Source: Azotosporobacter soli (GTDB taxonomy: Bacteria > Bacillota > Negativicutes > SG130). From it: 64,000 bases of DNA. The notes beneath the pieces are model-generated. The model saw only the letters and a program-made list of their open reading frames with translations, ran no database searches and was not told where the DNA came from. Below are positions 1-64,000 of this stretch, in pieces. Location of the stretch: the NCBI RefSeq assembly GCF_030542965.1, contig NZ_JAUAOA010000015.1:1-64000 (forward strand), given 5' to 3'. A program made the position numbers and the translations under genes. Each line of letters opens with the position of its first letter. Positions within the stretch are counted from its first letter, which is position 1.

Positions 1-1350
1 GAACTGATCGCTTTGGGCGGCACAATCGGCGTAGGTCTATTCATGGGTTCGGCAAGCACCATCAAGTGGGCAGGACCGTCGGTTCTTCTCGCCTATGCGT
101 TAGCCGGCATGGTTATGTTCTTCGTTATGCGGATCATGGGCGAAATGCTGTTCCTCGAACCGGTCACCGGTTCCTTCGCCACCTATGCGCATAAATACAT
201 TCATCCGTTGGTCGGTTATCTGACCGCCTGGTGTTACTGGTTCCTCTGGGTCACCGTCGGCATGGCCGAGGTCACCGCAATCGGCATTTATTGTAATTAT
301 TGGTTTCCGGACGTCGCACAGTGGATTCCTGCACTCGCAGGCGTTGCGATCGTCGCTGCGGCCAACATGGCAGCAGTTAAATACTACGGCGAATTCGAAT
401 TCTGGTTTGCACTCATTAAAGTAGCGGCCATCATCACAATGCTGGTCATCGGCGTTGGCATCATCGCTTTCGGTATCGGCAACGGCGGCGTGCCGATGGG
501 CATCGGCAACCTCTTTAATCACGGCGGTTTCTTCCCGGGCGGTCTCGAAGGCTTCCTCTTCGCACTCTGTTTAGTTACCGCGGCGTACCAAGGCGTTGAA
601 CTCGTCGGCATCACGGCCGGCGAAGCCGAAGATCCGAAAAACACGCTGCGCAAAGCAACGAAAAACATCATCTGGCGTATCCTGATTTTCTACATCGGCG
701 CGATCTTCGTTATCCTGTCCATCTATCCCTGGAATCAAATCGGCACCATCGGCAGCCCGTTCGTTATGACCTTTGCCAAAGTCGGCATCGTAGCCGCTGC
801 CGGCATCATCAACTTCGTTGTTTTAACCGCGGCCATGTCCGGCTGTAACAGCGGCATCTACAGCGCGGGCCGCATGCTCTACACGCTGGCGCAAAACGGC
901 CAGGCGCCGAAATTCTTCGGCAAAGTATCCGAAAGCGGCGTACCGTCGAACAGCATCATGACCACAATCGGCTGTCTGCTGCTTGGCGTATTCTTCAACT
1001 TTATCGCACCGGATTCCAAACTGTTCATCTATATCTACAGCGCCAGCATCCTGCCTGGCATGATTCCCTGGTTTGTCTTGGCGATTGCGCAACTGAGCTT
1101 CCGCAAGAAATGGGCGGCTGAAATGCCGAATCATCCTTTCAAATCGCCGTTCTATCCGATCAGCAACTATTTCACGATTGTGTTCCTCTGCTGCGTACTG
1201 GTCGGCATGTGGTTCAACTCCGATACGCAGGTATCGCTGATCGTCGGCGCAGTGTTCTGCGCGATCGTCATTGCCAGCTATTACATCTTTGGCATGGGCA
1301 AACGTCAGACGCTGCATGATGCGGATGAGAAAAAAGCAGTGAATCAATAA
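1..1350 (+). CDS. Amino-acid permease, APC superfamily (CycA/AapA-like), 5' end outside window
   Basis: Integral membrane proton-coupled amino-acid importer of the AAT branch of the APC superfamily. The frame is open from base 1, so the true start lies upstream. The visible protein begins with [17 protein letters not shown], the usual first-helix motif that follows a short cytoplasmic N-terminus, so only some tens of residues are missing. The stretches [15 protein letters not shown] and [14 protein letters not shown] match the D-serine/D-alanine/glycine permease CycA most closely. About 450 residues with roughly 12 hydrophobic segments. The substrate cannot be fixed from sequence alone; small neutral amino acids are the best guess. 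It sits just before the pyruvate oxidoreductase gene on the same strand, separated by a hairpin. Confidence 0.88.
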
Positions 1351-1366
1351 GCGTCTTCCAGTAACT

Positions 1367-1400
1367 GATTGCTTGCGCGCCGCAAGGTGCGCAAGCAATC
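1367..1400 (+). terminator. Strong hairpin after the permease
   Basis: A perfect 12-bp inverted repeat (1367-1378 with 1389-1400) with a 10-base loop lies 17 bases after the permease stop. It is not followed by a clear T-run, so it may be a weak terminator or an mRNA 3'-end stabiliser rather than a strong intrinsic terminator. Confidence 0.5.
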
Positions 1401-1450
1401 TTACTTTAGAAAACAAAACAATTTACGATAGAAAGAAGGATGGAAAAAAC

Positions 1451-4400
1451 ATGACAAGAAGAATGCAAACAATGGACGGCAACACGGCTGCCGCATACGT
1501 ATCCTACGCGTTTACCGATGTAGCGGCTATTTTCCCGATCACGCCTTCCTCCAACATGGCGGAACACGTCGACGAATGGGCGGCCAAAGGCAAGAAAAAT
1601 TTATTCGGCCAAACGGTCGAAGTCGTTGAAATGCAATCGGAGGGCGGCGCAGCCGGCGCTGTGCACGGTTCGCTGCAAGCAGGCGCATTGACCACCACTT
1701 ATACCGCATCGCAAGGTTTGCTCTTGATGATTCCGAACATGTACAAAATTGCCGGCGAATTGCTGCCGGGCGTCTTTCATGTCAGCGCGCGCGTTGTCGG
1801 CGCGAATGCGATTAACATTTTTGGCGATCATTCCGACGTCATGGCGACGCGGCAAACCGGTTTCGCACTGCTCGGTTCGAACAGCGTGCAGCAGGCGATG
1901 GATCTGGCTGCCGTTGCACATCTGTCGGCGATCAAGGGCAAGGTTCCGTTCATGCATTTCTTTGACGGCTTTCGTACTTCGCACGAAGTGCAAAAAATTG
2001 AAGTGCTGGAATATGAGGAACTGGCAAAACTGCTCGATCAGGATGCGGTCGACGCTTTCCGTCGTCGCGGCTTAAATCCGGATCACCCGGAAATCAAAGG
2101 CACCGTACAAAACTCGGACATTCATTTCCAACAGCGCGAAGTATCGAACCGCTATTACGAAGCGCTGCCGGAAATCGTAGAAAACTACATGGCGGAGATC
2201 AACAAATTGACCGGCCGTGATTACCATCTCTTCAATTACTATGGCGCAGCCAACGCCGACCGTCTGATCATTGCGATGGGCTCGGTTTGCGAAGCGATTG
2301 AAGAAACCGTCGATTATCTGAACGCCAAAGGCGAAAAGGTCGGCTTGCTGTCCGTGCACCTTTTCCGTCCGTTCTCGGTCGAACATTTCTTCAAATACAT
2401 CCCGAAGACGGTCAAGAAAATCGCCGTGCTTGACCGCACAAAAGAACTCGGCTCCTATGCCGAACCGCTCTATCTCGACGTCAAAGCCGTATTCTGCGGC
2501 AAAGAATGGCAACCGACCATTGTCGGCGGTCGTTGCGGCGTCGGCGGCAAGGACGTCATTCCGGGCCATATCGAAGCAGTCTTTGAAAACCTGAAACTGG
2601 CGCAACCGAAAGATCATTTCACGGTCGGCATCGTTGACGATGTAACGCATACGTCGCTGCCGCTCGGCAATGACATCGATACAACCGCTCCCGGCACAAA
2701 AGCCTGTAAGTTCTGGGGCCTTGGTTCCGACGGCACCGTTGGCGCGAACAAGAGCGCGATTGCGATCATCGGCGATCACACCGACATGTATGCGCAAGCT
2801 TACTTTGCCTATGACTCGAAAAAATCGGGCGGCGTTACGATTTCGCATCTGCGTTTCGGCAAACGTCCGATCCGTTCCCCGTACCTGGTTAACCAGGCAG
2901 ACTTCATTGCCTGCCATAACCAGTCCTATGTCGATAAATACAACGTGCTCGAAGGCCTGAAACCGGGCGGCAACTTCCTCTTGAACTGCAACTGGAGCGC
3001 GGCCGAACTCGACGAGCACCTGCCCGCCGACATGAAGCGCTATCTGGCAAAGCACAAGATCAACTTCTACACGCTCGATGCGGTGAAAATTGCGCAGGAG
3101 ATCGGTCTCGGCGGCCGGATCAACATGATCATGCAATCGGCCTTCTTCAAAATTGCCGACATCATTCCGGTTGACGAAGCGATCGCGCACCTGAAGAAAG
3201 CGGTCGTAAAATCGTACGGCAACAAAGGCGACAAGGTCGTCAACATGAACAACGCGGCAATCGACCTCGGCGTGAACGCAATCGTCAAGATCGATGTTCC
3301 GGCTGCCTGGTCGGATGCGAAAGACGTTGCGACAAACAGCCAGGAAACGCCTGCGTTCATCAAAAATGTTCTGGTACCGATGAATCGCCAGGAAGGCGAC
3401 AAACTGCCGGTCAGCGCTTTTGTCGGCATGGAAGACGGTACCTTCCCGATGGGCACGTCCGCTTATGAAAAACGCGGCATTGCGATCAACGTGCCGTGCT
3501 GGTTGGAAGACAAATGCATTCAGTGCAACCAGTGCGCCTATGTCTGCCCGCATGCGGCCATCCGTCCGATTTTGGCCGACGCGGCTGAAATGGAGCGCGC
3601 ACCGCAAGGATTTAGCGCAAAAGCGGCTGTCGGCGCAAAAGATCTGAGCTTCCGTATCGCGGTCTCGCCGTACGATTGTACCGGTTGCGGCAACTGTGCG
3701 CAAATCTGCCCGGCGAAAGAAAAAGCGTTGGAAATGAAACCGCTCGAAAGCCAGCTGGAGCAAGCTCCGCTCTGGGATTATGCGATGGAAGTCAAAACCA
3801 AGGTCAATCCGATGAATCCGTTCACGGTCAAAGGCAGCCAATTCGAACAGCCTCTGCTCGAATTCTCCGGTGCCTGCGCCGGTTGCGGCGAAACGCCGTA
3901 TGCGAAATTGGTCACCCAGCTGTACGGCGATCGGATGATGGTCGCGAATGCCACCGGCTGTTCGTCCGTCTGGGGCGCCAGCGCGCCGTCGATGCCGTAC
4001 GCGAAAAATCAGCGCGGTCATGGTCCGGCTTGGGGCAACTCGCTCTTTGAAGACAACGCCGAATTTGGTTTGGGCATGATGCTTGGCGTGAAACAACTGC
4101 GCAAAAAAATGGCGCTCGATATTGCAAAAGCTATCGAACTGCCGGTTAGCGCCGAGTTGAAAGCGGCCGGACAGGCTTGGCTCGACAATGTTGATAATGG
4201 CGAAGGAACGCGACAGCGCGCCGATCAACTGATCGCCTGCCTGGAAAAGGAAAAAGGCAGCGATGCGCTGCTCAACGAAATTTACAAAAACCGCGACTTC
4301 TTGGTGAAACGTTCGCAGTGGATCTTTGGCGGCGATGGCTGGGCGTACGACATCGGCTTCGGCGGTCTTGACCATGTGCTGGCTTCCGGCGAAGACGTCA

Positions 4401-4960
4401 ATGTGCTGGTCTTTGATACCGAAGTGTACTCCAATACCGGCGGACAATCGTCGAAAGCAACGCCGACCGCGGCGATCGCCAAGTTTGCCGCCAGCGGCAA
4501 GAAGACGCGCAAAAAAGACCTCGGCATGATCGCGATGAGCTACGGTTACGTCTATGTGGCGCAAATCGCAATGGGCGCCGACAAGAACCAGACGCTCAAA
4601 GCAATTGCCGAAGCGGAAGCGTATCCGGGTCCGTCGCTGATCATCGCTTACGCGCCGTGCATCAACCATGGCCTGAAAGTCGGCATGGGCTGCAGCCAGC
4701 TCGAAGCAAAACGCGCGGTCGACAGCGGCTACTGGGCGATGTACCGCTACAACCCGGCGCTCAAAGAAGCCGGCAAAAAAGCGTTCAGTATGGATTCCAA
4801 AGAGCCGATTGCAGACTTCAAAGAATTCCTGATGGGCGAAGTGCGTTACTCCTCGCTGCAAAAACAGTTCCCCGAAATGGCCGAAGCGCTGTTTGCCAAG
4901 ACGGAAGAAGACGCCAAGGATAAACTGGCTACCTATCGTCGTCTGGCGGAACAAGAATAG
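1451..4960 (+). CDS. nifJ: Pyruvate:ferredoxin (flavodoxin) oxidoreductase, single-chain
   Basis: Oxidises pyruvate with CoA to acetyl-CoA and CO2, passing electrons to ferredoxin; the central step of anaerobic pyruvate metabolism in the cytoplasm. The 1169-residue length is normal for the homodimeric fused enzyme. In order: pyruvate-binding domain I with PITPSSNMAEH; the CoA/domain III region; two 4Fe-4S clusters, CIQCNQCAYVCPHA and CTGCGNCAQICPA; and the thiamine diphosphate domain with CAGCGETPY, GDGWAYDIG and the cofactor signature DTEVYSNTGGQSSKATP. The ATG at 1451 was chosen because AAGGA lies 10 bases upstream and MTRRMQTMDGNTAAAYV is the family N-terminus; the frame stays open upstream. 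It is a single-gene unit, closed by a strong terminator. Often also annotated por. Confidence 0.97.
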   Translation: MTRRMQTMDGNTAAAYVSYAFTDVAAIFPITPSSNMAEHVDEWAAKGKKNLFGQTVEVVEMQSEGGAAGAVHGSLQAGALTTTYTASQGLLLMIPNMYKIAGELLPGVFHVSARVVGANAINIFGDHSDVMATRQTGFALLGSNSVQQAMDLAAVAHLSAIKGKVPFMHFFDGFRTSHEVQKIEVLEYEELAKLLDQDAVDAFRRRGLNPDHPEIKGTVQNSDIHFQQREVSNRYYEALPEIVENYMAEINKLTGRDYHLFNYYGAANADRLIIAMGSVCEAIEETVDYLNAKGEKVGLLSVHLFRPFSVEHFFKYIPKTVKKIAVLDRTKELGSYAEPLYLDVKAVFCGKEWQPTIVGGRCGVGGKDVIPGHIEAVFENLKLAQPKDHFTVGIVDDVTHTSLPLGNDIDTTAPGTKACKFWGLGSDGTVGANKSAIAIIGDHTDMYAQAYFAYDSKKSGGVTISHLRFGKRPIRSPYLVNQADFIACHNQSYVDKYNVLEGLKPGGNFLLNCNWSAAELDEHLPADMKRYLAKHKINFYTLDAVKIAQEIGLGGRINMIMQSAFFKIADIIPVDEAIAHLKKAVVKSYGNKGDKVVNMNNAAIDLGVNAIVKIDVPAAWSDAKDVATNSQETPAFIKNVLVPMNRQEGDKLPVSAFVGMEDGTFPMGTSAYEKRGIAINVPCWLEDKCIQCNQCAYVCPHAAIRPILADAAEMERAPQGFSAKAAVGAKDLSFRIAVSPYDCTGCGNCAQICPAKEKALEMKPLESQLEQAPLWDYAMEVKTKVNPMNPFTVKGSQFEQPLLEFSGACAGCGETPYAKLVTQLYGDRMMVANATGCSSVWGASAPSMPYAKNQRGHGPAWGNSLFEDNAEFGLGMMLGVKQLRKKMALDIAKAIELPVSAELKAAGQAWLDNVDNGEGTRQRADQLIACLEKEKGSDALLNEIYKNRDFLVKRSQWIFGGDGWAYDIGFGGLDHVLASGEDVNVLVFDTEVYSNTGGQSSKATPTAAIAKFAASGKKTRKKDLGMIAMSYGYVYVAQIAMGADKNQTLKAIAEAEAYPGPSLIIAYAPCINHGLKVGMGCSQLEAKRAVDSGYWAMYRYNPALKEAGKKAFSMDSKEPIADFKEFLMGEVRYSSLQKQFPEMAEALFAKTEEDAKDKLATYRRLAEQE

Positions 4961-4977
4961 AGTAAGAACGAAATAGA

Positions 4978-5025
4978 AGGGCGTCGTCGAATAGCTAAAA
5001 CTATCCGGCGACGCCCTCTTTTTTT
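4978..5025 (+). terminator. Intrinsic terminator of nifJ
   Basis: A 9-bp GC-rich stem (AGGGCGTCG, 4978-4986, with 5009-5017) is followed directly by a run of seven T. It starts 17 bases after the nifJ stop. Confidence 0.9.
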
Positions 5026-5530
5026 CAGACTTGCTTAAAAGGAGTCTGCTTCGCAAACTAAACTTGATTGTGCTGCTTTCATTCTAAGCATCAGCTCTAT
5101 CCGCAGACGTGGTTTTTCCAGAACTAACGGGCTCCGTACCCGACATGGCCGAAAGAGTCTGCATCTTCCGTCATTCCGGACACAATGCGCCATCCGGGCG
5201 CAGTGTCCGCCCGCAGCGTCCATGCTGCGGGTGATGTCAGATTTGCCTCTTTCAACCTGTCGGGCTTTACTCGCCCTAACGTTCTGTAAAAATCACGCCT
5301 GCGGGGCTTGGGAGACGGAAGGATAAGACGGAAAAGGATTCGATGATTCTCGGCGTTCCTTTAAAATCACTTTTGCGGAAATAGCTAAAGCCATTAATAA
5401 ACAAAATTGCTATCGATTTCATTTTGCTAAGACCAATTCTTAAAATAATATCTGTGTTAATGTAAGATGGCAGTGAAAAATATTCTTAGGCGAAACATGC
5501 GTAATCGTAGGAGTGATTCGTTAAGGCATA
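5026..5530. other. 500-base gap with no convincing gene; paired hairpins at 5177-5231
   Basis: No ORF here has a ribosome binding site and family resemblance. Two adjacent hairpins stand out. The first (5177-5209) pairs GGACAC with GTGTCC and TGCGCC with GGCGCA around a two-base bulge and a five-base loop. The second (5210-5231) pairs CCCGCAG with CTGCGGG. They could be part of a structured RNA or an intergenic repeat. The rest (5260-5530) becomes AT-rich towards the next terminator and shows nothing I can name. Confidence 0.4.
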
Positions 5531-5566
5531 GAAAAGCCCGGAGCGAAAATTCGCTCCGGGCTTTTC
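5531..5566 (-). terminator. Intrinsic terminator of the minus-strand transporter
   Basis: A perfect 16-bp stem (5531-5546 with 5551-5566), loop of four. The minus-strand copy ends in CTTTTC, about 80 bases beyond the stop of the 5649-6974 gene. The stem is symmetrical, so it could also stop plus-strand transcription. Confidence 0.8.
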
Positions 5567-5648
5567 CTAATGCGATCCACCGCAGAATGTTCTTGCGCGT
5601 TCCAGCCAGAGAGTGGTTGAAATTAAGTATGCGCAGGGGTGCTGTTGC

Positions 5649-6974
5649 TTACGAGAAAGCGAGGAACGGGGAGATGCAAAGCAGAATGCCGGTGGCGATG
5701 ATGATCTTCAAGGATAGGCCTTTGTATTGTTCGAGGAACGGTACCTGATAGACCAGATAAGCCGGAATCAGACAACCGACCAGGCCGAAAATCGGACTGC
5801 AGATCGAGGTGAAACTGAGAACCGGCGCATTTAATGCGATTGCGCTCCAGGATAATAATACCGTGAAGATCATGATGCCGTAACCGACCAGCGTCGTGTT
5901 GATTTTGTCTTCCGGCATGATCCGGCGCAGGAAGTTCATCGCTAAGCCTTGGCAGGCTTCGCGGAAACCGAGGTACACGCCAAAGTATGCGGTCATAACG
6001 GCAAAAATATTCAAGATCAGGCTGAATATCTTGACGCTCTGCTGGCCGCCGCCTTGGGCAACCATTGCCAGAGCCGAAATGTTCTCATGTGATGCCTTTA
6101 CGGCTTGTTCATGTCCCATTGCCAAGGTGAACGAAACTGCGTAAAAGAATACCGTGACGAACAGAATGCCGAATGCGATGTTCATTGCGCGCATCGCTTT
6201 GAAGCGGGCTACTTCGATCGATTTTTCATGCGAACGATAGGAGATGACCATAGGGCTTAAACTTTGGATGAACAGGATGGAAGTCAACGTAAACGGCAGC
6301 ATGACGATCGCGTCTTTGAACAGGTCGCCCAGTGCGGGAATCGCACCGATGTTGGCGAAGTCCCAACGGCTGACCATTGCCAGACCGAGGAACGCGACAA
6401 CGCCGAGCTTGGTCAGAACCATGCCGGTGGAAATCTTAAAGAGGATTTTTTCTCCGCGTGAGGCCAGGGCAACCAGGCCGCAAATCAGCGCCAGGCCGTA
6501 AAACGGATTTGTCGAGAGCAGCGTATCGGTTACGCCGAAGGATTGCAGGAACGAAGCGCTGTCGTTGGTGATCGCGGTCGAATAGACGAAGACCCAGATC
6601 ACCAGCATGATAAAATACAACGCGCCGAGGAATACGCCCCAGTTTTTGCCGAGATAACCGGCGATGACGCTGGGATAATCCTTGCATTCGGGGGAGGCTG
6701 CCAAGGTGTTGATAAATAATTTCTGAAACAGATACATGGCGGGATAACCGATTACGGAGGAAAGCAAGAATACCCATAAGCCCATCAGGCCGACTTGAAC
6801 CGGCAAAAATACGATGCCGGCGCCGATCGCCATGCCGATGCTCATGATGACCCAGCCCCAGTCGACCGAATCAAAGCGGATCGCTTCCTTCCACTGCTTA
6901 TCGGTCATACCGGCTCGCGCTGCTGGACTGTCTAACAACAAGTCCGCTTCTTCTTCTCTAGCTAGTGCTTTCAT
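5649..6974 (-). CDS. Amino-acid transporter, HAAAP family (SdaC/YhaO-like)
   Basis: Inner-membrane proton/amino-acid symporter of the hydroxy/aromatic amino acid permease family, which includes serine carrier SdaC and the tryptophan/tyrosine carriers. It has 441 residues with about 11 hydrophobic segments after a ~35-residue charged cytoplasmic N-terminus. The segment IMSIGMAIGAGIVFLPVQVG is the conserved first helix of SdaC relatives. The start at 6974 is supported by AGGAGG on the minus strand, with 7 bases between it and the ATG. Length and first-helix sequence favour the SdaC/YhaO group over TyrP/Mtr, so serine or threonine is the likelier cargo; this is inference. It is monocistronic, divergent from the peptidase gene. 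Confidence 0.85.
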   Translation of the reverse strand: MKALAREEEADLLLDSPAARAGMTDKQWKEAIRFDSVDWGWVIMSIGMAIGAGIVFLPVQVGLMGLWVFLLSSVIGYPAMYLFQKLFINTLAASPECKDYPSVIAGYLGKNWGVFLGALYFIMLVIWVFVYSTAITNDSASFLQSFGVTDTLLSTNPFYGLALICGLVALASRGEKILFKISTGMVLTKLGVVAFLGLAMVSRWDFANIGAIPALGDLFKDAIVMLPFTLTSILFIQSLSPMVISYRSHEKSIEVARFKAMRAMNIAFGILFVTVFFYAVSFTLAMGHEQAVKASHENISALAMVAQGGGQQSVKIFSLILNIFAVMTAYFGVYLGFREACQGLAMNFLRRIMPEDKINTTLVGYGIMIFTVLLSWSAIALNAPVLSFTSICSPIFGLVGCLIPAYLVYQVPFLEQYKGLSLKIIIATGILLCISPFLAFS

Positions 6975-7279
6975 GTATAACGCCTCCTAAAAATATAAAT
7001 GTCTTATGCTTGCTGCGGTGGATACACAGATATACATAACTAATGCAAGAAGCGTGCCAAGCGAAAAAACAAGCGTGGCAGGAGTGAAAAGTAGATGTAT
7101 TCTCAATGCGTCGTGCGAATTTGCGAGAAAAAATGAGAAGTTTCGCAATTATTGAAACTGAAAAACAATTATATCAATGAAATTTGGCAGGGGAATGGGA
7201 AATCGGAAAGGAATAGTAGGAAGAGAGAAACAAATGATTGCAAGAATAGCTAAATGCATGAGCAATGGAGGACGCGAAC
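6975..7279. other. Divergent AT-rich intergenic region
   Basis: This 300-base gap separates the minus-strand transporter from the plus-strand peptidase and must hold both promoters. It is AT-rich, especially 7120-7250. I see no high-scoring -35/-10 pair or known operator, and no gene. Confidence 0.4.
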
Positions 7280-8314
7280 ATGGAAAAACAGTTGGATTAT
7301 GCGGTAGCGCAAATTGTAAAACTTTGTGCAATTCCGAGTCCGTCGGGATTTACGAAAGAGGTTGAAGCGCATCTGTTGGAAGAGTTTCGTGCGCTTGGCT
7401 TTAAACCAACGCAGACGAACAAAGGATCGGTGCTTGTCGATCTGGGAGGCGAGGGGAACGCGCTGGTGCTGGCTGCCCACGTCGATACGCTTGGTGCGAT
7501 GGTACGATCGATCAGTGCCAACGGACGCTTGGCGTTGACGAAGATCGGCGGTTATCCGGAAAATTATATCGAAGCGGAAAACTGCACGGTTCACACGCGT
7601 ACCGGAAAACAGTATTCCGGTACGATCCTCTTGAAAAATCCGGCGGCGCATGTCAACCCGGAGGTGAATAATACAAAGCGCACGCTGGAAAAAATGGAAC
7701 TGGTGATTGATGAAAAGGTAAGCACGAAAGAGGCGGTGAAAGCGCTTGAAATAAGCGCCGGAGATTTTGTTTCGTTTGCGCCGCGTACCGTTGTGACGAA
7801 GAGCGGCTTCATTAAAAGCCGTCACCTCGATGATAAGGCCAGTTCCGGAATTTTGCTGGCGCTGGCAAAGTGGATCAAAGAGGAGAAGTTGCCCCTGACG
7901 CGCAAGGTGTATTTATTGTTTACGACCTATGAAGAAGTCGGGCATGGCGGTACAAGCGGTTATCCGGCCGACGTTAAGGAAATGATCTCGGTTGACATGG
8001 GCGCGGTGGGGGATGATCTTGAGACGGATGAATACAAAGTGTCCATTTGCGCCAAAGCATCGAAAGGACCCTATGACTATGACGTGACGACACGCTTAAT
8101 TGAACTGGCGAAGAAATTAGCGCTGAATTATGCGGTCGATATATATCCTGCCTATGGTTCGGATGCGGATGGCGCGCTATTGGCCGGTCACGATTTTAAG
8201 CACGGGCTGATCGGTCCGGGCGTCGCCGCATCGCATGGTTATGAGCGCACGCACCTTGACGGACTGGAAAATACGTTACGCCTCGTCAAAGAATACATCA
8301 CGACAAAGAAATAA
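7280..8314 (+). CDS. M42-family metallo-aminopeptidase (glutamyl aminopeptidase/endoglucanase-M type)
   Basis: Cytoplasmic di-metal aminopeptidase that trims N-terminal residues from small peptides, usually as a tetrahedral dodecamer. The metal ligands and catalytic residues of family M42 are all visible: His in AAHVDTLG, Asp in SRHLDDKASS, the Glu-Glu pair in TTYEEVGHGG, Asp in SVDMGA and His in ASHGYERTH. The length of 344 residues is normal. The ATG at 7280 was preferred over the in-frame ATG at 7265 because GGAGG at 7267-7271 sits 8 bases before 7280. The exact residue preference is not readable. Peptide turnover fits the amino-acid-transport neighbours. Confidence 0.92.
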   Translation: MEKQLDYAVAQIVKLCAIPSPSGFTKEVEAHLLEEFRALGFKPTQTNKGSVLVDLGGEGNALVLAAHVDTLGAMVRSISANGRLALTKIGGYPENYIEAENCTVHTRTGKQYSGTILLKNPAAHVNPEVNNTKRTLEKMELVIDEKVSTKEAVKALEISAGDFVSFAPRTVVTKSGFIKSRHLDDKASSGILLALAKWIKEEKLPLTRKVYLLFTTYEEVGHGGTSGYPADVKEMISVDMGAVGDDLETDEYKVSICAKASKGPYDYDVTTRLIELAKKLALNYAVDIYPAYGSDADGALLAGHDFKHGLIGPGVAASHGYERTHLDGLENTLRLVKEYITTKK

Positions 8315-8548
8315 TGGGAAATCAGGCTGTGAATGACGCGGACGGCGTTTTTCGCAGTCTTTTATTTGCCGGTATACTTGTGATTTGCACCGGAAGTGTA
8401 GCCTGGGATACTTTTTTTTCGCACGACCTATTTATAATGATAGATAGATGACTGTCCGATGTGAACGTCCGAATGAGTTTGCGGGAAAGACGCGATCTGT
8501 CTGTGATAAGATATAAAAAAACAGGCAGAAATAAGGGATGTGGGGAAA

Positions 8549-9235
8549 ATGTATCAGGATCTGTTCGATGAGCAGCGTCAAACGGCGATGCGCCAGTACT
8601 TTTTGCAGAACTTGGCAGGACAGGGGATTATCCGGCGCTACCAGCGCAGGGAATTGATCGATTTGTCACTCTTACAGGACTGTTTTGCGATCGTATGCAA
8701 GGGGAAGGTGGTGAAAAGCATCCTCAGTTCCAGTGGTCAGGAGAAACTCTTATATACGCTGCGTCCGGGGGAGATTTTCGGCGAAATGGCGATGCTGAAC
8801 GGCGGATTTTTAAATTACCAGGCGCGCGTTAAGGAAGACTGTGAACTGGCGTGCATCAGTCGTGAGCTATTGGCGAAAAACAGGGCGGCGGATGCCAAAG
8901 TGCATGACTATATCATGAACAGCATCACGCGCAAGTTCCGTATTGTTCTCCTGCAGCTTACCAATACCACCTTCAACGATGCCCATGGTCGCATCGCCGA
9001 TCTCCTGATTCGTCTGGCCGCCTGCGCCGACGACCTCGAAGATGAGTGCGACGGCCGCACCATTTCCACACATTTCACGCAACAGGAATTAGCGCAAAAC
9101 GCAGGCTGCTCAAGGATTACCGTGTCGCGGACGTTGCAGCGCTTTTCCCAGGAAAATCTTATTACGATCTCCAAGAAGCGGATTGTCATCAAGGATCTCG
9201 AAGGTTTGGCACGTTATACGGATCGCGTGCAGTAA
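8549..9235 (+). CDS. Crp/Fnr-family transcription regulator
   Basis: DNA-binding regulator with an N-terminal cyclic-nucleotide-binding-like beta-barrel (about residues 20-125, including LRPGEIFGEMAML) and a C-terminal winged helix (about 145-220, with TQQELAQNAGCSRITVSRTL as the recognition region). It has no N-terminal cysteine cluster of the FNR type, so it is not an obvious oxygen sensor; the effector is unknown. The ATG at 8549 follows AGGGA by about 10 bases; a GTG at 8540 is an alternative. Only 17 bases separate its stop from the DUF969 gene, so it is probably the regulator of, and co-transcribed with, the 5-oxoproline module. Confidence 0.9.
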   Translation: MYQDLFDEQRQTAMRQYFLQNLAGQGIIRRYQRRELIDLSLLQDCFAIVCKGKVVKSILSSSGQEKLLYTLRPGEIFGEMAMLNGGFLNYQARVKEDCELACISRELLAKNRAADAKVHDYIMNSITRKFRIVLLQLTNTTFNDAHGRIADLLIRLAACADDLEDECDGRTISTHFTQQELAQNAGCSRITVSRTLQRFSQENLITISKKRIVIKDLEGLARYTDRVQ

Positions 9236-9252
9236 GAAGTGGAGGGGTTGCA

Positions 9253-9957
9253 TTGATCAAGCTTATCGGTGTAGTCGTTGTTATCATTGGCCTAGTGTTA
9301 AGGTTTAACCCGCTGTTGGTCGTCATTGCGGCGGGCTTTGTCACCGGCTTTGTTTCCGGCATGAATCCGCTGGAAGTACTCGGAGCGATCGGCAAGGCAT
9401 TTACGACCAATCGATACATGTCTTTATTTATTCTGGTATTGCCGGTGATCGGCGTTTTGGAACGAAACGGATTAAAGGAACGGGCGGAAAATCTGATTCG
9501 CCGGATGCAGGCTGCAACGCCGGGGCGCATTATGCTCTCGTATATGCTGATTCGTCAGGTGACGAATGCGTTCGGCCTTCAGATCGGCGGCCATCCCAGT
9601 TTTATCCGGCCGTTGATCGCGCCGATGGCGGAAGCGGCCGCATTAAAAGGCCGGACGGCATCGACGAATACTTTGGATCGCATTCGCGGCATGGCGGCTT
9701 CGGCGGATAACTACGGCAATTTTTTTGGCCAAAATTTATTCATTGCGGCCGGAGGTCTGCTCTTGATTAAAGGGGTTATGGATCAGGCCGGTTATCCGGT
9801 AAGCTTATTGACGATGGCGCAATATGCGATACCAACGGCTCTGGCAGCGCTGGCCATTGCGGCGTTTCGCTTCCTGCTCTTTGACCGTAGAATCGAAAAA
9901 GCCATTCGCCGCGAACAAACGTCGGAGCAGGCGAAGCGGGAAGGAGAATCGGCATGA
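9253..9957 (+). CDS. DUF969 membrane protein, putative 5-oxoproline transporter subunit
   Basis: A 234-residue membrane protein with about 5-6 hydrophobic segments and a charged C-terminal tail. It belongs to the DUF969 family, which is almost always found with DUF979 and pyroglutamyl peptidase and is therefore named as one half of a 5-oxoproline (pyroglutamate) transporter. The function rests on gene context rather than direct proof. The start is TTG at 9253, the only in-frame start next to GGAGGGG (9241-9247); the frame is open far upstream through the crp gene. It overlaps the next gene by four bases (ATGA), implying translational coupling. Confidence 0.85.
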   Translation: MIKLIGVVVVIIGLVLRFNPLLVVIAAGFVTGFVSGMNPLEVLGAIGKAFTTNRYMSLFILVLPVIGVLERNGLKERAENLIRRMQAATPGRIMLSYMLIRQVTNAFGLQIGGHPSFIRPLIAPMAEAAALKGRTASTNTLDRIRGMAASADNYGNFFGQNLFIAAGGLLLIKGVMDQAGYPVSLLTMAQYAIPTALAALAIAAFRFLLFDRRIEKAIRREQTSEQAKREGESA

Positions 9958-10880
9958 AATTGACATTGGAACACGTATACTATTTGACAGGGGCTTTTCT
10001 GCTGATTTTTTCGCTCTTCACCGCAGTCGATAAGAAACACAACAAGCGTTGGGGGACGGCGGCTTTTTGGTTTCTCTACGGCGTTACTTTTTTGGCGGGC
10101 ACAAAACTGACGGATGAAGTGGTTGGCGGCATGGTCGTACTGATGGCTGCGATTGTCGCCTGCAAGCAAATGGGAAGCGGTTCTTACAACGAAGCATCAA
10201 GGGAAGAGCGGCAAGCGCGGGCCGACAAATTCGGCAACCGTTTGTTTATTCCTGCTCTGCTGGTGGGATTGATTACGCTGTTGGTAGCGAAGTTCACGAC
10301 GTTGGGTGCGTTGGTCGGACTGGGCATCGGAGCTGTTGTCGCATTGCTGCTGACGTTGGGTTTGACGCGGGAAAAACCGCTGCAGACCTGTAATGAAGGG
10401 CGACGCCTTATCGATGCCATTGGCTGGGCCGCCATTCTCTCGCAACTGTTGGCGGCGCTTGGTTATTTATTCGATAAGGCTGGCGTCGGACAAGTTGTGG
10501 CGGGCATCGTGTCCAGCATCGTGCCGTCCGAAAGCGCTTTGGCCGCAGTAATCGCCTATTGCTTAGGCATGATGCTGTTTACGATGATCATGGGCAACGC
10601 TTTTGCTGCGTTTGCCGTGATTACCAGCGGAATCGGTCTGCCTCTGGTGATTAAGGTGCACGGTGCAGATCCGGCAATTGCCGGCGTTATTGCGATGCTG
10701 GCCGGATTCTGCGGCACGCTGATTACGCCGATGGCGGCCAATTTCAATGTGGTGCCTGCGGCGCTGTTGGAAATGGTCAATAAGAACGGCGTGATACGAG
10801 CGCAGGTCATGATGGCGCTGCCGCTGATTTGCGTTAATATTTTGCTCATGTATTTCTTAGCATTGCCAGGGGGGAGATAA
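9954..10880 (+). CDS. DUF979 membrane protein, putative 5-oxoproline transporter subunit
   Basis: A 308-residue protein with about 8-9 hydrophobic segments; the partner of the DUF969 protein. The pair resembles a split ion-coupled transporter. Features seen include a short hydrophobic N-terminus, a hydrophilic stretch rich in E/R at about residues 75-95 and a conserved GNAFAAFAVITSGIGLPL region. Its ATG overlaps the upstream stop by four bases and its own stop is three bases from the pcp start. Both point to one tightly coupled operon. The substrate assignment is inferred from pcp. Confidence 0.85.
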   Translation: MKLTLEHVYYLTGAFLLIFSLFTAVDKKHNKRWGTAAFWFLYGVTFLAGTKLTDEVVGGMVVLMAAIVACKQMGSGSYNEASREERQARADKFGNRLFIPALLVGLITLLVAKFTTLGALVGLGIGAVVALLLTLGLTREKPLQTCNEGRRLIDAIGWAAILSQLLAALGYLFDKAGVGQVVAGIVSSIVPSESALAAVIAYCLGMMLFTMIMGNAFAAFAVITSGIGLPLVIKVHGADPAIAGVIAMLAGFCGTLITPMAANFNVVPAALLEMVNKNGVIRAQVMMALPLICVNILLMYFLALPGGR

Positions 10881-10882
10881 GC

Positions 10883-11527
10883 ATGAAGACCGTACTGATT
10901 ACAGGTTTTGAACCGTTTGGCGGTGAGCCGGTGAATCCGGCGCTGGAAGCGATACGCCGTTTGGAAAAAAGCACGATCGGCGGTGCGCAGATTGTGACGC
11001 GGGCGCTGCCGGTGGTAAAAGATAAAGCGATCAGTCATTTGGTCAGTCACATCGATGAAATAAGGCCGGATCTGGTGTTGGCCGTGGGGCAGGCCGGTGG
11101 GCGGCCGGAGCTTAGCGTCGAACGGGTCGCAATCAATGTGGACGATTACCGGATCAAAGACAACGAGGGCAACCAACCGATTGATGAAGCCATCGTGGCG
11201 GGCGGACCTGCGGCTTATTGGTCCAGCCTGCCGATCAAGGCGATGGTGGAAGCCGCTAAGCAAGGCGGGATTCCGGCCAGCGTCTCTAACAGTGCGGGAA
11301 CCTTTGTCTGCAACCATTTGTTTTACGGCCTGATGCATCATTTGGCGAAAAAAGAGGCGATACGCGGCGGCTTTATCCATATTCCGTATTTGCCGGAACA
11401 AACGGTGCGCAATCCGGGGCAACCCAGCATGGCGCTGGAAACGATTGTGCTCGGTTTGGAACTGTTCATCAAAGCGGCGCTGAAATATCGCGAAGATTTG
11501 AAGCAAAGCGCCGGTACAATTTGTTAA
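10883..11527 (+). CDS. pcp: Pyrrolidone-carboxylate (pyroglutamyl) peptidase, C15 family
   Basis: Cytoplasmic cysteine peptidase that removes an N-terminal 5-oxoproline from peptides. The full catalytic triad is present: Glu80 in ELSVERVAIN, Cys143 in SAGTFVCNHLFY and His166 in GFIHIPYLPEQ. The N-terminal VLITGFEPFGGEPVNPA is also diagnostic. The 214-residue length is normal. It is the last gene of the Crp-DUF969-DUF979-pcp run, two bases after the preceding stop. Together with the putative transporter it would take up pyroglutamyl compounds and release 5-oxoproline or amino acids. Confidence 0.96.
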   Translation: MKTVLITGFEPFGGEPVNPALEAIRRLEKSTIGGAQIVTRALPVVKDKAISHLVSHIDEIRPDLVLAVGQAGGRPELSVERVAINVDDYRIKDNEGNQPIDEAIVAGGPAAYWSSLPIKAMVEAAKQGGIPASVSNSAGTFVCNHLFYGLMHHLAKKEAIRGGFIHIPYLPEQTVRNPGQPSMALETIVLGLELFIKAALKYREDLKQSAGTIC

Positions 11528-11610
11528 ACGATCGCATAGATAAAAAAGACGAAGCTTCGGCTTCGGCTCAGAGTGTAGACAATTGAAAAAATAAGATGAA
11601 CACGAAATGA

Positions 11611-11760
11611 AAAGAAACGATAACACGAAGAAGTGAAGCGGGCCGATCCTATCGGCCCGGTAGAAAGAGAGGAAGAGTAAAAATGAACTCTTCCCCCCTT
11701 CTCTTCTTCAACTCTTCGTGTAAAAACGTTCCTCTTGATTTCGTTTTGTCGACAGTCTCA
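11611..11760 (-). repeat. Dispersed palindromic repeat, copy A (minus orientation)
   Basis: About 150 bases bounded by CGATAACACGAAGAAG on the left and CTTCTTCAACTCTTCGTGT followed by a GATTTCGTTTTGTCGAC tail on the right. It contains the inner GC palindrome GGGCCGATCCTATCGGCCC. The same parts recur at 20.4, 28.0 and 42.7 kb. A hairpin resembling the terminator that follows it also lies on its left at 11550-11575. Confidence 0.8.
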
Positions 11761-11786
11761 GACGAAGCTTTGGCTTCGTCTTTTTT
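11761..11786 (+). terminator. Intrinsic terminator downstream of pcp and repeat A
   Basis: An 8-bp stem (GACGAAGC with GCTTCGTC) with a four-base loop is followed by six T. It is the last stop before the nrdJ promoter. Confidence 0.85.
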
Positions 11787-11852
11787 AGTTGCCGGGAAAA
11801 GATAAAAATGAAGGCGACTAAAAAACAAAACATAATTATTATCCAAAAGGCA

Positions 11853-11881
11853 TTGTTATTGTCTTTTGGATGCGATACAAT
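11853..11881 (+). promoter_or_regulatory. Predicted sigma-A promoter of nrdJ
   Basis: TTGTTA (11853-11858), a 17-base spacer and TACAAT (11876-11881). The -10 lies inside the first NrdR box, which is the expected arrangement for repression. Confidence 0.65.
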
Positions 11882-11931
11882 ATATAGTGTCAGCGAAAAT
11901 GAAAATGTTTTTTTGATACTATATATGGGGG
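11875..11931 (+). promoter_or_regulatory. Tandem NrdR boxes upstream of nrdJ
   Basis: Box 1 (11875-11890, ATACAATATATAGTGT) and box 2 (11916-11931, ATACTATATATGGGGG) both fit the NrdR consensus acaCwATATaTwGtgt. Their centres are 41 bases apart, close to four helical turns, so the ATP-cone repressor NrdR could bind both on one face. Box 1 covers the -10 and box 2 ends eight bases before the nrdJ start. Confidence 0.82.
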
Positions 11932-11938
11932 GTGCGGA

Positions 11939-14284
11939 ATGAAGATTGTCAAACGCCAGGGAAACCTGGTCGAATACGATGCAGCGAAGATCTGTCGGGC
12001 GATTGAAAAGGCGATGGCGGAAACCAAAGGCGGCGTCGATGAGGCACTAAGCCGAAAGATTGCCGAATGCATCACGCAAGAACTGTCCGGTCGCAGCGGC
12101 TGGCCCGGCGTGGAAGAAATTCAGGATCGGGTCGAAGAATTATTGATGGACAGTCCGCGCAAAGACGCGGCGAAAGAATATATCATCTATCGTTGGGAGC
12201 GGGAAAAAATCCGGCGTCGCGACACGAAAGACGAGTATGTGATGCTCACGGACGACTTCGTCAGCAAATACAAGCATCTGCAATCGCCGATGGGGCAACT
12301 GGGGAACTTTGTTTATTACCGCACCTATTCACGATATCTGCCGGAACAGGGGCGGCGCGAATATTGGTGGGAAACGGTGCGCCGGGCGGTAGAGTACAAT
12401 GCGACTCGCGTGCCGACGTCACGTGAAGAAGCGGAAAAATTATTCGACAATATTTTTCATTTGCGTCAGTTTCTCTCCGGCCGGACGTTCTGGGTCGGCA
12501 ATACGGCAGTCGCGAAAGAATATCCGATGGCGAACTATAATTGCGCCTTTGAAATCCTCGATTCGTTCGAGGCCTTTAAGGATTTATTTTATCTCTTGAT
12601 GATCGGTTCCGGCGTCGGCGTGCGAATTTTGCAGGATGACGTTGCGGCGATGCCCAAAGTGTACGGCAAGTACGAGTTGGTGCATCGCGATTACATTCCG
12701 GTGCCGAAAGAGGAACGCGATGAGCATACCAGTCTGCTTTTTGAACAGAATACGGCGGAAATACGGGTCGGCGACAGCAAAGAAGGCTGGGTACAGGCGC
12801 TTGGTTTCTTTTTTGAGCTGGTGAGCAGCCACGAATACAAAACGATCAAGACGATCCTGATCGACTATTCACAGGTACGGCCGAAAGGCGAGCGCTTGAA
12901 ACGCTTCGGCGGCACGGCGAGCGGGCATGAAAGTTTGAAGAACATGTTCCGCAAGATTGACAAGGTGATCCGCCGCCGCGCCGAAGCGAGTGAAGAACGC
13001 GGACGCTTGCGCGCCATTGACTGTCTCGATATTGCGAACATCATCGGTGAAAATGTCGTGGTCGGCGGCGTGCGCCGCACCGCGGAGATGGTGATCGTCG
13101 ATCCGGAGGATCAGGAGTGCATAGAGGCTAAGTCATCGCTTTATAAGCAGGTCGATGGCAAATGGGTCGTCAATCAGGACTTGGTTCATCGTCAGATGAG
13201 CAATAACTCGATCTACTATCAGGCAAAACCGAGTCGCGAGCGTTTGAAATGGCAAATGGAGCGGATGCGTTATTCCGGTGAGCCGGGTTGGATTAATGGC
13301 GAAGCGGCGGCAAAGCGGCGCAGTAATATGAATGGCGTGAATCCGTGCGGCGAGATTTTGCTCGATTCGAAAGGACTCTGCAACTTGACGACGCTCAATG
13401 TGCTTGCGTTCGTCACGGAGAACGGCAGCGTCGATCTGCCTGCGTTGCTTGAAGCGCAGCGCCTGTCGGCGCGAGCGGCTTATCGCATGACCTGCGTGGA
13501 ACTGGAATTGCCGAGATGGGACGCGGTGCAGGAACGTGATCGTCTCGTCGGTTGTTCGCTGACCGGTTGGCAGGACATGGTCAATGCGGTGAAAATGGAG
13601 CGTGCGGCGCAGGCCGAGCTGCTCGCCAAGTTGCGCCAAGCCGCAAAGACGGCGGCGGACGATTATGCGAGGGAACTCGGCCAACGCGCCCCGATCCTGG
13701 TGACGACGATCAAGCCGGAAGGCACACTCAGTCAGTTACCGACGGTATCGAGCGGCGTCCACTACGCTCATGCGCCTTATTTTATCCGGCGCATCCGCAT
13801 CAGCAGCAGCGACCCGCTGGTGAAAGTGTGCGAAGAACTTGGTTATCCGGTCTATGCCGAAGTCGGTCAGGAATGGGAAACGTGCGTGACGAAGGTCATC
13901 GAGTTTCCGGCTAAGGCGCCGCAGGGACGGACTAAATATGACGTATCGGCGCTTGAGCAATTGGAAAACTATAAAATGTTCATGCAGCATTATGTGGATC
14001 ACAATTGTTCGATCACGGTGTCGGTGCGTAATGACGAATGGGCCGACGTCGAAGAGTGGGTCTGGGATAACTGGGACGATGTCGTTGCGATATCGTTCTT
14101 GGCGCTCGACGACAGTTTTTACGAATTGCTGCCGTATGAGGCGATCGACGAAGAGGAATACCGGCGTCGCGTTAAGGCGATGCGCCCGTTCCTGCCGTCG
14201 CTGTTGGCCAAGTATGAGCGGGAAGGCGATGTTTTTGACCTGGGGGAGGACGGCTGCGAAAGCGGCATTTGTCCGATTCGCTGA
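11939..14284 (+). CDS. nrdJ: Adenosylcobalamin-dependent ribonucleotide reductase (class II, monomeric RTPR-type)
   Basis: Reduces ribonucleotides to deoxyribonucleotides using a thiyl radical generated from adenosylcobalamin, so it works with or without oxygen. The protein has 781 residues. An N-terminal ATP-cone (about 1-90) gives overall activity control. Then comes the alpha/beta barrel with the first redox cysteine in NYNCAF, the active-site NPCGEILLDSKGLCNLTT carrying the radical Cys and catalytic Glu, and the phosphate-binding TTIKPEGTLSQ. The C-terminal GCESGICPIR holds the cysteine pair that re-reduces the active site. It resembles the Lactobacillus leichmannii triphosphate reductase, extended by the cone. 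It is a single-gene unit under two NrdR boxes and ends in a strong terminator. Confidence 0.95.
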   Translation: MKIVKRQGNLVEYDAAKICRAIEKAMAETKGGVDEALSRKIAECITQELSGRSGWPGVEEIQDRVEELLMDSPRKDAAKEYIIYRWEREKIRRRDTKDEYVMLTDDFVSKYKHLQSPMGQLGNFVYYRTYSRYLPEQGRREYWWETVRRAVEYNATRVPTSREEAEKLFDNIFHLRQFLSGRTFWVGNTAVAKEYPMANYNCAFEILDSFEAFKDLFYLLMIGSGVGVRILQDDVAAMPKVYGKYELVHRDYIPVPKEERDEHTSLLFEQNTAEIRVGDSKEGWVQALGFFFELVSSHEYKTIKTILIDYSQVRPKGERLKRFGGTASGHESLKNMFRKIDKVIRRRAEASEERGRLRAIDCLDIANIIGENVVVGGVRRTAEMVIVDPEDQECIEAKSSLYKQVDGKWVVNQDLVHRQMSNNSIYYQAKPSRERLKWQMERMRYSGEPGWINGEAAAKRRSNMNGVNPCGEILLDSKGLCNLTTLNVLAFVTENGSVDLPALLEAQRLSARAAYRMTCVELELPRWDAVQERDRLVGCSLTGWQDMVNAVKMERAAQAELLAKLRQAAKTAADDYARELGQRAPILVTTIKPEGTLSQLPTVSSGVHYAHAPYFIRRIRISSSDPLVKVCEELGYPVYAEVGQEWETCVTKVIEFPAKAPQGRTKYDVSALEQLENYKMFMQHYVDHNCSITVSVRNDEWADVEEWVWDNWDDVVAISFLALDDSFYELLPYEAIDEEEYRRRVKAMRPFLPSLLAKYEREGDVFDLGEDGCESGICPIR

Positions 14285-14285
14285 G

Positions 14286-14329
14286 AAAAAAGGCAGACGG
14301 TGTGATTTTTCACATCGTCTGCCTTTTTC
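14286..14329 (+). terminator. Bidirectional terminator between nrdJ and fapA
   Basis: A 15-bp stem (14291-14305 with 14310-14324), loop TTTT, flanked by A-run and T-run. It begins two bases after the nrdJ stop and lies just beyond the minus-strand fapA stop. Confidence 0.9.
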
Positions 14330-14335
14330 TTGTCG

Positions 14336-15952
14336 CTAGTAGTCCGCAGAGATGCGGATCTCACCGTCGTGAACATAAAGAGATAAGTGCTGTAGCGCGT
14401 CCGTCATTGTCCGGGTCAATCGTCCGATCGAGACCTGCGTGCCCGGATAGATCACATCGGCAACTCGGATGATGCCGGGTTTTAACGATTTTAGAAGCGC
14501 TTCGATATCGGTGATACGTTCTTTCGTTTCTTGGAGCTGTTCTTCGAGTACGACGCATTGCGTCGAGAGTTTTTCATGCCGCGCCTGTTTTTCCGTATCA
14601 AGATTTTCGCGGCCGCGTACGTTGAGATAACCTAGCAGACGTTTCGACTCTTGGTATAAGGATTCGAAGGTGGTTACCGAGAGGCGGAGCGCATCGAGTT
14701 CGTCCTTGAGAAAGGGGTTGCCTGCGACTTCAAGTCGGGTCAAGAGGTGCGTGTGATTGCCGACAGTCTTGCTGCAGATCTCTTCGCCTGCTGAAATCCG
14801 TCCGCCGATGATGCGGCCGCGACGTCCGATCACCGCGACCTTGAGACCGGCGAAGATGGAACTGTTCATGACGACATCGCTGACCGTCACGCTTCTTCCG
14901 GCGAACAGGGAGGCATTTTCGACAAACAGCGCCGAGATGTCCTCCCGCGCCTTGATCTGGCTGCGGTTCATGCCTTGGATGCCTTTATGAACAAGGATGT
15001 TGGTCGCTTCGATCACGCCGCCGCTGACGCTGCCGCGAATCTCCACATTACCGCCGGCTTTGAGCGAGAAGCCGCATTGTAGGGAACCGTGCACTAAGAC
15101 GCTGCCGATAAAATCGATGTTGCCGGTGTCGTAATCGATGTCCGACTTGATTTCTAAAAGCGGCAGAACGCCGACGCGTCCGTGCGCGATATGAAGCTGC
15201 CCGTCGATTGCGGCCAGCAGCTTCAACTTGTCCTTGACGCTGACGTTCTTTCCGACCGGCAGGGCGATCTCTTTGCCATGCTTGGCGGGAATCAGGTTGC
15301 CGAAGATGTCGTTGCCGGGAATGCCGGCGCTGGCCGGAATTTTTTCGAGCAATAACTGGTCTGCGCTTACGCTGAGGAATTTATTGATGTTTTTGAAATC
15401 GACACGATCGCCGTCGATTTCCTCCGGCCGGCCCTGCGCTTCGATGTCGATATGATAAGTCAGGACGGCGTCCGTGCCGTCCTGCGGCGCTTTGCCGCGC
15501 GCGCAGCAAACTCCGGTGCCGGAGCCCTGATCAACTAAGTCGGCGATGGCTGCATGGTCAATGCCGTAGATGACTCTGGCTGCGTGAAGTTCCTGCAGGA
15601 TCTGCGCCGCACTCACAGGACTGGCGTCAGGCGGCAAGATCACATCGACGAAGGCGCGCAGGCGATCCGGACGGATATGGACCCGGATTTCCGCCGGAAC
15701 GGCCGGAGGCGGCTCTGGCGGCAGCGGGTTGGCGATCAGAACGGGGCGTCCTTTTGCTTCCAGAACGGCCTTTTCAATGGCCGGCAAAAGAAAGAGAGTG
15801 ATATTTCGTTTCTTTAACTCTTCGAGAATGACGGATTGGTGAAGAGGCTGGCCGCCGTTTTTCGGCGGATATACTTTGACATAAACGCCCACTTCCGTGA
15901 TGCTGAGAGCGTAGCGCCCGTTTTCGGCGGGTAGGGAGGTCGGATCATCCAT
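14336..15952 (-). CDS. fapA: FapA (DUF342) polymer-forming, beta-helix protein
   Basis: A 538-residue protein of the DUF342/FapA family. The N-terminal half (about 1-190) is the FapA globular region. The middle (about 230-400) is a beta-helix of short repeats (for example IDFIGSVLVHGSLQCGF and NVEIRGSVSGGVIEATN). The C-terminal ~110 residues form a charged coiled coil. Family members are linked to flagellar assembly, polar placement or cell-surface polymer formation. No flagellar genes are in this window, so its role here is open. The start at 15952 was preferred over 15994 because AAGGAG lies 8 bases before it. It is monocistronic on the minus strand. Confidence 0.85.
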   Translation of the reverse strand: MDDPTSLPAENGRYALSITEVGVYVKVYPPKNGGQPLHQSVILEELKKRNITLFLLPAIEKAVLEAKGRPVLIANPLPPEPPPAVPAEIRVHIRPDRLRAFVDVILPPDASPVSAAQILQELHAARVIYGIDHAAIADLVDQGSGTGVCCARGKAPQDGTDAVLTYHIDIEAQGRPEEIDGDRVDFKNINKFLSVSADQLLLEKIPASAGIPGNDIFGNLIPAKHGKEIALPVGKNVSVKDKLKLLAAIDGQLHIAHGRVGVLPLLEIKSDIDYDTGNIDFIGSVLVHGSLQCGFSLKAGGNVEIRGSVSGGVIEATNILVHKGIQGMNRSQIKAREDISALFVENASLFAGRSVTVSDVVMNSSIFAGLKVAVIGRRGRIIGGRISAGEEICSKTVGNHTHLLTRLEVAGNPFLKDELDALRLSVTTFESLYQESKRLLGYLNVRGRENLDTEKQARHEKLSTQCVVLEEQLQETKERITDIEALLKSLKPGIIRVADVIYPGTQVSIGRLTRTMTDALQHLSLYVHDGEIRISADY

Positions 15953-16027
15953 GAAAGCGACTCCTTTTGCAATAAGTGTGGTTTCAAGTGACAAGACAAT
16001 GACTGAACATGTTCGGTGGGCAGCAAC

Positions 16028-16047
16028 CGTTTTCCTGCAGGAAAACG
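16028..16047 (-). terminator. Perfect 20-base palindrome at the thioesterase 3' end
   Basis: CGTTTTCCTG with CAGGAAAACG, directly next to the minus-strand stop at 16049. It probably marks the transcript 3' end, though no T-run follows. Confidence 0.45.
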
Positions 16048-16048
16048 A

Positions 16049-16519
16049 TCAGGCGCCGCTTTTTTTGCGGGACAAATAGCGTTTTTGGCCTTCGAGGAAA
16101 AGGTGCTTTTCTTCTTCGTCTTCCGTAGCCGCCTCGGGAACCGGTTGTGGTTTTCCGTTGGCGTCCAGAGAAACCAGCGTGAAAAAAGCGGTCAATGCGA
16201 TTTTTTCCGGTTCTTCATTGCTCAGATCTTCTACGCTTACGCTCACGGAAATTTCCATGGAACTGCGTCCGGTGAACGTCAAGCGACCGTGGCAGGTCAC
16301 CAGATCGCCGATCCGAACCGGATGATGGAATTCCAGTTGATCCACGCGGGCGGTGACGACATTGGCGCGCGTATGGCGGCGCGCGACGACGCCCGCCGCG
16401 GTGTCCATGAGCTTCATAATTTCACCGCCGTGCACATTGCCGGCCGGATTGGCATGTTCCGGCATCATGACGGCGGACATGGTGACGAGAGAGTGGCGGA
16501 TGGGTTTGCGGTTCATCAT
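16049..16519 (-). CDS. Acyl-CoA thioesterase, hotdog fold (YciA/BFIT type)
   Basis: A cytoplasmic hotdog-fold enzyme that hydrolyses acyl-CoA to free acid and CoA. The conserved NPAGNVHGGEIMKLMDTAAG carries the helix and acidic residue typical of the YciA/cytosolic acyl-CoA hydrolase group, and VDQLEFHHPVRIGDL is the second family signature. It has 156 residues, a single hotdog domain with a charged C-terminal tail. GGAGG precedes two adjacent ATGs (16519 and 16516); either could start it. It lies upstream of fapA on the same strand, about 100 bases away, with no evident link in function. The preferred acyl chain is not readable. Confidence 0.88.
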   Translation of the reverse strand: MMNRKPIRHSLVTMSAVMMPEHANPAGNVHGGEIMKLMDTAAGVVARRHTRANVVTARVDQLEFHHPVRIGDLVTCHGRLTFTGRSSMEISVSVSVEDLSNEEPEKIALTAFFTLVSLDANGKPQPVPEAATEDEEEKHLFLEGQKRYLSRKKSGA

Positions 16520-16773
16520 GATTCCTCCGGATAATATAGATAAGCTACTTCTATTATAACATGTCTGCTGCGACTGGGCGCGGCAAGAAAATGAGCGTGA
16601 AGCGGAAAAACAGTGAAGATTGCGTCGTCAGATTACGATAGTATTAGTAGAGTCTGTGACGGGAGGTGAAAAAGGGGATAAGCCAGGAAGGCGAATCGTT
16701 TTATGCATGGATGCGACCGGGCCGGATTTATCCGGACCTATCATACGTATGAATGATAAGGAGGCGCAAAAAC

Positions 16774-17157
16774 ATGACAAACGGAATCGGAGACCTAGGT
16801 AGTTTCAAGGTGGCTGCGACGCTTGGCACAAGCAAAAGCAGCGAAAACGCGAAATCGAACGACACGAAGCCGAAATATCTGACGGTACGAGACGGGCAAT
16901 ACGCCTATACCTATGTCGTGATCAGCGACAATTTCAAGGTGCTGATCGGACGGGTACCGCTGAGCGACGAGGAAAAGAAAGAAGCGGCTGAGAAAGAGGA
17001 AAAAGCGAAGTATGCCGCTTCGGAGGCTGCCAAGCAGCAAAAGGAACAGGAAGCGGTTCAAAGCGCCAACGCGCCGTTTCAAAACAGTCAGGATTATATC
17101 GCCTGTCAGCAGGTGGTCGCGCAAGCCAAAGAAAAGGGTATGTTGCCGTTCCTATAA
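16774..17157 (+). CDS. Small charged protein of unknown function
   Basis: I do not recognise this 127-residue protein. The ATG at 16774 follows AAGGAGG by 9 bases, a strong sign it is real. The N-terminal ~45 residues are polar (Ser/Lys/Asn rich). Residues 40-65 look beta-stranded, with YLTVRDGQYAYTYVVISDN and ending near LIGRVPLSD. Residues 70-105 are a highly charged Glu/Lys/Ala helix, probably coiled coil. No signal peptide or membrane segment is present. It stands alone between two divergent/convergent minus-strand genes and ends in a very strong terminator. The composition suggests a soluble oligomeric protein. Confidence 0.75.
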   Translation: MTNGIGDLGSFKVAATLGTSKSSENAKSNDTKPKYLTVRDGQYAYTYVVISDNFKVLIGRVPLSDEEKKEAAEKEEKAKYAASEAAKQQKEQEAVQSANAPFQNSQDYIACQQVVAQAKEKGMLPFL

Positions 17158-17159
17158 GA

Positions 17160-17206
17160 AACCAAAGGAAAAGAAGCCTGCATGTGCAGGCTTCTTTTCC
17201 TTTGGG
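17160..17206 (+). terminator. Bidirectional terminator between the small protein and htpG
   Basis: A ~19-20-bp near-perfect stem, CCAAAGGAAAAGAAGCCTGC with its complement, around a four-base loop. It begins right after the plus-strand stop and ends six bases before the htpG stop on the minus strand. Confidence 0.9.
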
Positions 17207-17211
17207 CCGAT

Positions 17212-19161
17212 TTATTTGGCCATCAGTTTGGCTACCAGATTCGCGAAGCTTACCGGATCTTCCGGCGCCAGGCCTTCCATCAAAAGAGCCTGGCCGTAGA
17301 GCAGATCGCAGTAATCTTTGAACGACTCGGAATCCGGCGCTGTTTCATGCAGGTTCTTCAAGGTGCCGAACAGTTCATGCGTCGGATTGAGTTCAAGGAT
17401 GCGACTCGCTTTGAACATACCTTGGTTCATTTCCGCGAGGATCTGTTCCATCGACAGGCTGATGCCGCTGTCGCCGCTGACCAGGCAGACTGCGCTTGAT
17501 TTCAGACGGCTGCTGACGCGCACTTCGGCCACTTTACCGCTGAGTTTTTCCTGGATTGCTTTGATCAAGCTTTCATTTTCTTTGGCGATCTCTTCGGTCG
17601 CCGGTTTCTCGGCGTCAGGAGAACCCAGATCATCGAGATTCAGGTCGCCGCGGCTGACGGACTGGAAGGTTTTTTCCTTGTATTCGCGCAGTGCGTCGAT
17701 TGCGAACTCATCCACGCGATCGAACAGGTAGAGGACTTCGACGCCCTTGTCGCGCAGCAGTTCCATCTGCGGCAAACGTTCGACGGCGGCGCGGTCTTTG
17801 CCTGCGGCATAATAGATGACTTTTTGTCCTTCCGGCATGCGGGCGATGTATTCATCCAGGCTGGCCAGGTTTTCTGTGCTGTGCGAGGTTGGGAAGAGCA
17901 GCAGCGCTTGCAGTTTTTCCCGGCTGGAGAAATCGGAGTAGACGCCGCTTTTAAGCGCCTTGCCGTATTCTTTCCAAAAGAGTTCATATTTGGCGCGATC
18001 CTTCTCGAGCATCGATTCCAAGGTTTTCAGGATGCTTTTCTCCAGATTCTTGCCGATTTTTTTCAATTGGCTGCTTTGCTGCAGCAATTCGCGAGAAATG
18101 TTGAGCGATAGGTCCGGTGAGTCGACCAGACCGCGTACGAAGCGCAGATGCTCCGGCAAGAGATCCTGACAGTTGTCCATGATGAAAACGTTTTTGCAGT
18201 AGAGGCGAATGCCGCTGGTCGATTCGCGCTGGTAAAAATCAAACGGCGCATGGGCAGGCAGGAAGAGAACCGAGGTGTATTCCACCATGCCTTCGACCTT
18301 GGAATGGATGACTTCAAGCGGCGCTTCCCAGTCCTGGAACATTCCTTTATAGAAGTTGTCGTATTCTTCGCGGCTGATCTCATTCTTGTTGCGCGTCCAG
18401 AGCGGCGTCATTGAATTAAGCGTACGAACGGTTGTCGTTTCGATTTCTTCCGCATCTTCGATGATTTTGCCTTCGGCGTCACGCGGCTTTTCTTTTTCGC
18501 TGAAACTCATCTTGATCGGATAGCGGATGTAATCGGAATATTTCTTGATCAAATCGGAGAGCGTGCGGCGTTCGATGAAATTTTCCGCCGGATGTTCGCT
18601 GCTGTGATGTTCTTCGTTCAAATGCAGGATGATCGTCGTGCCGCGGCTGTCTTTCTCGCACTCTTCGATGCTGTAGGTTCCGTCGCCGGTCGACTCCCAG
18701 CGTACGCCGCTTGCTTGTCCGGCGGCGCGGGTGATCAGCGTGACGCTTTTGGCTACCATGAACGCAGAGTAAAAGCCGACGCCGAATTGGCCGATCAGCT
18801 CGGTGTCGCCGACCGAACCGGCTTCTTTTAGTTTTTCAAGGAACGCCTTTGTACCGGACTTGGCGATCGTGCCGATATTTTCTACGACTTCATCATAAGT
18901 CATGCCCATGCCGTTGTCGGAGATCGTCAGTGTGTTCGTCTTTTCGTCCGGCAACAGATATATTTCAAAGTCGGAGTTTCCTTCCAGTAAATCCGGATTG
19001 GTCAATGATTGAAAACGAACCTTGTCGATTGCGTCGGATGCATTCGAGATCAGTTCGCGCAGGAAAATTTCCCGATTCGTATAGATGGAGTGTACCATCA
19101 TCTCCAAGAGTTGCTTGGTCTCCGCCTGAAATTCCCGGGTCTGTTTTTCTTGTGTCATCAT
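17212..19161 (-). CDS. htpG: Molecular chaperone HtpG (Hsp90 family)
   Basis: ATP-dependent cytosolic chaperone, homodimer. The 649-residue protein shows the GHKL ATPase motifs in order: FLRELISNASDAIDKVR, DNGMGMTYDE and GQFGVGFYSAFMVA. The middle domain with SGIRLYCKNVFIMD and the C-terminal dimerisation domain (about 510-649) follow. Start chosen at 19161: GGGAGG lies five bases upstream on the minus strand; the adjacent ATG at 19158 is equally possible. A perfect CIRCE operator and a predicted promoter lie just upstream, so control by the heat-shock repressor HrcA is expected. It is a single-gene unit. Confidence 0.97.
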   Translation of the reverse strand: MMTQEKQTREFQAETKQLLEMMVHSIYTNREIFLRELISNASDAIDKVRFQSLTNPDLLEGNSDFEIYLLPDEKTNTLTISDNGMGMTYDEVVENIGTIAKSGTKAFLEKLKEAGSVGDTELIGQFGVGFYSAFMVAKSVTLITRAAGQASGVRWESTGDGTYSIEECEKDSRGTTIILHLNEEHHSSEHPAENFIERRTLSDLIKKYSDYIRYPIKMSFSEKEKPRDAEGKIIEDAEEIETTTVRTLNSMTPLWTRNKNEISREEYDNFYKGMFQDWEAPLEVIHSKVEGMVEYTSVLFLPAHAPFDFYQRESTSGIRLYCKNVFIMDNCQDLLPEHLRFVRGLVDSPDLSLNISRELLQQSSQLKKIGKNLEKSILKTLESMLEKDRAKYELFWKEYGKALKSGVYSDFSSREKLQALLLFPTSHSTENLASLDEYIARMPEGQKVIYYAAGKDRAAVERLPQMELLRDKGVEVLYLFDRVDEFAIDALREYKEKTFQSVSRGDLNLDDLGSPDAEKPATEEIAKENESLIKAIQEKLSGKVAEVRVSSRLKSSAVCLVSGDSGISLSMEQILAEMNQGMFKASRILELNPTHELFGTLKNLHETAPDSESFKDYCDLLYGQALLMEGLAPEDPVSFANLVAKLMAK

Positions 19162-19225
19162 GAAGCCTCCCATTCTAGTCTAATCGACGCTATCTTGCGT
19201 TTCGCGCACAGGCGACGATGTTTTG

Positions 19226-19252
19226 TTAGCACTCTGATTCCATGAGTGCTAA
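19226..19252 (-). promoter_or_regulatory. CIRCE operator (HrcA site) of htpG
   Basis: TTAGCACTC, nine bases, GAGTGCTAA: an exact match to the CIRCE inverted repeat, 65 bases upstream of the htpG start and just downstream of the predicted -10. HrcA bound here would block htpG transcription until heat stress. Confidence 0.95.
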
Positions 19253-19262
19253 ATCATCTTTT

Positions 19263-19291
19263 ATGATAACGAAAAAGTAAGATAAATGCAA
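19263..19291 (-). promoter_or_regulatory. Predicted sigma-A promoter of htpG
   Basis: On the minus strand, TTGCAT (19291-19286), a 17-base spacer and TATCAT (19268-19263). The start point would fall a few bases before the CIRCE element. Confidence 0.6.
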
Positions 19292-19435
19292 CGCTTCTTG
19301 CTTAAATATATTGGAAAAAAGCAAAGGTAAATGGAGGAAATTTCCTTTTTATGGTGAATTAGGATATAGTAATAACGGGAAACGGTTGCAGGAGTGACAA
19401 AGTGATGGGGATGAAGAAGAAAAGGGGGAGCTGCC

Positions 19436-20362
19436 ATGTTTGATTTAAGCAAGAAGTATCGCTTGGTGACGCGCAGTGATTTTGACGGATTGGTATGCGC
19501 CGTGCTGCTGAATGAAATGAATCTGATCGATGAGATAAAATTTGCGCATCCGAAAGATATGCAGGACGGCAAGGTCGAGATCACCGAACGCGACATTACA
19601 ACGAATCTTCCCTATGTCGACACGGCCGGACTCGCTTTCGACCATCATTTGAGCGAGACGATCCGCGTGGGCTGGGGCAAGCAGAATCACGTCATCGACG
19701 GTGTCGCGCCTTCGGCGGCGCGCGTCGTCTATAAATATTTCGGCGGCAAGGAACGATTTGCCGCTATTCCGGAGGAGATGATGCTGGCGGTCGACAAGGC
19801 CGACGCGGCGCAATTCTCGGTGGAAGACATCCTCGATCCGCGCGGTTGGGACTTGCTCAGCTTCATCATGGATGCGAGGACAGGACTCGGACGCTTTAAA
19901 GATTTCAGAGTTTCCAATTATCAGTTGATGATGGATCTGATCGCCTATTGCAAGAATCATACGATCCAGGAAATTCTCCGCCTGCCGGACGTAAAAGAAC
20001 GGACCGACATGTACTTCCTGCATGAAAAAGATTTCAAAGACCAAATCAAGCGCTGCGCAACGGTGCATGATCATATTGTCGTGCTGCACTTGAAGGAGGA
20101 AGAGCCGATTTATACCGGAAACCGCTTTATGATCTATGCGCTGTTTCCGGAGAGCCAGATCTCGATTCATGAAATCTGGGGCTTGAACCGACAAAATACT
20201 GTGTTTACGGTCGGGAAATCGATCGTGAACCGTGCATCGCAAACGAATATCGGCAAGCTGATGCTGAGCTACGGCGGCGGTGGGCATCCGAACGCCGGTA
20301 CCTGCCAGATCGAGAACGACAAAGCGGATCAGGTCCTGGCTGAGCTACTGCAAAAGCTGTGA
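19436..20362 (+). CDS. DHH/DHHA1-family phosphoesterase (exopolyphosphatase-like)
   Basis: A 308-residue soluble phosphoesterase. The N-terminal domain has RSDFDGLVCAVLL, the metal-binding aspartate motif, and FDHHLSE, the DHH motif that names the family. The C-terminal DHHA1 domain ends with the substrate-binding GGGGHPNAGTC. Proteins of this shape are commonly named exopolyphosphatase, but relatives act on nanoRNA or cyclic dinucleotides, so the real substrate is uncertain. The ATG at 19436 follows a GGGGGAG site. It is monocistronic and followed by repeat copy B and a terminator. Confidence 0.85.
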   Translation: MFDLSKKYRLVTRSDFDGLVCAVLLNEMNLIDEIKFAHPKDMQDGKVEITERDITTNLPYVDTAGLAFDHHLSETIRVGWGKQNHVIDGVAPSAARVVYKYFGGKERFAAIPEEMMLAVDKADAAQFSVEDILDPRGWDLLSFIMDARTGLGRFKDFRVSNYQLMMDLIAYCKNHTIQEILRLPDVKERTDMYFLHEKDFKDQIKRCATVHDHIVVLHLKEEEPIYTGNRFMIYALFPESQISIHEIWGLNRQNTVFTVGKSIVNRASQTNIGKLMLSYGGGGHPNAGTCQIENDKADQVLAELLQKL

Positions 20363-20365
20363 AAC

Positions 20366-20518
20366 GACAAGGCTTCCATAAACGAAATCAAGCGGGACGT
20401 TTTTACACGAAGAGTCGAAGAAGGTAAGGCGGGAAGATTTTATTATTCTTCTTCCTTTCTTCTTAACGGGTCGATAGGAGCGGCCCGCTTCGCTTCTTTC
20501 ATGTTCATTCTATTTTAG
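20366..20518 (+). repeat. Dispersed palindromic repeat, copy B (plus orientation)
   Basis: Contains ACGAAATCAAGCGGGACG, then ACACGAAGAGTCGAAGAAGG, an AT-rich centre and CGGCCCGCTTCGCTTCTT, the same order as copy D at 42.7 kb. It occupies the gap between the DHH gene and its terminator. Confidence 0.8.
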
Positions 20519-20528
20519 CTACGCTCTG

Positions 20529-20560
20529 CAAGGCTTCCGTAAAAGGGAGCCTTGTTTTCT
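20529..20560 (+). terminator. Intrinsic terminator downstream of the DHH gene
   Basis: A 10-bp stem (CAAGGCTTCC with GGGAGCCTTG, including G-T pairs), loop of six, then TTTTC. Confidence 0.75.
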
Positions 20561-20672
20561 TTGCTGATTATTGTTGCAAATTTCCCAAAAGTAGATTAAG
20601 ATTAATTGAATAGTAATTGAACGGCGTTAGTTTTAAGGATCATGGGTGCGGATTACAATGCAACAGTGAAGT

Positions 20673-20704
20673 AAAACTAGGGGCCTGCGGGGGTGCCTAG
20701 TTTT
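20673..20704 (+). promoter_or_regulatory. Hairpin in the RNase J leader
   Basis: A 9-bp stem (AAAACTAGG with CCTAGTTTT), extended by three pairs after one mismatch, about 60 bases before the rnj start. A TACAAT at 20654-20659 could be a -10 just upstream, which would place the hairpin at the 5' end of the rnj mRNA. It also resembles a terminator, with four T. Confidence 0.45.
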
Positions 20705-20765
20705 CAATTTCTAAGGGCTTACGAACAACATGTTACTGTTGAATATAATGAATGGAGGTGTTCCT

Positions 20766-22430
20766 TTGAAGAACACAACTGAAAAACTTTCGATCATTCC
20801 TCTGGGCGGTTTGGGGGAGATCGGCAAAAATATGACTGTTTTCCGCTACGGCGATGACATTGTCGTAATGGACTCGGGCCTGGCTTTCCCCGAAGATGAC
20901 ATGCTGGGGATCGACCTGGTCATTCCCGACATGAGCTACCTGGTGGAAAACAAGGATAAGGTCCGCGCCGTCGTCATTACGCACGGACATGAGGATCATA
21001 TCGGCTCGCTCTTTTATTTGCTGCGCCAGATGGACGTACCCGTATATGGCTCTAAACTGGCCTTGGGTCTGGTGGAAGGCCGTCTGAAAGAATATCACGT
21101 TTCCGATCACAATCTGATTCCGGTGGAAGCCGGAGAAAAGATCCAGATCGGCGCGTTTGAAATTGGCTTCATCCGCGTCAACCACTCGATTGCCGATGCG
21201 TTCGGCATTTCGTTCAAGACGCCGGTCGGCACGGTCGTCCATACCGGCGACTTCAAGATCGACCAGACGCCGGTTGACGGCAAGATGACCGATTTGCACC
21301 GCTTTGCCGAATTGGGCGACGAAGGCGTTCTCGTCATGATGTCGGACAGCACGAATGCGGAGCGTCCCGGTTATACCAAGTCGGAGCGCACCGTCAGCGA
21401 GGCGCTCGATGTGCATTTTTCCGAAGCCAAGGGGCGGATCATCTTAACGACCTTTGCCTCCAATGTGCCGCGTTTGCAGCAGGCAATCGATTCCGCTTGC
21501 CGCTATGGGCGCAAAGTGGCTTTACTCGGCCGCAGTATGGTCAATGTGGTTGCAAAAGCGACCGAACTTGGTTATATGCAAGTTCCGGACGGCGTCATCA
21601 TTGAACCAAATGAGATTTCCCGCTATCCGGAGAATCGGATACTGATCCTGACTACCGGCAGCCAAGGCGAGCCGATGGCCGCACTGAGCCGTTTGGCGAA
21701 CAAGAGCCATCGCAGCGTCGAATTGAATCGCGGCGATACGGTACTGATTGCGGCAACGCCGATTCCCGGCAATGCGCGCTCCGTCGGCCGGATTGTCGAT
21801 GCGCTGATGAAACTGGGCGCGGACGTCGTATATGAAAAATCCGAAGGCATTCACGTTTCCGGTCATGCCAGCCAGGAAGAATTGAAGCTGATGCTCAATT
21901 TGATCCGGCCGAAATACATGATTCCGGTGCATGGCGAATTCCGGATGCTGAAGGCGCATGAACGTCTGGCGACCGAAGTTGGCGTGCCAAAGGAAAATAT
22001 CTTTATCGGTGAAAATGGCGCGGTGTTCGAATTTACCGCGGATAGCGGCAAAATTGCCGGCAAAGTGGCCTCGGGCAAAATTTTCATCGACGGTTTAGGC
22101 GTCGGCGATGTCGGCAACATCGTGATTCGCGATCGCCGTCAATTGTCGCAGGACGGCGTATTCATCGTCGTTGTGACCCTCGACAAGGAGCGCGGCTGCG
22201 TACTGGACGGCCCGGACATCGTGTCGCGCGGTTTCGTCTATGTGCGTGATGCCGAAGCACTGATCGGCGAGGCGAAAAAGATCGTCCGCACCGTGCTGGC
22301 GCGTTCGGAGAACGGCCCTATCACGGAATGGGCGCCGCTTAAGAATGCAATCCGCGATGCGGTCGGCAAGTTCCTCTTTGCCAAGACGGGGCGCAAGCCT
22401 ATGATCCTGCCGATCATCGTCGATATTTGA
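20766..22430 (+). CDS. rnj: Ribonuclease J
   Basis: Metallo-beta-lactamase/beta-CASP ribonuclease with 5'-3' exonuclease and endonuclease activity; central to RNA decay and maturation. The 554-residue length is standard. The two zinc ions are held by THGHEDHIG, the His in NHSIADAFG and the Asp in HTGDFKID. The beta-CASP part has TTGSQGEPM, SGHASQEE and PVHGEFRML. The start is TTG at 20766, 7 bases after GGAGG, giving the family N-terminus (L)KNTTEKLSIIPLGGLGEIGKN; the upstream ATG at 20748 gives an atypical extension. It is transcribed alone and ends in a terminator. Whether J1- or J2-like cannot be said. Confidence 0.96.
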   Translation: MKNTTEKLSIIPLGGLGEIGKNMTVFRYGDDIVVMDSGLAFPEDDMLGIDLVIPDMSYLVENKDKVRAVVITHGHEDHIGSLFYLLRQMDVPVYGSKLALGLVEGRLKEYHVSDHNLIPVEAGEKIQIGAFEIGFIRVNHSIADAFGISFKTPVGTVVHTGDFKIDQTPVDGKMTDLHRFAELGDEGVLVMMSDSTNAERPGYTKSERTVSEALDVHFSEAKGRIILTTFASNVPRLQQAIDSACRYGRKVALLGRSMVNVVAKATELGYMQVPDGVIIEPNEISRYPENRILILTTGSQGEPMAALSRLANKSHRSVELNRGDTVLIAATPIPGNARSVGRIVDALMKLGADVVYEKSEGIHVSGHASQEELKLMLNLIRPKYMIPVHGEFRMLKAHERLATEVGVPKENIFIGENGAVFEFTADSGKIAGKVASGKIFIDGLGVGDVGNIVIRDRRQLSQDGVFIVVVTLDKERGCVLDGPDIVSRGFVYVRDAEALIGEAKKIVRTVLARSENGPITEWAPLKNAIRDAVGKFLFAKTGRKPMILPIIVDI

Positions 22431-22442
22431 GTGAAAACCAGC

Positions 22443-22479
22443 AAACCACCATCAGCCTGAGGCTTGATGGTGGTTTTTT
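22443..22479 (+). terminator. Intrinsic terminator of rnj
   Basis: A stem of 12 bp (AAACCACCATCA with TGATGGTGGTTT), continued by a short inner stem, then six T. Confidence 0.92.
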
Positions 22480-22596
22480 ATGATTTTAACACGCAGATCT
22501 TTTTTACTTATGGCAGGAAAAAAGTAGCTGGAAGCGGTATTATCATAAAGATTACGCGTCGACAAATAAGATGGACGGGTGCGATAGGGGGACAGT

Positions 22597-23466
22597 ATGA
22601 TTACGACATTGAAAAATGATTTTATTACGGCGTCGCTTGACAGTCTTGGCGCCGAATTGACGAGTTTGCGGCTGAACGAGGACGGATCGGAATACCTCTG
22701 GCAAGCGGATGCGGCGCATTGGGGTCGTCATGCACCGGTGCTGTTTCCGATTGTCGGGCGGTTGCGTGACAATCGTTGCCGGATTGCGGGCGAAAGCTAT
22801 GCAATGACGCAGCACGGTTTTGCGCGGGACATGGAATTTAGCGTTGTGGAACAAAGTCCAGACGCAGTCACATATTGTTTGAAGGCCGATGCGGCGACGC
22901 TGAAAAAATATCCCTATCATTTTGCGTTGTGCATTGAATATCGTTTGTGCGTTAACGCCATTAACGTCGCGTATCGCGTGGAAAATAAAATGGATACGGA
23001 GATGTTTTTTTCAATCGGCGCGCATCCGGCTTTTAATTGTCCGCTAGTGAGCGGCGAAACATTTGCCGATTATTATCTGGAATTCGAAAAAATGGAGACG
23101 ATCGGCAACTATTTGTTGGAACATGGATTATTACGCTTGGAAACGAAACCCTTGTTAAAAAACGAAGCGGTGATTGGCCTGAATTATCCGCTCTTTGCTA
23201 ATGATGCGCTGGTTTTTAAAGGTTTGCAGTCGCGCGTGGTCAGTTTGAAAAGCCGCAAATCTGACAAGTCGGTAAAAGTGATGTTCGAAGGTTTTCCCTA
23301 TCTTGGCATCTGGTCAAAGGAGGCTGCGCCATTTATTTGCCTTGAACCGTGGTACGGCGTGGCAGATCTGGCCGATGAAGAACGTGCGTTTGAAAAGAAG
23401 GAAGGTATGCAGAAACTGGCTGCGCACGAAACCTTTCGCGCGGCGTATCGGATTGAAATCCGCTAA
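22597..23466 (+). CDS. Aldose 1-epimerase family protein (LacX-like)
   Basis: A 289-residue galactose-mutarotase-like beta-sandwich protein. The conserved APVLFPIVGRLRDN, TQHGFARDMEF, IGAHPAFNCP and CLEPWYGVAD match the LacX/YihR-type aldose 1-epimerase relatives; the catalytic His and Glu are likely those in the IGAHPAF and LEPW motifs. It probably interconverts anomers of a hexose or hexose phosphate in the cytoplasm. The ATG is preceded by a GGGGGAC site. It is followed 15 bases later by the TPR gene, and together they likely form an operon. The exact sugar is not known. Confidence 0.85.
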   Translation: MITTLKNDFITASLDSLGAELTSLRLNEDGSEYLWQADAAHWGRHAPVLFPIVGRLRDNRCRIAGESYAMTQHGFARDMEFSVVEQSPDAVTYCLKADAATLKKYPYHFALCIEYRLCVNAINVAYRVENKMDTEMFFSIGAHPAFNCPLVSGETFADYYLEFEKMETIGNYLLEHGLLRLETKPLLKNEAVIGLNYPLFANDALVFKGLQSRVVSLKSRKSDKSVKVMFEGFPYLGIWSKEAAPFICLEPWYGVADLADEERAFEKKEGMQKLAAHETFRAAYRIEIR

Positions 23467-23481
23467 GGAGGTTTGAAGAAT

Positions 23482-24963
23482 ATGGCGGGCAGGCAGAAAA
23501 AGGCGCGCAGTGAAGCGCAAGAAATGGAGCTGGGGACGCTGGCTTTGGAAAACGGTGCGTTCGAGACCGCTGCCGCGGCGTTTTGTCTGGCGATCGCTCA
23601 AGAGCCGGAAAACGCCGTGGCTTACGGTGGTTTGGGCCTGGCCTTGCTGAATCAGGAAAAATGGAGCGAGGCGGAGGCGTGTTTTCGCAAAACGGTCGAT
23701 CTGGAGCCAAAGCGGGCGGAAGGCTACAATAATCTGGCGCTGGTCTTTATCGAGACGAGACGCTTTGCTGAAGCGGAGGCTTGTTTGGAAGTCGCGCTCA
23801 GCTTGGCGCCGGAATGCGCGGCGATTCACAATAACCTGGGTTTGGCGTCGGAAGAACTGGGCAAGCTGGAAGAGGCAAAAAAGTACTACCGCGCAGCGAT
23901 CCGCCGAGATGCGATGTATGCGCAAGCCTATTACAATCTGGGGAACTTGCTGAAGAAAGCATTACAACTGCCGGAAGCGGAGGAGTGTCTTGAACAGGCT
24001 GTTTATCTTCAGCCTGAATATGGCGAGGCGCATCATTCACTGGCGACGTTAAAATTATTGCAAGGGCGTTTTGCGGAGGGCTGGCGGCAATATGATAAGT
24101 GGCGCATGAAGCAGCCGACGCGTCGGGCTCAGGGGATTCCGCGCTGGTCCGGCGAGACGTTGCAAGGCCGAAGTATTCTCTTATATTATGAACAGGGATT
24201 CGGCGATACGATTCAGTTTGTTCGTTATGCGCCGCTGGTCGCAGCGCTGGGCGCTGCGGTCGTCGTCTGGCTGCCGTCTGAACTGGGCGGCGTATTTGAT
24301 GCGCTTGATGAAAAGATATCCATTCATATCGGTGCAGTGCGTCCGGAACAGGCTTTTGATTTCGCCTGCCCGCTTCCGAGTCTGCCTGCACTCTTGCACG
24401 AGGGCGAGCCGACGCTTTTGGCGACGCCTATTCCGTATGCGGCGGCGTCTTCGGCGCTACGCTGCGCATGGCGGGCGCGAATCGATGCGAGACGCTTGCC
24501 GGGCAGACTGAAAATAGGCATTGTCTGGGCCGGAAATCCCGGCCATCACAATGACGCCAACCGCTCCATCCCCTTCGAACAGTTCAGGGCACTGCTGCGT
24601 GAAAAGGATGTAGAGTGGCATAGTTTGCAGGTCGGCAGGAGCAGTGATGATTTGCAGGACGAGAGCGCGCAAGATGTACTTGATTGGTCGGCGCAGCTGA
24701 CGGATTTTTCGCAGACCGCCGCGGCGCTTGATCAGCTCGACCTTCTGATCGCGGTGGATTCATCGGTGGCTCATTTGGCCGGAGCGATGGGCAAACCGGT
24801 TTGGTTATTAGTGCCGTTTTTACCGGATTGGCGATGGCAACTGAAGCGAGAAGATAGTTACTGGTATCCCAGCATGCGTTTGTTCCGTCAGGAAAAAAAC
24901 GGCGATTGGGCAGGCGTTTTGCAGCGTGTGGCGCAGGCGCTAAAAAAAGTGGAAATCCTTTAG
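23482..24963 (+). CDS. TPR protein fused to a glycosyltransferase family 9-like domain
   Basis: A 493-residue protein. The first ~215 residues hold about five tetratricopeptide repeats (for example AEGYNNLALVFIETRRFAEA and AQAYYNLGNLLKKALQLPEA). The C-terminal ~270 residues have a GT-B heptosyltransferase-like pattern: LLYYEQGFGDTIQFVRYAP, LKIGIVWAGNPGHHNDANR and LDLLIAVDSSVAHLAGAMG. It may transfer a sugar to a protein or envelope glycan, but typical catalytic residues are hard to assign. The ATG at 23482 is 10 bases after AAGGAGG; a TTG at 23473 is too close to that site. It ends two bases before the PTS promoter -35. Confidence 0.82.
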   Translation: MAGRQKKARSEAQEMELGTLALENGAFETAAAAFCLAIAQEPENAVAYGGLGLALLNQEKWSEAEACFRKTVDLEPKRAEGYNNLALVFIETRRFAEAEACLEVALSLAPECAAIHNNLGLASEELGKLEEAKKYYRAAIRRDAMYAQAYYNLGNLLKKALQLPEAEECLEQAVYLQPEYGEAHHSLATLKLLQGRFAEGWRQYDKWRMKQPTRRAQGIPRWSGETLQGRSILLYYEQGFGDTIQFVRYAPLVAALGAAVVVWLPSELGGVFDALDEKISIHIGAVRPEQAFDFACPLPSLPALLHEGEPTLLATPIPYAAASSALRCAWRARIDARRLPGRLKIGIVWAGNPGHHNDANRSIPFEQFRALLREKDVEWHSLQVGRSSDDLQDESAQDVLDWSAQLTDFSQTAAALDQLDLLIAVDSSVAHLAGAMGKPVWLLVPFLPDWRWQLKREDSYWYPSMRLFRQEKNGDWAGVLQRVAQALKKVEIL

Positions 24964-24964
24964 C

Positions 24965-24993
24965 TTGACAATGAACAGCGTCCTGCCTATAAT
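24965..24993 (+). promoter_or_regulatory. Consensus sigma-A promoter of the PTS operon
   Basis: Perfect TTGACA (24965-24970), 17-base spacer, perfect TATAAT (24988-24993). Transcription should begin near 25000, just before the RAT element. Confidence 0.9.
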
Positions 24994-25002
24994 AAAAACA
25001 TA

Positions 25003-25030
25003 GCGTGTTACTGTTGAATCAGGCATGAGC
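25003..25030 (+). promoter_or_regulatory. RAT antiterminator site (LicT/BglG family)
   Basis: The stretch GTGTTACTGTTGAATCAGG within 25005-25023 fits the ribonucleic antiterminator pattern (TGTTACTG, variable loop, CAGGCA). Its 3' part is also the 5' arm of the terminator at 25021, so LicT binding and termination exclude each other. The antiterminator gene itself lies 660 bases downstream. Confidence 0.85.
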
Positions 25031-25056
25031 TCTCAGCTCATGCCTTTATTTTTTCT
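25021..25056 (+). terminator. Conditional terminator overlapping the RAT
   Basis: A perfect 11-bp stem (AGGCATGAGCT with AGCTCATGCCT), three-base loop, then TTATTTTTTCT. It stops transcription before the PTS genes unless the RAT is folded and bound. Confidence 0.88.
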
Positions 25057-25076
25057 CTTGTGTTCGTTGCAATTTA

Positions 25077-25145
25077 CTTGCGACGTTGCCGGGGGACGCA
25101 AGGCGGTTGCTGAGGGCGTTAGCCCGGCAAAGCCGGGCTTTTTGA
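25077..25145 (+). promoter_or_regulatory. Second hairpin set with terminator in the PTS leader
   Basis: An 8-bp GC stem (AGCCCGGC, 25121-25128, with GCCGGGCT, 25132-25139) followed by TTTT ends this segment. Upstream, CTTGCG (25077-25082) pairs with CGCAAG (25097-25102), and its loop carries TTGCCGGG (25086-25093), which can pair with CCCGGCAA (25122-25129). The latter pairing would break the terminator stem. It may be a second RNA switch or simply a backup terminator with a pseudoknot. Confidence 0.5.
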
Positions 25146-25179
25146 TTTTCGAGAATGGAAATGCTGAGGAGGACAGACA

Positions 25180-25656
25180 ATGTTTAGCTTATTTCAAAAG
25201 AGTCAGGATATCATCGCGCCAATCAGCGGAAAAGTTATCGGTCTTGACATGGTGCCGGACGCGGCGTTTGCGCAGCGTATCATCGGTGACGGTGCGGCGC
25301 TGAGCGAGCTGTGCGACGACACGGTCTACGCGCCGGTGGATGGTACGCTGACGTTGGTGTTTCGCACCAATCATGCCTTTGCGATCACGACGAAGGACAA
25401 GCTGGAAGTCTTGGTTCATGTAGGGATGGATACGGTAAAAATGGAGGGAGAAGGCTTTGAACGCCTTGCCGAAGAAGGGGCGCAGGTTAAGGCCGGACAG
25501 CCGGTTCTGCGCATTGATCGCTCTAAGATCGAAGCGGCCGGATATTCTTTGATAACGCCGGTTGTCATTACTTCAATGGCTAACATCAAAAAAATCGAGG
25601 TGATGCTCGATAAAAAAGTAACCGGCGGTAAAGATGCCATGTTTTCGCATAAATGA
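25180..25656 (+). CDS. PTS glucose-type EIIA component (Crr-like)
   Basis: A 158-residue cytoplasmic phosphocarrier that accepts phosphate from HPr and passes it to the EIIB domain of the partner permease. The phosphorylated His80 is in VLVHVGMDTV and its partner His65 is in TNHAFAI. APISGKVIGLDMVPD is the family N-terminus. It is a stand-alone IIA of the glucose superfamily; in E. coli NagE the same domain is fused to IICB, but here it is a separate gene in the same operon. The ATG follows GAGGA. The neighbouring IICB and LicT show it serves the GlcNAc/glucose-type system. Confidence 0.93.
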   Translation: MFSLFQKSQDIIAPISGKVIGLDMVPDAAFAQRIIGDGAALSELCDDTVYAPVDGTLTLVFRTNHAFAITTKDKLEVLVHVGMDTVKMEGEGFERLAEEGAQVKAGQPVLRIDRSKIEAAGYSLITPVVITSMANIKKIEVMLDKKVTGGKDAMFSHK

Positions 25657-25689
25657 AGCGGACTGTGAAGCAGTCGTGGGGGGCTTGCG

Positions 25690-26526
25690 GTGAGAAGCGA
25701 TCAATGTGAAATCCTCAAAGTGTTTAACAATAATATCGTCCTCGCGGCGGCGGACGGCAAAGAACAGATTTTAATGTCGAAAGGCATCGGCTTTGGCCGC
25801 CAGAGCGGAGACCGGATCGCAGCAGGAACCGAAGTGGAGAAGATCTTTGCGATGCAGGATGCGGAAAACCATGACCGCTTTTGCAAACTGCTAAGCCAAG
25901 TCAATGATGAAACCTTTCGTATCTGCCAAAAAATCATCCGCATGATCGGTGAGCGGCTCGGCGAAGAGTTGGACGAAAACATCCACATCAATCTGGTCGA
26001 CCATATTGCGTTCATGGTCAAACGGGTCATGAACGGCGAACAGATCCATAATCCGTTCCTGACGGAGATCGAACTGCTTTATAAGACCGAATTTCAGTTG
26101 GCGGAGCAGGCTGTTCAAATGCTGCGCCAGGAGACGAAACTTACGATTCCAGACGGTGAAATCGGCTTTATTGCCATGCACATTCATTCGGCGCGCAACC
26201 AGGGGAAATTGTCACAGACCGTGAAATGCGCGTATCTGGCGAACAGCATCGTGGAACTGATCGAAGAGGAACGCGCCATAACCATTGACCGACAGTCGCT
26301 TGATTACGCGCGCTTTATCACGCATGTGCGCTTCACGGTGCAGCGTTTGACCAGCAATACGCCGATTCCCAACGATTTGCTCTCGACGATTAAGCGCAAG
26401 TATAAGACCTCATATCTTCTGGCGCGCAAGATCAGCAAGATGATCGCCTTCGAATTGGAACTGAAAGAAGTGCCGGAAGGCGAAGTCGGCTATATTGCGA
26501 TCCATATCGAAAAACTCTGCAGCTAA
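25690..26526 (+). CDS. licT: Transcription antiterminator, BglG/LicT family
   Basis: A 278-residue RNA-binding antiterminator. The N-terminal CAT domain (about 1-55, with EILKVFNNNIVLAA and KGIGFGRQSGD) binds the RAT. Two PTS-regulation domains follow, PRD1 about 65-170 and PRD2 about 172-278. Conserved histidines lie in HIAFMVKRV, GFIAMHIHSA, FITHVRFT and YIAIHIEKL, and are phosphorylated by HPr or EII. The start is GTG at 25690. It is encoded between EIIA and EIICB, 33 bases after the IIA stop, so it controls its own operon through the leader RAT. The symbol is by family; GlcT- or SacT-type names would do equally. Confidence 0.93.
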   Translation: MRSDQCEILKVFNNNIVLAAADGKEQILMSKGIGFGRQSGDRIAAGTEVEKIFAMQDAENHDRFCKLLSQVNDETFRICQKIIRMIGERLGEELDENIHINLVDHIAFMVKRVMNGEQIHNPFLTEIELLYKTEFQLAEQAVQMLRQETKLTIPDGEIGFIAMHIHSARNQGKLSQTVKCAYLANSIVELIEEERAITIDRQSLDYARFITHVRFTVQRLTSNTPIPNDLLSTIKRKYKTSYLLARKISKMIAFELELKEVPEGEVGYIAIHIEKLCS

Positions 26527-26580
26527 AGAGGTACGACCCCGGTATTCCGGGTAGATTATAAAAAACAAGGAGGTAGAACA

Positions 26581-27984
26581 ATGTCATCAAATGTAATGGG
26601 GTATATCCAAAAATTAGGCAAGGCGCTGATGACGCCGGTCGCTGTATTGCCGGCCGCCGCACTTTTGCTGCGTCTTGGCGCGCCGGACATTCTGAACTGG
26701 CCGTGGATGTTCCAGGCTGGCGATGCTATTTTCGGTAATCTGGCGGTCATCTTTGCGGTAGGCATCGCAGTAGGTCTGGCGGAAGAGAACAACGGCGTTG
26801 CCGGTCTCGCCGCTTTGGTCGGCTATTTCGTATTGACTAAAGTCGGCACCAGTTTTGACAAGACGATCAATATGGGCGTTCTCGCAGGTTTCCTCTCCGG
26901 CATGGTAGCAGGCTATTTGTATAATAAATATCGTAACATCAAGCTGCCGGATTTTCTTGGCTTCTTTGGCGGCAAACGCTTCGTGCCGATCATAACTTCG
27001 ATCTATATGCTGGTTATAGGCGTTTTGGCAGGCTACGTGTGGCCGCTGATCCAGCATGGCTTGAATACGTTCGGCAATGCGATCGCCGGTTCCGGTGCGG
27101 TCGGTGCGATGATTTTCGGCATTCTGAACCGTGCGTTGATCCCGTTCGGTTTGCATCATGTTTTGAACAGCCTCTTTTGGTTTCAGTTCGGTACGTTCAC
27201 CGATGCGGCCGGCAAGGTCGTCAACGGCGACCTGACGCGTTTCTTTGCGCATGACCCGACGGCCGGCACGTTTATGACCGGTTTCTTCCCGATTTTCATG
27301 TTTGCATTGCCGGCTGCCTGCCTGGCCATGATCACTACGGCCAGACCGGAAAAACGCAAAGCAATCACCGGCATGATGCTCGGCATCGCGTTGACCTCCT
27401 TCCTGACCGGCATCACGGAGCCGATCGAATTCACCTTCTTATTCCTCGCGCCGGGCTTATATGCTGCGCATGCGCTCCTGACGGGCCTGTCGATGTTTAT
27501 CACCGCATCGCTCGGCATGAAACTGGGCTTCGGCTTTTCCGCCGGTGCAATCGATTATGTGCTCAATTACGGCATCGCGACGAAACCGGCGCTGCTTTGG
27601 GCCGTCGGTGCGGCCTTCGCGGTCATTTACTATCTGGTCTTCGTATTCGTGATCAAGAAATTCGACCTGCCGACGCCGGGCCGCGAAACGGACAATGGCG
27701 ATGAGGACGTTGACGGCGTTACCGAACAGCAGGCCGATCTGACTGAGCGGGCGCATAATATTTTGCTGGCGCTCGGCGGCAAGGAAAACATCACGTCACT
27801 TGACGCTTGCATCACACGGTTGCGGATTGTCGTCAAGGACATGAGCCTGATTAATGAAGGCAAACTGAAACAACTCGGCGCGACCGGCGTCATGAAAATG
27901 GACGCGGTCAGTCTGCAAGTCATCGTCGGCACGGTGGCCGATCCGCTGGCTTCGTACATTAACCGCGAACGCAAACAATCCTAA
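26581..27984 (+). CDS. nagE: PTS EIICB, N-acetylglucosamine/glucose family (NagE-like)
   Basis: A 467-residue membrane permease that takes up and phosphorylates a hexose. The IIC domain (about 1-350, ~10 hydrophobic segments) shows LPDFLGFFGGKRFVPI, NRALIPFGLHHVLNSLFWFQ and GITEPIEFTFLFLAPGLY; the Glu of GITEP binds sugar. The IIB domain (about 385-467) carries the phospho-Cys in SLDACITRLRI. It is close to the E. coli NagE sequence over its whole length, minus the C-terminal IIA, which is the separate upstream gene. GlcNAc is favoured over glucose on that basis. AGGAGG precedes the ATG. It is the last gene of the RAT-controlled operon. Confidence 0.9.
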   Translation: MSSNVMGYIQKLGKALMTPVAVLPAAALLLRLGAPDILNWPWMFQAGDAIFGNLAVIFAVGIAVGLAEENNGVAGLAALVGYFVLTKVGTSFDKTINMGVLAGFLSGMVAGYLYNKYRNIKLPDFLGFFGGKRFVPIITSIYMLVIGVLAGYVWPLIQHGLNTFGNAIAGSGAVGAMIFGILNRALIPFGLHHVLNSLFWFQFGTFTDAAGKVVNGDLTRFFAHDPTAGTFMTGFFPIFMFALPAACLAMITTARPEKRKAITGMMLGIALTSFLTGITEPIEFTFLFLAPGLYAAHALLTGLSMFITASLGMKLGFGFSAGAIDYVLNYGIATKPALLWAVGAAFAVIYYLVFVFVIKKFDLPTPGRETDNGDEDVDGVTEQQADLTERAHNILLALGGKENITSLDACITRLRIVVKDMSLINEGKLKQLGATGVMKMDAVSLQVIVGTVADPLASYINRERKQS

Positions 27985-28004
27985 GGCCAAACGAGAGTAG
28001 AATT

Positions 28005-28110
28005 CGATAACACGAAGAAGGGAAGCGGGCCGATAGAATCAGCCCGCTTCCCTTCTTCAACTCTTCGTGTAAAAAACATCCCGCGTGATTTCGTTTTGTC
28101 GACCGTCTCA
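28005..28110 (-). repeat. Dispersed palindromic repeat, copy C (minus orientation, short)
   Basis: Starts with CGATAACACGAAGAAG and contains a 17-bp palindromic arm (GAAGAAGGGAAGCGGGC with its complement). It ends with CTCTTCGTGT and the GATTTCGTTTTGTCGAC tail. It lacks the AT-rich centre seen in copies B and D, so it folds into a tighter hairpin that may also end the PTS transcript. Confidence 0.8.
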
Positions 28111-28178
28111 GGCGACCTGTTGCAGGCCGCTTCTTTGCTGTTCAAAGGAAGGAGTAGGGTTGTTATGCTTTGCCATGA

Positions 28179-28208
28179 AATAATTGCCGCAGGCCTGTGG
28201 CAATTATT
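28179..28208 (+). promoter_or_regulatory. 13-bp palindromic hairpin upstream of manA
   Basis: AATAATTGCC pairs with GGCAATTATT, extended by three pairs (one G-T) around loop GGCC. No T-run follows. The symmetry and position about 70 bases before manA suggest an operator or a leader hairpin. A TTGCAT-like -35 follows it at about 28214. Confidence 0.4.
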
Positions 28209-28280
28209 GTGGCTTGCATGCCTTCAATAATGTGCTACTATTAGGGATGACACTATCTGATGCGGCAGGGGGACAGGCTT

Positions 28281-29183
28281 ATGTATCCGTTAAAATTTGA
28301 ACCGATTTACAAGGAGCGCATTTGGGGCGGGCGCAAAATGGCATCGCTCTTACAACGCAAACTGCCGGAGGGCAAAATCGGTGAAAGCTGGGAGCTATCC
28401 GGTTATGGCGGCGATGTCAGTCGGGTGGTCAATGGAGCGCTGGCAGGCAAAGATTTAAATGAATTGATGAAAGATTATCGAGAGAAGCTGCTGGGAGAAA
28501 CGGCAGCGCGGCTGACCGAATTTCCGCTCTTGATCAAAATTATCGATGCCAATGACAAACTTTCGCTTCAGGTCCATCCGGCAGACAGCGTGCTTGGCAA
28601 CGGAAAAACCGAGGCCTGGTATGTTGCAGAGGCAGAGCCGGGCGCGCAAATCATCTATGGCCTTAAAGCTGGCGTTGACAGAGCGCGACTTGAGCAGGTC
28701 ATGCAGGAGGGACGAATTCTAGATTCGATTAAAACCGTCACGGTTAAAAAGGGCGATCTTGTTTTTGTTCCGGCAGGCATGATTCATGCCTTGCTCGAAG
28801 GCGTAGTGGTTTATGAGGTGCAGCAAAGTTCGGATACCACATACCGCCTGTACGACTATGACCGCGTAGCGGCAAACGGCGCAAGACGCGAGCTGCATAT
28901 CGATCAGGCTCTTGATGCCGTTGATTTTTCGGCTGAAGCGAGCGTGGATTTTAGCCAACCGGTTCACTGCCCTTATTTTTCGCTGGAGGCAATCCAGTGT
29001 GCCGGAGAGAAACAGCTTGCCACGCAGGGGGCATTTATGATTCTCTGCATTACCGAAGGGCGAGGAAAGATTGAATACCAAGGCGGCAGCGAAAGCGTCG
29101 CAGCCGGTGAGACGCTTTTGATTCCGGCTTGTCTTGATCAGATCCGAATAATCGGTGCAATGAATGTATTGCAAATTCGATAA
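28281..29183 (+). CDS. manA: Mannose-6-phosphate isomerase, type I
   Basis: Zinc enzyme that interconverts mannose-6-phosphate and fructose-6-phosphate. The zinc ligands are visible: Gln/His in LSLQVHPAD, Glu in KTEAWYV and His in VPAGMIHALLEG. The N-terminal FEPIYKERIWGGRKM and the sequence SDTTYRLYDYDR are family hallmarks. The 300-residue length fits the short Firmicutes form. The ATG at 28281 follows AGGGGGAC; the frame's upstream start at 28260 has no such site. It is a single-gene unit behind a palindrome and ahead of a strong hairpin. It may feed the PTS-derived or mannose sugars into glycolysis. Confidence 0.93.
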   Translation: MYPLKFEPIYKERIWGGRKMASLLQRKLPEGKIGESWELSGYGGDVSRVVNGALAGKDLNELMKDYREKLLGETAARLTEFPLLIKIIDANDKLSLQVHPADSVLGNGKTEAWYVAEAEPGAQIIYGLKAGVDRARLEQVMQEGRILDSIKTVTVKKGDLVFVPAGMIHALLEGVVVYEVQQSSDTTYRLYDYDRVAANGARRELHIDQALDAVDFSAEASVDFSQPVHCPYFSLEAIQCAGEKQLATQGAFMILCITEGRGKIEYQGGSESVAAGETLLIPACLDQIRIIGAMNVLQIR

Positions 29184-29229
29184 AATAAACAGCTCCCGTT
29201 GGCGATGCGGCCAACGGGAGCTGTTTATT
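29184..29229 (+). terminator. Strong hairpin after manA
   Basis: A perfect 19-bp stem (29184-29202 with 29211-29229), loop of eight. The right arm itself ends in TTTATT. It overlaps the manA stop region. Confidence 0.85.
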
Positions 29230-29330
29230 AAGAATTATATAAGATTATATTTATGAGCAGGAATTTACAAAAAATAGAAGAAAGGTTTTAATTAAGTGTT
29301 TTATACGCCAGTGAAAAGGATGAGACTGCG

Positions 29331-30737
29331 ATGGAGTATGATTATGATGTTGCGATTGTTGGGGGCGGTCCGGCAGGATTGAGTGTTGGAGCCGAACTGG
29401 CGAAGCTTGGCAACCGGATATTGCTCATGGAAAAAGGGAAAATTGGCGATACGGATCGCGCCTGGATTGTACCGGGATCCATTCTGGCGACCGCGGATGC
29501 GAGCGTACAGTCTTTTGCCTATAACGGGGTGCGTCGTTTTCTCGAGTACACGCCTACTTTGTCGATTCAGTGGGAAGCGGTGGCTCCTTGGGACAGTGAC
29601 GAACGTTGGAAATGCTATCCGTATATTAGACAAACGGAGTTGCTTAATCACTGGGCCGATGTTATTCGTCAGTCAAAGTCTACGGTTATTGAGAATACGG
29701 CTTATCTTGATCATATAGTGGAGGAGAATGCAGTTCGTGTGCGCGCTCAGGGCGGGCAGGAATACAGGACGCGTATGTTGCTTGATGCATCAGGATACCA
29801 TTCTTCGCTCGCGCAAAAACAGCGTATCAGTCGAGAGGGATATTTTTGGTGGTCGGTATACGGCTATGAACTGGAATTTGAAAATACGGCGCAATTGTCG
29901 CATCCAGGGACGCTCGGTGCGATGCAAGTTGGCGATTATATGCTCTGGCAGTCATTTAAGTCGAGTCCGCTTGATGCACGGGCGACGCTGTCGCAGCTCA
30001 AGCCGATTATGGAATATGAAGTACTCGATGAGAAAAAGGTTTTTGTCTTTATTTTGTTTTTTACTACAGATACTGTGGAGAAGTCATTTATCAAAAATCA
30101 CTTGGACGATTTGTTGCAGCGTGATCCGGATTTAGCTGCATTTCGTACCGGTCGCGTGGCTTGTGAACGCTTTGGCTGGTATCCGTCCGGCGGTCTGTCG
30201 CAGCAATGTGCGACAGACCGGATTGCTTTCATTGGCGATGCCGGCTGTTGGACAATTCCGGCTGGCTGGGGAATGTCATTTATTTTGCAAAACTATCGGA
30301 CCTATGCTGCTGGTTTGCATCAATTGCTGCAGGATGATGCGCTTGATCAGATAAACTTAAACCGGGCGGCAGTTTTTAATGAACGACAAAAGTACGAAAT
30401 CTGCATGGACAAAGTCGTCTTGCATTTTCTCGCTTATGCGGAGTCCGAATTAATTGACCGTTTTACGAAGAGGATGCTGGATACATTTGGCGGCGGTATG
30501 CTGGAAACGATGTTTTGCCTGCAGCTTGATGAACGTCAATCCATTGACGCCCTAAAGGCAGTGGTTCGAGAGTTCAGCATTACGGAACTGGCGGGGCTGC
30601 TTAGCCGCGAGCGCGAACCGGAATTGCTGTTGACCGTGCTGGCGGAATTTGCCGAGAGTGCGTTGATTGATGGAATCCGGCGATTGTTGGGCAAAGAAAG
30701 AGAAGCGGCGGGATTTTCTTTTACGCCGCTGCGCTAA
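29331..30737 (+). CDS. FAD-dependent oxidoreductase (lycopene-cyclase/geranylgeranyl-reductase-like)
   Basis: A 468-residue flavoprotein. The Rossmann dinucleotide-binding motif DVAIVGGGPAGLSVGAELAK is at residues 6-25, LLLDASGYHS resembles the mid-chain DATG-type motif and RIAFIGDAGCWTIPAGWGMS is the second FAD motif. The closest patterns are the lycopene cyclase and prenyl-reductase branches of the p-hydroxybenzoate-hydroxylase fold, which act on isoprenoid or lipid substrates. The substrate is not identifiable. It starts a more AT-rich run and is 9 bases ahead of an AttH/CrtC-like gene, so the two probably act in one pathway. No other carotenoid genes are nearby. Confidence 0.75.
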   Translation: MEYDYDVAIVGGGPAGLSVGAELAKLGNRILLMEKGKIGDTDRAWIVPGSILATADASVQSFAYNGVRRFLEYTPTLSIQWEAVAPWDSDERWKCYPYIRQTELLNHWADVIRQSKSTVIENTAYLDHIVEENAVRVRAQGGQEYRTRMLLDASGYHSSLAQKQRISREGYFWWSVYGYELEFENTAQLSHPGTLGAMQVGDYMLWQSFKSSPLDARATLSQLKPIMEYEVLDEKKVFVFILFFTTDTVEKSFIKNHLDDLLQRDPDLAAFRTGRVACERFGWYPSGGLSQQCATDRIAFIGDAGCWTIPAGWGMSFILQNYRTYAAGLHQLLQDDALDQINLNRAAVFNERQKYEICMDKVVLHFLAYAESELIDRFTKRMLDTFGGGMLETMFCLQLDERQSIDALKAVVREFSITELAGLLSREREPELLLTVLAEFAESALIDGIRRLLGKEREAAGFSFTPLR

Positions 30738-30746
30738 GGAGACGCG

Positions 30747-31829
30747 ATGAAAAAAATATTGGGACGTCTGTATCATGCTCTTGTTTATCGCTATTCGCTG
30801 CTGCGGCCGCTTCACTATTTATTTCGCTCCCGTAAACGTAAGCCAATCAGGTTGCCTGAAGCGGATGGGTTTCTTAGAGAGCAGGATGTGCAGTGGTGGT
30901 ATTGGACAGGCCATCTCGAGTCAGAGACGGGACGGAAATATGGTTTTGAAATTGTATTTTTTGCTTTTAATAGCTGGATTTTCTTTAAGAATCAACTGGC
31001 TCAAGCGGCTATTACCGATATAAGCGAAGCTTCATTCCAATACCGGGAAGAAGTTGAATTTTGCAGCTTGCCGAAACGATTGGCAGGCCGCTTTGCGATG
31101 CAAGCCGAAGAAGACGGCAGGGCAGTCATTGTTGCAAACGGCGGCGGCGGACGGGATCGCCTATCCTGTGAAGTTGGGAAATACGAGCTGCAACTGCAAC
31201 TAACGGATAGGAAGCAGCCGGTGATGCATTATGGCGGTGAGGCTCACGACTATTCGTTCGGCGGCTATACCTATTATTATGCACGCGAGCGGATGCAGGT
31301 TCAGGGAACCATTCGAATTGACGGGCAGGAATATGCCGTAACGGGCGAAAGCTGGTTTGACCGTCAATATGGTGACTTATATGAGAGCATTTTTAAAGGA
31401 TGGCAGTGGTTTGCGTTAAGCCTCAACGACGGACGCGCCATTATGCTTTATGACTTTTTGGGGACGGCTTATCAGCAGGAACGAATTGGTTCGATCACTT
31501 CGCTGCAAGCGACGCAGGAATTGGGTATGAATGACTTTTTCGTAACGATATTAGACTCGTGGCAGTGTCCGGAGAGCCGGATTCGCTTTCCTGCTCGCTG
31601 GCGACTTAATGTCAAGGGGGAGATCTTTTCTGTTACGCCGTTGGTTCAGGATCAAAGTCTGCTGGCGCGACATGGATGGTGGATTGGCCCGGAATATTGG
31701 GAAGGGGCGTGTAGCGTCACAAACGCGGATGGTAGTTTAGTCGGTCAGGCCTATGTTGAACTGAATGGTTTTGGTCATAAACTGATCAGCCTCGATCTGG
31801 AAGGTGAAAATTTGGATTTTGCGATATAA
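30747..31829 (+). CDS. AttH/CrtC-like lipocalin-fold protein (carotenoid 1,2-hydratase family)
   Basis: A 360-residue protein of the CrtC/AttH superfamily, two lipocalin-like beta-barrels. Diagnostic stretches are VQWWYWTGHLESETGRKYGF near the N-terminus, SWFDRQYGD in the middle, which corresponds to the conserved AWMDHEWG region, and FALSLNDGRAIMLYDF. CrtC adds water to a carotenoid double bond; AttH-type relatives have no settled function. The N-terminus is basic (MKKILGRLYHALVYRYSLL) and may attach the protein to a membrane; no cleavable signal is clear. It is coupled to the FAD enzyme upstream and 41 bases before the kinase gene. Confidence 0.75.
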   Translation: MKKILGRLYHALVYRYSLLRPLHYLFRSRKRKPIRLPEADGFLREQDVQWWYWTGHLESETGRKYGFEIVFFAFNSWIFFKNQLAQAAITDISEASFQYREEVEFCSLPKRLAGRFAMQAEEDGRAVIVANGGGGRDRLSCEVGKYELQLQLTDRKQPVMHYGGEAHDYSFGGYTYYYARERMQVQGTIRIDGQEYAVTGESWFDRQYGDLYESIFKGWQWFALSLNDGRAIMLYDFLGTAYQQERIGSITSLQATQELGMNDFFVTILDSWQCPESRIRFPARWRLNVKGEIFSVTPLVQDQSLLARHGWWIGPEYWEGACSVTNADGSLVGQAYVELNGFGHKLISLDLEGENLDFAI

Positions 31830-31870
31830 ACAGAGTCGCTTTCAGTTAGGCGGAAAGGACGGGGTTGAGT

Positions 31871-34800
31871 ATGCTGGCACGCGAATATGAGCTGGGAGAA
31901 AAAATGTATGAAAGTACGACCAGCATTCTATATCGGGCAACAACGTTAAAAGACCGGAAAGCGGTCGTTCTAAAAATGAGCCATGAAGAGTACCCTGGTC
32001 CAGAAAAAGAGGCTCAATTGCGTTATGAATATGAACTGACAAAAGAAGTCAGCGGTCCTAGCGTAATAAAAGCATTGGACTTAATTGAAGAAAATGGTAC
32101 GAACATCATTGTGTATGAAGACTTTGGCGGTATGGCGTTAAATGATTTAGATTGTTCAAAATGGCGCATGCGGCAAAAAATAACCCTGTTTCTCAAAGTG
32201 ATTGATGGGTTAAGTACGGTTCACAGCAAGGCTGTTATTCATAAAGACTTAAATCCGGCCAATATTGTTTTGAATCAGTCAACTGGTCAGGTAAAACTTA
32301 TCGATTTTGGCAACGCAACGCGGTTGACAAGAGAAAATATTGTAAATGTGCCGCGCCCGAGAATTGAAGGGACGTTGGCGTACATGGCGCCGGAGCAAAC
32401 CGGACGGATGAACCGCATCGTTGATTATCGCGCCGATTATTATGCGCTTGGCGCGACCTTTTATGAAATAATGAGCAATCAATTTCTGTTTCCACACGCC
32501 CAGGATTCGGTAGAATTGATGCATTGCCTGCTGGCCAAGGAACCGAAGCCTTTGACGGAGCTAAATGAAAAAATTCCGCCTATGCTGTCGCGCATTGTAA
32601 TGAAGTTGCTGGCTAAAAATGCAGAGGATCGCTATCAAAGTTTGTACGGCGTCAAAGCAGATTTGGAAAATTGTCTGGATCAATTGGAAAATAAGGGCAG
32701 AATCGATGATTTTATGCTTGGCCAGAAGGATGATCTTGGCAAGTTTGAAATTCCGCAACGCCTCTATGGGCGCAAGCAGGAATTGACGGAATTGATTAGC
32801 GGTTATGAAAAGGTATACCGTGGCGGCTTTGAAATGCTGTTAATAACAGGACCTTCCGGCGTCGGCAAAAGTCTGCTTGTCAGCGAATTGCAAAAAGCGG
32901 TTATACAGGGGCGCGGCTATTTCGTAACGGGAAAATATGAAAAACACAAACATGAAATTCCTTATAGCGCCTTGCTTGACGCGTTTCGCGATTTGGTGCG
33001 CGTTGTGCTGACGGAGCCGGAAGAGAAAATTGCCCAGCTCAAAACACGTTTAAAGGAAAAATTGGCTGCGAATGGACGAATTATTACAGATGTGGTGCCG
33101 GAAGTAAAATTTATTATTGGCGAGCAGGCGGCGGTTGAGGAGTTGACGCCTGTGGAAAATAAAAATCGTTTTCATTTTGTTTTTCGTGAATTCATCAGCG
33201 CGTTTGTCGGATCCCGGCAGACACTGGTGATCTTTCTTGATGATCTGCAGTGGGTGGATGATGCGTCGATTGAACTTTTGCGTACGCTGGCCTTGACGAA
33301 GGAGCACGGCTATTTGTACCTGATCGGCGCTTACCGAAAAGACGGCATAAATGAACTGCATCCGTTGTCCGTTGCGTTAGAAGAAATGGAAAAAAGAAAT
33401 GGCAGAGGCATCAAAACCATTCATTTAATGCCGCTTGGCGTTTCGGCCATTTCGGAACTGCTGGCCGATGCATTGAAGAGTGATGTGAAAAATGTGCAGG
33501 CGCTGGCCGAGTTGATTCACCATAAAACGGACGGCGTACCGTTTTTTATCAATGAGATATTATTGCAGTTGGAGAAACAACATTTAATTTGGCTTGATTA
33601 CCAGGCCATGTGTTGGAAATGGGATTTGGCAGGCATCAAAAATGCAGGAATTTCCGATAGCATGGTGGGCCTTCTTAGCAAGCGAATCAACAGTCAGGAT
33701 GAAAATACGCAGCGTGTGCTCGGAATGGCGGCGTTGGTCGGAAATCGTTTTGATTTTACATTGTTGTCGGAACTTGATCCAAATCGGCAGCATCTGATAG
33801 CAGCTGCTCTTTGGAATGCATTGCAGGAAGGCTTTATCCAGCCGCTCGATCCGGCTTACAAGTATATTCAAGATGCAAAGGTTGATTCTGTATTCCGTTT
33901 TTTTCATGACAGCATTCAACAAGCAGCGCAAAGCTTACTTAGTGAAACGCAACGTATGGAACTCCATTTGCGAATTGGCCGTATTTTGCGTGAACAGGAA
34001 AAGACGGTGGGCGGTGAAAGCAGGATTTTCGATATGGTCAGGCATTTGAACGCGGCGCAACCGTTAATAAGCGATCCGGCCGAACTGCGCGAATTAGGAG
34101 CTTTAAACTATTGGGCCGGAAAAAGAGCTAAGAAATCCTCTGCTTTTAGCACTTCGTTGGTTCATTTTCACCGTGCGTTGGAACTCTTGGGAACAGATGC
34201 TTGGCAAAAAAATCCGGCGTTGGCGCTCGACGTATATGTGCAGGCTGCGACAGTTGCCTATTCTTGCGGCGCATATGCGATGATGCAGACTTACAGCGAT
34301 AGCGTATTTGTCAATTGTCAGGATCCTTTTGTTCGCGTATCGATTTATGAAATTCAAATTCGTGCGCTGCTGGCGAGTGGTAAAGCGGGCGAAGGCGTCG
34401 AATTGGCACGTACAGCGTTGTCGATGTTGGGCGTTAATTTTCCCAGAAAGATAGCAAAACCATATTTGTTGCTGCAACTGACGACGTCAAAATTTTTTCT
34501 CCAACTTCGTGGTTTAGAATCGCTAGAGGAACTGCCGGCACTGCGCGATCAAAGACAAGAAGCGATTATGCGGATTTTGGCGGCAGTATCGTCATCGGCC
34601 TACCTGGCAGCACCGGAATTATTTGTATTGATGGTATTGAAACAAGTGGAAATCACCGTTAAATACGGCAAGTCCTCTCGCAGTCCGTTCGCATATTGCC
34701 TATACGGCGTCATTGTCGGAGGCGTTTTGGGCGACCTTGGGACGGGATATAAATTTGCTAAATTCGGTCTGGAGGCGATTGAGAAGGGGAATTATCAGGA

Positions 34801-36841
34801 AGCCGTTGGTAAGACGATGCTCGTCGGCAATCTGTTTGCTGCGCACTGGAAAGATCCGCTGAAAAAGGTGATTGCAGAATTTATGCGCGCCTATCGTGTT
34901 GCGATGGCTGACGGAGATTTAGAATATGCGGCATGGGCGTTAATGGCGCATGGCTTTCACTCCTTTTTTTCCGGTGCGCCGCTTGCTGACGTTGAGGCGG
35001 ACTTGTTGGCTGCCTCGGAAAAAATAAAAAGCGAACTGTGCCAGGAAACGCAATATGCCTATACGCGTTCTTTTGCGCAATTGGTCGGAAACTTACGTCG
35101 CGCCGATAACCTGGAAGGACAGGATGAAGCAGCGCAGCTGATGGAGTATCAGCGCAAAAATGACAGTAACGGGCTTTATTACACCTATAGCAATAAAATG
35201 TTGGAACAATTATTTTTGGGGCAACAGAAAGAAGCGCTTGCGTCTATGCGTATGGCGAAGCTGTATCTGGAAAGTGTGTTGTCGACGATCAATCATCCTG
35301 TATTTTATTATTATAGTACGCTGATTTACCTGATCGAGTATGACAGTTTATCTGATCAGGAACGAAATGAAATTGGCAAACAAATGAAACGCCTGAAGGT
35401 GTGGGCCAAAACGGCGCCACATACGCATGGCTATAAATATCGTTTTCTTCAAGCCGAAATGTATGCTCATGAACGAAACTATGCGGAAGCTTCTACGGCC
35501 TTTGATGAAGCGATTGAAGCGGCAAAGAAAAATGAATTTTTGCAGGATGCTGCATTGGCGAATGAGCGAGCGGCAGAGTTTTATCAAAAACAAGACAAAG
35601 AAACGATTGCACGTTCATATCGTATGGCAGCGTATCACCTATATCGTCAGTGGGGAGCGGAAAGTAAAGCTAAGCGACTGCGCGATCAGTATTTGTACTT
35701 ATGGATGAAACCAGAAGAAAGCATCGCTGCCTTAAACAGTAAAGATTCACTTCGTTTGACGGCGCCGCAAGCCTTTGATTGGGCCAGTATTGTAAAAATT
35801 GCGCAAATGTTATCCAGTGAAATGAATTATGAACAGCTAATCGTAAAAATGATGAGCATTGTAATGGAGAATGCCGGAGCGCAACGCGGCGTCTTTCTTG
35901 CGCAAGTGGGACTTGAACTAAAAGTGGAAGGGCGGGCGGATATGGCAGGCTCGCAATGTCGGATTTTCCCGGTCGTTGAAGCTGAGGCGGGCGAGGATGC
36001 ATATTCGATCGGCATTGTTAATTATGTGCTGAGGACGGAAGAAAGTCTTGTGATTCAAAATGCGCTGACAGATCGCTTGTTTGCCAATGATCCATATGTA
36101 CTAAGTCGGGAACCGATATCGATTCTTTGTATGCCGGTTTGTACGCAGAAAAAGATAATCGGCGTTTTGTATTTGGAAAATAATTTAATCAAAGGAGCTT
36201 TTACGCCGGAGCGAATTGAAATTTTACAAGTCGTAGCTTCCCAATCAGCAATTTCACTGGAAAATATTAATGTATATCAACAACTGGAAGAAAAAGTGCA
36301 GGAGCGGACTTGTCTGCTCAATGAGCGAACGCGCGAACTGGAGAACGCTTATGAAGAAGTTAAATATATCAGTATGCATGACGCGTTAACGGGTTTGTAC
36401 AACCGTGCTTATTTTGAACAGGAAATGCAGCGTTTAGGGAAACGACGCCAAGGGGGAACGGGCGTACTTGTTTGCGATATGGACGGTCTCAAGCGAATTA
36501 ATGATTCGCAGGGGCACGAAGCTGGGGATAAGATGCTGCAGGCGGCAGCTGACGTATTGAGAAAGACCTTTCGTCCGTGTGATATGGTAGCGCGAATCGG
36601 CGGCGATGAATTTGCGGTGCTGGTTCCTGATGCGGACAGGCTGTTGATGGAGCGCTTAAAAGAGCGTATTCAAACTGCTGTCGAGCAGTACAACGAAAAG
36701 GCAGGTGCAACAGATTTGAGCATTTCGGTTGGTTTGTCGTTGCAGGGAAATGCGCAAGCGACGATGCTGGATACGTTCAAAGAAGCGGATGAGCGAATGT
36801 ATCAGGAGAAGGTACTAAAACCCAATGCGATGTGTCGCTGA
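31871..36841 (+). CDS. Multidomain Ser/Thr kinase-AAA ATPase-GAF-GGDEF signalling protein
   Basis: A 1656-residue cytoplasmic signal integrator. Order: a Hanks-type kinase (about 1-270) with HKDLNPAN at 124-131, IDFGNA at about 144-149 and YMAPEQTG; its glycine loop is degenerate. An AAA_16/STAND-type ATPase follows, with Walker A GPSGVGKS at about 327-334 and Walker B VIFLDDLQWVDD. Then comes a long helical TPR-like region (about 680-1290), a GAF domain (about 1310-1450), a coiled coil and a diguanylate cyclase with intact GGDEF (1577-1581) and an RPCD inhibition site five residues before it. The ATG at 31871 was chosen over a TTG six bases earlier. It may switch the two upstream enzyme genes or their products via phosphorylation and c-di-GMP; this is inference. 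Confidence 0.88.
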   Translation: MLAREYELGEKMYESTTSILYRATTLKDRKAVVLKMSHEEYPGPEKEAQLRYEYELTKEVSGPSVIKALDLIEENGTNIIVYEDFGGMALNDLDCSKWRMRQKITLFLKVIDGLSTVHSKAVIHKDLNPANIVLNQSTGQVKLIDFGNATRLTRENIVNVPRPRIEGTLAYMAPEQTGRMNRIVDYRADYYALGATFYEIMSNQFLFPHAQDSVELMHCLLAKEPKPLTELNEKIPPMLSRIVMKLLAKNAEDRYQSLYGVKADLENCLDQLENKGRIDDFMLGQKDDLGKFEIPQRLYGRKQELTELISGYEKVYRGGFEMLLITGPSGVGKSLLVSELQKAVIQGRGYFVTGKYEKHKHEIPYSALLDAFRDLVRVVLTEPEEKIAQLKTRLKEKLAANGRIITDVVPEVKFIIGEQAAVEELTPVENKNRFHFVFREFISAFVGSRQTLVIFLDDLQWVDDASIELLRTLALTKEHGYLYLIGAYRKDGINELHPLSVALEEMEKRNGRGIKTIHLMPLGVSAISELLADALKSDVKNVQALAELIHHKTDGVPFFINEILLQLEKQHLIWLDYQAMCWKWDLAGIKNAGISDSMVGLLSKRINSQDENTQRVLGMAALVGNRFDFTLLSELDPNRQHLIAAALWNALQEGFIQPLDPAYKYIQDAKVDSVFRFFHDSIQQAAQSLLSETQRMELHLRIGRILREQEKTVGGESRIFDMVRHLNAAQPLISDPAELRELGALNYWAGKRAKKSSAFSTSLVHFHRALELLGTDAWQKNPALALDVYVQAATVAYSCGAYAMMQTYSDSVFVNCQDPFVRVSIYEIQIRALLASGKAGEGVELARTALSMLGVNFPRKIAKPYLLLQLTTSKFFLQLRGLESLEELPALRDQRQEAIMRILAAVSSSAYLAAPELFVLMVLKQVEITVKYGKSSRSPFAYCLYGVIVGGVLGDLGTGYKFAKFGLEAIEKGNYQEAVGKTMLVGNLFAAHWKDPLKKVIAEFMRAYRVAMADGDLEYAAWALMAHGFHSFFSGAPLADVEADLLAASEKIKSELCQETQYAYTRSFAQLVGNLRRADNLEGQDEAAQLMEYQRKNDSNGLYYTYSNKMLEQLFLGQQKEALASMRMAKLYLESVLSTINHPVFYYYSTLIYLIEYDSLSDQERNEIGKQMKRLKVWAKTAPHTHGYKYRFLQAEMYAHERNYAEASTAFDEAIEAAKKNEFLQDAALANERAAEFYQKQDKETIARSYRMAAYHLYRQWGAESKAKRLRDQYLYLWMKPEESIAALNSKDSLRLTAPQAFDWASIVKIAQMLSSEMNYEQLIVKMMSIVMENAGAQRGVFLAQVGLELKVEGRADMAGSQCRIFPVVEAEAGEDAYSIGIVNYVLRTEESLVIQNALTDRLFANDPYVLSREPISILCMPVCTQKKIIGVLYLENNLIKGAFTPERIEILQVVASQSAISLENINVYQQLEEKVQERTCLLNERTRELENAYEEVKYISMHDALTGLYNRAYFEQEMQRLGKRRQGGTGVLVCDMDGLKRINDSQGHEAGDKMLQAAADVLRKTFRPCDMVARIGGDEFAVLVPDADRLLMERLKERIQTAVEQYNEKAGATDLSISVGLSLQGNAQATMLDTFKEADERMYQEKVLKPNAMCR

Positions 36842-36852
36842 AGAGCGACAGG

Positions 36853-36890
36853 AAAGGCAAGGCTTAAGTAAAAAAGTCTTGTCTTTTTTT
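36853..36890 (+). terminator. Intrinsic terminator after the kinase-cyclase gene
   Basis: Stem AAGGCAAGGCTT with AAGTCTTGTCTT (two G-T pairs), followed by seven T. It closes the three-gene run. Confidence 0.8.
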
Positions 36891-36953
36891 AGCGCACGCG
36901 GTATGATGCAGCAATTGATAGCGATGCAACGATGTTCGTTGGGGAGGATACGT

Positions 36954-37718
36954 ATGCTAAGCGGAGGTTTTTTGCTTTTAGGTTTCGCGGTGGGATGTTT
37001 TGGCACCATGGTCGGGATCGGCGGCGGACTGTTTTTGGTGCCTTTCTTTATTCTGCTCTTGCAGTGGGAACCGCAACAGGCGGCGGGAACGTCGCTGGCC
37101 GTTGTCTTTTTAAATGCCGTATCCGGCAGCATCGCCTATATCCGGCAACAACGCGTTTATTACGACGCGGCGGTTCGTTTCAGTGTAGCGACGATACCGG
37201 GCGCTTTTCTGGGCGGCTATTTGATACAGTATTTTTCCGGCAGCGGATTTCGCGTCGCATTCGGCGGCGTGCTGATGCTGCTGGCGCTATTGATGTTCTT
37301 TCGTTTTTCGCTTACGGGAAAGGAAAAAACGTTTGATAAGGCCAGCTTCACTTATAATCGACTGCTGGGAGTCGCGCTTAGCATGCTGATTGGTTTTCTA
37401 TCAAGCATTTTAGGCATCGGCGGCGGCGTCATCCATGTGCCGGCGATGATTTGTCTGCTGGGTTTTCCGGCGCATGTCGCAGCGGCCACATCGCATTTCG
37501 TGCTTGCGATATCAAGCTTTTTCGGCGTCGTCGCACACTACTTGCTGAACAATATCGTATTCGAGGCCGCACTGCCGATCGGCGTCGGCGCCGTCATCGG
37601 CGCGCAGGCTGGCGCGAAGCTGTCGCTGAAGGTGCGCTCGAAGGCGCTGATTTTTCTTTTGGCTCTCTGCCTTTTTGCATTAGGATTGAGAATGGTGCTG
37701 ACGGCTCATTTGTTTTAG
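36954..37718 (+). CDS. TauE/SafE (TSUP) family membrane permease
   Basis: A 254-residue membrane protein with about 8 hydrophobic segments in two repeats, each starting with a glycine-rich motif: GTMVGIGGGLFLVPFF near the N-terminus and SSILGIGGGVIHVPAM near residue 145. This internal duplication is the hallmark of the TSUP/DUF81 family, whose members export or import sulfite, sulfonates, sulfoacetate or other organic anions. The cargo cannot be told from the sequence. The ATG at 36954 follows GGGGAGGA; the open frame extends upstream into the terminator but without a site. It is transcribed alone. Confidence 0.88.
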   Translation: MLSGGFLLLGFAVGCFGTMVGIGGGLFLVPFFILLLQWEPQQAAGTSLAVVFLNAVSGSIAYIRQQRVYYDAAVRFSVATIPGAFLGGYLIQYFSGSGFRVAFGGVLMLLALLMFFRFSLTGKEKTFDKASFTYNRLLGVALSMLIGFLSSILGIGGGVIHVPAMICLLGFPAHVAAATSHFVLAISSFFGVVAHYLLNNIVFEAALPIGVGAVIGAQAGAKLSLKVRSKALIFLLALCLFALGLRMVLTAHLF

Positions 37719-37751
37719 CAGTGAATTTATTTCAACACGAAGACATGAAGA

Positions 37752-37800
37752 AAAACCAAAGACACGAAGTGGAGAAAGCTCCTTTCGTGTCTTTGGTTTT
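37752..37800 (+). terminator. Bidirectional terminator with repeat-like ends
   Basis: A perfect 17-bp stem (37752-37768 with 37784-37800) between two converging genes. The arms contain GACACGAA, and the bases just before it (CAACACGAAGACATGAAGAA) resemble the terminus of the dispersed repeat. It could be a decayed copy of that repeat now acting as terminator. Confidence 0.85.
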
Positions 37801-37810
37801 AAAAAGAGTA

Positions 37811-38713
37811 TTAAATGCTGTCTTTTTCTAATGCATTGATCGCGCGTAGAAAGTCGTTTGGCAAAGGGGCTTCCACACATATTTCTTCGCCGCTGCTTGG
37901 CTGGAAGAAGCGAATGCTGTAAGCGTGCAGCGCCTGACGCGACAGCAGAGGACTGCGCTTGCCGTACATGCCGTCGCCGAGAAGCGGCGAACCGATGTGC
38001 GCAAGGTGAACGCGAATCTGATGCGTGCGGCCGGTTTCCAGTTCGAGCTCGAGCAGCGCGCCGCTGGCGTAGTTTTGCCGGGTTTGGTAGTGGGTCACCG
38101 CCGCGTCGCCTTTGGGCGATATGGCCCTTCGATTCGGCTGCGACGGATGTTCGCCGATTGCTGCGTCGATCGTACCGGCGGGCGGTTGCGGCGCTGTCTC
38201 TACCAATGCCTGGTAGCTGCGTTTCAAACGGCGTTCTTTGAGCTGCGTTTCAAGACGCGTTTGACTTTGCGCATTCTTCGCGAATAAGAGGCAGCCGGAA
38301 GTATCGCGGTCCAGACGGTGCAGCGGACGGATCGTGCAGAGGATGCCGCGCTGGCTAAACTCGAAGGCCAGGTGATTGGCCACGGTGCCGTGTGTGGTTC
38401 GGCCGGCGGGATGTACCAGTTGATAGGGCGGCTTGTCGACGACCAAGACGTCTTCGTCTTCAAAGAGGATTGAAAGCGCGCCGCTTTCCGGTTCTACGCC
38501 GTAGCCGCTGTCTTCGAGCGTCAGAATACGCAAGATATCGCCGTTTTTAAGCGGACGGGTCAGAAAGGTCGGCTTATTGCCGAGACGGATGCCTTTTTGC
38601 CGCGTCAGTTTTTGCAATTTGCGACCGGAGAGCTGCAACACTTGTTTTAGGTAGGTTTCGACGCTCAGACCGGCATGCTCGGCCGTGATCGTGTAAGCGG
38701 TGAATGCTTTCAT
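37811..38713 (-). CDS. RluA-family rRNA/tRNA pseudouridine synthase
   Basis: Converts uridine to pseudouridine in structured RNA. The 300-residue protein has a short S4-like N-terminal domain (about 15-75, with GRKLQKLTRQKGIRLGNKP). The catalytic domain has the signature PLHRLDRDTSGCLLFAK with the catalytic Asp, and RTHQIRVHLAHIGSPLLGD at its C-terminal side. It is RluA/RluD-like; the RNA target is not predictable. The minus-strand ATG at 38713 follows AAGGAG. The 23 bases to the YitT gene behind it suggest co-transcription from the YitT promoter. Confidence 0.92.
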   Translation of the reverse strand: MKAFTAYTITAEHAGLSVETYLKQVLQLSGRKLQKLTRQKGIRLGNKPTFLTRPLKNGDILRILTLEDSGYGVEPESGALSILFEDEDVLVVDKPPYQLVHPAGRTTHGTVANHLAFEFSQRGILCTIRPLHRLDRDTSGCLLFAKNAQSQTRLETQLKERRLKRSYQALVETAPQPPAGTIDAAIGEHPSQPNRRAISPKGDAAVTHYQTRQNYASGALLELELETGRTHQIRVHLAHIGSPLLGDGMYGKRSPLLSRQALHAYSIRFFQPSSGEEICVEAPLPNDFLRAINALEKDSI

Positions 38714-38736
38714 GCGTGGAGCTCCTTTTGACGCGT

Positions 38737-39591
38737 CTAATGCGACGCTTTCTTTTTTACCATGCCGCCGACAACGTCATAGACGTCCTGGATCGTGACA
38801 AAGGCGGAATCATCGATCTCGTTGACGATGATTTTCAGTTGTGAGATTTCCAGACGGGTGATGACGGAATAAAGGATTTTCTTGGTTTCGCCGGAAAAGC
38901 CGCCCTCACCGTTAAAGACTGTGACGCCGCGCCCCAGTTGATCCATCAAGGCGGCCGCGATTTCCTGATGCTGGTCGGAGACGATCAGCACGCCCTTAGA
39001 TTCATCGACGCCTTGAATCGTGATGTCGATCATCTTAAAGGCGATAAAATAGGTCACGAGTGAATACATCGCTTTGTCCCAGCCCAATAAGAAACCGGAA
39101 CCGCCCAAGATGAAGAGGTTGAAGAGCATGACGATCTCGCCGACGGAAAAACCACTGCGCCGGTCGATCAGGATGGCTACGATTTCCGTGCCGTCAAGCG
39201 AACCGCCATAGCGGATGATCAGGCCGACGCCGATGCCGACGATGATGCCGCCGAATACCGCGGCGAGGAATAAATCATGCGTGACTTCGGCCAGCGGATG
39301 AAAGACGGAGAGCCAATAGGAGAGGGAAATAATCGAAAAAATCGTCGATAAGGCGAAGGATTTGCCGATTTTCTTATAGCCAAGATAAAGAAAAGGAAGA
39401 TTGAGCGCGACAACGAACCAACTCAGCGGGGCATTGGTCAGATAGCTCGCCATGATCGAGAGGCCGACGATGCCGCCGTCGATGATGTGGTTGGGAACAA
39501 GAAAGAATTCCAAACCCGCCGCCGCCAGGACCGAGCCGGAAAAAAGCATGATCGCCTTGCAGAAAAGTTGCTTGCGTGTGATCTTTTTCAA
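38737..39591 (-). CDS. YitT-family membrane protein (DUF161 + DUF2179)
   Basis: A 284-residue protein. About five hydrophobic segments make up the first ~200 residues (DUF161), including GLEFFLVPNHIIDGGIVGLS and RYGGSLDGTEIVAILIDRR. The last ~80 residues form the cytosolic DUF2179 domain, with GRGVTVFNGEGGFSGETKK as its signature. Family members are widespread in Firmicutes and of unknown transport function. The start is TTG at 39591, 7 bases after GGAGG on the minus strand; no ATG is suitably placed. It leads the small YitT-RluA operon. Confidence 0.9.
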   Translation of the reverse strand: MKKITRKQLFCKAIMLFSGSVLAAAGLEFFLVPNHIIDGGIVGLSIMASYLTNAPLSWFVVALNLPFLYLGYKKIGKSFALSTIFSIISLSYWLSVFHPLAEVTHDLFLAAVFGGIIVGIGVGLIIRYGGSLDGTEIVAILIDRRSGFSVGEIVMLFNLFILGGSGFLLGWDKAMYSLVTYFIAFKMIDITIQGVDESKGVLIVSDQHQEIAAALMDQLGRGVTVFNGEGGFSGETKKILYSVITRLEISQLKIIVNEIDDSAFVTIQDVYDVVGGMVKKKASH

Positions 39592-39699
39592 AAAAAAACC
39601 TCCTTTGCTTGCAGCCGGGTAAAAAAAAAGAGTCCGCGTTGACAGACCTTGGTTTTCCGCTACAGATGGTATGAGAAAAGCATGACCATTTCTTATTTT

Positions 39700-39728
39700 A
39701 TTCTATAGAAAAGTCGCCGGATTGTCAA
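39700..39728 (-). promoter_or_regulatory. Predicted sigma-A promoter of the YitT-RluA operon
   Basis: On the minus strand, TTGACA (39728-39723), a 17-base spacer and TAGAAT (39705-39700), about 110 bases before the YitT start. Confidence 0.75.
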
Positions 39729-39818
39729 AAGACGGGGAGAAGGTTTGATGAATGGGGAGGAAAAGAGGCGGACGAAGACGTATCTTAGAAATAACATGGC
39801 AAAGGGCGGAGGATAAAG

Positions 39819-40367
39819 ATGCGTTTTACGACAAGAACGATTGCCTATATGGCGATGTTAGTGGCTTTGAATATCATACTGACGCGTTTTTTCAGCGTAC
39901 GCATACCGTTTGAAGGCGTTGATGGCATTCGTCTGGGCTTCGGTTCGCTGCCGCTGGTGTTGGGCGGCTTGATGCTCGGCGCACGCGCGGGCTTTTTAAT
40001 CGGCGTCATTGGCGATCTCGCCGGTTTTGCGATTTCGCCCAGCGGCTTATATCTGCCGACCTTTACGTTGGCGGCCGGTTTACATGGTTGGCTTGCCGGG
40101 ATTTTGACCCGGCGTCCCTGGTCCGAAATCGCGACCTGGCAAATCTATCTGGCAATTGGGATCAGTCAGGGAGTGGTGTCGCTGCTGATCACGCCGACGC
40201 TGCTCAGTTTGCATTTTGCGCTGCCGTTCTGGCTTACGCTGCCGGGGCGTTTGGCGTCGCAGGCCATTTTAATTCCGTGCTACTGTGTGCTGATTGGCGT
40301 ATTGTTGCAGCGCTTGTCCTGGATACTGCCGTACTCGGTCAAGTGCAGAAGCTTATCGCGGCAATAA
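39819..40367 (+). CDS. folT: ECF transporter substrate-binding (S) component, folate family
   Basis: A 182-residue membrane protein with about six hydrophobic segments. The pattern ARTIAYMAM-like start, LVALNIILTRFFSVRI, RLGFGSLPLVLGGLMLG and GDLAGFAISPSGLYLPTFTL fits the FolT folate S component of energy-coupling factor transporters. It would capture folate outside and share an EcfA/EcfA'/EcfT module encoded elsewhere. Folate demand suits the THF-dependent histidine pathway 8 kb away, though that link is only a suggestion. ATG follows GGAGGA. It leads a run of four genes with small gaps. Confidence 0.8.
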   Translation: MRFTTRTIAYMAMLVALNIILTRFFSVRIPFEGVDGIRLGFGSLPLVLGGLMLGARAGFLIGVIGDLAGFAISPSGLYLPTFTLAAGLHGWLAGILTRRPWSEIATWQIYLAIGISQGVVSLLITPTLLSLHFALPFWLTLPGRLASQAILIPCYCVLIGVLLQRLSWILPYSVKCRSLSRQ

Positions 40368-40400
40368 AAAAACTTTAGAAGCAGAAAGGCGGTTAGAAAA

Positions 40401-41186
40401 ATGAAAAAACTGAAACAGGCTTGTCTCCTCTTATGCGTGCTGGCGCTGGCGCTCAGCGGTTGCGCAACGGAAAAAAAGGCGGCTAACCAGCCGGTCGAAC
40501 TGACCGTGTCGGCGGCGGTGAGCATGCGCGATGCACTGAATGAAATCCAGCAGGTCTATCAGGCGAAAAATCCGCAGGTGAAATTATCGTTTAATTATGG
40601 CGCGTCGGGTGCGCTGCAAAAACAAATTGAAGAGGGCGCGCCCGTCGATCTCTTTATCTCAGCGGCGTCCAAACAGATGGATGACTTGGCCAAGAAGAAA
40701 ATGCTTAAAGAAGGCAGCCGAAAAGATTTGCTGCTCAATCAACTGGTGCTGATCGCACCGAAGACGTCCAAGACAAACATAACTGGATTTGCCGATCTGG
40801 CGAAAGCGGATGTCGGACAGTTCGCGATGGGTGCGCCGGAAAGCGTGCCGGCCGGACAATATACGCAACAAGTCTTGAAAAAGCTGGGCATTGAAGAAGC
40901 GGTCAAAGCGAAAGCGGTTCAGGCAAAAGATGTCAGATCGGTGCTGGCGTATGTTGAGACAGGCAATGTCGATATCGGCGCGGTCTATAAGACGGATGCG
41001 CTGAGCAGCGACAAGGTGAAAATCATCGCAGCCGCGCCGTCCGGAAGCCATGAGGCGATCGTATATCCGGTAGCGGTTCTGGCGGCGACGAAGCAGGGAG
41101 CAGCGGCCGATGCGTTCGCCGCGTTTCTCGGCGCAGCGGAGAGCAAGGCGATTTTTGAAAAATACGGCTTCGTGATGAATCCCTAA
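40401..41186 (+). CDS. modA: Molybdate-type periplasmic-binding lipoprotein (ModA)
   Basis: A 261-residue lipoprotein of the molybdate/tungstate-binding family. The signal peptide ends in a lipobox, LALSGC, with Cys21 as the lipid anchor. The mature protein carries ELTVSAAVSMRDALNEI, NYGASGALQKQIEEGAPVDLF and ESVPAGQYTQQVL, the oxyanion-binding loops of ModA. It would deliver molybdate or tungstate to a ModBC ABC transporter, but no modB or modC gene is next to it. It sits 33 bases after folT and 56 before msrA. Confidence 0.9.
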   Translation: MKKLKQACLLLCVLALALSGCATEKKAANQPVELTVSAAVSMRDALNEIQQVYQAKNPQVKLSFNYGASGALQKQIEEGAPVDLFISAASKQMDDLAKKKMLKEGSRKDLLLNQLVLIAPKTSKTNITGFADLAKADVGQFAMGAPESVPAGQYTQQVLKKLGIEEAVKAKAVQAKDVRSVLAYVETGNVDIGAVYKTDALSSDKVKIIAAAPSGSHEAIVYPVAVLAATKQGAAADAFAAFLGAAESKAIFEKYGFVMNP

Positions 41187-41242
41187 GCGGGAAGAGGAAA
41201 AAATTCCGAGCATAGATAACGGGGCGAAGGCGGTGGTGGACG

Positions 41243-41740
41243 ATGAAGAAGATATGGTTGGCGGGCGGCTGTTTTTGGGGCGTGGAAGCCTATTTTCAAC
41301 AGTTGAAGGGCGTTGTCGACACGACGGTTGGTTATGGACAGGGGACATTGGAAAATCCGACTTATCAGCAAGTCTGTCAGGGAAACACCGGTCATGCGGA
41401 AGTTTGTGAGATCGTCTATGATGAGAGCGTGTTGCCGCTCGGCACGCTGCTGGAACATTTTTTCCGTATCATCGATCCGACCGCGCTGAACCGTCAGGGG
41501 AACGATTACGGCACCCAATACCGCAGCGGCATCTATTACCGCGAAGAGGCGGATCAAGTGAAGATTATGGTCTTTCTTACGGCGCAGCAAAAGAAATATG
41601 CGGCCAAAATCGTTGTCGAAGTGGAACCGAAACGGAATTTTTATCTTGCGGAAGAAGAGCATCAGGATTATTTAAGGCGCAATCCTTCCGGTTATTGTCA
41701 TATCAATCTAAACTTGGCCAGCGAAGCGGAAAAGAAATGA
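41243..41740 (+). CDS. msrA: Peptide methionine-(S)-sulfoxide reductase
   Basis: Repairs oxidised methionine residues in proteins. The 165-residue protein has the catalytic GGCFWGVE motif with Cys10, and also GNTGHAEVCE, IIDPTALNRQGNDYGTQYRS and the C-terminal QDYLRRNPSGYCHIN. This is the single-domain MsrA without a fused MsrB. It lies in the folT-modA-msrA-Fe/S run, an unusual setting for an oxidative repair enzyme in an anaerobe. Confidence 0.95.
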   Translation: MKKIWLAGGCFWGVEAYFQQLKGVVDTTVGYGQGTLENPTYQQVCQGNTGHAEVCEIVYDESVLPLGTLLEHFFRIIDPTALNRQGNDYGTQYRSGIYYREEADQVKIMVFLTAQQKKYAAKIVVEVEPKRNFYLAEEEHQDYLRRNPSGYCHINLNLASEAEKK

Positions 41741-41761
41741 GATAACAAGGGGGAAGCAAAG

Positions 41762-42586
41762 ATGCAAACTGCGCTTGTCGCCGAAATCAATCGCTTCGTT
41801 GCGGCAGCCGAGGAAGAGCGGTGCAGAATCGGTTTGATGCCGCTTTTTGAAGAACCGTTGGTAGGAGTTGCCGCTGCGACCGATCCTTTATTTGCTGCTC
41901 AGAAGCAGATCATCGGCACATTCCATCTGACGCCGCAGGAACTGGTGGAACAATCCGGCGAAGAAGGGATCTGGCAAGCGGCCAGCGTGATCTGCTGGGT
42001 ACTGCCGATCGGCCTTAAGGCAAGATCGGCGAATCGCGCGGCGGTCCGCTATCCTTCGCGCGAGTGGGCCGAAGTGCGCAGCCGGGGCGAAGAGTTCAAC
42101 ACGGCGCTGCGCCGCCATGTGGTCTCGTATATCATGCGGCTTGGCCATCGCGCTATCGCGCCCCAGTTGAGTCCTGTCTGGCAATCGTTCGCCGATACGC
42201 CGGTCGGCATCGCGTCCAATTGGTCGGAACGCCATGTCGCCCATATCGCAGGCCTTGGAACCTTCGGCTTGAATGACGGCTTGATCACAAACAGGGGCAT
42301 CGCGCACCGCCTGGGCAGCGTGATCACCGATCTACCGCTTGCGGCGACGCGGCGTTCCTATACGACTTACCGTGAATACTGCCTCTATTCGCAGGAGGGA
42401 CGTTGCGGCATCTGCATCGGTCGCTGTCCGGCGGGAGCGCTGTCGAAGCAAGGTCATGACAAAGAGCGGTGCAGGAAATATGTTTACGGCGATGCCGTAA
42501 ACGCAGTGAGCGAAGAATACGGTTGCCACGAAGTCGGTTGCGGACTTTGCCAGACGAAGGTGCCGTGTGAAGATCGGATTCCGTAA
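41762..42586 (+). CDS. 4Fe-4S protein related to epoxyqueuosine reductase (QueG-like)
   Basis: A 274-residue iron-sulfur protein. The C-terminal region carries the cysteine clusters CGICIGRCPAGA and HEVGCGLCQTKVPCEDR, the arrangement of QueG-type bacterial ferredoxin-like domains. HVAHIAGLGTFGLNDGLITN is a QueG-like segment. It differs from true QueG (about 370 residues) by being shorter and lacking the HEAT C-terminus. It probably transfers electrons or reduces an unknown substrate; calling it epoxyqueuosine reductase would be too strong. It is the last gene of the run and ends at a terminator. Confidence 0.75.
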   Translation: MQTALVAEINRFVAAAEEERCRIGLMPLFEEPLVGVAAATDPLFAAQKQIIGTFHLTPQELVEQSGEEGIWQAASVICWVLPIGLKARSANRAAVRYPSREWAEVRSRGEEFNTALRRHVVSYIMRLGHRAIAPQLSPVWQSFADTPVGIASNWSERHVAHIAGLGTFGLNDGLITNRGIAHRLGSVITDLPLAATRRSYTTYREYCLYSQEGRCGICIGRCPAGALSKQGHDKERCRKYVYGDAVNAVSEEYGCHEVGCGLCQTKVPCEDRIP

Positions 42587-42623
42587 ATACGGCTGTGGGA
42601 AAAACAGGATGGCATAAAGGAAA

Positions 42624-42645
42624 AACCGCCGTTAGGCGGTTTTTT
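42624..42645 (+). terminator. Intrinsic terminator of the folT-modA-msrA run
   Basis: A 7-bp stem (AACCGCC with GGCGGTT), four-base loop, T-run to 42645. Repeat copy D starts directly after it. Confidence 0.85.
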
Positions 42646-42800
42646 CAGACTGTCGACAAAGCGAAATCAAGTGGGACGTTTTTTACACGAAGAGTTGAAG
42701 AAGGGAAGATCGGAAGGGTTTTTAAATTCTTCTTCCTTTCTTCCCAACGGGCCGATACGATCGGCCCGCTTCGCTTCTTCGTGTTATCGTTTCTTTTAAT
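42646..42800 (+). repeat. Dispersed palindromic repeat, copy D (plus orientation)
   Basis: Reads CAGACTGTCGAC, GCGAAATCAAGTGGGACG, ACACGAAGAGTTGAAGAAGG, an AT-rich centre, then the GGGCCGATACGATCGGCCC palindrome and CTTCGCTTCTTCGTGTTATCG. It is the most complete copy and matches A and C in reverse complement. Confidence 0.82.
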
Positions 42801-42840
42801 CATTCTATTCGTTCCTGTTATCGCATTCTGTTTTTTCTTT

Positions 42841-43188
42841 TTATTTCGGCGTACGGATATAATGCTTCATCTCACGGGGAATTTCAATCGAGAGTTCGAG
42901 CAGACCGCCGAAGACACGATTGTTATACCAGGGAGACTGGTGAATCAATTTTTTAATGCCGTTCTTCTCGATCGTATAGCTGTTTGTTCCCTGCGTCGCT
43001 AACAGTTCGGTCAACTTAGTGCGGGCCGGTTCCGGATGGCAGTCGAGCAGATTTTGGCCGATCAGGCTGTCGTCGCCATGCGCCAACACCGTAACGGCGC
43101 GTTCGTTCATGTAGAGGATGATGCCTTGCGGATCGCAAATTGTGACCGCGCCGGGATATTCGCGCAGCCAATCGGGACAATTTTGCAT
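42841..43188 (-). CDS. Stand-alone PAS-domain protein
   Basis: A 115-residue protein made of a single PAS domain: YPGAVTICDPQGIILYMNER, a conserved SLIGQNLLDCHPEP and a C-terminal strand GGLLELSIEIPREMKHYI. The lone PAS without an output domain suggests it binds a small ligand or protein partner, or modulates a separate kinase. Ligand (heme, flavin or other) is not visible. The minus-strand start at 43188 follows AAAGGAG. It lies just downstream of the small ACT-like gene, separated by a terminator. Confidence 0.82.
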   Translation of the reverse strand: MQNCPDWLREYPGAVTICDPQGIILYMNERAVTVLAHGDDSLIGQNLLDCHPEPARTKLTELLATQGTNSYTIEKNGIKKLIHQSPWYNNRVFGGLLELSIEIPREMKHYIRTPK

Positions 43189-43240
43189 GAAATCAGACTC
43201 CTTTGCGTTAGCGTAGTTTTCTTTTATTCGTTGGCAAATA

Positions 43241-43297
43241 AAAAAACCGCAGAATTGGCTAAGCGACAGGCGCTTAGTTCATCTGCGGTTGTTTTTT
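43241..43297 (-). terminator. Compound terminator of the small minus-strand gene
   Basis: An outer 9-bp stem (AACCGCAGA, 43245-43253, with 43282-43290) encloses a second 7-bp stem (CTAAGCG with CGCTTAG). T-runs lie on both sides, so it can end transcription in either direction. Confidence 0.85.
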
Positions 43298-43568
43298 AAA
43301 TGCGTTCCAGTGTCTCTACCTGGTACATGCATTCCGAGACTTGAGACAAAATGGCATTTAGTTGCGACTCAGACATGTGAGCGCAGGGAATATGGAATTC
43401 GAAAACGACTTCGCCGATTTTGGCGGGTTTGGCGGTGACCGGCTCAATATGGACGCCTGCCAGATCGGGAGCGTGACGGCGCAGATAGCTCAGGAGTTCT
43501 GCCGCGCTGCGGTCGGTATTGCCCAGAACAACACGAAATTTTTCCGGTTTGTGGATGCTGTCGCCCAT
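43296..43568 (-). CDS. Small protein, possible ACT-like fold
   Basis: A 90-residue protein of uncertain family. The pattern beta-alpha-beta (FRVVLGNTDRSAAELLSYLR, then AGVHIEPVTAKPAKIGEVVF, then SESQLNAILSQVSECMYQVE) is compatible with an ACT or similar ferredoxin-like ligand-binding fold. The start at 43568 was chosen because an AAAGGGG site lies 9 bases before it and the upstream extension is unlike the rest; the open frame runs on to 43673. It could sense an amino acid. Not recognised as any named regulator. Confidence 0.6.
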   Translation of the reverse strand: MGDSIHKPEKFRVVLGNTDRSAAELLSYLRRHAPDLAGVHIEPVTAKPAKIGEVVFEFHIPCAHMSESQLNAILSQVSECMYQVETLERI

Positions 43569-43817
43569 GAAACTCAGCCCCTTTCCCAATTCAAGTATTT
43601 GCCAAATTACTTCGCTGTCGCTCAAGAGAAATCCTGCCGAAAAAGACGGTGAAAAAAGCGTTTTGCAAAACAAGGAGCGAAGCAGGAAAATAGAGAGGGA
43701 AAATAAGTGCGGTATCGCCTTATTTTCATTGACGCGTAAAAAAGCAATGGGGTAGAATAGAAAGGTGCGTAAATGGAATTTGAAATGAATTTTGTTAAAT
43801 TATAGATAGGAGTCGTC

Positions 43818-45098
43818 ATGCTACGTTTGAAAAAATACCAGGGAAAAAATCACTGGTGGGCATATATGTATGGTGTAGGACTCCTTGCGATTGCGATCGG
43901 CTGGGTGTCGATCAGTTCAACGATGGCAGAAAAAACAATTGCGTTGGCGATGGTTTTCCTGGTCGGAATGGCCGGAGCCTTGCGCAATTTAGCGCTGGAG
44001 CGCAATCGTTTTTACCGGGCCAGCATCACCGATCCGTTAACGGGGCTGCATACGTTCACGCATACGATCATGCTGGGACAGGAACTGTTGGCGCAGGGCA
44101 ATGATTCCATGCTGGTACTGGTCAATCTGGACAATTTTAAGAATGTGAATGCCACCTATGGTCATTTTATCGGCAATCGGATTCTGGTGCAATTTGCACA
44201 GCGACTGCGCGAACTGTGGGGCGCGAAGGCGATCATCGGTCGTTTGGGCGGCGACGAATTTATCGCCATCCTGCCTGATCTCGGCAAACAACGCGCGGCG
44301 GTCACGCAACAGATCGAAGAACTCAAGGGTCAGCGTTATACGGCCGACCCCGATATTTCACCGGTGCAAGTTGAATTTTCTTATGGTTTGGCGCAAGCGG
44401 ATCCGGAGCGGCAGGGCAATGTCGAAGAACTGGTCGATTTTGCGGACAAAGAGATGTACGCTTATAAATTATCGCGCAAGACAAAGCAGACGACGTGCCA
44501 GTTTAACGCGGAGATGCCGGAAGACTACCGCGATATTCTGACCGTGTTGTCGCAAAAAGACATGTACACGTTTCTGCACTCCTTGTACGTGGCGCAGTAT
44601 GGCGTATTGCTGGCCCGAAAAATCGGCTTGGACGAGGAAATGGTGGAAAATATCCGTCTGGCAGGCTGGCTGCATGATATCGGCAAGATCGCAGTGCCGA
44701 ATGAAATTCTGCGTAAACCGGGAAAACTGAGTCAGGTAGAGTATCAGTCGATACAAAAGCATGTAAACTACGGTTTGAATCTTTTACATACCTTTTCGAT
44801 GCCGACCGCTGTCTATAATGCGATCGGTCAGCACCATGAACGCTATGACGGCAAAGGCTATCCGAATCAGCTGAAAGGCGACGACATTTCGCTCAGCGGG
44901 CGGATTCTCGCGATCGTCGACGCCTATTCCGCGATGACGATCAAGCGCGTCTATCGTCGTTATCAATTTTCGACCGATGATGCGCTGGCTGAATTGATGC
45001 GCGGCAGCGAAACGCAATTCGACGCTGCGCTCGTCAATCAGTTTGCACAAGTGCTGCGCGACGAAAGCCGCGAAATAGAAGAGAGGCAAATTAGTTAA
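43818..45098 (+). CDS. Membrane-anchored GGDEF/HD-GYP c-di-GMP protein
   Basis: A 426-residue protein with two N-terminal membrane segments (about 14-35 and 38-58), then a GGDEF domain (about 65-225) and an HD-GYP domain (about 240-415). The diguanylate cyclase signature RLGGDEF is intact; an RxxD inhibitory site is not obvious before it. The phosphodiesterase has HDIGKIAVPNEIL and HHERYDGKGYP intact. The protein could therefore both make and break c-di-GMP, or one domain may be regulatory. The ATG follows ATAGGAG. It is transcribed alone and ends at a hairpin. Confidence 0.9.
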   Translation: MLRLKKYQGKNHWWAYMYGVGLLAIAIGWVSISSTMAEKTIALAMVFLVGMAGALRNLALERNRFYRASITDPLTGLHTFTHTIMLGQELLAQGNDSMLVLVNLDNFKNVNATYGHFIGNRILVQFAQRLRELWGAKAIIGRLGGDEFIAILPDLGKQRAAVTQQIEELKGQRYTADPDISPVQVEFSYGLAQADPERQGNVEELVDFADKEMYAYKLSRKTKQTTCQFNAEMPEDYRDILTVLSQKDMYTFLHSLYVAQYGVLLARKIGLDEEMVENIRLAGWLHDIGKIAVPNEILRKPGKLSQVEYQSIQKHVNYGLNLLHTFSMPTAVYNAIGQHHERYDGKGYPNQLKGDDISLSGRILAIVDAYSAMTIKRVYRRYQFSTDDALAELMRGSETQFDAALVNQFAQVLRDESREIEERQIS

Positions 45099-45101
45099 AC
45101 G

Positions 45102-45139
45102 AAGAAGCCACCAAGGCCATACAGCCGGGGTGGCTTCTT
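45102..45139 (+). terminator. Hairpin after the GGDEF/HD-GYP gene
   Basis: An 11-bp stem (AAGAAGCCACC with GGTGGCTTCTT) with a 16-base loop; only a weak T-run follows. It lies between the stop and the next gene's site. Confidence 0.6.
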
Positions 45140-45177
45140 GAGCATAGCTATGCAGCCCGGTCAGGAGGGATGAAAGA

Positions 45178-48102
45178 GTGCTGACGGCGAGAATGTTGGG
45201 CACGGCGGCGATCAACTGGAACGGAAAGCGGGTCGTATTCCCGTTTGCCAAGATGGAAGCGCTGCTTTATTATCTGTTGGTGAAAAAGAGTTGCAGTCGT
45301 GCGGAACTGGCGGCGCTTCTCTGGAGCGAGATGGACGATGAAGCGGCCAAGAAAAATTTGCGCAATACCTTGTATCTGCTGAAAAAAATGTTCGGCGAAA
45401 GCTTGATTCAGACGCCGTCCCGTTCCCTGCTGCTCCTTGATCCGACGCACAGCGGCGCAAGCGATGTTGCCTGCCTGCTCGAGGGGGAAGCGGAGGAAGA
45501 AGCGGCGTACGGCGGTGAATTTCTTGCCGGATTTTATTGCAAGGATGCGGTGCTGTTTGAAGAATGGGTGAATGAAAAGCGGCAGGAGCTGCGCGAGGTT
45601 TATTTGTCGCGTCTCACACGCCGCGGCGTTGCACTGTTGAAAGAAAAGAGATACGAACAGGCGAAGAGTTGTTTGAAGCGATTGGTTGCGATCGACGAAT
45701 ACAATGAAAGCGCCTATCGCTCGCTGATGCGCATCTATAGCCAGGCTGGCGCGGATAACAAAGTCATTGCGACATACCGGCAGCTTGAGAATAAGCTGCA
45801 AAGCGAACTGGGCATCCGGCCGGATGCGAAAACGAAAGAGATTGCGCAGCAGGCGCTAAGGCGCAAGGAAAATAACGCAGACGCTGAAAAAAGCAGTCAA
45901 ACGGAATTGTTTTTCGGGCGCGAAGCCGAACGTAGCCGCCTTTTTGACTGGCTGGGTCAGTCGAAAACGGGCGATGCTTTGCCGCGTTTTCTGGTGTTGC
46001 ATGGTGAGCAGGGCGTGGGAAAAAGCGCGCTGGTGCGGAACGTATTCGAGTCGTTATCAGGCGAGGATGCGCTGATTTTGCGCACCCAGTGCTATCAGGT
46101 AGAAGAATTGTATCCGTATAAAGCGTGGAGCGCCATTTTCAGCCAGGTTATGCTGGAACTTAAGCGCCGGGAAATCGAAGCGCCCGATTCCTGGCGACAG
46201 GTGATCTCGTATCTCTTTCCGGCGATTGCGCTTGAGCGGAGTGCGGAAGATTTTTCGCACCAAATGGATATTCACGCGCTGCAGGTCACGATGGCGCAGG
46301 AAGTGATGCATGGCTTACTGCAACTGTTGGCCGAACATTGCCGATTGCTGCTCGTGATCGAAGACATTCAGTGGCTGGATCAGCAAGGCTATAACGTATT
46401 GCAGCAGGTTCTGCGCAGCAGTGGCTCTCACATCGACTGCCTGGCTACTTGCCGCAGCGAAGCGCTGAGCGCTTTTGCGCAACGCTTTGGCGAACGGCAG
46501 GCGCAGCAGGTGATCGAGTGGTTGCCTGTCGAACGTTTCAGCCGCAGCGAAGTCGAGCGTTTTGCCGCATTGGCTTTGGATACGGCAAGTCTTGATCCGC
46601 TATTGCAGGAAAAACTTTATGAATATACCGAGGGCAATGCGCTGTTCCTGGTAGAGTGCTTCAAGTTGCTGCAACTGGGCGAAGGCGTCGGGCGTCTTTC
46701 GCCCCGATTGCACAGCGTGTTGACGGAGCGCGTCGGACAATTGTCCGAAAAGGCGCGCAAAGTGTTGGCCGCGGCATCGGTTTTTTTCCGTGACGCCAGT
46801 TATGAGGAGCTGACGGCAGTCGCGGGTCTGAATGAATTTGAACTGGTCGAAGCGATTGAAGAGATCCAAAAGAAAAAATTACTGGAAGAAGGGATACAGC
46901 CGGGACGCAGTCACCTGACGTATCGCTTCTGTCATGGCTGTATCCGTGAATTTGTTTATGGACAATTATCGGCGTCGCGGCAGAAAATGCTGCATCACCG
47001 CATCGGCCTGCATCTGGAGGAACGGATGCAGGCGTGTGATGGCGCGCGCGAATTGTTATATGCGGCGATCCATCATTTTAGTCAGGCGGGCGAAGAGGCG
47101 AAGGCGATCGAATATCGGATCCGTCTGGCCGAACGCTATTCCTGTCCGCACTATGAAATGTTTCCCGAGTTGAGTGCCGCGGTGATGGTCGGCAGCGACA
47201 GCGGTTATGACCGGCGGCAAATTACCGAGCATCTGCAGCAATTGGAAGAGTTGATCGCGGCTGCGGCCAAACGGGCGCTTGGCGAAGAACGCATCAGCCG
47301 TTATCAGGCGGCGTATTTGGAAATGTCGGGGCGCTACCACATTTGGCTGGGCGAACATCGTCAGGGCTTGCGGGCGATTCATCGTTTGCTGCGTTTGGCA
47401 GCGCTGCGCGAATATCAGGAGTATCGGATCAAAGGCTATCAACAGGTCGTGTACTGTGCGATTCAGACGCGGCGCGACCGGATGATCGAGGCGTTCGCCG
47501 ATAAATTGATCCGCGCGGCGGCCGATGCCGGACGTGAAACCGTGCTTGGCGCAGCTTTGCGTTTCAAAGGAATCGCGTATGCGCTGCGCGGCGAAGACGA
47601 ACTGGCCGAACAGAGTTACCGTCAATCGATCGCGCTCTTTAAACGTCTGAACAGCCGCGGTAACGGCTATGCGGCCCATATTGCCGCTGCCTATAATTAC
47701 ATCGGTGATCTGCGCGGCGGCGCGGGGGAGTGGGTTGAGGCGCTGCGCCATTACGAAACTGCGATCCGTCTGCATGGACAGGCGACCGTTGGCGAAGGCT
47801 TGACGATCTTTTACATCAATGCCGGGTATGCGGCTTTTGAATTGGGCCGATACGATGCAGCTAAAAGCCATCTGCAGCAGGCGCTCGTCGTCGGTGAACA
47901 GTTCGGCGGACAGATGGGCTATTGGTGCCAGCGCGGCCATTGTACGCTAAATTGCGTGCTGGCGCGGATTGCCTGCCGTGCAGGCGATATGGCCGCCGCG
48001 CGGGAACACCTGAATAGGGCCGAAGAATTCCTCGTGAAATATCACGATGCCAATCAGTCTGCCATCATTGAACGCACGCGACGCGAAATGAAAATGCTAT
48101 AA
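45178..48102 (+). CDS. SARP/BTAD-type transcription regulator with STAND ATPase and TPR
   Basis: A 974-residue regulator. The N-terminus (about 1-85) is a winged-helix DNA-binding domain (GKRVVFPFAKMEALLYYLLV). A bacterial transcriptional activation domain follows (about 95-220, with CLKRLVAIDEYNESAYRSLM), the pair found in SARP and AfsR-type activators. Then a STAND-like ATPase (about 245-560) has Walker A GEQGVGKS and Walker B LLVIEDIQWLD. TPR-like repeats fill about 700-974. The start is GTG at 45178 after AGGAGGG. It precedes the hut operon on the same strand, separated by a terminator, and may control it; the trigger is unknown. Confidence 0.88.
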   Translation: MLTARMLGTAAINWNGKRVVFPFAKMEALLYYLLVKKSCSRAELAALLWSEMDDEAAKKNLRNTLYLLKKMFGESLIQTPSRSLLLLDPTHSGASDVACLLEGEAEEEAAYGGEFLAGFYCKDAVLFEEWVNEKRQELREVYLSRLTRRGVALLKEKRYEQAKSCLKRLVAIDEYNESAYRSLMRIYSQAGADNKVIATYRQLENKLQSELGIRPDAKTKEIAQQALRRKENNADAEKSSQTELFFGREAERSRLFDWLGQSKTGDALPRFLVLHGEQGVGKSALVRNVFESLSGEDALILRTQCYQVEELYPYKAWSAIFSQVMLELKRREIEAPDSWRQVISYLFPAIALERSAEDFSHQMDIHALQVTMAQEVMHGLLQLLAEHCRLLLVIEDIQWLDQQGYNVLQQVLRSSGSHIDCLATCRSEALSAFAQRFGERQAQQVIEWLPVERFSRSEVERFAALALDTASLDPLLQEKLYEYTEGNALFLVECFKLLQLGEGVGRLSPRLHSVLTERVGQLSEKARKVLAAASVFFRDASYEELTAVAGLNEFELVEAIEEIQKKKLLEEGIQPGRSHLTYRFCHGCIREFVYGQLSASRQKMLHHRIGLHLEERMQACDGARELLYAAIHHFSQAGEEAKAIEYRIRLAERYSCPHYEMFPELSAAVMVGSDSGYDRRQITEHLQQLEELIAAAAKRALGEERISRYQAAYLEMSGRYHIWLGEHRQGLRAIHRLLRLAALREYQEYRIKGYQQVVYCAIQTRRDRMIEAFADKLIRAAADAGRETVLGAALRFKGIAYALRGEDELAEQSYRQSIALFKRLNSRGNGYAAHIAAAYNYIGDLRGGAGEWVEALRHYETAIRLHGQATVGEGLTIFYINAGYAAFELGRYDAAKSHLQQALVVGEQFGGQMGYWCQRGHCTLNCVLARIACRAGDMAAAREHLNRAEEFLVKYHDANQSAIIERTRREMKML

Positions 48103-48114
48103 GTAACAAAATGA

Positions 48115-48157
48115 AAAATGAGAGCAACGGTAAAAAAGCGTTGCTCTCATTTTTTTA
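48115..48157 (+). terminator. Intrinsic terminator of the SARP-like gene
   Basis: A 15-bp stem (AAAATGAGAGCAACG with CGTTGCTCTCATTTT) followed by more T. The hut operon promoter must lie in the next 100 bases; a TTGACT at 48185 and TAAAAT at 48211 are candidates but spaced too widely. Confidence 0.9.
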
Positions 48158-48260
48158 TTTCTGGAGCACTACTCTCGAAATTTTTTGACTATTTATCGAC
48201 GCTAGCAAAGTAAAATGGAAATAAGCTGGCCTATTTATTTTAACGAAGGGTTGGAGGACG

Positions 48261-49271
48261 ATGGAAAAGCACCAATACGCTGCGCCGGATATGTCCGGTT
48301 GGCAGGGACGAATCGACAGCACAGAAAATTATGCAGCCTTTCGCTGGCACCAATGGATGAAAGGTTGGGATTTACGGCAGGCGGCTGCGCCGCAGCCGGG
48401 TAAGCTTGGCATTGCACTCGTGGGCTTTTGCTGCGACGAAGGGATTAAGCGCAACAAAGGGCGGGAAGGCGCTTCGCTGGGGCCGCTTAGCATCCGCAAA
48501 GAATTGGCCAATGTGCCCTGCGCTTTTTCGCAGGATGTCACTTTGGTCGATGCGGGAAACATCCTTTGTCAGGACGGCGATTTGGTCGCGAGCCAGAACG
48601 CGCTTGCCGAAGCAGTCAGCCGAATTCGCCGGGCGGGATTCTTCCCGATTGTGCTCGGCGGCGGCCATGAGACGGCGCTGGGCCATTACCGCGGTCAAGC
48701 CGCTGCGTTGCGTGAGACTTACGGTAAAGCGGAGCTTGGCATTATCAATTTTGACGCACATTTTGATTTGCGTCCGCTGCCGGAAAGCGGCAGTTCCGGG
48801 ACGATGTTCCGCCAGATCGCGCAAGATGCCGCAGCGCTTGATGAAGCGTTCAAATATTTTTGTCTTGGCATCCAGCGCAGTAGCAATACATTGGAGTTGT
48901 TCAACGAAGCTAAGCGGCGCGGCGTGCAGTATGTCTTGGCAGGCGAAGTCGCGGCGCGCAAGGATGACGATGTTATCGACCGACTGGATGCGTTCATGCA
49001 GGACACGGAACATATTCATCTGACGCTTTGCGCGGACGTCGTGTCATCGGCTTTTGCTCCCGGCGTAAGTTCGGCGCAGCCGATGGGACTCCAACCGGAA
49101 GACATTTTGAAATTTTTGAAACATATTTTGCGCAGCAACAAGGTCGTCGGTTTTGACATTGCGGAGGTGTCGCCGCGTTTTGACCGGGACAACGCCACAT
49201 CGCGTCTGGCGATGGTTCTGATTTTTGGCGTTGTTGATGCGTTATGCCGTCTGAAGGGATTGGCCCGATAA
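48261..49271 (+). CDS. hutG: Formimidoylglutamase (ureohydrolase family)
   Basis: Hydrolyses N-formimidoyl-L-glutamate to glutamate and formamide, the last step of one histidine-degradation branch. The 336-residue arginase-fold protein shows the di-manganese ligands in LGGGHETALG, INFDAHFDLR and CADVVSSAFAPGVS. The N-terminal WQGRIDSTEN and RWHQW are typical of HutG rather than agmatinase or arginase. ATG follows TTGGAGGA. It is the first gene of a seven-gene run. The same operon also has the FtcD/FchA route for this intermediate, so it competes with or complements that branch. Confidence 0.87.
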   Translation: MEKHQYAAPDMSGWQGRIDSTENYAAFRWHQWMKGWDLRQAAAPQPGKLGIALVGFCCDEGIKRNKGREGASLGPLSIRKELANVPCAFSQDVTLVDAGNILCQDGDLVASQNALAEAVSRIRRAGFFPIVLGGGHETALGHYRGQAAALRETYGKAELGIINFDAHFDLRPLPESGSSGTMFRQIAQDAAALDEAFKYFCLGIQRSSNTLELFNEAKRRGVQYVLAGEVAARKDDDVIDRLDAFMQDTEHIHLTLCADVVSSAFAPGVSSAQPMGLQPEDILKFLKHILRSNKVVGFDIAEVSPRFDRDNATSRLAMVLIFGVVDALCRLKGLAR

Positions 49272-49286
49272 ATAAAAGGAGGAGCG

Positions 49287-51326
<2,040 letters not shown>

Positions 51327-51339
51327 CGAGGTGAAAACA

Positions 51340-52599
51340 ATGCAAGAAAATAAACAACGCTTGCTAATAAAAAACGCTGCAGAAGTCGTGACCTGCGCAG
51401 GCGGCGTCAAGTCCGGCGCTGCGATGAACGAGATCGGCAGCATTGCGGACGGCGCTGTGCTTGTCGAGGACGGCGTCATCGTTTGGGTCGGCAAAAACGC
51501 TGAACTACCGAACGGGGCGGCTGACGGCGCTGAAATCATCGATGCAAAAGGACAATGCGTCCTGCCGGGCTTCGTCGATTCGCACACGCATCTGGTCTTC
51601 GGCGGTTATCGACCCGAGGAATTCTTCTGGCGGCTGGATGGTCTGCCATATCTCGATATCCTGGAAAAAGGCGGCGGCATATTAAATACGGTAAGCGCGA
51701 CGCGTTCCGACAGTGTCGACAAACTGACGACGCTCGGTTTGCAAAGGCTGGATGCGATGCTGGCGATGGGAGTTACCACTGTCGAAGGCAAGAGCGGCTA
51801 TGGTCTCGATCTCGCTACCGAACTGCGGCAGCTCGAGGTCATGGATAAAATGAGCGCAACGCATGCGGTGGACGTTGTGTCGACCTTTATGGGCGCGCAT
51901 GCCACGCCGCCGGATTATCGCGGTCGCAGTGAAGAATACCTTGATTTCATTATTGATTCGGTTCTGCCCGAAGTGAAGAAACAGGGCATTGCCGAATTCT
52001 GCGATGTCTTTTGCGAACAGGGCGTGTTTTCGATAGCGCAATCGCGCAAGCTCCTCCTGGCAGCCCAAAAACTTGGACTGAAAAGTAAAATTCACGCCGA
52101 TGAAATCGTCTCGCTTGGCGGCGCGGAACTGGCCGGCGAGTGTGGTGCAGTTTCCGCGGATCACTTGCTGCATGCTTCCGACGCCGGCATTGAAGCGATG
52201 GCGAAGTCCGGCGTCGTTGCGACGATTTTGCCCGCGACGGCGTTTTGCCTGCGCGAGCCGTACGCCAGAGCGCGGACGATGATCGATAACGGCTGCATCG
52301 TCGCTTTGGCGACCGACTTCAATCCGGGCAGCTGTTTCAGCCACTCCATTCCGCTTGTTGCCGCATTGGCTGCGATCCAGCTTAAAATGACGCCGGCGGA
52401 AGTGGTGACGGCGCTTACGATTAACGGCGCGGCTGCGGTCGGCAGGGATAAGAGAATCGGCAGCATCGAAGTCGGCAAGCAGGCGGATCTCATTATCCTT
52501 AAGCATCCATCCCATTTATATTTGATCTATCATGCCGGAATGAATGTCGTAGACAAGGTTGTAAAAAAAGGACAACTGGTTTGGCAAAACAACGTGTAG
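51340..52599 (+). CDS. hutI: Imidazolonepropionase
   Basis: Amidohydrolase that opens the imidazolone ring to form N-formimidoylglutamate, third step of histidine degradation. The 419-residue protein has the metal motif DSHTHLVFGG, the loop GKSGYGLD, the ligand in HADEIVSLGG and LATDFNPGSC with the catalytic Asp. The ATG at 51340 was chosen over GTG 51331 because GAGGTG lies six bases before it. It is 13 bases after the hutU stop, so co-transcribed. Confidence 0.96.
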   Translation: MQENKQRLLIKNAAEVVTCAGGVKSGAAMNEIGSIADGAVLVEDGVIVWVGKNAELPNGAADGAEIIDAKGQCVLPGFVDSHTHLVFGGYRPEEFFWRLDGLPYLDILEKGGGILNTVSATRSDSVDKLTTLGLQRLDAMLAMGVTTVEGKSGYGLDLATELRQLEVMDKMSATHAVDVVSTFMGAHATPPDYRGRSEEYLDFIIDSVLPEVKKQGIAEFCDVFCEQGVFSIAQSRKLLLAAQKLGLKSKIHADEIVSLGGAELAGECGAVSADHLLHASDAGIEAMAKSGVVATILPATAFCLREPYARARTMIDNGCIVALATDFNPGSCFSHSIPLVAALAAIQLKMTPAEVVTALTINGAAAVGRDKRIGSIEVGKQADLIILKHPSHLYLIYHAGMNVVDKVVKKGQLVWQNNV

Positions 52600-52611
52600 G
52601 AGGAATTCAGA

Positions 52612-53505
52612 ATGGGAAAGTTAGTAGAATGCGTGCCCAATTTTAGCGAAGGACGGCGGCCGGAGGTTATAGACGCGATTGCTGCCGCTGTGCGTAGCGT
52701 AGACGGCGTTAAGCTATTGGACATCAAACCCGATGCCAGTCACAACCGCGTCGTATTCACGTTCGTCGGCGAACCACAGCCGGTGAAACGGGCGGCGTTT
52801 GCCGCCTGTGCCAAGGCGACCGAATTGATCGATATGGAAAAACATGAAGGCGAGCATCCCCGCATCGGCGCGAGTGACGTCATTCCGTTCGTGCCGGTCA
52901 GCGATGTCAGCCTTGAGGAATGCGTCGAACTGGCGAATGAACTGGGACAGGAAATCGCTGAAAAGTTAAGCATCCCGGTGTATTTGTATGAGGCGGCCGC
53001 GAAGCAGCCGCAGCGCAAAAACCTGCCGGATGTCCGTAAAGGACAATACGAAGGGCGCAAGGAGAATATCGGCGAAGCGCAGTGGAAGCCGGATTACGGC
53101 CCGGCCAAGATGCATCCCACCGCCGGGGCGGTGATCGTCGGCGCGCGTCAGTTTTTGATCGCCTACAACATCAATCTGAGTACCAGCGATGTGAGCATTG
53201 CCAAGAAAATTGCCTCGGCGATTCGCGAAGCCAAGGGCGGCTATAAATATTGCCGTGCGATGGGCATCATGATTGAAGAACGCAATCTGGCGCAGGTGAC
53301 CATCAATATGGTCAATTATGAAGGTACACCGCTGCATCGCGTATTTGAAACGGTCAAGAGCGAGGCGGCGCGCTATGGCGTATCCGTCGTCGGCAGCGAA
53401 ATCGTCGGCCTGCTGCCGCTCCAGGCGCTACTCGATGCCGCCGACTTTTATCTGCGGCTCGAAGATTTTGATCGCAAACAGGTTCTGGAAGAAAATCTGC
53501 AATAA
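52612..53505 (+). CDS. ftcD: Glutamate formimidoyltransferase
   Basis: Moves the formimino group from formimidoylglutamate to tetrahydrofolate, giving 5-formimino-THF and glutamate. The 297-residue protein begins VECVPNFSEGRRPEVIDAI, the family signature, and contains HEGEHPRIGASDVIPFVP with the catalytic His. It is only the transferase domain; the cyclodeaminase of the mammalian bifunctional enzyme is the next gene. ATG follows AGGAGGA. It is 12 bases after the hutI stop. Confidence 0.95.
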   Translation: MGKLVECVPNFSEGRRPEVIDAIAAAVRSVDGVKLLDIKPDASHNRVVFTFVGEPQPVKRAAFAACAKATELIDMEKHEGEHPRIGASDVIPFVPVSDVSLEECVELANELGQEIAEKLSIPVYLYEAAAKQPQRKNLPDVRKGQYEGRKENIGEAQWKPDYGPAKMHPTAGAVIVGARQFLIAYNINLSTSDVSIAKKIASAIREAKGGYKYCRAMGIMIEERNLAQVTINMVNYEGTPLHRVFETVKSEAARYGVSVVGSEIVGLLPLQALLDAADFYLRLEDFDRKQVLEENLQ

Positions 53506-53523
53506 AAGAGGGGGGGGAAGAAG

Positions 53524-54147
53524 ATGTTGATGAAAAAGAGCGTGACCGATTTTCTCGCGGAACTGAAATCCAATTCGCCTGCACCGGGCGGCGGCAGCGT
53601 TGCAGCGCTCGCGGGCGCGCTGGCGGCGGCTCTTGGCGTAATGGTCGGCAATCTGACGTTGGGCAGCGCCAAATGCGCCGATGCGCATGATGAGGCCGGA
53701 ACGTTGAAATGCGACCTGGAGAAAGCGCTGACCCGTTTAGCCAGCTATGTGGATGAAGACACGGCGGCGTTTAACGAAGTCATGGCTGCGTACAAACTGC
53801 CGAAAGACAGCGATGAAGACAAGGCGATCCGCGGCCAGGCCATTCAGGCCGCGCTGCAAAAAGCGGCAAAATTGCCGCTGGAAGTCGCTGCGACTTGCGT
53901 AGGCGTGCTGGAATTGTCGCATCGCATGCTGGCGATAGGCAATCCCAATGCCGCAAGCGATGCTGCGGTTGCCGGGCGTCTGGCGCATGCCGGCGTTTGG
54001 GCCGCGCTGTACAATGTGCGGATCAATTTGGCGTCGATCAAAGAAAGTTCCTTTTTAGAGACAGCCGGCGCGGAAGTCAGAGCACTGGCCCAAAAGGCGG
54101 ATGCCGCACTCGCTGCGCTGAGTCAAAAGGCGGAAGAAGTTATTTGA
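53524..54147 (+). CDS. fchA: Formimidoyltetrahydrofolate cyclodeaminase
   Basis: Converts 5-formimino-THF into 5,10-methenyl-THF and ammonia, linking histidine to one-carbon metabolism. The 207-residue all-helical protein shows the family start VTDFLAELKSNSPAPGGGSV and GNPNAASDAAVAGRLAHAG. ATG at 53524 follows a run of G; an ATG six bases on is an alternative. It lies 18 bases after ftcD, and no promoter is needed. It completes the THF-dependent branch. Confidence 0.94.
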   Translation: MLMKKSVTDFLAELKSNSPAPGGGSVAALAGALAAALGVMVGNLTLGSAKCADAHDEAGTLKCDLEKALTRLASYVDEDTAAFNEVMAAYKLPKDSDEDKAIRGQAIQAALQKAAKLPLEVAATCVGVLELSHRMLAIGNPNAASDAAVAGRLAHAGVWAALYNVRINLASIKESSFLETAGAEVRALAQKADAALAALSQKAEEVI

Positions 54148-54289
54148 GCTGCGCCGCCCAGCCGGTGATGAACGATGCTGCAGCAATGTATGAAGTTGAT
54201 ATGAGCCAGTCGCTCTTGCGTTCAAAACCGTGTTTGTCAATGTATGCCCCGTTCGTCTAAGAACCTAGAATGAAATGGGAGGATGGAAC

Positions 54290-55705
54290 ATGACAACACC
54301 AAATCTGAAAGCAGAAGATCTTTGTCCGGAGAAAACAGGCTTGAAACGGGAAATGAAATCGCGCCATCTCATGATGATTTCCATTGGCGGAACGATCGGT
54401 ACAGGGTTATTTATGGGTGCGGGACAGGTCATCAGCGACGCCGGTCCGGTCGGGGCGATCCTGGCCTTCATCTTCGGCGGTCTGGTCATGTATCTGGCAT
54501 TATTGTGTCTGGGAGAACTGGCTGTCGCAATGCCGGTTGCCGGTTCGTTTCAAACGTACGCGCTGCAATTCATCTCGCCTGGCGTCGGCTTTACCGTCGG
54601 CTGGATTTATTGGATCAACTGGGCCGTCTGTATTGCGGCGAATTTTACCGCTGCCGGCATCATCATGGCGGGCTGGTTTCCTGACGTGTCGATTTGGATC
54701 TGGTGTGCGGTCTTTGCCGTACTGGTCGCGGTGTTGAATCTGATTTCGGTCAAAGTGTACGGCGAAACGGAGTTTTGGTTTGCCGGCATCAAGGTCGCGG
54801 CGATCATCGGTTTCATTCTGGCCGGAGCGGGCTTGATGTTTGGATTGCTCGGCCACGAAGGCGCGATCGGTTTTTCCAACTATCACAGCAATGAGGCTAT
54901 TTTTCCACATGGCGGCTGGGCACTTTTCTTGACGATGATTAACGTAGTATACTCATTCCAAGGCTCGGAGCTGGTCGGCATCGCAGCCGGAGAATGCGAG
55001 AATCCGGGCAAGAACGTGCCGAAGGTTATCAAAGGCATTGTGATGCGAATCATCCTGTTCTATGTGTTGGCGATCGCAGTACTCGCGGCGACGATTCCTT
55101 ATCAGGAAGCGGGTCTATTGGAGAGTCCGTTCGCCTATGTCTTCGGCCGCATCGGCATCCCGTTGGCAAAAGACATCATGAGTTTTGTCGTGTTGACCTC
55201 GGCTTTATCGGCCAGCAATTCGGCGCTGTATGTTTGCTCAAGACTCTTATGGTCGATGGCCAAAGACAAGCATGCACCGAGCTGGCTGGGTAAATTAAAT
55301 TCCGGCGGCGTGCCGGTAAACGGCGTTTTGCTGACCTTGGTGCTTTCCGGTTTGTCGCTGCTGACCAGCGAATATGCAGCCGATACCGTATACTTGTGGC
55401 TGATGTCCAGCGTCGGTTTGACAGGCTGTCTGATTTGGATCGTAATTGCCTGGTGCCAGGTAAAGTTCCGTCAACGCTTTATCGAAATGGGCGGCAAACT
55501 CGAGACGTTGGTCTTTAAAACGCCGATGTATCCAGCGTTGCCGATCCTGTCGGTAATCTTGAATATTTGCATCATTCTCAGTCTGGCCTTTATCGAAGAA
55601 CAGCGTATCGTCCTGTATACCGGACTGCCGGTAGTGGGACTGATCTACTTGTATTATGTTTTTGTACACAGCAAAACGGAAGCCAGCCGTCAAAACGCGG
55701 CTTAG
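54290..55705 (+). CDS. Amino-acid permease of the AAT family, probable histidine importer
   Basis: A 471-residue membrane transporter of the APC superfamily with about 12 hydrophobic segments. The N-terminal MKSRHLMMISIGGTIGTGLF is the first-helix motif, with GETEFWFAGIKVAAIIG further on; the relatives are RocE, HutM-like and lysine/histidine permeases. The ATG at 54290 follows GGGAGGA; the in-frame ATG upstream lacks such a site. It lies between fchA and hutH, so histidine (or urocanate-related) uptake is inferred from context. The gap of 142 bases before it is the largest within the hut run and could hold an internal promoter. Confidence 0.85.
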   Translation: MTTPNLKAEDLCPEKTGLKREMKSRHLMMISIGGTIGTGLFMGAGQVISDAGPVGAILAFIFGGLVMYLALLCLGELAVAMPVAGSFQTYALQFISPGVGFTVGWIYWINWAVCIAANFTAAGIIMAGWFPDVSIWIWCAVFAVLVAVLNLISVKVYGETEFWFAGIKVAAIIGFILAGAGLMFGLLGHEGAIGFSNYHSNEAIFPHGGWALFLTMINVVYSFQGSELVGIAAGECENPGKNVPKVIKGIVMRIILFYVLAIAVLAATIPYQEAGLLESPFAYVFGRIGIPLAKDIMSFVVLTSALSASNSALYVCSRLLWSMAKDKHAPSWLGKLNSGGVPVNGVLLTLVLSGLSLLTSEYAADTVYLWLMSSVGLTGCLIWIVIAWCQVKFRQRFIEMGGKLETLVFKTPMYPALPILSVILNICIILSLAFIEEQRIVLYTGLPVVGLIYLYYVFVHSKTEASRQNAA

Positions 55706-55733
55706 CAAGAGATACAGAGGGGGACGTAAGAGC

Positions 55734-57263
55734 ATGGTATTATTAGATGGAAATTCATTGACGCTTGAAGATGTGGTAAAAGTGGCCCGGCAAAATGAGA
55801 AGGCGGCGCTGAGCGAAGAAGGCCGCAAACAAATCATTGCCAGCCGGGCAATCGTCGATAAGATTCTTGCGGAAGAACGTCCTGTTTATGGGATTTCTAC
55901 CGGATTCGGCGATTTCAGCAGCATCTTCATTTCGAAAGAAGAGCGGGAGAAATTGCAGAAAAATTTAATTCTCAGCCATGCGACCGGCGTCGGCCGCCAC
56001 CTGCCGGTCGATGTCGTACGCTCCGCCATGTTGCTCAGGGCGAATTCGCTGGCCAAGGGCTATTCCGGCATCAAATTGTCGACGGTAGAAATGCTGCTGA
56101 CCATGCTGAACGAAGGCATCTGTCCGGCTATTCCGGAGAAAGGATCGGTCGGTGCGAGCGGAGATCTCGCGCCGCTCTCGCATATGGTGCTGGTAATGCT
56201 TGGCGAAGGCGAAGCCTATGTCGACGGCGCGCTGATGAGCGGTGCTGCCGCGCTGCAGGCGAAAGGTTTAGAACCATTGGCACTTGGCGGCAAAGAAGGA
56301 CTGGCGCTGATCAACGGTACGCAGATCATGACGGCGGTCGGTTCGATGGCCTGGCAGGATGCGGTGAATCTGATGAAAGCCGCCGATGTGGCGGCCGCGC
56401 TCTGCACCGAGGCGCTCAAAGGAACGCGCGCCGCGTTTGATGCACGGATCAGCCAGGTAAGACCGCATGTCGGACAGGTAGCGACCAGCGAGAACATGGC
56501 CCGTCTCACCGAAGACAGCGTCATCATCGCCTCGCATAAGAATTGCACGAAAGTCCAGGATGCCTATTCGCTGCGTTGCGTACCACAGGTGCATGGCGCT
56601 TCGAAAGACGCATTGCGCCGCGTGGAAGAGACGCTGACGGTCGAGATCAATGCCGCGACCGATAATCCGCTGATCATGCCGGATACCGGCGAAGCGGTTT
56701 CCGGCGGCAATTTTCATGGTCAACCGATTGCGCTGGTCATGGATTATCTGAAACTGGCGATCGCCGAACTGGGCAACATTTCCGAGCGACGCATCAACCG
56801 TTTGATGGATGCGCACTTAAGCGATCTGCCGCCGTTTTTGACCGCCTATCCCGGCGTGGATTCCGGTCTGATGATCACGCAATATACGGCGGCTGCATTG
56901 GTGTCGGAAAATAAAGTGCTGGTTCACCCGGCCAGCGCCGATTCGATTCCGACGTCCGCCAATCAGGAAGACCACGTCAGCATGGGCACGATTGCCGCGC
57001 GCCAATCGCGTGAAATTCTCGACAATGTGCAAAACGTACTGGCGATCGAGCTCTTGGCTGCGGCGCAGGGCGTCGATTTCCTCGCGCCGCTGGATCCAGG
57101 CAAAGGAACCGGCGCAGCACATAAGACGATCCGCAGCGTCGTGCCGCATCTTGACGAAGACCGCATTCCATCACCCGATATCAAGGCAATTTATTCTTTA
57201 ATCGGCGACGGCACGCTGGTTGGTGAAGTGGAACGGGCAATCGGAGCATTGAAGATATATTAA
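55734..57263 (+). CDS. hutH: Histidine ammonia-lyase
   Basis: Removes ammonia from histidine to form urocanate, the entry step of the pathway. The 509-residue protein carries the MIO prosthetic-group site in GSVGASGDLAPLSHM (the Ala-Ser-Gly cyclises), the substrate Tyr in PVYGISTGFGDF and the conserved QEDHVSMGTIAARQSREIL. The ATG at 55734 follows GAGGGGGA; the frame extends upstream without a site. It is the last gene of the hut operon, an unusual position since hutH often comes early. Confidence 0.96.
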   Translation: MVLLDGNSLTLEDVVKVARQNEKAALSEEGRKQIIASRAIVDKILAEERPVYGISTGFGDFSSIFISKEEREKLQKNLILSHATGVGRHLPVDVVRSAMLLRANSLAKGYSGIKLSTVEMLLTMLNEGICPAIPEKGSVGASGDLAPLSHMVLVMLGEGEAYVDGALMSGAAALQAKGLEPLALGGKEGLALINGTQIMTAVGSMAWQDAVNLMKAADVAAALCTEALKGTRAAFDARISQVRPHVGQVATSENMARLTEDSVIIASHKNCTKVQDAYSLRCVPQVHGASKDALRRVEETLTVEINAATDNPLIMPDTGEAVSGGNFHGQPIALVMDYLKLAIAELGNISERRINRLMDAHLSDLPPFLTAYPGVDSGLMITQYTAAALVSENKVLVHPASADSIPTSANQEDHVSMGTIAARQSREILDNVQNVLAIELLAAAQGVDFLAPLDPGKGTGAAHKTIRSVVPHLDEDRIPSPDIKAIYSLIGDGTLVGEVERAIGALKIY

Positions 57264-57267
57264 TTGA

Positions 57268-57307
57268 AAAACGCCGCGACTTCCGATAGCGGGAGGCGCG
57301 GCGTTTT
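57268..57307 (+). terminator. Intrinsic terminator of the hut operon
   Basis: An 11-bp stem (AAAACGCCGCG with CGCGGCGTTTT), starting five bases after the hutH stop. Just after it, 57331-57350 has AACACGAAGAG and GAAGAAGGGAAG, a fragment of the dispersed repeat. Confidence 0.88.
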
Positions 57308-57361
57308 ATGCGTAACGGGAGCTGATTTAACACGAAGAGTGGAAGAAGGGAAGAATCTTTC

Positions 57362-59368
57362 TTACTCCGCCAGTAGCGGTAATGTAATCGTGAAGGTCGT
57401 GCCCTGCTCCGGTGCGCTGCTGCATTCGATCATACCGGAAAATTGCTGAGCGATGATGTTGTAGACGATCGATAAACCAAGTCCGATCGCGCCAGTTTCG
57501 CGCTTGGTGGTGAAGAAGGGCTCAAATATCCGGTCTTGGATATCTGCGGCGATGCCCTTGCCGTCATCCGTATATTTCAAAATTAACTTTGTAGGATGGC
57601 GTGTGACGGCGATGGTGATATGACCTTGCTGTTCTGGCTGATAGGCATGCAGCAAGGAATTGGCCAACAAATTGCTGAGAACTTGCGAGAATGCTTCGGG
57701 GTAGCTGTCGATTTCGAGATCGGATGCACAATCAATGCTCACGCTGATTTGCGGCGCGGACAAGCGAGTGGCAAAGCAGGATAAGGTGTTTTCAATGTAT
57801 TCGCGAAGATTGAACGACTGCCGTTGCTCATAGGTATGATCGACGGAGACCTGTTTGAAATGGCGCACCAGCCGGATGGCCTGTTCCAGATTTGCCAAGA
57901 TGATTTGCGCCGATTGCCCAGCCTCTTCGATATATTCGGTCAAGTGGCGGCGTTTTACGCTATTGGCGGCATACAAGGCAGCCAATTCCTTGGTGATCGA
58001 ATCGAGATGTGAAGCCGCAGTTAAAGCCACGCCGGCAGGAGTGTTGATCTCGTGTGCCACACCGGCGACTAAGCTGCCAAGCGCGGCCATTTTCTCAGTT
58101 TTGACCAGCAAAGCTTGTGTTTTGCTCAGTTGAATGATCGTTTCATTCAACTCCAGATTCATTGCCTGCAATTCTTCATTGGCGGCGTTCAAATCTTGCG
58201 TCCGGTCTTCGACGCGCATTTCAAGGTTGCTATACGATTGCTTCAAGTTGCGCGCCATCCGGCTGAAGGAGAGCGCCAACTGGCCCAGTTCGTCGCTTGT
58301 TGAGACTTTGATTTCGGTTGTTTCAAGATTGCCGTCCGCCATTTGCAGTGCCAGCGACGTCATTTTTTCCAGCGGCCGCGTGATCCGCGTCGTAGCATAG
58401 ATGATGGTCAATAAGACCAAGAGTAAGGTAAAAGCATAGACGCTGATAATCAGGTTGCGCAGCGGCGCGGCCTGAGCCTCTAGTTCCGCACGGTCGATGA
58501 TGGCGATAACTTTCCAGCCGCGTTTGTCCGGCGGGCTGACCAGCATGATTTGCTCCAGATTGTCCGCGGTGAACGGCTTTAGCATGTTTGCCTTTTCTTC
58601 CAGTTGGGTCAATTGACTGACGCCGACTTCTGCAGGCGTTTTGAGGAGCCATTCAGGATGTTTAGGGCTGACGATGATTTTATTGTTTGGATTTAAGATC
58701 AACAGATAACCGGTCTGGCCGATGTTCGTATCGACAACTTTTTTTTGGAATTCCGTCAAATACAGCATGACGCCGACGACGCCGATCGTTTGCGCATCAC
58801 GCTCAATCGTATGCGTGACGCTCACGACCATCTGATTGGTAACAGCCGTGATGTATGGATCGGTAGTAACGATTTGGCCAGGCTGTGCGATTGTGTTTTT
58901 ATACCAGGCGCGCAGTCTCGGATCATAAGAGCCTTTCGGCATAAACGGCGGTGTTTCCATATAGCCGCCCCAGGACGAAGCAAGAAAAATCGTATCGATA
59001 TTGCTGTGATTATTTTTCATGTTTTTAAAATAACGTTTTAGCGTTTGTTCGAGCGGATCGTCGCGGTCGACGAAGCTGGAGGGGTCGTAGTGAATATAGT
59101 TGTTCAGTTGTGCCGGACTGATTTCGAGCAGCCGGTCATCATTTGCCAATGCCGTGACTAAGTTCTCGACCGGACTTAAAAATGCATGATCAAGATCGCT
59201 TTGCACCTTGTCGATTACCGTGCGAGCCTGTTGAATGTAGTTGGTTTGAATGCGTTCGATGACGACTTGGCTGATATAAGCGCCGCCCAGTAGGTAGGGA
59301 AAGATACTCGCCAAAAAGACGCCCAGACATAGGCGGGTGCGCAACGAATTGAGCTTGACTCCGAACAT
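57362..59368 (-). CDS. Sensor histidine kinase with extracellular Cache domain
   Basis: A 668-residue membrane kinase. In order: TM1 (about 10-32), an extracellular double-Cache domain (about 35-310, with DPRLRAWYKNTIAQPG typical of dCache_1), TM2 (about 312-335), HAMP (about 335-390) and a coiled coil. The catalytic core follows, with the phospho-His in VAGVAHEINTPAG, the N box and the DDGKGIAADIQDRIFEPFFTTK and GLGLSIVYNI ATP-binding motifs. dCache domains often bind amino acids, so with hut converging on it a histidine or amino-acid signal is plausible, but not shown. No response regulator is adjacent. Start ATG 59368 follows AAGGGGATG. Confidence 0.9.
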   Translation of the reverse strand: MFGVKLNSLRTRLCLGVFLASIFPYLLGGAYISQVVIERIQTNYIQQARTVIDKVQSDLDHAFLSPVENLVTALANDDRLLEISPAQLNNYIHYDPSSFVDRDDPLEQTLKRYFKNMKNNHSNIDTIFLASSWGGYMETPPFMPKGSYDPRLRAWYKNTIAQPGQIVTTDPYITAVTNQMVVSVTHTIERDAQTIGVVGVMLYLTEFQKKVVDTNIGQTGYLLILNPNNKIIVSPKHPEWLLKTPAEVGVSQLTQLEEKANMLKPFTADNLEQIMLVSPPDKRGWKVIAIIDRAELEAQAAPLRNLIISVYAFTLLLVLLTIIYATTRITRPLEKMTSLALQMADGNLETTEIKVSTSDELGQLALSFSRMARNLKQSYSNLEMRVEDRTQDLNAANEELQAMNLELNETIIQLSKTQALLVKTEKMAALGSLVAGVAHEINTPAGVALTAASHLDSITKELAALYAANSVKRRHLTEYIEEAGQSAQIILANLEQAIRLVRHFKQVSVDHTYEQRQSFNLREYIENTLSCFATRLSAPQISVSIDCASDLEIDSYPEAFSQVLSNLLANSLLHAYQPEQQGHITIAVTRHPTKLILKYTDDGKGIAADIQDRIFEPFFTTKRETGAIGLGLSIVYNIIAQQFSGMIECSSAPEQGTTFTITLPLLAE

Positions 59369-59615
59369 GACTTCATCCCCTTACGCCTGTCAAAATGCTA
59401 GTGCGACTTTGGCTATAAGGTTCGACAAAAAATGCTGGTAACCTTTAGCCGGAAAAGAGCGAGTTGCTTAAAAAAGTTTCAAAAATAAAAAAGGTAAGAA
59501 GAATCAGGCAGATCGGCTGTGGGAGGAACTTGAAGAGCGCAGCGCGAAAGTAAGAGAAGTATATAAGAAAACGAACCGGCAGATAATGAACCCAGCCGGA
59601 AGGAGCGACGCCAAG

Positions 59616-60074
59616 ATGGAGATAACGTTTCGAAAGGCGCAGGAAGAGGATGCCGAAATACTGACCCGCATATCCTTTGCTGCGAAGCGGCATTGGAGCT
59701 ACCCGGAAGAATGTTTTGCCATATGGAAGGATGAACTGACCATTACTCCGGCTTATATCAGGAAAAACACGGTTTTGATTGCCGAGGCTGACGGCGAGAC
59801 GGTGGCGTATGCATCGGTCGTGAGCGAAGGCGATGAAAGCTGTCTGCAACATGTCTTTGTGCTGCCGCTCTGCATCGGCAAGGGTATCGGCTCTAAATTG
59901 GTAACGGAAATGAAAAAGATCTGCGCTGCACAAGCGATTGCATGCCTGACGATTTTTTCTGATCCGCATGCGCAAGGCTTTTACGACAAAATAGGTGCGC
60001 GTTACGTGGATGAATTCCCGTCTAATATTCCGGGGCGAAACGTGGCGATGTATGAATTGGCAATAGGAAATTAA
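59616..60074 (+). CDS. GNAT-family N-acetyltransferase
   Basis: A 152-residue acetyl-CoA-dependent acetyltransferase. ITFRKAQEEDAEILTRISF opens the fold and LQHVFVLPLCIGKGIGSKLV is the acetyl-CoA-binding motif A (Q/RxxGxG/A-like, here CIGKGIGSKL). The substrate is unknown. The ATG at 59616 follows AAGGAG by ten bases; the frame's upstream ATG at 59586 has no site. It is followed 24 bases on by a small conserved-looking protein, probably in the same transcript. Confidence 0.85.
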   Translation: MEITFRKAQEEDAEILTRISFAAKRHWSYPEECFAIWKDELTITPAYIRKNTVLIAEADGETVAYASVVSEGDESCLQHVFVLPLCIGKGIGSKLVTEMKKICAAQAIACLTIFSDPHAQGFYDKIGARYVDEFPSNIPGRNVAMYELAIGN

Positions 60075-60098
60075 TCTGAAGGATAGACGGAGGAAACG

Positions 60099-60275
60099 AT
60101 GAAAAACATTGAGATGACGAGCGAAGGCGATATTCTGACAATCAAGATTGACCTGAGCCAACGCTTCGGCAAGTCGAGCAGCGGCAAGACGACAATCGTT
60201 GCCAGCACAGAAGGCAATCAAGCCGTACCGGGACATGAGGAAATCAAAATTGGTTTGAATGTGTATACGAAATGA
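60099..60275 (+). CDS. Conserved-looking small protein, 58 residues
   Basis: A short ORF with a strong GGAGGA site eight bases before ATG. The protein is MKNIEMTSEGDILTIKIDLS followed by RFGKSSSGKTTIVASTEGNQ, and ends with a beta-rich tail including EEIKIGLNVYTK. No membrane segment. I recall near-identical small proteins annotated as hypothetical in Clostridia and Negativicutes, but this memory needs a search. Its function is unknown. The Ser/Gly/Lys-rich SSSGKTT resembles a P-loop by chance but lacks the preceding GxxxxG. It ends at its own terminator. Confidence 0.75.
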   Translation: MKNIEMTSEGDILTIKIDLSQRFGKSSSGKTTIVASTEGNQAVPGHEEIKIGLNVYTK

Positions 60276-60284
60276 AGCGAAACG

Positions 60285-60317
60285 CCGGGGCTATCCTAAG
60301 GGATGTCCTGGTTTTTT
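60285..60317 (+). terminator. Intrinsic terminator after the small protein
   Basis: CCGGGGCTATCC pairs with GGATGTCCTGG (one bulge, two G-T pairs) around TAAG, followed by six T. Confidence 0.75.
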
Positions 60318-60686
60318 GTTTGGAAAAAGAGAAAAATTGTCGTTTTTATTTTAAAACGCGGAGAGTCTGCATAACGGAAAAGGGAGTACGGAGTCATGCC
60401 TCCCGCCTAGCGGATTAATTTACTAGAAATAAGGTAGCCGCAATGGTAGAATACTATTGTGAAAATTAATATCAAAATAGGCAATTAGATCAACTGAAAC
60501 TAGGTATCATTTTAGACAGTATTAAGATAATTAGATACTTATGTTTGCGGAGGCTAATCGTGTATGGCCATCACAAATAATGTGATGGCTTTTTCGTTAT
60601 ATGTCTGAAAAGGTCAGGTTAGGTATGCTGATTAAAAATGGAACCGGCATACAGCAAGAGGCAGCGAGATGGCGAGGTGACTACTA
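60318..60686 (+). other. AT-rich gap holding an isolated terminator
   Basis: No gene is evident in these ~370 bases. At 60567-60594 GCCATCAC pairs with GTGATGGC and is followed by TTTTT, a good intrinsic terminator about 95 bases before the start of the sensor kinase. With nothing encoded upstream of it after 60317, it may end a small RNA or act as a leader attenuator for the kinase gene. The region 60400-60560 shows AGCGGATTAATTTACTAG and other repeats of CTAG but no fold I can name. Confidence 0.5.
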
Positions 60687-63600
60687 TTGAAATTTCTGGG
60701 TAAAAGCATCAAATGGCAGCTGACTGTTCCGATAACAATTATAGTCAGTAGTGTCTTTCTCGTTGCTGTTGGGATAACGTTTGTCGGCGCAAGGTCTTTA
60801 ATTATCCAGTATGCCTGTGATAATGCCATGAGTAAAGTTCAGTACTTTGCCGATAGAATCGACGGTGACTTAAAGGTAAGCGCCGATGCCGTTAAAACGC
60901 AAGCCAATACCATTAAGACTATTTATGGACAGCCAAACCATAAAGAATTAGTTAAAGATATAGTATTTAACTGGGGTAATAGCAGTGATTACTATCAGAG
61001 CGTGTGGTTTGCAGGTGACAGCCAATACCAAAAACAAGGTTTTATTGTCTATTGGTTTGAGAAATCCGGTAGAAATATAAGATGGTGGGAATTTGATAAA
61101 TACGATTGGGAGAAAAGAGAAGCAATACTGACAAGATATTTTGTTGAAGATGGCAAAATAAAAGCGGTTGACATATCAGACTATGAGTTTAAAGACTTTT
61201 CTGAGTTGAAGTACGCTGACGATCCCCGATATGTTGCTTACCAAGGCCCGAAGAAGAAAGGCGGAATATCTTTTTTAGATCCTTATTTAGATCCGGTTGT
61301 AAATATCCCGACGGTTACAATAGCTACTCCGGTTTACGATGAACGGAAAAACCTGATTGGCGTTGTCGGCATGGATATGAACATAACCGGAATACAACAA
61401 ATTACAAACAATGTTAAAATAGGGGAAGAGAGCCAAATCATCTTAATAACCAGTGATGGTTCAATAGTAGATCATCCCGACCAACAGTTGGTAATGAAAA
61501 AGAACATCTTTACGGACTATAATGATCAATTGGCGCCATTTTTTAAAAAAGCCGTTGCGGATGATCATTTGCTGCAGGAAGTAAATAATAACGGCAACAA
61601 AGAATACTTTTTTTCGATGCACATCCCTTCTGCCCAGTGGACTTTGATTATGATGGTTCCTGCCCGTGAAATATTGGGCGAACTGGAATTGTTGATGCTG
61701 ATTGTAAGCGGCGGGATGCTTTTAATCATCATACTTTTGGCTGTGGGCATTTTTCGCTGGATAACGGCCAGAATCAACCAGCCGCTAACAAAGCTTGTCG
61801 AAGGAACGGAGCAGATATCAGCCGGGCGCTTTGAGCACCATATTGAAATCAATGCCCAGAACGAATTGGACATTTTAGCGGAAAAATTTAATTGGATGTC
61901 TGATAATATCCGGCACGCATATAACGAGATGGAAAACCGCGTAATCGAAAGAACCAAAGATATTGTCTCCGCCAATGAACGGTTACAGGAAGCTAAAGTA
62001 TTGGCCGAAAGCGCGGCCCAGGCAAAAAGTGAATTTTTGGCAAATATGAGCCATGAAATCCGTACACCGCTCAATGCGATTATTGGTTTCAACAGCTTAG
62101 CGCTAAAAACAGAACTTTCGAATGAGCAAAGAGATTATATGGACAAGAGCGCCATCGCGGCGAAATCACTGCTGGACATTATCAATCAGATTCTTGACTT
62201 TTCCAAAATAGAGGCTGGCCGACTGGAACTGGAAACAATCGATTTTCAGTTGACTGACGTAGTAGCTGACATTACTGACATGATCTCAGTTAAGGCGGCC
62301 GAAAAGGGAATGGAACTGATTAGCTCCGTTGCTGCGGATGTGCCGTGCGCCCTGGTAGGCGATCGGTTGCGACTTGTCCAGGTGCTGCTTAATCTTGTCG
62401 ATAATGCTGTCAAGTTTTCCAATGATGGACATATTGTACTTAAAATTGAACTGGAGGACAAAGAGGAAACCAGCTGCATATTGCGGTTTAGCGTTGAAGA
62501 TTCCGGGATTGGCATGACGGAAGAACAAATAAGTAAACTCTTTATCGCTTTCTCCCAAGCGGATAATTCTGTGACCAGAAAATTCGGCGGAACCGGCCTA
62601 GGTCTGACTATTTCCAAGCGCCTAGTGGAAATGTTAGGCGGAACGATTGCGGTAAAAAGCCAACTAGGACAGGGCAGCACCTTTTCTTTTACCGCAAAAT
62701 TTGGCCGGCAAGCGCAGATGCAAAAGCCGCAGCTTGCGACTAAATTCCAGGAAGAGTTGCTGGGGCTAAAGAAGAGGTTGGCGGGAGCGAAAGTGCTTCT
62801 GACGGAAGACAATATCTTCAATCAGCAAGTAGCCGCAGCGCTGTTAAGAGGTGCGGGTCTCAACGTAGATATCGCCAACAACGGCAGCGAAGCGGTGACT
62901 GCGGTGATGCGAAACGACTATGACCTGATACTGATGGATGTGCAGATGCCGGTGATGGGCGGTTATGAGGCGACAAGCATGATCCGGTTAAGAGGGAAGG
63001 CGGATTTGCCGATAATTGCTATGACCGCTCATGCCATGCCGGGAACCAGAGAGGAATGTCTGGCGGCGGGAATGGACGACTATATCAGTAAACCTCTGGA
63101 ACCGGAAATTTTATCTGCCGTGCTGTCGCGTTGGATAAAGCACCGGAATAATACGGTTTGGGAGATAGTCGTAGGGGAGCAGTCGGGAACGGCCGATTTT
63201 CCTGCGACGCTTCCAGGCATTGATGTGGAGGCTGGCCTTAGCAGGATAAACGGCAATGCAAAACTGTTCAGCGAACTGCTCATCGGGTTTGCGAAAAAGT
63301 ACAATAGCGCACCAGAGAAAATAAGAAAGGCTCTCATGGAAAAAGACGCGGAAGAAGCGCTGCAGCTTGTTCATACCCTCAAAGGGTTGGCAGGTAACTT
63401 AGCGGCTACCCAAATATATGATGCAGCCGTTAGATTGGAAGAGGCGTTGGTAAAAGGAGCAGAGTGCGCCGGTTGGCTGCAAGAATTGGAAGCAGCATTG
63501 GCAGAGTTGGCGGACTTAACGGAAAGGCTGGTACAGGTAAAACCCGAGGTAGCAGCGGAAAAAACGCTTGAAAATACGAGGGAAGCCGATCATGTGGTGC

Positions 63601-63800
63601 GGGAACTGGCGCGTCTTATCGAAGCAGGCGACATTGACGCCCTAATATCGCTGGAAAGTTTGAAGAAATGCCTGGACACTGTTGGTTTAGAAGAGGAACT
63701 GCAATTGCTGGAGGATAGTGTGAGAAATTTTGACTTCGAAAGCGCCCGCCCGCCGCTGGAGAGAATCGCCAGGGCGCGGAATATCTTGTTGGCTGACTAG
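60687..63800 (+). CDS. Hybrid sensor histidine kinase (Cache-HAMP-HisKA-HATPase-REC-Hpt)
   Basis: A 1037-residue membrane hybrid kinase. TM1 (about 8-32), extracellular dCache domain (about 35-345, with [20 protein letters not shown]), TM2 (about 346-370), HAMP, coiled coil, HisKA with phospho-His in [12 protein letters not shown], HATPase with [13 protein letters not shown] and [13 protein letters not shown]. The REC domain follows with phospho-Asp in [15 protein letters not shown], then a C-terminal Hpt with phospho-His in [14 protein letters not shown]. So it holds a full internal phosphorelay. Start is TTG at 60687, seven bases after GAGGTG. The next gene is a response regulator, the likely relay target. 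The stimulus is unknown. Confidence 0.9.
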
Positions 63801-63813
63801 GGAGGCGATGGGT

Positions 63814-64000
63814 GTGGCTGTTAGTGTTGCGAAAAAGCCGATAGTACTGATTGTCGATGACGAACCGGGAAGCGTCAAAATACTTCTGGAACTGCTGCGT
63901 TTTGATTACCGTATTCGCGTCGCCAATGACGGAGAAAAGGCGCTCAAAATCGTCTTCGCAGAAGAAAAACCGGATTTGATATTGCTGGATGTCATGATGC
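63814..64000 (+). CDS. Response regulator, receiver domain, 3' end outside window
   Basis: Partial gene running off the right edge, at least 62 residues. The receiver pattern is clear: PIVLIVDDEPGSVKILLELL with the acidic pair, ANDGEKALKIV and LILLDVMM with the phospho-Asp. Nothing of the output domain is visible. GGAGG at 63801-63805 fits GTG 63814 (eight-base spacing) better than ATG 63808 (two bases). It begins 13 bases after the hybrid kinase stop, so it is probably its partner. Confidence 0.88.
   Translation, partial: MAVSVAKKPIVLIVDDEPGSVKILLELLRFDYRIRVANDGEKALKIVFAEEKPDLILLDVMM

Follow-up and report, generated by a model that had tools for sequence, protein, structure and literature searches.

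A predicted three-gene operon of Azotosporobacter soli that combines a putative FAD oxidoreductase, an AttH-type double-lipocalin protein and a kinase–GGDEF regulator

To our knowledge, AttH proteins are widespread and have no assigned activity. The AttH family (PF17186/PF07143) includes NE1406 of Nitrosomonas (2ICH), and CrtC belongs to the same superfamily. The chemical capability of the fold is shown by RgCrtC, which hydrates C12-C20 terpenes without a cofactor (PMC12402844). Four residues of RgCrtC are sensitive to alanine substitution, namely His239, Trp241, Tyr266 and Asp268 (PMC4717167). The Asp and a W-x-W motif serve protonation and cation stabilisation, respectively (PMC4717167, PMC12402844). 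The GGR/lycopene cyclase superfamily (TIGR02032, PF05834, TIGR01790) consists of flavoproteins with an FAD-binding N-terminal half. The HstK-type dual kinases consist of a Ser/Thr kinase, a GAF domain and a histidine kinase (PMC2176072).

Proteins that resemble each of these systems are encoded side by side in the window, which is the whole stretch of 64,000 nucleotides that was analysed (positions 1 to 64,000 of contig NZ_JAUAOA010000015.1). The features of the unit are as follows.

29184..29229, no strand assigned: perfect 20-bp hairpin (20 pairs, loop 6), likely a terminator, that stands between the unit and the manA-like gene preceding it
29331..30737, + strand: gene 1, GR2-type FAD oxidoreductase, 468 aa, with GGGPAG (residue 11), DASG (152) and the second FAD motif IGDAG (301)
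30747..31829, + strand: gene 2, AttH/CrtC-type double-lipocalin protein, 360 aa, with Y174/Y176...W203-x-D205...W219-x-W221
31871..36841, + strand: gene 3, Ser/Thr kinase–AAA_16 ATPase–TPR-like–GAF–GGDEF regulator, 1656 aa, with the GGDEF motif and the I-site RPCD
36851..36890, + strand: intrinsic terminator closing the unit, 15-bp hairpin with a U tail, MFE -20.2 kcal/mol, z -5.0

The three genes are co-oriented on the + strand and hairpins occur on both sides of the unit. The gap between genes 1 and 2 is 9 bases and the gap between genes 2 and 3 is 41 bases when counted from the ATG at 31871. These coordinates and gaps reproduce the original prediction, as does the length of 1656 aa from that ATG; an alternative TTG start at 31865 gives 1658 aa. 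Its placement of a terminator only at the end of the unit also agrees with the U-tailed hairpin at 36851-36890 and with both intergenic gaps, from which terminator-like hairpins are absent. Shuffled sequence yields almost no stems of at least 10 bp as background for the hairpin at 29184..29229. Because one hairpin follows the manA-like gene and a strong U-tailed hairpin stands at the end, genes 1–3 are predicted from the sequence to form one self-contained operon. A TauE-family gene starts at about 36954, downstream of the terminator. At 25690-27984, a BglG/LicT-type antiterminator (CAT_RBD + PRD) lies directly 5' of an N-acetylglucosamine-type PTS IIBC gene, which is followed by a manA-like gene. 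A perfect 12-bp inverted repeat with a 6-base loop (CGGTCTGTCGCA...TGCGACAGACCG) is located at 30191-30220 within the flavoprotein coding sequence, and its half-sites are found nowhere else in the window.

We read the unit as a probably acquired operon, with an enzyme pair restricted to this lineage, in which a two-protein pathway would act on a hydrophobic molecule and a sensor would make c-di-GMP. The probability that we give to this reading is roughly 0.4.

Gene 2 is clearly an AttH-type double-lipocalin protein, as judged from its domains. Both lipocalin domains score far over the Pfam cut-offs, namely the CrtC N-terminal lipocalin PF07143 (2e-28, 100.5 bits, cut-off 22.5) and Lipocalin_9 PF17186 (8e-25, 87.9 bits, cut-off 26.2). 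The sole solved relative found is NE1406 (2ICH), which is matched over residues 32-344 with an E of 2e-29. The carotenoid-hydratase/AttH fold that had been predicted for this gene is thus upheld. Gene 2 shares full-length double-lipocalin homology and the Y-x-Y, W-x-D-(R/H) and W-x-W signature with the AttH family. Several AttH relatives carry hydrophobic, leader-like N-termini, whereas the N-terminus of gene 2 is basic and only moderately amphipathic, with no signal peptide evident on inspection by eye. Its product would be cytosolic or membrane-peripheral. The AttH relatives elsewhere are solitary or occur with ABC/FtsX genes. The inspected plasmid relatives adjoin an ABC ATPase/FtsX permease, whereas gene 2 adjoins the flavoprotein and the kinase; this association is a context feature and not a criterion for AttH membership.

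In an alignment with genuine CrtC sequences, taken from two photosynthesis gene clusters, gene 2 has D205 at the position of the acid Asp268 of RgCrtC and W219-x-W221 at that of W283/W285. The positions of His239, Trp241 and Tyr266 are occupied by Y174, Y176 and W203. AttH proteins encoded in the plasmid collection exhibit the same residue pattern as gene 2 relative to CrtC. Gene 2 is therefore assigned to AttH and is not a proven hydratase, because three of the four essential CrtC residues are replaced as in AttH proteins. It differs from CrtC at these three residues and in its host, which has no carotenoid pathway. The same replacements would suit a non-catalytic carrier or chaperone that brings a lipid or quinone to the flavoprotein as the sole chemist, and so would the lipocalin-like cavity of 2ICH, its predicted weak peripheral membrane association and its genome links to transporters (PMC2954199). 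However, gene 2 retains the acid Asp and both Trp residues, and we consider a carrier role somewhat unlikely.

The family scans of gene 1 match mainly the N-terminal FAD-binding part, and only generic FAD/lycopene-cyclase profiles are matched. PF05834 scores 31.4 bits (cut-off 23.4) and covers residues 6-185 only. TIGR01790 (lycopene cyclase) scores 38.7 bits and TIGR02032 (geranylgeranyl reductase) scores 50.3 bits with its best stretch at residues 5-169, and both are far below their NCBIfam cut-offs (209.5 and 158.8, respectively). Residues 170-468 match no PDB chain even at E 10. Gene 1 was aligned with profiles of seven CrtY proteins, of four LCYB/LCYE/CrtL-type cyclases and of a GGR-type set of six rows. 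Three of the LCY sequences in the profile score at least 479 bits against TIGR01790, which validates them. The GGR-type profile matches residues 1-164 with an hhalign probability of about 97%, where one of its six rows (L009) is a wrong short frame. The LCY profile (96%) is co-linear over residues 4-345, including the E of a FLEET-type motif at E250. The CrtY-type lycopene cyclase alone is a weak candidate (39% profile probability), and for a flavin halogenase, which was also considered, PF04820 scores below its cut-off. The C-terminal part alone does not score above 300 shuffles for any set, lycopene-cyclase or GGR. Single-sequence AlphaFold models of both enzymes are unusable (pLDDT 34 and 36).

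On this profile evidence, gene 1 belongs to the broad GGR/lycopene-cyclase/monooxygenase superfamily, with which it shares the FAD-binding N-terminal half and the GDAG-type second FAD motif. It is predicted to bind FAD via two conserved motifs. Any finer class within the superfamily is unproven because the C-terminal half scores like shuffled sequence. The N-terminal half resembles the lycopene-cyclase/prenyl-reductase-like flavoenzyme of the earlier description, whereas the C-terminal half matches nothing searched. The co-linearity of the lycopene-cyclase profile to residue 345 with E250 would agree with a flavoprotein that forms a secondary metabolite by cyclisation together with a lipocalin-barrel cyclase. 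This is comparable to Diels-Alderase pathways with lipocalin-fold enzymes, since lipocalin/AttH-like folds are pericyclases in the reviewed pathways (PMC8159843, PMC9095873). Such a pathway is distinctly improbable, as the C-terminal half of the alignment has no statistical support and no scaffold-making gene (PKS, terpene synthase) is present among the window genes scanned.

The source genome is 3.78 Mb and 98.5% complete. Neither phytoene/squalene synthase (PF00494) nor squalene-hopene cyclase (PF13249) is matched genome-wide, with control genomes positive for PF00494, and two PF00348 polyprenyl synthases are present. Because these synthase and cyclase families have no match, the organism is unlikely to carry out carotenoid, squalene or hopanoid chemistry. 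The lack of a nearby phytoene synthase that the original prediction recorded holds for the whole genome; the pigment modification module that it proposed is unlikely, and a carotenoid operon was rejected.

In the preferred pathway reading, the flavoprotein would bind FAD and modify the substrate, which it would reduce, oxidise or cyclise with the help of the flavin. The AttH protein is apparently located in the cytoplasm and may be membrane-peripheral; its barrels would enclose the substrate or the product, and D205 may protonate a double bond while W219/W221 may stabilise the cation. The likeliest substrates would be linear prenyl or quinone lipids because polyprenyl synthases are present and the carotenoid/squalene synthase family is absent. 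The sequence itself shows the order of the genes, the terminators, the domains and the conserved motifs; the substrate, the reaction and the functional link between both enzymes we infer from the fold, the motifs and the adjacency of the genes in a single genome. With an apparently cytosolic AttH protein encoded beside a flavoenzyme in a carotenoid-free genome, the pair would offer a simple two-gene system for probing the function of the AttH fold.

Gene 3 encodes Pkinase, AAA_16, GAF and GGDEF domains that are all strong and over cut-off. The kinase catalytic motifs, Walker A, GGDEF and the RxxD inhibitory site are intact, which confirms the predicted 1656-residue kinase-ATPase-GAF-GGDEF regulator. 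It is predicted to be a c-di-GMP-making sensor. Its chassis resembles that of cyanobacterial dual kinases (PMC2176072), as both exhibit an N-terminal kinase, then GAF, then a C-terminal signalling output; the output of HstK-type kinases is a histidine kinase, whereas that of gene 3 is a diguanylate cyclase. The kinase-to-GAF chassis is found in five other genomes of the class and in a second copy in this genome (27-34% identity). The outputs on this chassis (L025, L026, L027, L028 and L029) are GGDEF, PAS-GGDEF, LuxR-type HTH and HisKA-HATPase, and no output was detected in one relative that is cut by a contig end. Gene 3 is thus a further example of one sensory chassis with different outputs. 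No flavoprotein/AttH enzymes occur in the neighbourhoods of the six kinase relatives, some of which are on short contigs. A conserved regulator–enzyme pairing was therefore rejected, since members of the kinase family are encoded in other genomes with no such enzymes beside them. As an independent sensor, the giant regulator would raise c-di-GMP and would share its expression with the enzymes. Its control over the flavoprotein/AttH chemistry is speculative. It is a long shot that the flavoprotein founds an unrecognised family, marked by its unmatched C-terminal half, and, with an apparently cytosolic AttH protein, modifies a non-carotenoid isoprenoid/quinone under the direct control of the kinase/c-di-GMP sensor transcribed with it.

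No match to the C-terminal half of the flavoprotein was obtained in 381 genomes of the class, in a 220-genome phylum sample, in AttH-positive genomes or in 72,556 plasmids. A pattern scan of 85,000 genomes, which is sensitive to close relatives only, found just Paenibacillus proteins that share the first 35 residues. No relatives were found in viral contigs and phage records, and none of the AttH relatives inspected has such a flavoprotein as a neighbour. Empty results of this kind are weak evidence when a domain evolves fast. The related genomes compared share only the class with the source genome, and the genome search covered one phylum; the flavoenzyme–AttH pair may occur in other phyla. 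PF07143 proteins occur in only two other genomes of the 381 and are of a clearly different subtype. AttH-type proteins at L031 5931-6944 and L032 6807-7808, from another family of the class, are each near a divergent TetR-like regulator. In the searches made, the pair turned up in no second genome, which is the outcome that the original prediction had named as refuting it, and a conserved module is therefore not shown. The flavoprotein–AttH functional link is likewise based on adjacency in one genome because no second genome carries the pair. The parts of the unit are members of known superfamilies, and their combination was found nowhere else searched.

The GC3 of genes 1, 2 and 3 is 0.510, 0.490 and 0.467, compared with 0.626 (sd 0.051) for the other window genes, and the codon usage of the unit agrees poorly with that of the neighbouring genes. 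The segment is hence AT-richer than its neighbours, as had been noted. Its proposed consistency with transfer is sustained only as a suggestion because the sensor kinase gene at 60.7-63.8 kb deviates as strongly. This gene encodes a hybrid histidine kinase of 1037 aa with Cache and HAMP domains, its codon usage deviates at least as much as that of the unit, and the stretch at 60001-63800 is AT-rich with GC down to 0.405. Acquisition is also favoured because, among the 381 class genomes, the flavoprotein C-terminal half is confined to this genome and PF07143 is rare. The unit was probably acquired by this lineage, as composition and distribution both agree with this. The enzyme pair could have entered by transfer in front of a regulator that was already resident and with which it shares no function, as the regulator family in five other class genomes and in the second copy here is never near such enzymes. 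Such incidental co-location is improbable, since low GC3 (0.47-0.51) is common to all three genes and genes 2 and 3 have no terminator-like hairpin between them.

Another regulator is located further downstream in the window. At 43818-48102, a BTAD/AAA_16/TPR regulator adjoins a GGDEF-HD protein. Downstream of it, at about 48.3-57.3 kb, a histidine-degradation set consists of an arginase-family enzyme, urocanase, an amidohydrolase and an aromatic amino acid lyase.
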